Part shown: piece after piece, positions 1 through 20,278 of the stretch
Numbering within the stretch: position 1 is the first letter of the stretch
Layout of the letters: each line of letters opens with the position of its first letter
DNA from: a virus
IMG/VR virus record: IMGVR_UViG_3300047319_000348
Location: 1-20,278 of that record
Length of the DNA: 20,278 nt
Strand: one strand, 5' to 3'
Translations under genes and position numbers: made by a program
The notes under the pieces: model-generated
The model's database searches: none
Seen by the model: only the letters and a program-made list of their open reading frames with translations
What the model was told of the DNA's origin: nothing

Positions 1-74
1 TCAGCGGTCGCAATGCCGAGCGGCTGCGGCGCGTAGTCTGCGAGGTCGGCGTTCGTGAAGGAGTTCTTCGGCAT
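1..74 (-). CDS. Start of an unidentified phage gene (partial, runs off the left edge)
   Basis: Only the first 24 codons are inside the window, reading MPKNSFTNADLADYAPQPLG and onward, with no stop before the edge. The ATG shares its A with the TAA stop of the preceding gene (a TAATG overlap), and a GGTGG sequence lies about 6 bases upstream of the start, so the start is well placed. It follows three putative ejection-protein genes. In short-tailed phages this position often holds another, larger internal virion or ejection protein, but this is inference from gene order only. Too little sequence is present to assign a function. Confidence 0.7.
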   Translation of the reverse strand, partial: MPKNSFTNADLADYAPQPLGIATA

Positions 75-1033
75 TAGAGACCACCGGCTCCCGCTTCGAG
101 CTGGTCATGGACCGAGTTGTATTCCTCGGGCGTCTTGGCGCTCGAATACATCCGCAGCCACTGCTCGGCCGTATCGAGCGCACCACGCAATGCGGCCGGT
201 GACTGATTCGGGTTGAACAGCTCGTCGAAGCGCGCCTGCATCGCGGGCGACGACCCGCCGCGCGCCGCACCGTGAGCATACGCGAGGTTCGACTTCGTCA
301 GCGAGAGCTGCGTCTTGAACGCGTTGAACGCCTGCGAGCTACCCTTCGGGGTGAGCCCGAGGTATTCGGTCAGCGGGTCGAGGCCGGTTGCCGCCGCGCC
401 ACTTTCCACACGGCTGGTGAACGGCCCAATGGCCCCCTGCTTGTCGAGTTCGTCGAGCATCGCACGCGTGAACGGAATGCGCGAGGCGCCCGCCGCAGCG
501 GCGTGCATCTGCGCTTCAATCTGCTGCGCCGGTTTGCTCGGGGTCATGCCGATGGACATGCCGCCCTTGTCGTTGATGGTCGGATGAATGTCGTAGGCGC
601 CATTGCCGGTCGCGGAGGGGTTCGCACCCCCGCCCGCCCCGACTGCCGTGCCCGTGATAGCCGCTAGCGAGTCGCGGCTGTTCTGTGACTCGGTGTTCGC
701 CAGCTCCTGCGCGCCCTGTTCCTTCTGCTTTTCGAGTTCGAGCGCCGACTGGCCGGTCTGCCCCTGCAGCGCGAGCGCGCCTTGCTGCTTCACGCGCTCG
801 GGAGCCACCTGCGCCTCGATGTCCGCTGCGCGCTTCTGGTCAGCCGCCGACTGCAGGTCAGCCTCGGACAGGAAGCCGTGCGGGTCATCGGGGATGCCGA
901 GGAACTTCGCCAGGGCCGCAGCGTTGGCCGGGTTGCGATACGACCGCTTGGTGATGTCTCCCGGCCCTGAATCTTGGTAGAGCCCGCCCTTGGGGTCGAG
1001 GAGGATGGACAGTGCGTCGAGAGGATTCGGCAT
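74..1033 (-). CDS. Putative internal virion/ejection protein, 319 aa
   Basis: I place the start at the ATG of MPNPLDAL at 1033, preceded by GGGAG about 7 bases upstream, rather than at an upstream TTG at 1045 that lies inside the preceding gene. Residues 55-125 are rich in Ala, Gln, Glu and Lys and look like a long helix or coiled coil. A Gly/Ala/Ser-rich linker follows (about 126-150). A second helical part (about 165-310) contains LSLTKSNLAYAHGAARGGSS followed by an RFDELF segment. There are no signal peptide, membrane segments or catalytic motifs. Composition and its place at the end of the structural block suggest a protein packaged in the head and released at infection, or another minor virion protein. 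I do not recognise the family, so the role is an inference. Confidence 0.75.
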   Translation of the reverse strand: MPNPLDALSILLDPKGGLYQDSGPGDITKRSYRNPANAAALAKFLGIPDDPHGFLSEADLQSAADQKRAADIEAQVAPERVKQQGALALQGQTGQSALELEKQKEQGAQELANTESQNSRDSLAAITGTAVGAGGGANPSATGNGAYDIHPTINDKGGMSIGMTPSKPAQQIEAQMHAAAAGASRIPFTRAMLDELDKQGAIGPFTSRVESGAAATGLDPLTEYLGLTPKGSSQAFNAFKTQLSLTKSNLAYAHGAARGGSSPAMQARFDELFNPNQSPAALRGALDTAEQWLRMYSSAKTPEEYNSVHDQLEAGAGGL

Positions 1034-1034
1034 G

Positions 1035-1397
1035 TTAGCTCCCAAGTCCTTTAAGGGCGGCAGTCATTCGAGAAGGCGGGGCGCTGTGCTTCGCGCGGCC
1101 GTAGAAGCCCATCGCGCCAGTCGGGTCAATCGCGTCAGCCATGACCTTGCTCCGCAGCGCGCCACCGTTCTGCATGGTCTCGGCGGCAAACGGGTTGGTC
1201 GGGTCAGATGCGTAGGCGGTTTCGTCGGTCACCGCTTGCTGTCGTCCCTGGCCGGTCGCCTGGGTCCAGAGGTTCTCCAGGTTGCCGCCACGGAAGGTTT
1301 CATCGGACTGCGCGACCCCCGCCAACTGGTTCGGGTCGGCTGCGCCACCGGACAGGCTCAGGAGAATCTGTGCGAGACGTGAATTAGCTGCGCTCAT
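1035..1397 (-). CDS. Small unknown virion-module protein, 120 aa
   Basis: The ATG at 1397 lies one base after the TAA of the upstream gene (TAACATG), and the gene ends one base before the ATG of the next, so it sits in a tightly coupled trio. The start has only a weak Shine-Dalgarno (TGAG). The protein is mostly polar and helical, with a Gly/Gln-rich middle (NLWTQATGQGRQQA) and a C-terminal part containing AIDPTGAMGFYGRAK. No transmembrane segment or catalytic motif is visible. Its flanking genes are Ala/Gln-rich proteins that may be ejected with the DNA, and it probably belongs to the same structure, but I do not recognise it. Confidence 0.7.
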   Translation of the reverse strand: MSAANSRLAQILLSLSGGAADPNQLAGVAQSDETFRGGNLENLWTQATGQGRQQAVTDETAYASDPTNPFAAETMQNGGALRSKVMADAIDPTGAMGFYGRAKHSAPPSRMTAALKGLGS

Positions 1398-1398
1398 G

Positions 1399-2277
1399 TT
1401 AGTAACTCAGTCCGACGTTCAGTTTGCCGGAGATGCCCGAGAGAATCTGCATCAGCCGTTGCTGCTGCATCTGCTGCTCGGCTAGATTGATGTCCGCTTG
1501 CGTCTTGTAGGCTGTGAGCCCGAAGTCGTTCTGCGCGTTTGCCGCTGACTGCGCCAGCGAGTTCGCGGCGACCTGGGCACTGATGTCCTGGCCGCGCGCC
1601 GAGACGTCTTGCCCGCGCTGCGCGACACCCGCGTTGAGGTTCGCCTCTGCCTGCTTCTCTGCGAGGTCAGCGGTCTGCTGCGCGTTCTGTCGGGTCGTCT
1701 TGCCCAGTTCCTGCTGGCCCTGGTTGATGATGCCCGCCGACGCCATCGACTGTGAGCCCGAGCCGAGCATCCCCGAGGCGCCCAGTTCGGAGCGCAAGCC
1801 CCGCAGCGCGGCCTGGGACGTCTGTCCGACTTGGTCCTTCGCGGCGTTATACGCAGCCTGCTGCGCGTGCGAGGTGTCCGGCATGGTCAGCGGTGCAACC
1901 GAGGCCACGCTACGCCCACCTGTGCCCCCGCCAGCCGTCGACGGCTGCACGTAGGCTGGCGCGCTGCCCGCCCCTGACCCGCTGCCCGAGCTGGACGAGC
2001 TGGACATGATGCCATTCGGCCCGAGCAGGCCCATGTAGGCATCGAACAGCTTCTGCTCCTGCTCGTTCCCGATGTCCTGGATGCCCTGGGCGCGCGACGT
2101 GCCCGCAGTCGGGGAAAAGCCCCCGTTGCTGTTCGGCGCATAGCCCTGGCTGGCGTAGAGGTCGTTGGTGCTCGCAGCCGTGCGCTGGCGTGCCGCTAGG
2201 GCCGCAGCCTCGCGCGCCTTGGCGTCAGCGACCGACTGTTGCTGAACCTGGGTTGCATAATCCATGCCAGTTGCCAT
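1399..2277 (-). CDS. Putative internal virion/ejection protein, Ala/Gln/Ser-rich, 292 aa
   Basis: Starts at ATG 2277 with GAAGGA about 8 bases upstream. Another ATG four codons in is possible but has a poorer site. Residues 5-35 form an Ala-rich helix. A low-complexity Ser/Gly linker covers about 91-123, beginning with a run of six serines. Residues 135-280 are a long helical stretch rich in Ala, Gln and Asn, with a near-repeat RGQDVSARGQDISAQ at about 221-235. The segment LRGLRSELGASGMLGSGSQS resembles a short motif I associate with minor virion proteins of short-tailed phages. The extended helical, low-complexity make-up fits a protein that can unfold and pass through the tail. Function is inferred from composition and position, not from a recognised domain. 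Confidence 0.78.
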   Translation of the reverse strand: MATGMDYATQVQQQSVADAKAREAAALAARQRTAASTNDLYASQGYAPNSNGGFSPTAGTSRAQGIQDIGNEQEQKLFDAYMGLLGPNGIMSSSSSSGSGSGAGSAPAYVQPSTAGGGTGGRSVASVAPLTMPDTSHAQQAAYNAAKDQVGQTSQAALRGLRSELGASGMLGSGSQSMASAGIINQGQQELGKTTRQNAQQTADLAEKQAEANLNAGVAQRGQDVSARGQDISAQVAANSLAQSAANAQNDFGLTAYKTQADINLAEQQMQQQRLMQILSGISGKLNVGLSY

Positions 2278-2341
2278 CGTCGTGTCCTTCTTGTCCTAAA
2301 GTATGGACGATTTCGGGTCTAAATGTCCACTTTCACTCGAC
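2278..2341 (-). promoter_or_regulatory. Intergenic gap with an imperfect hairpin and a weak promoter-like pair
   Basis: This 64-base gap separates the fibre genes from the putative ejection genes and is one of the few real gaps in this half of the window. On the coding strand, TGGACA (2329-2324) and CATACT (2305-2300) are 18 bases apart and match the sigma-70 -35 and -10 consensus at 5/6 and 4/6 positions. The same bases form an inverted repeat, TGGAC/GTCCA extended by AAAG/CTTT past a 2-base bulge (2298-2333). No run of T follows it. It may be a weak promoter for the ejection genes, an RNA hairpin that adjusts expression, or chance. Confidence 0.25.
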
Positions 2342-2899
2342 TTAGAACTCGATTGCCGAAATCGAGATGTTCGTCGCCGCAGCGGTGCCCGCCACAATCG
2401 CGGCCAGGGTGATGTCAATCCAGTAAGCCGTGCCAGGGGTCAGGCCGGTGACCACGGCATTGCACGAGAACGGCTGCACCGTGTTCGCGGTCGTCGACTC
2501 GTTCACCGAGGAGATGGTGGTGCCGACTGCGTTGCCCGTCAGGGCTCCGGCGTTCGCGGGTGCGCTACCCGTGCCGTAGCGAATCTGCGCCTTGGCTCCG
2601 TTGCCAATCGACGTGCCCGAGTTCTGTAGGTTGCCCGAGATGATAAACAGGACGCGCCCGCTGGTCGCTGGCGTAATCGTGCCCGCGAGCCCCATCATCA
2701 GGCCGGTCGTGTTCGTGGTGCCGGTCGGGTTCGTCGGGGTGGCCTGATAGTTCGCGCTGCCACCCAGGAACACGGCTGCAAGCCCCGCATCATCGACGGT
2801 GGCGAGCTGCTTGCTGGCGTTGATGAAGAGAATGGTCTTCCCCGCCGCTGGAGTGGCAGGGGTCGCACCGTTGGTCAGAAGCAGTTGTGAAGCAGCCAT
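2342..2899 (-). CDS. Beta-rich tail-fibre or surface protein, 185 aa
   Basis: ATG at 2899 with GGGAG about 9 bases upstream, two bases after the stop of the preceding gene. The sequence is rich in Thr, Ala, Gly and Asn with alternating hydrophobic residues, typical of a beta-sandwich. The N-terminal 30 residues (QLLLTNGATPATPAAGKTIL then FINASKQLATVDDAG) resemble a linker and head domain often found at the start of phage fibre or surface proteins. The C-terminal half ends in GTAYWIDITLAAI and NISISAIEF, a beta-strand pattern I associate with small phage structural proteins. It is last in a run of five fibre-like genes and may form a tip, a cap or a small fibre. Family assignment is from pattern only. 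Confidence 0.75.
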   Translation of the reverse strand: MAASQLLLTNGATPATPAAGKTILFINASKQLATVDDAGLAAVFLGGSANYQATPTNPTGTTNTTGLMMGLAGTITPATSGRVLFIISGNLQNSGTSIGNGAKAQIRYGTGSAPANAGALTGNAVGTTISSVNESTTANTVQPFSCNAVVTGLTPGTAYWIDITLAAIVAGTAAATNISISAIEF

Positions 2900-2901
2900 A
2901 G

Positions 2902-3837
2902 TTACAGACTCCCGAGTGTGATGGCGATGACGTTGATGTTCGGGGTCGTCGTCGCTTTGTTTGCGGCAATGTAGCTCACGAGCAGCTCGTCTCCCGGTTC
3001 ACCGAAGTAGGCAATCTTGTAGCACTCCGCGCGCCCCGTCGTGGTGCTGGCCGAGTTGGTGCAGGTGTAGGTCTTCGTCGGCACGGCTCCGCTTCGCAGT
3101 GACACGGTGAGGACCGCATCGCATTCGAAGACGCCCGCGTAAAGCCGCAGCACGCGTTGCGCGCGGTCGGCGGGCACCCGGAATGCGTAGCCGTAGCCGT
3201 TCGCGTTCTGCGTGATGAGGACGCCGGTCGTATTCGATGACAGCGTCGAGCCGTTCGACGTATCATCCGCTGCCGCCGCCGACGAGAGCAACCCACTAGA
3301 GAACGTCGACAGGGTCGCACCTCCGTTGAGCAGCCAGCGGAAGCTCTTGAGAATCCAGCCGCCGATGCCCTTCGCGTGCGCGGGTGCCGCGTCAACCGGG
3401 TTCGTCGTCACCAGCGGATAGAACCAGTCAATCGTGCCCTCGGTGACGAGGTTCAGCGGCTGCGAGCCAATCGCCAGCACGTTCTCTGGGCTGATGACAA
3501 TCTTGCCGCACCGCTCGCGTGTCGAGGACAGGATTTCGAGAATGGAGCCGCTGCCAATCTCGTAGGAGATGCCCGCGCCAATCTCCATGAAGACGGGCAC
3601 GATGGTGCTGGTCCCGGCCACCAACGTCGCGTTCGACGCGATGACCTGATTGGACGCAGCGGTGCTGCCGACAATCTTCACCCAGGCCGAGCCGTCCCAC
3701 ACGTAGGTGTCGGGCTCGCTGTCAGTGACGAACCAGATGTAGAGCACCTTGCTCGATGCAGCCGGTGCGGGCGTGAACGCGATGCGCGCGGCGTTCGTCC
3801 CATACTGGATGATTTTGTTAAGAGAGGTATCACTCAT
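2902..3837 (-). CDS. Putative tail-fibre or receptor-binding protein, 311 aa
   Basis: The ATG at 3837 overlaps the TGA of the upstream gene (ATGA), with no clear Shine-Dalgarno, so it is probably translated by re-initiation. Residues 30-56 contain YIWFVTDSEPDTYVWDGSAW, the short YVWDG.SW type of strand pair common in phage fibre proteins. The middle (about 60-150) is beta-rich. Residues 155-311 look like a separate beta-sandwich: a hydrophobic WILKSFRWLLNGG strand, a Ser-rich stretch, then YGYAFRVPADRAQRVLRLYA and VLTVSLRSGA. This C-terminal pattern resembles galactose-binding-like jelly rolls, which would fit sugar binding at the host surface. It lies among other fibre genes. The receptor is unknown, and the sandwich assignment is an inference. 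Confidence 0.75.
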   Translation of the reverse strand: MSDTSLNKIIQYGTNAARIAFTPAPAASSKVLYIWFVTDSEPDTYVWDGSAWVKIVGSTAASNQVIASNATLVAGTSTIVPVFMEIGAGISYEIGSGSILEILSSTRERCGKIVISPENVLAIGSQPLNLVTEGTIDWFYPLVTTNPVDAAPAHAKGIGGWILKSFRWLLNGGATLSTFSSGLLSSAAAADDTSNGSTLSSNTTGVLITQNANGYGYAFRVPADRAQRVLRLYAGVFECDAVLTVSLRSGAVPTKTYTCTNSASTTTGRAECYKIAYFGEPGDELLVSYIAANKATTTPNINVIAITLGSL

Positions 3838-4334
3838 GGTGTATACGTCACGTAGATGAAGCTCCCGAACCCGTCATCGAGGGGCGCGGGAGTTGGGGTT
3901 GCGCCATCGCTAGCGACGACATAGTCAGCCGTCGCCCCGCCTGTCAGCGCAATCGTGATGCCGTGCGCTGAGTTCGTAATCGTGATGCCCGTGCCTGCGG
4001 TCAGGTTCGCCAGGGCCAACGAGTGGTCGCTGGTCGCCCCAATCAGCAGTTGTCCGTCGAGCGCACCCGACGCGTCGATGCCGGTGCCGCCCCGTGCCGG
4101 GGACAGCGTCCCGACCCACCCGAGGACCAGCTCCACAGCCTGCAGGAGCGCATGGTCCGAATCCCCGACCAGCGTCAGCGTGACGTTGGTATCATCCTGC
4201 TCGGTGAGCGCCGCCGACTGCACAACGACGTTCCGCTGCACCTTGAACAGCGTCTGCAGCATGTCGTCGAGGTCGACGACCTGCTTGGGCGTGAGCGGCC
4301 ACGACAGCTTGTGCTGTTGCGGGCGGTTTGCCAT
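3834..4334 (-). CDS. Short tail-fibre protein with GGTG / LTAGTGI repeat motif, 166 aa
   Basis: The ATG at 4334 shares its A with the TAA of the upstream gene (TAATG). Residues 1-75 are mostly helical (PKQVVDLDDMLQTLFKVQRN), possibly a trimeric coiled coil or attachment region. Residues 76-132 hold the phage fibre signature: LSPARGGTGIDASGALDGQL, then LLIGA and LTAGTGITITNSAHGITIAL. This GGTG...GQLLIG...LTAGTGI.I arrangement is widespread in tail fibres and baseplate-linked fibre proteins, where it forms beta-structured shafts. The last 30 residues are a short beta-rich tail. It probably forms a slender connecting segment or small fibre within the tail appendage. The overlap with both neighbours suggests a fixed translation ratio. 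Confidence 0.82.
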   Translation of the reverse strand: MANRPQQHKLSWPLTPKQVVDLDDMLQTLFKVQRNVVVQSAALTEQDDTNVTLTLVGDSDHALLQAVELVLGWVGTLSPARGGTGIDASGALDGQLLIGATSDHSLALANLTAGTGITITNSAHGITIALTGGATADYVVASDGATPTPAPLDDGFGSFIYVTYTP

Positions 4335-5932
4335 TACCGGCGCCCCACCGTGTGGACGTTGTCCAGCTCGAAGCCTTCAATCGCCACGTCGACGCCTACT
4401 TCAGCGTTCGCGTATTCGAGGAGCATCCATTTGCCGGTGCCGAGCCGCCCCTTGCGGTCGCGCGCCTTCGTCAGGTCGAACGTCTGCGTGAGCAGGTTCG
4501 CGGTGCCCAGGTCACCGACGCGCGAGCGCACCGTCAGCGTGCCCGACGCCATTGGCTTGTAGAGCATCGACAGCTTGCCGAAATACTTCTCCTGGTCAGG
4601 ATACGCGGCATCGTGCGCCTGCGAGATGACCTCGAAGTCGATAGCGGTCGCCGCGCCATCGGTGCGCGTGTCCTGCTCCTGGAACACGAAGCCCGAGCCC
4701 GAGCCCAGGACCGGGGGCAGGTTCGAGCCCGTGATGGTCGGTGCCAGCGAGAACACCGACGTCGGCGCGAACGCGTCCGTCTTGTGCGGCCCCCACCACG
4801 TCCCGGTCTTGAGGTCGTATTCAATCCAGCGGTCGATGACGTTCGAGCCCGCCGCTGCCAGGAACAGGCGATACTTCAGCCGGATGGGGTCCACGTAGGC
4901 GAACGCCGACGAGAACAGCTCTCGGTTGAACGTGTCGTCCTTCGTGAACCAGCTCCGCACCTTGTCGTCGGTGATGGAGTGGAGCCCCGTGTCATTCCAA
5001 ATGTAGACCCCGTCATACCAGAGCCAGAACACCGTGTCGCGGTAGATGGCGACCGAGCCCTGGTCGAGGATGCCGAGGTTCTCACTGAGGCGCACCGTAT
5101 CGAAGTCGATGGTGCCGTCGACGTTCTGTGTGCCGGTGCCGGTAATCTGCCAAATCTGCTCGCGGCGCGCACACCCGAGCGCGTCCCGGCGCGCCGCCAG
5201 TGCGGTGATGCCGACCGAGTCCGAGCCGAGTGCGCCGATGGGAATCGAGTTCGACGCGGGCCACGCATAGCGCACGCCCGCCTCGGAGTAGAGCACGTAG
5301 TCGTGCTGGTCGCCGGGAACGCCAAACAGCCGTCCTCGGAAGTCTGCGATGTGCGTCAGGTAGGGTGGCGTGCCGAGCACGGGCGCCGCGACGAGCGACA
5401 GCTCCGCGTCGGAGAGGTCATCGGCCACCGATGTGATGACGTTGCCGTCGAGGTCAATCCACTCGAACAGGACCGCGCCATCGGACGTCGGTCGATAGAG
5501 CCGCCGCCCCGTGATGTTGTCCGGCGACAGGTCCAGGTTCGACGCCTGGAGAAACTTGTTCGTAATCGTCACCGACGACGAAGCAGGCGAGTAGCCCGAC
5601 TCCGCAATGATGTTGCCGAAGTCATCGGTGACGATGAACGTGTAACGGACGCCGTTATACGTGCCTGACAACGTGCCCCCGTTGACGGCTGCGAGAACCG
5701 GCGCGAGCCGTGGAGGCAAGGGTGCCAGGGTGCGAACAATGCCGTTGCCGTCGATGGTCAGCGGCTGACTGGGTGTGTTGACCAGGACGACGATGTCGGT
5801 GAACGTGTGAAAGCGCGGCGTCTTCAGCGTCGACAACGTCACCCCAGGCGGCAACGTCAGCGGCGCCGACACACTCCCGTCCTCGTTGATGAACTGGAGG
5901 TTCGCGCCAGCCTGGATGAGTGTGAATGCCAT
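4334..5932 (-). CDS. Tail nozzle / stabilisation-like beta-propeller protein, 532 aa
   Basis: Starts at ATG 5932 in a TAATG overlap. Residues 85-180 match a fibronectin-like pattern common in short-tailed phage tail proteins: YTFIVTDDFGNIIAESGYSP, then TGRRLYRPTSDGAVLFEW, then DDLSDAEL. Residues 190-330 carry the propeller-type signature: ADFRGRLFG, LYSEAGVRYAWPASNSIPIG, ITALAARRDALG, QIWQITG, SENLGILDQGSVAIYRDTVF and FWLWYDGVYIWND. The C-terminal 180 residues are beta-rich. This arrangement resembles the tail nozzle proteins of podoviruses (T7 gp12 and P22 gp10 types), which close or extend the tail tube and hold the fibres. The canonical N-terminal RKRPG segment is not in this protein but in the 94-aa gene two positions upstream. 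I am confident it is a tail structural protein, less so of the exact counterpart. Confidence 0.85.
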   Translation of the reverse strand: MAFTLIQAGANLQFINEDGSVSAPLTLPPGVTLSTLKTPRFHTFTDIVVLVNTPSQPLTIDGNGIVRTLAPLPPRLAPVLAAVNGGTLSGTYNGVRYTFIVTDDFGNIIAESGYSPASSSVTITNKFLQASNLDLSPDNITGRRLYRPTSDGAVLFEWIDLDGNVITSVADDLSDAELSLVAAPVLGTPPYLTHIADFRGRLFGVPGDQHDYVLYSEAGVRYAWPASNSIPIGALGSDSVGITALAARRDALGCARREQIWQITGTGTQNVDGTIDFDTVRLSENLGILDQGSVAIYRDTVFWLWYDGVYIWNDTGLHSITDDKVRSWFTKDDTFNRELFSSAFAYVDPIRLKYRLFLAAAGSNVIDRWIEYDLKTGTWWGPHKTDAFAPTSVFSLAPTITGSNLPPVLGSGSGFVFQEQDTRTDGAATAIDFEVISQAHDAAYPDQEKYFGKLSMLYKPMASGTLTVRSRVGDLGTANLLTQTFDLTKARDRKGRLGTGKWMLLEYANAEVGVDVAIEGFELDNVHTVGRR

Positions 5933-8900
5933 TATTGCACCAGCCCCACGGTCGGGATGGGCGCCCGCTGCGCGCCGACGAGTTCAGCGGTGAGGTCGAG
6001 CCACGTCACGCCATCGTCCGACGTGGTGATGAGCGCCGCTGCCTGGGTCGTCGAGCCGCCATACGCAAAGACCTGCTTGACAGCCTTGAACAGCAGAATG
6101 AAGGGGCGCAGCGTGCCCGATGCTCCATTATAGACCGTCGACCATGCCGTCCCGTTGAACTGGTAGATTTTGGCGATATTCGTCGCGTCCGCGTTGAAGT
6201 AGGACGCGTAGATGAAGCCGTTGTCGACCAGCATCGAGGGGAAGCGGTTGTTGACCGCTGCCGCGCCGCCCGTGGCCGTCAACGAGGTCGTCCAGGTGCC
6301 CGACGAATCGCGTTTGTAAACGTGCGCGAAGTTCCCGACCGTGTTGTCGGTGCCGACGTAGAGTTCGCCCTGGTAGCTGACCATCGAGACCGCGCCACCC
6401 GCCGCCAGGACGTGGTCCGTCGTCCAGGCTGTGTCGAGCCCTGGGCGAATGTAGTAGATGGTCCCGGCGCTGCCGTCGCCCTTGTTCGTCCCGACCCACA
6501 GGCGCCCCATGTGCCACACCATCGCGTAGGGCACCTCGCCCGCCGAGAAGCCGGTCGACAACTGCGCCAGCTCGGTCGTCAGCGGATTGAAGGTGAACAC
6601 GCGACCGGCGAAGTTGGCCGAGGTCGTGCCGCTGTCGAACGACGTCAAGTAGACGATGCCCGCATTCAGCAGCATCGAGACGATGGCTTGCGAGATGGTC
6701 GCACCCGAGTTCGGGATGTTGCCGACGAGCCGGTCGGTCACGCCATCGAACAACCGAATCGGCGGCTGGTCCGTGCTGACCACGTAGTCGTTGCCGGGGT
6801 AGATAATGTGGTTGTGGAACGTCACCGACGCTCCCGGCGACCCACCGAACTTCGCAGAGAACGCCGACAGCTTGTCCCAGTCGCGTGGTGGGCGCGGACG
6901 TCCGTTGAACGTCGTCACCTGCACGTTCCCGGCGAACGCCTCGTCGCTGTAATACCAGCCGCGCACCACGTCAGGGATGAATGGTCCCGGCGCCGCTTGC
7001 TCGGTCGGCGCGGTCGCCACGTCGACCACCTGTCCCGACCAGCCGCCAGGGTTGATAGCTCCGGCGATGACGAAGACGTGGTAGACGACTGCGTTCGTGT
7101 TCAGGTTCGAGGCGACGGTAATCTGGTTGAGGTCGCCCCCGGTAATGCCGGTCGTGATGATAGTGCCCGCAATGCCCGCACTGTTCGTGCCGGTGAAGCC
7201 GGGGTCGCGGTAGACGCACCCGCCCGAAGTCTCGGGGAAGATGAAGGCCAGCAAGGGCGAACGCCCACCGAGCGCGACCGCGATGTTGCGCGCACCCGTG
7301 CCGTCACCCGTGTAGGTGAGGATGTCGACCGAGCCGCTGTCCCCGTTCTGGTCGGTGTCTCGCCAGCACGAGAACTGTGAGCCCACCCCCGTGCGCTGCA
7401 CGCTGGAGTCGACGTTCAGCGAGCCAACGCCACAGGTGAACTTGTTCGTCGTCGTGTTGCCGGTGATGGTCGAGGCGACTAGCGCAGCCATCGCACTGTC
7501 CGCATACCACTGCTGGTTCACACCCGTGTCTGGGGCTTCGCGTCCACCGAACGCCGCACCGATGGAGAACAGCGGGTCCGCGAGCAGACACAAGTTCTGC
7601 GCGGTGCCCGCCGACTGCGAGAAGCCCGCCATCTCAGCGTTACACATGAAGCGCATCGCGGTATCCGAGACCGCGACATACTGATACGTGAGCCCGTTGC
7701 CGTTGAGCACGGTATCCGTGCCGGACAACTTCATCGTCGTCGGGGAGAGCCCCGAGACATTCACGCCTTCGAGCAACGAGCCATTCGCGGAGTCGATTGC
7801 CATCGGACTCACGCGCGTTGACCACCACAGGCGCGTCGGCGCCGAGGCGGCAACCTTGCGGATGAAAATCCAATGCACCGGCTGGACGAAGGAAATCTCC
7901 TGGCCCGCCCCAGTGCCGGTGTATTGTCCGCTGTAGACCACGAACGGGGCGGGCGGCGGGGCAACAGCCAACGACGCCTGCGACTTCGGGTAGGGCGAGT
8001 TGTGGACCTGCGGGTTCGGGCGCGGCGTATCGACGGACGCAGGCAAGTCCTCGCGTCCCCAGTAGCCGAGACACTCTACCTGCACCGACAGGAGGGCCAT
8101 CTTGATGGTGCCGCCAATCGTGCCAGGGTTGAGAATCAAGTCGAGCTGGTCGAGCGGGGTCGGCTGCGTCAGTCCGGCTGGCAGACCCTGCATGAGGATG
8201 GTCGAGACGAACCCGGCGCCGGAGTTGATAAGGGTGACCGTGCTCAGCGCCTCGGTCTCCACGACGCCAGCAACAGTCGCCTGTGAACCGAGCTGCGCGG
8301 TCGCGGATGTGTTCGCGGAGTTCTGATAAGCCGCGATGCACCACGCTGCAACCCCAAGCCGCTGGTCAGGAATCGCCTGTAGCAGGTCCGTCGTGATGGC
8401 GAGCCGTGACGCCGAGGTTGCCGTCGACATGAACGAGGTCAGCGTGTCGCCGGGAACCACGAAGTCGTTCAGGAGGTTCTCATACTTCCCGGTCCAGTTG
8501 ACGCTGGTATCGGCACGCAGGCCACTCGCGCGCACCTGGAAGACGTGCGAGCCATAGAGCCAGTCGGGCGAGTTCTCCAGGAACCCCCCGTCGATGATGT
8601 TCCCCGAGAAGAAGTTGATGGGGTTCAACCCACGGCAAATCCAATCGTCGATGTCGTAGTCGAGCGTCGAGTCCGTCGTGGCGATGAGCGTCGAGTTGGT
8701 GATGAGGTCGCCCCCAATCGCAGCCGTCGACAGCACGAGGCCCGCGCCTCCACCGATGGGATACTCCGCATTCGGCCCCGTGAAGGCACCCGTGCCGTCC
8801 ACCGATGGGCCTTCGCCACGAATCGAGACAATGGCGAGCCCCGACCGACTATCCGCCGCTGCCTCTCCGAACTTGAAGCAGATGTCGATGCGATACCAGC

Positions 8901-9648
8901 CGTTGGCCGTCAGACTCAGCGACGACGTGCCCTTCACCGTCGCCGCACCCTCGATGACCTGGATGGTGCCCGAGGTCGTGATAGCGAGACTCAGGTTGCG
9001 CGTGCTCGACTGCGAGTTCGTCGCAGTCCAGATTTTCGTCGCCGCAGTCGGGTTGTGGTTGACGCGGAGGTAGAACGTCTCCCAGGCGAAGTTCGGGTCG
9101 GGCGTGATGCCGAGACTGGCATACGTCATCGTGACCGTGCCAGGGGTCGTGCGGCGATACGCGAAGCCCTTGCCGCCCGTCATGCGCGAGGCCGACCAGT
9201 TGTAGCCTCGGTCGGACGTCGAGTCGCCCCCGAGCCCGATATTGCACCCAGACTCGAAGCCGACAATCCACCGACGCGCGATGAGCGGATAGGGGGTCGG
9301 GAACGTCGTCACCGGGGCGCTGAACGAGAAGTAGCCCTTCCACGCGATGGTGCCGGACGCGTTCCCGGTCAATGGGTAGAGAATGCCGTCGCCATCGACC
9401 GTGTAGTCGGCAGGCCACGTCGCACTGAGCGCCGACGTGGCGAGAATCGACGATGCGGAGTGTCCACCGACGAGGTCGATGCGCGGAGGAGCCAACGGCA
9501 CGGTGCCGGTCTCGTCAATCGGCGCCGAATACGCAATCGCCGCTGCATCCGGCGACAAATCAACCCCACTCGGGTTCGCTGCCGCCAGATTGGTCGCCGC
9601 GACTGGGTCGTCGAGCACAATCAGGTAATTTCGGTAGATAGTCGCCAT
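5932..9648 (-). CDS. Large composite tail protein: lectin-like domain, duplicated fibre module, C-terminal propeller, 1238 aa
   Basis: The ATG at 9648 overlaps the upstream TAA (TAATG), with GGGAG about 12 bases upstream. Residues about 75-345 look like a concanavalin A/laminin-G-type beta-sandwich (WKGYFSFSAP, RRWIVGFESGCNIGLG, NGWYRIDICFKFGEA, DIDDWICRG). Residues 346-540 may be a second sugar-binding-like sandwich (IIDGGFLENSPDWLYGS onward). Two related modules follow, at about 570-663 and 776-863. Each opens with a YTGxGxG...I strand, continues with a hydrophobic strand and ends in N-xx-x-YxxxVx. Residues 917-1238 form propeller-like blades (GRLWVGTNKG, GELYVGTDNT, NGFIYASYFN, KQVFAYGGST). 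No hydrolase active site is evident. It is probably a major tail appendage involved in host recognition. Domain names are inferred from sequence pattern. Confidence 0.85.
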   Translation of the reverse strand: MATIYRNYLIVLDDPVAATNLAAANPSGVDLSPDAAAIAYSAPIDETGTVPLAPPRIDLVGGHSASSILATSALSATWPADYTVDGDGILYPLTGNASGTIAWKGYFSFSAPVTTFPTPYPLIARRWIVGFESGCNIGLGGDSTSDRGYNWSASRMTGGKGFAYRRTTPGTVTMTYASLGITPDPNFAWETFYLRVNHNPTAATKIWTATNSQSSTRNLSLAITTSGTIQVIEGAATVKGTSSLSLTANGWYRIDICFKFGEAAADSRSGLAIVSIRGEGPSVDGTGAFTGPNAEYPIGGGAGLVLSTAAIGGDLITNSTLIATTDSTLDYDIDDWICRGLNPINFFSGNIIDGGFLENSPDWLYGSHVFQVRASGLRADTSVNWTGKYENLLNDFVVPGDTLTSFMSTATSASRLAITTDLLQAIPDQRLGVAAWCIAAYQNSANTSATAQLGSQATVAGVVETEALSTVTLINSGAGFVSTILMQGLPAGLTQPTPLDQLDLILNPGTIGGTIKMALLSVQVECLGYWGREDLPASVDTPRPNPQVHNSPYPKSQASLAVAPPPAPFVVYSGQYTGTGAGQEISFVQPVHWIFIRKVAASAPTRLWWSTRVSPMAIDSANGSLLEGVNVSGLSPTTMKLSGTDTVLNGNGLTYQYVAVSDTAMRFMCNAEMAGFSQSAGTAQNLCLLADPLFSIGAAFGGREAPDTGVNQQWYADSAMAALVASTITGNTTTNKFTCGVGSLNVDSSVQRTGVGSQFSCWRDTDQNGDSGSVDILTYTGDGTGARNIAVALGGRSPLLAFIFPETSGGCVYRDPGFTGTNSAGIAGTIITTGITGGDLNQITVASNLNTNAVVYHVFVIAGAINPGGWSGQVVDVATAPTEQAAPGPFIPDVVRGWYYSDEAFAGNVQVTTFNGRPRPPRDWDKLSAFSAKFGGSPGASVTFHNHIIYPGNDYVVSTDQPPIRLFDGVTDRLVGNIPNSGATISQAIVSMLLNAGIVYLTSFDSGTTSANFAGRVFTFNPLTTELAQLSTGFSAGEVPYAMVWHMGRLWVGTNKGDGSAGTIYYIRPGLDTAWTTDHVLAAGGAVSMVSYQGELYVGTDNTVGNFAHVYKRDSSGTWTTSLTATGGAAAVNNRFPSMLVDNGFIYASYFNADATNIAKIYQFNGTAWSTVYNGASGTLRPFILLFKAVKQVFAYGGSTTQAAALITTSDDGVTWLDLTAELVGAQRAPIPTVGLVQ

Positions 9649-9932
9649 TACGAGAGGACTCCCTTGCCGAGGTAGATGGTCGGGTTCCCGGCGAGCGTCG
9701 TATTCGCCAGGGGCACCGGAATCCCACCGAGAATCGCCCCTGCAGCGACGTTGGTGGTGTATTCGACGAGCCCAGGCCGCTTCCGCACAGCTCCACGCTC
9801 CCCGAGCGGGTCGGGAATGCCGTTTTGCGTCTGGGTGAAGGTCGTTGCGGGGGAACCCACGGGCATCGTGTCAATCACGACGCCATACGTGTCCATCCCT
9901 CGGACAACGAACGGTCCTGCCGGGTTCGCCAC
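9648..9932 (-). CDS. Small protein with RKRPG nozzle-type motif, 94 aa
   Basis: I choose a GTG start at 9932 because GGAGG lies 5 bases upstream and the codon falls two bases after the stop of the preceding gene. The longer open frame reaching 10061 runs over that gene and has an Arg-rich, non-protein-like extension. Residues 7-20 read PFVVRGMDTYGVVI and residues 38-54 read NGIPDPLGERGAVRKRP. A G..RKRPGL segment near the N-terminus is typical of podovirus tail nozzle and related propeller proteins, yet here it is in a free-standing 94-residue gene directly before the 1238-aa and 532-aa tail proteins. It may be a small tail-assembly subunit or the detached N-terminus of an ancestral nozzle protein. 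Confidence 0.7.
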   Translation of the reverse strand: MANPAGPFVVRGMDTYGVVIDTMPVGSPATTFTQTQNGIPDPLGERGAVRKRPGLVEYTTNVAAGAILGGIPVPLANTTLAGNPTIYLGKGVLS

Positions 9933-9933
9933 G

Positions 9934-10317
9934 TTACCCTCCGATGAACAGTTCGTAGGACGTAAGCGCGACACTCCCCGTGAGGTGCAGAGCGGAGATG
10001 CCGTAGGTCGCAGCCGTCGTCGGCGCCCAGAACGAGATGACGTGCCCAGGTCCGAGCACAATCACGGTCGCAATCGAGCCCGTCGTCGGCGTCCACTTCA
10101 CGGTGAGGGTTGCCGTCGCGTGCGTATTGCGAATCCAGACGTGCCGCGCAATCGACACGATGAGATTGATAGTCGTCTCACTCGTATCGGGCAGCGATGC
10201 CGCCCGCAGCTCGCCCAACGTCGGGGTCGCGTCGGTGAAGGCGATGTTTCGGCTGGCGAGCAGGTAGTTCTGTGCGTCGAACTGCTCAATCAGCGTCGTC
10301 AGTCGGTTCGTTGCCAT
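9934..10317 (-). CDS. Beta-rich structural protein, 127 aa
   Basis: The ATG at 10317 (MATNRLTTLIEQF) has GGGGAG about 7 bases upstream and sits one base after the upstream stop. A longer frame reaching 10419 overlaps the previous gene and is rejected. Residues 1-50 are partly helical. The rest is a beta-sandwich: HVWIRNTHATATLTVKWTP, VIVLGPGHVISFW, GISALHLTGSV and YELFIGG. This LGPG..I.FW...GISAL.LTGS pattern recurs in small phage proteins near head-tail junction or tail genes. It probably decorates the neck or tail, or serves as an attachment domain for the fibre. Function is not established from the sequence. Confidence 0.75.
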   Translation of the reverse strand: MATNRLTTLIEQFDAQNYLLASRNIAFTDATPTLGELRAASLPDTSETTINLIVSIARHVWIRNTHATATLTVKWTPTTGSIATVIVLGPGHVISFWAPTTAATYGISALHLTGSVALTSYELFIGG

Positions 10318-10318
10318 G

Positions 10319-10567
10319 TTAGCTCCCCTGAATCGACTGAATGATGGTCTGCAGGCGCCGACGCGCCGAGTCAATCGGGCTCTCGGGCAGGTTGATGTCG
10401 TGTGCCGGTGGTCGCCCACTCATCGCCGGGATGATTTCAGACGGCAGCGAGTTCGGATTCTTCGCCAGCAGCTCCTGCGCCTGCGGGTCGAGCGGTTTCG
10501 GGGCGCTCGGGTTCGTGGGTCCGGCCCCGATGAGTCCTTTGATGGCGTCAATGATGCTATTCGGCAT
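10319..10567 (-). CDS. Small unknown protein, 82 aa
   Basis: ATG at 10567 with AAGGGA about 8 bases upstream, and stop TAA one base before the next gene's ATG (TAACATG). It has two short helical ends (MPNSIIDAIKGLIGAG and SARRRLQTIIQSIQGS) joined by a Pro-rich linker (NPSAPKPLDPQAQELLAKNP). No cysteine, membrane segment or known motif is visible. It lies between the head-tail adaptor and small beta-rich tail genes, so a small neck or assembly protein is plausible. I do not recognise the family. Confidence 0.65.
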   Translation of the reverse strand: MPNSIIDAIKGLIGAGPTNPSAPKPLDPQAQELLAKNPNSLPSEIIPAMSGRPPAHDINLPESPIDSARRRLQTIIQSIQGS

Positions 10568-10579
10568 GATAGTGTCCCT

Positions 10580-11305
10580 TTACCAAAGGCTCCCGAAGCC
10601 CTGGAACAAGTCTTCCACGATTTCCGGCTCCTGCTCCTCGCGCGGCGTGAGTCGGGTGAGAATGAGCTGCTTTTCCGTCGCGTAGACCGACAGCCAGCCT
10701 GGGTCCGGCTGGTGTTCGTCGGTTTCCTTGGCGCGCGCGTAGGCGATTGTCCACGCCTTGAGCGCATTGTCGGACCCACCGGGCACCGGGTTCTTCGAAT
10801 CGAACTTCAGCGGCGCCAGCGACGGGTTGTAGACGACCCGCAGCTTCAGGTCAGCCGACAATTTCGGCGCGGTGACGATGTGCGGCGCCTCGATGGGTGG
10901 CCCGAGCCCCGTCACCTGATAGTAAATCATCCGCGAAGCCGACGAGGACGGGTCGACAGCGGAAATCGTGCGCGCGACCGCGAAATCGGTGTCCTTGTAT
11001 TTGCGCGGGACGAAGATGACCTGATGCCCCGAGCCGTCGACGGTCGTGTCGGCGGGCTCGATGAGCTGAATGCGGAAGCAGTCCTCGGGCAGGCCACTGA
11101 TTTCGCTGGTGTTCGCCAGCAGAATCGGGTGCTCCTCGTCGACCTTGAAGTAGTGGTCCTGGTGCAGGTCGAGAATCCCACCCCACAGGTCCACAGCCCC
11201 GTTCTGCATGATGGAGACGAGTTCGTCATCGCTCCAGAAGTTGGCAGACGTCTCCTGGAGCTGATTGCGCGCCTGCGTGAGGATGTCCGAGACGAGGGTT
11301 GCCAT
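10580..11305 (-). CDS. Head-tail adaptor (connector) protein, 241 aa
   Basis: The ATG at 11305 overlaps the upstream TAA (TAATG), with GGAG about 8 bases upstream. The N-terminal 45 residues (ILTQARNQLQETSANFWSDD, then ELVSIMQNGAVDLW) match the helical start of podovirus adaptor proteins of the T7 gp11 / P22 gp4 type, which bind under the portal and receive the tail. The middle is beta-rich (HQVIFVPRKYKDTDFAVART, LKLRVVYNPSLAPL). The C-terminal part returns to helices (NALKAWTIAYARAKETDEHQ and onward) that would pack against the portal, followed by an acidic end. Its length is in the usual range for this group, and its place between capsid genes and tail genes agrees. The exact subfamily is uncertain. 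Confidence 0.83.
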   Translation of the reverse strand: MATLVSDILTQARNQLQETSANFWSDDELVSIMQNGAVDLWGGILDLHQDHYFKVDEEHPILLANTSEISGLPEDCFRIQLIEPADTTVDGSGHQVIFVPRKYKDTDFAVARTISAVDPSSSASRMIYYQVTGLGPPIEAPHIVTAPKLSADLKLRVVYNPSLAPLKFDSKNPVPGGSDNALKAWTIAYARAKETDEHQPDPGWLSVYATEKQLILTRLTPREEQEPEIVEDLFQGFGSLW

Positions 11306-11679
11306 TAGACCAGCTCCGTCACCTGGGCATCACCGTTGACGCTCGACCACAGGCCGGACACGATGCCCGTGTAGCCATCGGTCGGAATCTCCAGCTCAGC
11401 GCCGGACGCGAGCTTCGAGGTGAACGCCGAGGTCGTAGTCGTCGCCCCGAAGGTCAGGTAGAGAATCTTGGACGAGTTGTTGACGATACGCGCACCCTTA
11501 CGCGCGGCATTCGCGGCCAGGATGGTCACACTCGATGCCGAGGAGGCCACGGTCGTGTGCGCGGCTGTCGCCGGGTGGGCACCCGACAACGACGTGACGG
11601 GGTTACCTGCCCCGTCGTAGATGACGACAGCGGCGAGCCGGAGTTCAGCCGCGTCAATGAGGGAGGGTCCAACCAACAT
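11305..11679 (-). CDS. Small beta-rich structural protein, 124 aa
   Basis: ATG at 11679 with AAGGTG about 7 bases upstream. Residues 45-124 carry a pattern I associate with small phage structural proteins: SVTILAANAARKGARIVNNS, then SKILYLTFGAT, then FTSKLASGAELEIPTDGYTG and WSSVNGDAQVTELV. This is a compact beta-barrel or sandwich found free-standing or at the ends of neck and fibre proteins. The N-terminal 44 residues are Ala-rich and less ordered. Its TAA overlaps the ATG of the adaptor gene, so the two are probably translated in step. It is likely a decoration or neck-surface protein. The exact role cannot be read from the sequence. Confidence 0.75.
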   Translation of the reverse strand: MLVGPSLIDAAELRLAAVVIYDGAGNPVTSLSGAHPATAAHTTVASSASSVTILAANAARKGARIVNNSSKILYLTFGATTTTSAFTSKLASGAELEIPTDGYTGIVSGLWSSVNGDAQVTELV

Positions 11680-11691
11680 GGGGCACCTTCT

Positions 11692-11910
11692 TTACTGCAA
11701 GAACGTCACGGTGGTGTAGCAGTGCGTCCACTCACCGTATTTTCCCACCGAGACGACCCTGGTGTCGACCGCGAGCACGTTTCGCGGGTCCAGGGTCGCT
11801 AGAAACGCATTCACCTCGTAGAGCACCCCATCATCCTGCGCGTTCAAGGCTGACGGGTCGAGGGAGTATGGCTGCGTGGACCGAAAGAGCCGGGTTTGCA
11901 CGACAGCCAT
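11692..11910 (-). CDS. Small unknown protein, 72 aa
   Basis: ATG at 11910 (MAVVQTRLFRSTQPY), with only a distant AGGA upstream, and TAA at 11692. The short protein has a mixed composition with a beta-rich C-terminal half (RVVSVGKYGEWTHCYTTVTF). It has one Cys and no membrane segment. It fits snugly between the 141-aa gene (13-base gap) and the 124-aa gene (12-base gap), with coding-like composition, which supports it as real. No function is recognisable. A minor head or neck component is possible from context. Confidence 0.6.
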   Translation of the reverse strand: MAVVQTRLFRSTQPYSLDPSALNAQDDGVLYEVNAFLATLDPRNVLAVDTRVVSVGKYGEWTHCYTTVTFLQ

Positions 11911-11923
11911 ACATGGGCCGGTC

Positions 11924-12349
11924 CTAGTTCTTGTTGTTCGCGGTCAGGTTCTCGTTGATGGTCTGGGTCAACTTCTCATAACCCTCAATGTGAACCACTC
12001 CGACCACCCCGCCCGTGCCGGTCTGCGTGACGACGAGGTCTTTGCCCTCGGTCAGCTTGATACCGTGCGGGCCAGCGTCCAGCGGGAAGACATCCTGGAT
12101 GCCGACCGCCGCCGCTGTGTCCTGGTGGTTGAAGATGACCACGCTGTTCGAGTCCTGCACCGCAACGGACTTGCCGGTCGCGTGCGTGGTAATCGACAGC
12201 GTAATCTTCTGCACGAAGAACGCGTGGTTGTTGCCGCGCGAGGTCTTCGCCGTATAGGAGGTCGTCGAGCCGTCGAGATAGACGTCAAGCCAGAAGGGGC
12301 GCTCGCCCTCTTTCTGGACGACGAGAATGTCTCCACCGGATGCTGGCAT
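11924..12349 (-). CDS. Unknown beta-rich head-region protein, 141 aa
   Basis: I choose the ATG at 12349 (MPASGGDILVVQK), with AAGGA about 8 bases upstream. An upstream in-frame GTG at 12403 lies inside a strong hairpin and would add an unlikely Cys/Pro/Arg-rich leader. The protein is beta-rich throughout: ILVVQKEGERPFWLDVYLDG, NNHAFFVQKITLSITTHATG, SVVIFNHQD, KDLVVTQTGTGGVVGVVHIE. It ends in an Asn-rich tail. The start and its ribosome site follow directly after two hairpins (12363-12405), which could influence its translation. Position after two other beta-rich head-region genes suggests a capsid accessory or decoration protein. I do not recognise the family. Confidence 0.72.
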   Translation of the reverse strand: MPASGGDILVVQKEGERPFWLDVYLDGSTTSYTAKTSRGNNHAFFVQKITLSITTHATGKSVAVQDSNSVVIFNHQDTAAAVGIQDVFPLDAGPHGIKLTEGKDLVVTQTGTGGVVGVVHIEGYEKLTQTINENLTANNKN

Positions 12350-12362
12350 GATGCTGTCCTTT

Positions 12363-12405
12363 CTACCCCGCAGGGTAGTGGGTGGCACCCCGCAGGATGC
12401 CACCC
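12363..12405 (-). terminator. Two tandem hairpins between head-accessory genes
   Basis: On the coding strand the first hairpin has 8-bp arms GGGTGGCA and TGCCACCC (12405-12398 and 12387-12380) with a 10-base loop. Two bases later a second has 6-bp arms CTACCC and GGGTAG (12378-12373 and 12368-12363) with loop TGCG. The second ends directly against the AAAGGA ribosome site of the next gene. The 10-mer ACCCCGCAGG (plus strand) occurs in both, at 12365 and 12387. No T-run follows, so a classical intrinsic terminator is doubtful. An mRNA-stabilising or processing element, or a translational control element, is as likely. Confidence 0.6.
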
Positions 12406-12413
12406 GTTGAAAC

Positions 12414-13088
12414 TTAGACGACGGTCGGCGCGATGACCGTAGGCGGCAGCGAGTAGAGCACGGTGACGCGGGTGCGCCCGTTCGTGCCGCTGACGTTCAG
12501 GTCGGTGAGCACCGCAGCGACAATCTGTGCCGTGGCGCTGTAGAGGAAGCCGGTCGTCGCACCCAACTGGGTGTTCGCCGCGCCTCCGTCAATCGCCGGG
12601 ACCGACGCACCGTTGGCCGCAGCCGGGTTGGAGAAGTTGAGCGTCTTCCCCGCCGCAGGCTTCGTCTTGACGTCGAGGCCGGTGTAGAAGCAGTCGTCGT
12701 CGCCTCCCTGGATGCCAATCTTCAGGGTAGCCGACGTGCCGCTGTTCCAGACCACCGTGTTGGTGACCAGGATGTCCGTGATGGTCGCACCAGCCGGAAT
12801 CGTGAACGCCGCTGTGTGCGTCTTGTTCCCGGCGACCTGGGTGAACAGGGCTTCCTGCGACACAATGAGGCCCGACTTATTCGTCAGCGCCTGGGTCGCA
12901 TCGGTGGCGACAAGTTCCTTGATGGCGTCGTTGCCGTTGTATTTGAACGTGTTGCTGGCGCGGTCATACGCGAGACCCGCAGCGCGCGAGTAGTTCTCGA
13001 TGATGGCGCGGCCTGTCGCGTCGTCCGCAATCGAGGTTGGGGACGTTTCGGTCCCGGCAGATTTCTTCTGGATGAATTGAACAGACAT
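12414..13088 (-). CDS. Putative capsid accessory or head-fibre protein, 224 aa
   Basis: I choose the ATG at 13088 (MSVQFIQKKSAGTETSPTSI), with AAAGG 9 bases upstream. The longer frame to 13184 runs through a hairpin and into the previous gene. Residues 1-60 are polar and partly helical (IENYSRAAGLAYDRA). Residues 85-224 are beta-rich: HTAAFTIPAGATITDILVTN, then TVVWNSGTSATLKIGIQGGD, then FLYSATAQIVAAVLTDLNVS and TRVTVLYSLP. This arrangement recurs in small phage head-surface or structural proteins. It is separated from both neighbours by hairpins, so its level may be set independently of the capsid protein. Its role as a decoration protein is inferred from position and fold type. Confidence 0.75.
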   Translation of the reverse strand: MSVQFIQKKSAGTETSPTSIADDATGRAIIENYSRAAGLAYDRASNTFKYNGNDAIKELVATDATQALTNKSGLIVSQEALFTQVAGNKTHTAAFTIPAGATITDILVTNTVVWNSGTSATLKIGIQGGDDDCFYTGLDVKTKPAAGKTLNFSNPAAANGASVPAIDGGAANTQLGATTGFLYSATAQIVAAVLTDLNVSGTNGRTRVTVLYSLPPTVIAPTVV

Positions 13089-13109
13089 GGAGGGGAACCT
13101 TTCAAGATT

Positions 13110-13135
13110 GGGGGGACAGCCCCTGCCGTCCCCCC
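13110..13135 (-). terminator. Strong GC hairpin between head-accessory genes
   Basis: Perfect 8-bp arms GGGGGGAC and GTCCCCCC flank a 10-base loop, within the 61-base gap between the 164-aa and 224-aa genes. On the coding strand it is followed by AATCTTGAAAGG, only a weak U-tract, and it stands about 10 bases before the ribosome site of the next gene. It could be a leaky terminator, an RNase barrier or a processing element that separates expression of the two genes. Confidence 0.6.
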
Positions 13136-13149
13136 GGTTACGAGTTGTC

Positions 13150-13644
13150 TTACCCGAGGATAGCGAAGCCGTTCGGGCCGTCACCCGTCGAGGTCGCGGC
13201 GCCGCCCGCAGCGGTCGTTTCCGCAGCCACGCGAATGCCGGTCGCCAGGACGAGTCCCGGCGTGAAGATGCACGCGACTTCGTCGTTGCCGACGAGCAGC
13301 GGCAGGGTCACCGTCATGTTCGCGCCGGACGCGCCACCGGCCACGGTCGCACTGTCGTTGATTTTGAACCACGAGTCGGTCGCGGTGTTCTGCTTGCGAA
13401 TGAACAGGGCATACAACGTCGCCCCGCCCGTGCTGACCTCGGGCACCGTCGCCACGTCGGCGGCATGCACGTCCGAGAAGCTCACATACTGGAGCTTCGG
13501 GTTGCCCTTCTGGGTCGCCAGCCACTGCTTCAGCGAGCGCAGGAATGCGGCGCTCGACACAGGGCTGATGTTGTTGGTGAGCAGGAACTCGTTGACCCGC
13601 TGCCACACCAGATTGGCGCCTTCGAGAGACTTTGCTACGGTCAT
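13150..13644 (-). CDS. Unknown head-region protein, 164 aa
   Basis: ATG at 13644 with GAGG about 8 bases upstream. Residues 1-50 are helical (ANLVWQRVNEFLLTNN, AAFLRSLKQWLATQ). The remainder is beta-rich, with ATLYALFIRKQNTATDSWFK, ANMTVTLPLLVGNDEVACIF and GLVLATGIRVAAET, and a Gly/Ala/Thr-rich end. The helical start followed by a beta-sandwich would fit a protein that anchors to the capsid surface and displays a sandwich domain. Gaps of 75 and 61 bases on either side hold inverted repeats. No family recognised. A capsid accessory role is inferred from the neighbouring genes. Confidence 0.72.
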   Translation of the reverse strand: MTVAKSLEGANLVWQRVNEFLLTNNISPVSSAAFLRSLKQWLATQKGNPKLQYVSFSDVHAADVATVPEVSTGGATLYALFIRKQNTATDSWFKINDSATVAGGASGANMTVTLPLLVGNDEVACIFTPGLVLATGIRVAAETTAAGGAATSTGDGPNGFAILG

Positions 13645-13657
13645 GTGCTTACCTCGC

Positions 13658-13704
13658 CTGCTGCCGTCCGTTACGAGTGTATTTCACGTCAGCGATTGCA
13701 GCAG
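13658..13704 (-). repeat. Inverted repeat with long loop in intergenic gap
   Basis: In the 75-base gap between the 190-aa and 164-aa genes, 7-bp arms CTGCTGC (13658-13664) and GCAGCAG (13698-13704) enclose a 33-base loop. The loop itself can form a short GTG/CAC stem. It is weaker than the other hairpins of this region and lacks a T-run. It may be a processing or translation element, or chance. Confidence 0.35.
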
Positions 13705-13719
13705 TTCGACTAGGAGGAG

Positions 13720-14292
13720 TTAGTCGCGCACGAACGCCGCAGGGGGCGCCGCAGAGCCACTAAATCCAGGGACGGGCATTTGTGTGGCGCGGCCACGGGA
13801 TGTGGCAGCAAACCCGACGCGTCGTCCTGTCCGCGCCTGATACGACCGATAGGCATCGCGTGCCCGGTGGTCGATGTTGTCGAGGAGCGTCTTCTGCTTG
13901 CGCTCCACTTCGAGGTTCTCGGCGCCCTCGACGCGTGACGCCATTGCCTCACCCCCGCCCGCCTCCCAGGTGTCGTGGTCCTTCAACCACTGGAACAGCT
14001 CGAAGCGGCGCACAGAATCCCCGAGGAGATGCCGCACGTAGATGAGGTTGTGGTCGGCCAGGATGTCTCCGTCCATCCCTGCTGACATGCGAAGGAGGTT
14101 CTTGTCCATGTTGGACAGCTCGACCATCGCGGAGCTGGCGTGTCGCCTGCGCGCCAGGACATATGCCGGTCGCACGCGAGAGGCAAACACGACCAGCTCC
14201 GCATCAGTGTCGAGGAGCTTCTTCAACCACCAGTCGGGCGGGTCGGCCAGATGCCAACGGTTCTCCGACTGTAGGTAGTTGGGAAACTGCAT
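13720..14292 (-). CDS. Unknown head-region protein, Trp/Arg-rich, 190 aa
   Basis: ATG at 14292 two bases after the upstream stop (TAACGATG), with a weak GCGAGA site. The N-terminus is unusual in its tryptophans (WHLADPPDWWLKKLLD) and continues with ELVVFASRVRPAYVLARRRH. The middle is helical and acidic (MSAGMDGDILADHNLIYVRH, FELFQWLKDHDTWEAGGGEA), followed by a charged helix around ENLEVERKQKTLLDNIDHRA. The last 40 residues are basic, Pro/Gly-rich and probably disordered. There is no membrane segment. It forms a pair with the 147-aa gene after the capsid gene. A role in capsid maturation or assembly is possible, but I do not recognise the family. Confidence 0.72.
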   Translation of the reverse strand: MQFPNYLQSENRWHLADPPDWWLKKLLDTDAELVVFASRVRPAYVLARRRHASSAMVELSNMDKNLLRMSAGMDGDILADHNLIYVRHLLGDSVRRFELFQWLKDHDTWEAGGGEAMASRVEGAENLEVERKQKTLLDNIDHRARDAYRSYQARTGRRVGFAATSRGRATQMPVPGFSGSAAPPAAFVRD

Positions 14293-14294
14293 CG

Positions 14295-14738
14295 TTAGTC
14301 TCGCTGGTTCCCGGCGAACCCGGAGTCACCAATCTCGCCCATGCTGACCTGCGCCTCGAACGCGTCGAACGGCTTCTTGCGGAGGAGGACACGCTTGCCC
14401 ATGACCTCGCCCCAGAACTCGCCGCTGCGGTCGACCACTTCGAGCTTCGCATCAGCCAGGGCCAGCGTCTCGTCGCTGATAGGCGTGATGTCGTCCTTCT
14501 GCTTCTCACCCTCGAACGCCTTGATGCCGACGAGCGCAATGAACTTCTGTGGGTTCAGCGGGTGCTTCGAGCCCATGAGCGGGTTCTGCCGCTTCGCGTA
14601 GGGCACCGCGACAATCGGGAAGCCGGGGTTCTCTCCTGGCTTCAGGGTGATGTCTTCACCGTCGTAGCGCACGTTCAACTCGCGGCTGGTGCGGTTCACC
14701 AGATTGACTGCATCGCGGAAGTTTCCAAGTATTCCCAT
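14295..14738 (-). CDS. Conserved-looking protein of unknown function downstream of the capsid gene, 147 aa
   Basis: ATG at 14738 with AAGGTG about 6 bases upstream. The sequence begins MGILGNFRDAVNLVNRTSRE, then LNVRYDGEDITLKPGENPGF and VAVPYAKRQNPLMGSKHPLN. The combination VNLVNRTS..LNVRYDG..I.L.PGEN and YAKRQNPLMGS is a pattern I associate with an uncharacterised protein found next to podovirus capsid genes. The rest is mixed alpha/beta with charged ends (EFWGEVMGKRVLLRKKPFDA). It has no transmembrane or catalytic motif. A major structured RNA element lies between it and the capsid gene, so it is probably expressed at a lower level than the capsid protein. Confidence 0.75.
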   Translation of the reverse strand: MGILGNFRDAVNLVNRTSRELNVRYDGEDITLKPGENPGFPIVAVPYAKRQNPLMGSKHPLNPQKFIALVGIKAFEGEKQKDDITPISDETLALADAKLEVVDRSGEFWGEVMGKRVLLRKKPFDAFEAQVSMGEIGDSGFAGNQRD

Positions 14739-14753
14739 AAGTCACCTTCTCCC

Positions 14754-14839
14754 TCTCTAAAGAGAATTGCCTCGGGGGCTTTACTGTGTTCCCGGCCAGA
14801 AGGCACGGTGTCCAGCAAGCACCCCCGAGGACTTGGTCG
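14754..14839 (-). terminator. Long nested stem-loop after the major capsid gene, probable terminator or attenuator
   Basis: On the coding strand, outer arms CCTCGGGGG and CCCCCGAGG (14830-14822 and 14778-14770) pair over 9 bp. CTT/AAG then continues the stem after a 2-base TG bulge. Inside, CTG/CAG and CCG-T-GCC/GGC-CGG stack around a TTCT tetraloop, giving an elongated structure of about 61 bases. CAATTCTCTTT follows, with a small TCTCT/AGAGA stem (14754-14765) just before the next ribosome site. A partial terminator after the capsid gene is known in short-tailed phages (T7 T-phi after gene 10). The position and partial T-rich tail fit that use, though the size is unusual. Confidence 0.65.
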
Positions 14840-16186
14840 TTACAGCTCGGGCACAACCACGAGGGTCTGTCCGGTCACGCCATCCCAACGGGCGCAGACG
14901 GCCGGGTTCCCCACGAAGTTCTGCTTGCGCGCGAACCACCACGCTTCGAACGCGTGGCGGGCATTGTCACCGACACCGTCGCGGACCAGGATGCTGCCAT
15001 CCTCGTCCACGAAGCGACCGGGCTCAGCCACATACTGCTTCGCGGACATCCGTTTGGTGTCCAGAAAGTAGACTTGGTCGAGGCCCAGGGTGCGGATAGG
15101 CGTGACGGGAACCTCACCCAACGTCAGGTCACCCGAGGGGTCGCCAAACGCCTTGGTGCCGGGGTCCGTCCGACGCTTGTCGGTCGCGTCGTAGTTGTAG
15201 CGCCGGTCGGCCACCGTCAGCTTGATGAACTCCCGGCGAACCGAGGGGTGCATCAGGAGACGGTCCACCGTGGCGTTCAACTTCTGGTAGAGCACGTCAG
15301 CCGTCCGCTGCATCGCGTCCGTGGCGAGGGCGCCCGCTGAGGCGACCACGTAGGACTTGTAGAGCGGAACGAGGGACCGCTGCACCTCGAAGTAGTTGGC
15401 GCGGTTCGTGCCGTCGTCGACCAGGGCCGGGAGACCCCAGTAGGCGTGCTCGTAGCTGGTGTCCAGGACGTCCGTGACGCCTGAGTTCGCAGCCTGCACG
15501 ATGTAGTCGCTGGTCGCCCATGCCGTCAGCGTCGAGAACGAGACGTCGATGGTGACGTCCGTGCCGTCCTCGTTGACCGAGATGACCTTGGCGATACCCG
15601 CGCGAATGCTGCCATCCGCAGGGTTAATCGCCGCGAGAAACATCCCGGCCTGGACGAAGCGGTTGCCGAACGACACGTTGGCGACGTTGCCGGGGTTCTT
15701 GAGTTCGAGCACGGTGCCCGAGGAACCCGCAGCGATTGCGGCGAGGATGCCGCGACCGTCGCACGACAGCGCAAACTCTTCGCGTTTGGCGATGTCGTCG
15801 ATGATACGCGTCATTTCGTCTTTCTTCGCACTGCGCCACGCAGCCTCAGACGACACGCTGTCGTCCATCGACTCCTGGGTCAGACGGATACGAGCCATCA
15901 TCTTGCGGATGGACACCGTGCCGTTGATGTGACGCTGTGCGCCCGCACCCGCGAACGCGCCGTCTTCGGCCACGAACATCGGGCTCGGGTTACGACCCAC
16001 ATGCGCGACGAAGGTGTGACCCTTGCCGCCCTTGTAGTCGATTTTCTCTTCCTTGAAGACGTCGGTCAGCGGATTGACGTTGTTCACGCCTTCCGCGATG
16101 CCCTCTTCGAAGACATCCTTGTAGAGACCGAAGACCGCAGTGGAGTCAGCGCCGACTCCGGGTGAGGAACTAAGAGTTGTGCTCAT
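14840..16186 (-). CDS. Major capsid protein, HK97-type fold, 448 aa
   Basis: ATG at 16186 with AGG about 8 bases upstream, a site that overlaps the stop of the scaffold gene. It follows portal and scaffold in the canonical order and has the length expected of an HK97-fold capsid subunit. The N-terminal 45 residues are a short arm and helix (LYKDVFEEGIAEGVNNVNPL). Residues 46-105 look like the extended E-loop strands (IDYKGGKGHTFVAHVGRNPS, then TVSIRKMMARIRLTQESMDD). A long helix follows (AWRSAKKDEMTRIIDDIAKR), then beta-rich A- and P-domain segments and an ending near ARWDGVTGQTLVVVPEL. No N-terminal protease-cleaved delta domain is obvious, so a separate scaffold is probably used. Expected to be the most abundant virion protein. 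Confidence 0.88.
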   Translation of the reverse strand: MSTTLSSSPGVGADSTAVFGLYKDVFEEGIAEGVNNVNPLTDVFKEEKIDYKGGKGHTFVAHVGRNPSPMFVAEDGAFAGAGAQRHINGTVSIRKMMARIRLTQESMDDSVSSEAAWRSAKKDEMTRIIDDIAKREEFALSCDGRGILAAIAAGSSGTVLELKNPGNVANVSFGNRFVQAGMFLAAINPADGSIRAGIAKVISVNEDGTDVTIDVSFSTLTAWATSDYIVQAANSGVTDVLDTSYEHAYWGLPALVDDGTNRANYFEVQRSLVPLYKSYVVASAGALATDAMQRTADVLYQKLNATVDRLLMHPSVRREFIKLTVADRRYNYDATDKRRTDPGTKAFGDPSGDLTLGEVPVTPIRTLGLDQVYFLDTKRMSAKQYVAEPGRFVDEDGSILVRDGVGDNARHAFEAWWFARKQNFVGNPAVCARWDGVTGQTLVVVPEL

Positions 16187-16191
16187 GCTTT

Positions 16192-17070
16192 TTACCTACC
16201 GAACACCGCGCCTCGTTCTTTGGCGAGCTTCGCCGCGAACTCGATGCGGTCGTCCAGCGAATTGAACTTGTCCGGCCGGGTCACAGTGGACACGGCTTGA
16301 CGTCCCCCCGAGGAGGGAACGGGACGAGCCCGGTTGACAGTTCGGGCTACGCCTTGCCGACGCGCCGGGTCAACCCAGTTCTTGGTGTAGCGAGCAACGA
16401 ACTCATCAAGGAGCTTCTCGTCTCCATTCTCGTAGCGGTCGAGGGTCTTACTTTCCGTTCCCCCAGTCGCTTCGAGTTCCGCTGACGCCTTGGCTTTCAG
16501 CCATCCCGCAAAGTTCTCGCGGACGTCGGTGACTTGGTCGTCATCGAGTGCGTCCACGTTCAATGCTTCAGCGATACGGTCGCTGATGGAATGCACCTGC
16601 GTGTTCCCATGTTTCTGCCAGCCTCGCTGCTCTTGGCTTTGCGAGCGAGCAAGAAACTGTGGGGTTTGCAAGAGAGCGTCACGCTGTTCCGGCGACAGTT
16701 CAATGAACGGTCGGAGTTCCGGGACCAGTTCGAGTAGCGCGGCCTTGATGTTCGCAGCCTTTTGTTCGGCTGCGTCGGTCGGGGCGACTCCTGCGAGCGC
16801 CTCCACCCGTCGTTGAGCTTCCGAGAGTTGAGTTGTCAGTGCTTCGACTTGACGAGCCTTCTGACTAACTTCGTTGAACCGATGCGGAGGAATCCACTTC
16901 GAACGGTCTTCAGCATAAGTGAACCCGGAAGTCGCCCCGGTTGGCGTGGCTGCTGGAGCCGGTGTTCCTGTGCCCGGTTGTGCTGATGCAGCGCCAGCCC
17001 CAGGAGCTGCCGCCCCTGCGCCTGCTTCACCAGCGGGTTGCTGACCTTCGACGACTGCGTTTTCGGCCAT
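16192..17070 (-). CDS. Capsid assembly scaffolding protein, 292 aa
   Basis: ATG at 17070 with AAAGGA about 7 bases upstream. It lies directly before the major capsid gene, with five bases between. Residues 10-48 are an Ala/Pro/Gly-rich disordered leader. Residues 56-95 carry the recurring scaffold pattern SKWIPPHRFNEVSQKARQVE followed by a coiled coil (ALTTQLSEAQRRVEALAG). Two helical acidic blocks follow (100-145, 160-205). The C-terminal part is basic and ends in a helix (SLDDRIEFAAKLAKERGAVF), the usual capsid-binding end. It would guide procapsid assembly inside the cell and leave before DNA packaging. No protease domain is visible, so it is probably recycled or removed intact. Confidence 0.85.
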   Translation of the reverse strand: MAENAVVEGQQPAGEAGAGAAAPGAGAASAQPGTGTPAPAATPTGATSGFTYAEDRSKWIPPHRFNEVSQKARQVEALTTQLSEAQRRVEALAGVAPTDAAEQKAANIKAALLELVPELRPFIELSPEQRDALLQTPQFLARSQSQEQRGWQKHGNTQVHSISDRIAEALNVDALDDDQVTDVRENFAGWLKAKASAELEATGGTESKTLDRYENGDEKLLDEFVARYTKNWVDPARRQGVARTVNRARPVPSSGGRQAVSTVTRPDKFNSLDDRIEFAAKLAKERGAVFGR

Positions 17071-17189
17071 GATTTTCCTTTGGTAACGCGGTCTAAGTTC
17101 CGCGATGGCTGACCAGCGACCCGGCTGGCACGGTTCTTGCCCTGCCCATTACGAGCCTAGTCTGACATAGTTGGCACGAAACTTGCAAG
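17071..17189 (-). promoter_or_regulatory. 119-base gap between portal and scaffold genes with short hairpins
   Basis: This is the longest non-coding gap in the window. It contains two short GC stems, CGCGG/CCGCG (17087-17104, 8-base loop) and CCAGC/GCTGG (17113-17128, 6-base loop), and TGGCACG twice (about 17127 and 17172, plus strand). A TTGCAA sequence on the coding strand could be a -35 element, but no convincing -10 lies at the right distance. A start site for a strong head-gene transcript here would make sense, since scaffold and capsid are needed in large amounts, but the sequence does not show one clearly. The end next to scaffold holds its ribosome site. Confidence 0.3.
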
Positions 17190-19673
17190 TTACGCTTGCC
17201 CCGGTATGGGCACCTGCCCCGTCTTGACCTGTTGGGCTCGGCCCGCCGCCGACGCGGCTGTGCCCCCGGCACCGGACGAGGATGCCCCCACGCCTGCAGC
17301 GTTCTGGTCGCTGTTGCGGAGGGCTTGGCGCGCGCCATGATGCCCCTGGTCGGTCGGACGGGCACCAGGAGGTGTCGGCTGACCGGGAGCCGGAGCCCCC
17401 GGAGCCCCCGGAGCCCCTGGCGCTCCCGGAGGTGCGGGAGGCGCCCCGAGCTGCACGAGGATGCCGTTCGCGTCCAGGATGCCCGCTGCCTCTTGTTGAA
17501 TGGCGATGTCCACCTGCATCAGGTAGGCTTCAATCATCAGCTCGGCGGGCGGGTGCTCGGTGAAGATTTTCCGGCCCGCGTCAGAGAGCGCCCACTTCAC
17601 CGTCTCGTTGTGGTGAATGCGCGGGTTATACCAGCGTTTGTAATTCAGCGGCGTGACGTTCGTCTGCACCGCTTGCGCCTGCGCCTGCGGGTCGTTCCAG
17701 AACTTCTCGAACAACTCCATGTTCTTCCACGCCTCCTGCACCTGCGCGTCGATGGCGGGCAGCAAGCGGGACATACCGAACTCCTGATAGATTTGCATCT
17801 TCTGGTCGGGGTCGTTGATGTCGAGGAGCCCCATCGTGCCGAGGTGGTCGATGGCAGCGCGCTGCCCGAGCGACGTCTTCGGGGTCAACGTGCCATCCTC
17901 GATGATGATGTCGAAGGCGCCAGTGAGGTTCGCCTTCTTGAACTCCTGGAACGCCCACCCGCGACCGGGCGCCATCATCGCACGCGTCTGCGTCTCTTCC
18001 CCGAACTCGCGTTCGATTTCGAGCGCGTCCTTGAACCAGCCCTTGTAGGTGCGGCCCCGGTCTTTGTAGGCCGAGGCGTGGCGACCCTGGGCGCGTTCGA
18101 GGAGCAGGGACATCGTCGCGTAGGCGTCGACTCCCTGGGGCTGCTCGCCGCGCAGAATGTCGTAGACACCCATCAGCTCCTGCGCCTCCTGCTTGATGAG
18201 GGCGCGGTAGGAGAAGATGGACGGGTTGATGCCCTCGCCGGGAATGCGCTCCGGCTTGGCGTTGCCTCCGGCGACGAGCGGGTTCCACTTCACGACGAGC
18301 CCCGGCTCGCCCGTGAACTTCTCGACCTCGGCGCCCTTGGGTTCGAGCCAAATGGGGTTCGCCATACGGCCAATGGTCATCATCATGTGCGAGTCGAGCT
18401 GGTTCAACTGGTCCTGCTTCTGCACGGCAGGGTCAATGAGGGACGCACCGATGACGCGCCCGCCGATTTGCGAGTAGCGGGTGTGGTGGAACGTGAACAG
18501 CGGGTTGCCGTCTGCCGAGTGGTAGGGGATTGGTCCCGGCAGCGACTCCAGCTCGGAGTGGATGATGACCGGCGCGGAGTCGCCCGCAATGCGGATGACC
18601 TGCCCCTCGGGGAAGTCCGAGCACGGCTTCACCCAGACGTCGTATTCGACCACGCCTTCCGTGTCGACGTTGGCGCCGCCCGACGCGAAGTAGGGTGGCG
18701 TGATGCCGATGTCGCCCTGGAACGGCAGCGTCTTGAAAATCTGCATCGTGCGTTCCTGCGGCGTCTTCGAGAAGGCGAGCGTCTTCGCGTAGGTGTCCTT
18801 GAACTCCGGGTGCTGCTCGTAATACGACTTGTCGCGCCACCGCATGCGGATGGTGAACGGGATGTCGTCGAACCGTTCATACATGAGCGGGAACGCCAGC
18901 TCGAACGGGGAGAGCGCGTAGGTGACCCCCTTGGGGAGTTCCTGTGTCGTCGGCGGCACGGGCTGGCCGGTCGTCGGGTCCACTGCAGGCGAGAAGGGTC
19001 CAGGCGCCTGACAGCTCGGGCACTTCTGACTGTTGTTGGCGATGTCGACCTCGGACGAGGAGACGCCGCACGCCGCGCACGTCTCCTGGTGGATGTCGAT
19101 GGTGCCGTTCTTCCGCGCCTTGTCGATAGCGGTGTGGATGAAGGCGTTGCCGGTGACGAGCATCCAGAAGTCGTGCTCGTTCATCACGAAGTCCATGTTG
19201 TGGGACTCGTGGAGCACCGGGCCGTAATCGTCGGCCACACTCGCGGCCACGACGTTCGTGTTCGCGTTGCCGATGGGGCGCGCGTTGGCGCCGTAGTTGA
19301 TGAGGGCGAAGTTCGCGCGCACCGCGTCGACACCATCCTTGAGGATGTTCGTGACGGGGCGCGGAATCCACTTCGCCAGCCGCTTGTCCTGCCACTGGCC
19401 GCGCTTCGAGTCGAAGTAAATCCACTGGCGATTGAGGATATACCAGACGTTCCGCATCCACTGGCGCTCGAAAATCCATCGCTGGTCGAAGGACTCCTTC
19501 TTCCAGCGTTTCCACATGTCCAGGAGCTGCTGGTCGGTGAAGGCCGCAGCAGCCGGTGCAGCCGGGTTCGTGACCCCGGTGCCTGCGGTGGCTTGGTTGA
19601 GGGGCGTGCCGGAGACTGGCCCCTGGGGGACCATCACTCCATTGCCGTCAGACATGAACGAGTTGTTTGGCAT
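17190..19673 (-). CDS. Portal protein with zinc-ribbon-like insertion and collagen-like tail, 827 aa
   Basis: ATG at 19673 shortly after the upstream stop, with a weak GAAG site. An ATG six codons in has no better site. Residues 46-180 match the portal N-terminal region: MWKRWKKESFDQRWIFERQW, LNRQWIYFDSKRGQWQDK and VTNILKDGVDAVRANFALIN. Residues 375-600 contain the core typical of portals (FTFHHTRYSQIGGRVIGASL, then LDSHMMMTIGRMANPIWLEP). Residues 199-221 hold two CxxC pairs (C199, C202, C218, C221), unusual for a portal. Residues 743-772 are Pro/Gly-rich with GAPGAPGAPGAP, followed by an Ala/Gly/Ser-rich end. As the dodecameric vertex it would anchor the packaging motor and the neck. The length is at the long end for portals because of these additions. 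Confidence 0.88.
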   Translation of the reverse strand: MPNNSFMSDGNGVMVPQGPVSGTPLNQATAGTGVTNPAAPAAAAFTDQQLLDMWKRWKKESFDQRWIFERQWMRNVWYILNRQWIYFDSKRGQWQDKRLAKWIPRPVTNILKDGVDAVRANFALINYGANARPIGNANTNVVAASVADDYGPVLHESHNMDFVMNEHDFWMLVTGNAFIHTAIDKARKNGTIDIHQETCAACGVSSSEVDIANNSQKCPSCQAPGPFSPAVDPTTGQPVPPTTQELPKGVTYALSPFELAFPLMYERFDDIPFTIRMRWRDKSYYEQHPEFKDTYAKTLAFSKTPQERTMQIFKTLPFQGDIGITPPYFASGGANVDTEGVVEYDVWVKPCSDFPEGQVIRIAGDSAPVIIHSELESLPGPIPYHSADGNPLFTFHHTRYSQIGGRVIGASLIDPAVQKQDQLNQLDSHMMMTIGRMANPIWLEPKGAEVEKFTGEPGLVVKWNPLVAGGNAKPERIPGEGINPSIFSYRALIKQEAQELMGVYDILRGEQPQGVDAYATMSLLLERAQGRHASAYKDRGRTYKGWFKDALEIEREFGEETQTRAMMAPGRGWAFQEFKKANLTGAFDIIIEDGTLTPKTSLGQRAAIDHLGTMGLLDINDPDQKMQIYQEFGMSRLLPAIDAQVQEAWKNMELFEKFWNDPQAQAQAVQTNVTPLNYKRWYNPRIHHNETVKWALSDAGRKIFTEHPPAELMIEAYLMQVDIAIQQEAAGILDANGILVQLGAPPAPPGAPGAPGAPGAPAPGQPTPPGARPTDQGHHGARQALRNSDQNAAGVGASSSGAGGTAASAAGRAQQVKTGQVPIPGQA
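17391..17417. repeat. Three tandem 9-bp units encoding Gly-Ala-Pro
   Basis: CGGAGCCCC occurs three times head to tail (17391, 17400 and 17409), with degenerate copies after it. On the coding strand each unit gives one Gly-Ala-Pro triplet in the C-terminal tail of the portal. The units are identical at the DNA level, so this is a possible site of repeat-number change by slippage. Confidence 0.8.
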
Positions 19674-19679
19674 GGTCGT

Positions 19680-20057
19680 TTACTTCGTGTGAATGAGTTC
19701 GCCCGTCGCCTCGTCGTTCGCAAGACCGAGACGTGCGGCTTCGCCGTCTCCGACGTCTTCGAACGATGGCAGGGCATCGAACCCTGGCGCTGTTGACCGG
19801 GGCATCGTGGGCACGATTTCCGGCACGGGCAGCGCGATACCCGCTGCGCGCATCAGGAGGATGCTGCGCTCCTTTTCGAGAGCATTGATGCGGTGACGCA
19901 TCCAGTCGATGGTCACGTCGTCCTTGGCCTTCTGCTCCTGCAGCGCGTGCTGCCCGCCGAACATTTCTCCCATGACGCGTTCAGCGTGCTCGACACGCTC
20001 GGTCATGTGCTTGTTGTCGTCCAGAATGACCTGGAACAGATGTTTGTTGACCCACAT
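19680..20057 (-). CDS. Small helical protein upstream of portal, 125 aa
   Basis: The ATG at 20057 overlaps the TAA of the upstream gene (TAATG), with GGAGGG about 8 bases upstream. Residues 1-75 are a long charged helix (VNKHLFQVILDDNKHMTERV, then QEQKAKDDVTIDWMRHRINA and LEKERSILLMRAAG), probably a coiled coil. Residues 75-125 are Pro-rich then acidic and probably flexible (PVPEIVPTMPRS, FEDVGDGEAARLGL). Small helical genes in this position, between packaging genes and portal, occur in many short-tailed phages. Function is unknown. An assembly or packaging partner of the portal is a guess from position only. Confidence 0.72.
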   Translation of the reverse strand: MWVNKHLFQVILDDNKHMTERVEHAERVMGEMFGGQHALQEQKAKDDVTIDWMRHRINALEKERSILLMRAAGIALPVPEIVPTMPRSTAPGFDALPSFEDVGDGEAARLGLANDEATGELIHTK

Positions 20058-20278
20058 TAGTTGAACCCTCCAAAGAGTTCGTAGTCGTCCCCCTCGTCGT
20101 CGTTCCCGTAGATGTTCGCAGCCGGGTAGTCCTTCTCAGCGGGCTCCAGGTCGCGGTTCTCTTTCCCCTCCTGCAGCCGGTGCATGCGCTCGACCTCGTA
20201 ACGCGTCTGCACGTCGAGCTTCCGCACGTCGCGGCTGCTGATGTCCGTCTGCGGGACGGTCGGCTTCGGCAGCGACGG
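20057..20278 (-). CDS. C-terminal end of an unidentified gene (partial, runs off the right edge)
   Basis: An open frame of 73 codons enters from the right edge and ends in TAA at 20057. The last residues include RKLDVQTRYEVERMHRLQEG, then PAEKDYPAANIYGN and an acidic end DDEGDDYELFGGFN. A charged helix is followed by an acidic, probably disordered tail. No start lies inside the window. Its position just before the portal block means it could be the terminase large subunit or a small packaging gene, but the visible part carries no ATPase or nuclease motif, so neither can be confirmed. Confidence 0.65.
   Translation of the reverse strand, partial: PSLPKPTVPQTDISSRDVRKLDVQTRYEVERMHRLQEGKENRDLEPAEKDYPAANIYGNDDEGDDYELFGGFN

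Follow-up and report, generated by a model that had tools for sequence, protein, structure and literature searches.

A hairpin conserved in position after the major capsid gene of uncultured tailed phages: a candidate step in virion gene expression

The major capsid protein gene of a 20-kb virus fragment from IMG/VR (record IMGVR_UViG_3300047319_000348, analysed over its whole stretch of 20,278 nt and referred to here as the window), which carries its head genes on the minus strand, is followed by a tall RNA hairpin. The hairpin is real, and what its relatives conserve is the position of the hairpin and not its sequence. It probably works as a leaky intrinsic terminator, as a block at the 3' end of the transcript, or as both, by which expression would be stepped down after the capsid gene. 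This reading draws on observations of the hairpin and its position, its recurrence in the same slot, compensatory changes in one distant subgroup and the sense-strand U-tracts of the distant clade.

The hairpin and its surroundings

The genes and signals around the hairpin are collected in Table 1. The hairpin core lies on the coding strand, in sense with the capsid gene, and the 101 nt from the capsid stop codon to the next start are divided into 9 nt, the core and a further 31 nt. An earlier note had described a nested stem-loop here, with an outer 9-bp stem and a core of about 61 nt, and both have been recovered: CCUCGGGGG pairs with CCCCCGAGG (14830-14822 with 14778-14770), and the folding energy of the core is -39.8 kcal/mol (z -6.4), a value equalled by none of 200 shuffled sequences. 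As regards the inner parts, the GCC-UUCU-GGC tetraloop helix and the CCG/CGG pairing with its U bulge were retained, whereas the separate CTT/AAG and CTG/CAG pairings are replaced in the minimum-energy fold, by a small register shift, with a 6-bp UUGCUG/CAGUAA helix. In addition, positions 14754-14766, which fall within the span given in that note, are a piece of the second small hairpin.

Table 1. Features around the post-capsid hairpin of the window
Feature	Position	Strand	Details
Portal gene	17190-19673	(-)	
292-aa ORF where a scaffold gene usually lies	16192-17070	(-)	
Major capsid protein gene, upstream neighbour of the hairpin	14840..16186	(-)	PHROG 14242 major head protein, E 8e-20; stop TAA 14840-14842
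Main post-capsid hairpin	14770..14830	(-)	10 bp at the base (one of them U-G), 6 bp in the middle helix, 6 bp at the top with a U bulge; UUCU loop
Weak U-tract after the stem	14759..14769	(-)	C AATTCTCTTT; 4 T in 8, longest run 3
Second small hairpin	14747..14766	(-)	UUCUCUUU-AGAG-AGGGAGAA; -6.2 kcal/mol alone; 3' arm adjoins the ribosome-binding site
Ribosome-binding site of the 147-aa gene	14742-14748	(-)	AAGGTGA
147-aa downstream gene, conserved in relatives	14295..14738	(-)	homologues 42-63% identity

The main hairpin is the top-ranked inverted repeat in the window and the second most stable fold among all 66-nt segments of its coding strand. The whole post-capsid gap also folds stably on this strand (z -3.9), the plus strand across 14754-14839 folding less so (z -2.3). 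The first-ranked 66-nt fold, at 17360-17425 on the minus strand, is a repetitive GGGGCUCC/GGAGC structure in the C-terminal, Pro/Gly/Ala-rich region of the portal frame.

As in intrinsic terminators, a stable G+C-rich RNA hairpin is present on the transcribed strand. The trailing tract (AATTCTCTTT), which had already been judged poor, is interrupted and starts with two A, and it contains 4 T in the first 8 bases with a longest run of 3 in the first 10. The main hairpin was not picked up by a simple terminator scan of the window, owing to its long loop and short U-tract, and an Rfam scan of the window gave no family match above the gathering score.

Hairpins have also been found in two further gaps of the same strand. 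The gap 3' of the 164-aa gene (13089-13149, minus strand) holds an 11-bp hairpin with z -1.6, and the gap 3' of the 256-aa gene (12353-12413, minus strand), before the gene starting at 12352, holds hairpins of 11 bp and 6 bp with z -3.3; therefore, the element may serve after several virion genes. The first of these hairpins is formed by GGGGGGACGGC/GCUGUCCCCCC at 13110-13135 (minus strand), between the 164-aa and 256-aa genes. The gap 3' of the 164-aa gene contains hairpins in the relatives L002, L003 and L005 too, of different sequence, that of L002 being followed by CCTTTTTG.

Recurrence after capsid genes and turnover of sequence

Wider searches provided 77 non-duplicate capsid ends. Gaps of 35-250 nt were considered, and a hairpin was counted as strong at z < -3, that is, more than 3 standard deviations below the background of its locus. 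A strong hairpin is present in 56 of the 61 non-duplicate capsid ends with such a gap, compared with 8 of 101 other gene ends with gaps of this size in the same loci (p ~ 1e-28), and when capsids were grouped at 90% identity it was found in 45 of 49 clusters. In fact, at least five of the eight hairpins at other gene ends are really post-capsid: in L088 and L126 the capsid end was mis-assigned or an extra ORF lies between; L094, L095 and L101 have one or two ORFs separating capsid gene and hairpin. A gap of 35-250 nt follows 82% of capsid ends versus 25% of other gene ends. All these gap counts depend on heuristic gene calling, with a few capsid ends mis-assigned (L088, L126). Where there is no gap directly after the capsid gene, a single small ORF is often met, and then the hairpin (L022, L094, L095, L101, L104, L117). 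In the distant relatives L022, L028, L104 and L117, a small ORF begins right at the capsid stop codon, ahead of a hairpin ~200 nt after the stop. The spacing between stop codon and hairpin differs greatly from one relative to another.

At the level of sequence, turnover is the rule. An exact search of IMG/VR returned the hairpin only from the window and from IMGVR_UViG_3300046780_000167, a 50-kb sibling contig which is 99.99% identical to the window across 11.4 kb and in which a second copy of the hairpin was not found. Moreover, blastn of the post-capsid gap against phage records gave no match, and relatives at 78-83% capsid identity (L002, L003, L005) have different gap sequences, L003 carrying a 12-bp hairpin followed by CAAATTTTT and L005 a perfect 13-bp hairpin without a U-tract. 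Homologues of the 147-aa gene (42-63% identity) are likewise located 3' of the capsid gene in L002, L003, L005 and L020. In L002 a free-standing ORF (7448-7966), which by eye resembles an HNH endonuclease, sits exactly in the post-capsid slot, and the tall hairpin is missing there. A capsid search of bacterial and archaeal genomes gave 138 pattern matches, none of them confirmed, and therefore yielded no prophage relatives and no host assignment.

The elaborate nested shape had been taken as special in the earlier note, a view that finds no support: relatives have plain long hairpins of other sequence, and a covariance search with the structure of the window matches only the window and its near-identical sibling. 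Because there is no diverged homologue, the window hairpin has no covariation record of its own. The checks proposed in that note had a mixed outcome: the fold is better than that of shuffled sequence, whereas the covariance search near capsid genes gave no homologue for the window's structure and, from a model of distant relatives, structured elements beside capsid genes. In this subgroup of 12 distant relatives, 9 of 15 stem pairs have changes on both sides, and the covariation score of 0.49, versus 0.19 when shuffled, was reached in 0 of 500 shuffles and is clearly above slid registers; the stem is maintained there by compensatory changes. The covariance model built from the subgroup (R1) finds L022, L026, L028, L117, L125 and L126, the matches in L022, L026, L028 and L117, which were not used to build it, being hairpins ~200 nt past the capsid end. 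R1 gave no match in the window, whose hairpin is related to those of the distant clade by position only.

U-tracts and alternative readings

The T residues following each hairpin were counted after the G+C core of the stem, as the weak outer A-U pairs otherwise absorb the tract. Hairpins of the distant clade have a mean of 4.76 T in the 8 bases that follow the stem, versus 2.14 expected, with at least 4 in 40 of 50 hairpins, and this mean also exceeds the 2.72 A of the mirror tract before the stem (p ~ 8e-7). In the window's near clade, represented by only 8 hairpins, the mean is 2.0 T in 8, no better than background. A tract on the sense side, as in the distant clade, is a signature of intrinsic termination in sense orientation, so the post-capsid position appears to serve the family as a whole as a terminator slot, one in which the window's phage combines a strong stem with a weak tail. 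Two of the roles suggested in the earlier note, an attenuator or leaky terminator and a stability element for the capsid mRNA, are consistent with the family-wide evidence (slot hairpins, compensatory changes and distant sense U-tracts), both being predicted rather than demonstrated; a third possible role, a small structured RNA released from the transcript, finds no support here.

A pure mRNA-stability element, acting with no termination, is a possible though rather unlikely alternative. The operon transcript would be cut near the hairpin by RNase III, RNase E or another enzyme, after which the tall hairpin would protect the capsid fragment at its 3' end and the small hairpin the downstream fragment at its 5' end. 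The poor U-tracts of the near clade agree with such a role, as do the second small hairpin directly ahead of the ribosome-binding site and the similar small CUCUU/AAGAG stems that lie, in L003 and L005, between the hairpin 3' of the 164-aa gene and the ribosome-binding site. Nevertheless, this slot retains U-tracts on the sense strand in the distant clade, a signature of termination. A more specific version, which we regard as doubtful, would have the slot of the GC-rich near clade lose its U-tract and become a pure processing element. The tall hairpin would then protect the capsid 3' end and the short one the 5' end downstream, a stable small RNA might be released, and the arrangement would recur after several virion genes, including the 164-aa and 256-aa genes.

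A translational role may also be considered, in which the main hairpin would insulate or throttle downstream translation while the small hairpin masks part of the ribosome-binding region. The small hairpin pairs GGGAGAA just ahead of AAGGTGA, and the bases of the ribosome-binding site have a pairing level of about one half in the ensemble. This role is nonetheless improbable, given that the spacing from hairpin to start varies in other relatives, that the small hairpin is no general feature, and that conservation concerns the tall hairpin close to the upstream stop.

A chance palindrome, or an element acting at the DNA level (replication, packaging or a mobile repeat), would suit a hairpin sequence unique to the window's phage, but is very hard to reconcile with hairpins in the slot at 56 of 61 gapped capsid ends despite sequence turnover, with compensatory changes in one subgroup and strand-specific U-tracts, and with the single copy found in the 50-kb sibling. 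Stimulation of stop-codon readthrough or frameshifting, leading to a C-terminally extended minor capsid protein, was rejected as the least credible reading: the hairpin does begin 9 nt past the stop and the frame after the TAA is open for ~48 codons (by eye), but the stop is TAA, the second in-frame codon after the stop in L003 is another stop, and the spacing is not kept among relatives.

Expression after the capsid gene

According to the preferred reading, a leaky terminator and/or 3'-end block, the nascent RNA would fold into the hairpin while RNA polymerase leaves the capsid gene, and a fraction of the transcripts would end there by leaky intrinsic termination; alternatively, transcripts would be cut further downstream, trimmed back to the hairpin and shielded by it from 3'-exonucleases. 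By either route the capsid coding RNA would become more abundant than that of the downstream genes; read-through transcripts would still supply these genes, which have their own ribosome-binding site. The lowering of expression downstream is an inference from these data, as is the relative weight of termination and 3' protection. For the window's phage, with its weak U-tract considered, leaky termination has a slightly better than even chance of being the main action of the hairpin, and 3' protection after processing is a less likely candidate for that part.

A T7-type RNA polymerase (PF00940) was found in none of 19 records, possibly incomplete, comprising the window, the 50-kb sibling and 17 relatives, the T7 control being positive (1e-109); within these records, the host polymerase is the likely user of the hairpin.

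The arrangement is already known in kind from phages T7 and phiX174, the precise action of the window hairpin being a prediction. In T7, the order of capsid stop, hairpin terminator (Tphi), ribosome-binding site and next virion gene (gene 10 capsid, gene 11) is the same, and the window hairpin shares the position between the capsid gene and the next virion gene that is a trait of T7-type class I terminators. However, the T7 stem is followed by TTTTTT, whereas the window has a taller stem and a poor U-tract, and Tphi is used by T7's own RNA polymerase, of a type not found in the window, its sibling or the 17 relatives. The phiX174 terminators TJ, TF and TG, which are also leaky hairpins within a run of virion genes, have been reported as ~40-60% efficient (PMC11527146) and lower transcript levels stepwise (PMC11527146, PMC9135205), although phiX174 is a small ssDNA phage and these efficiencies were measured in it. 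Of these, TF resembles T7 Tphi in stepping expression down behind the capsid gene. Furthermore, an apparent strong terminator immediately 3' of the capsid gene, the same position as here, has been described by ONT-cappable-seq in LUZ100 (PMC10134795), a T7-like phage which has its own RNA polymerase and is no sequence relative of the window's phage.

Overall, an uncultured tailed phage family in which no T7-type polymerase was found keeps a post-capsid hairpin very consistently despite sequence turnover, and this constancy suggests that selection acts on a simple step in the expression of its most abundant virion protein. The hairpin is a ready mark for finding the capsid expression step in uncultured phages, and the strong, weak and absent U-tracts met in one and the same slot form a natural series for testing what the hairpin alone does.
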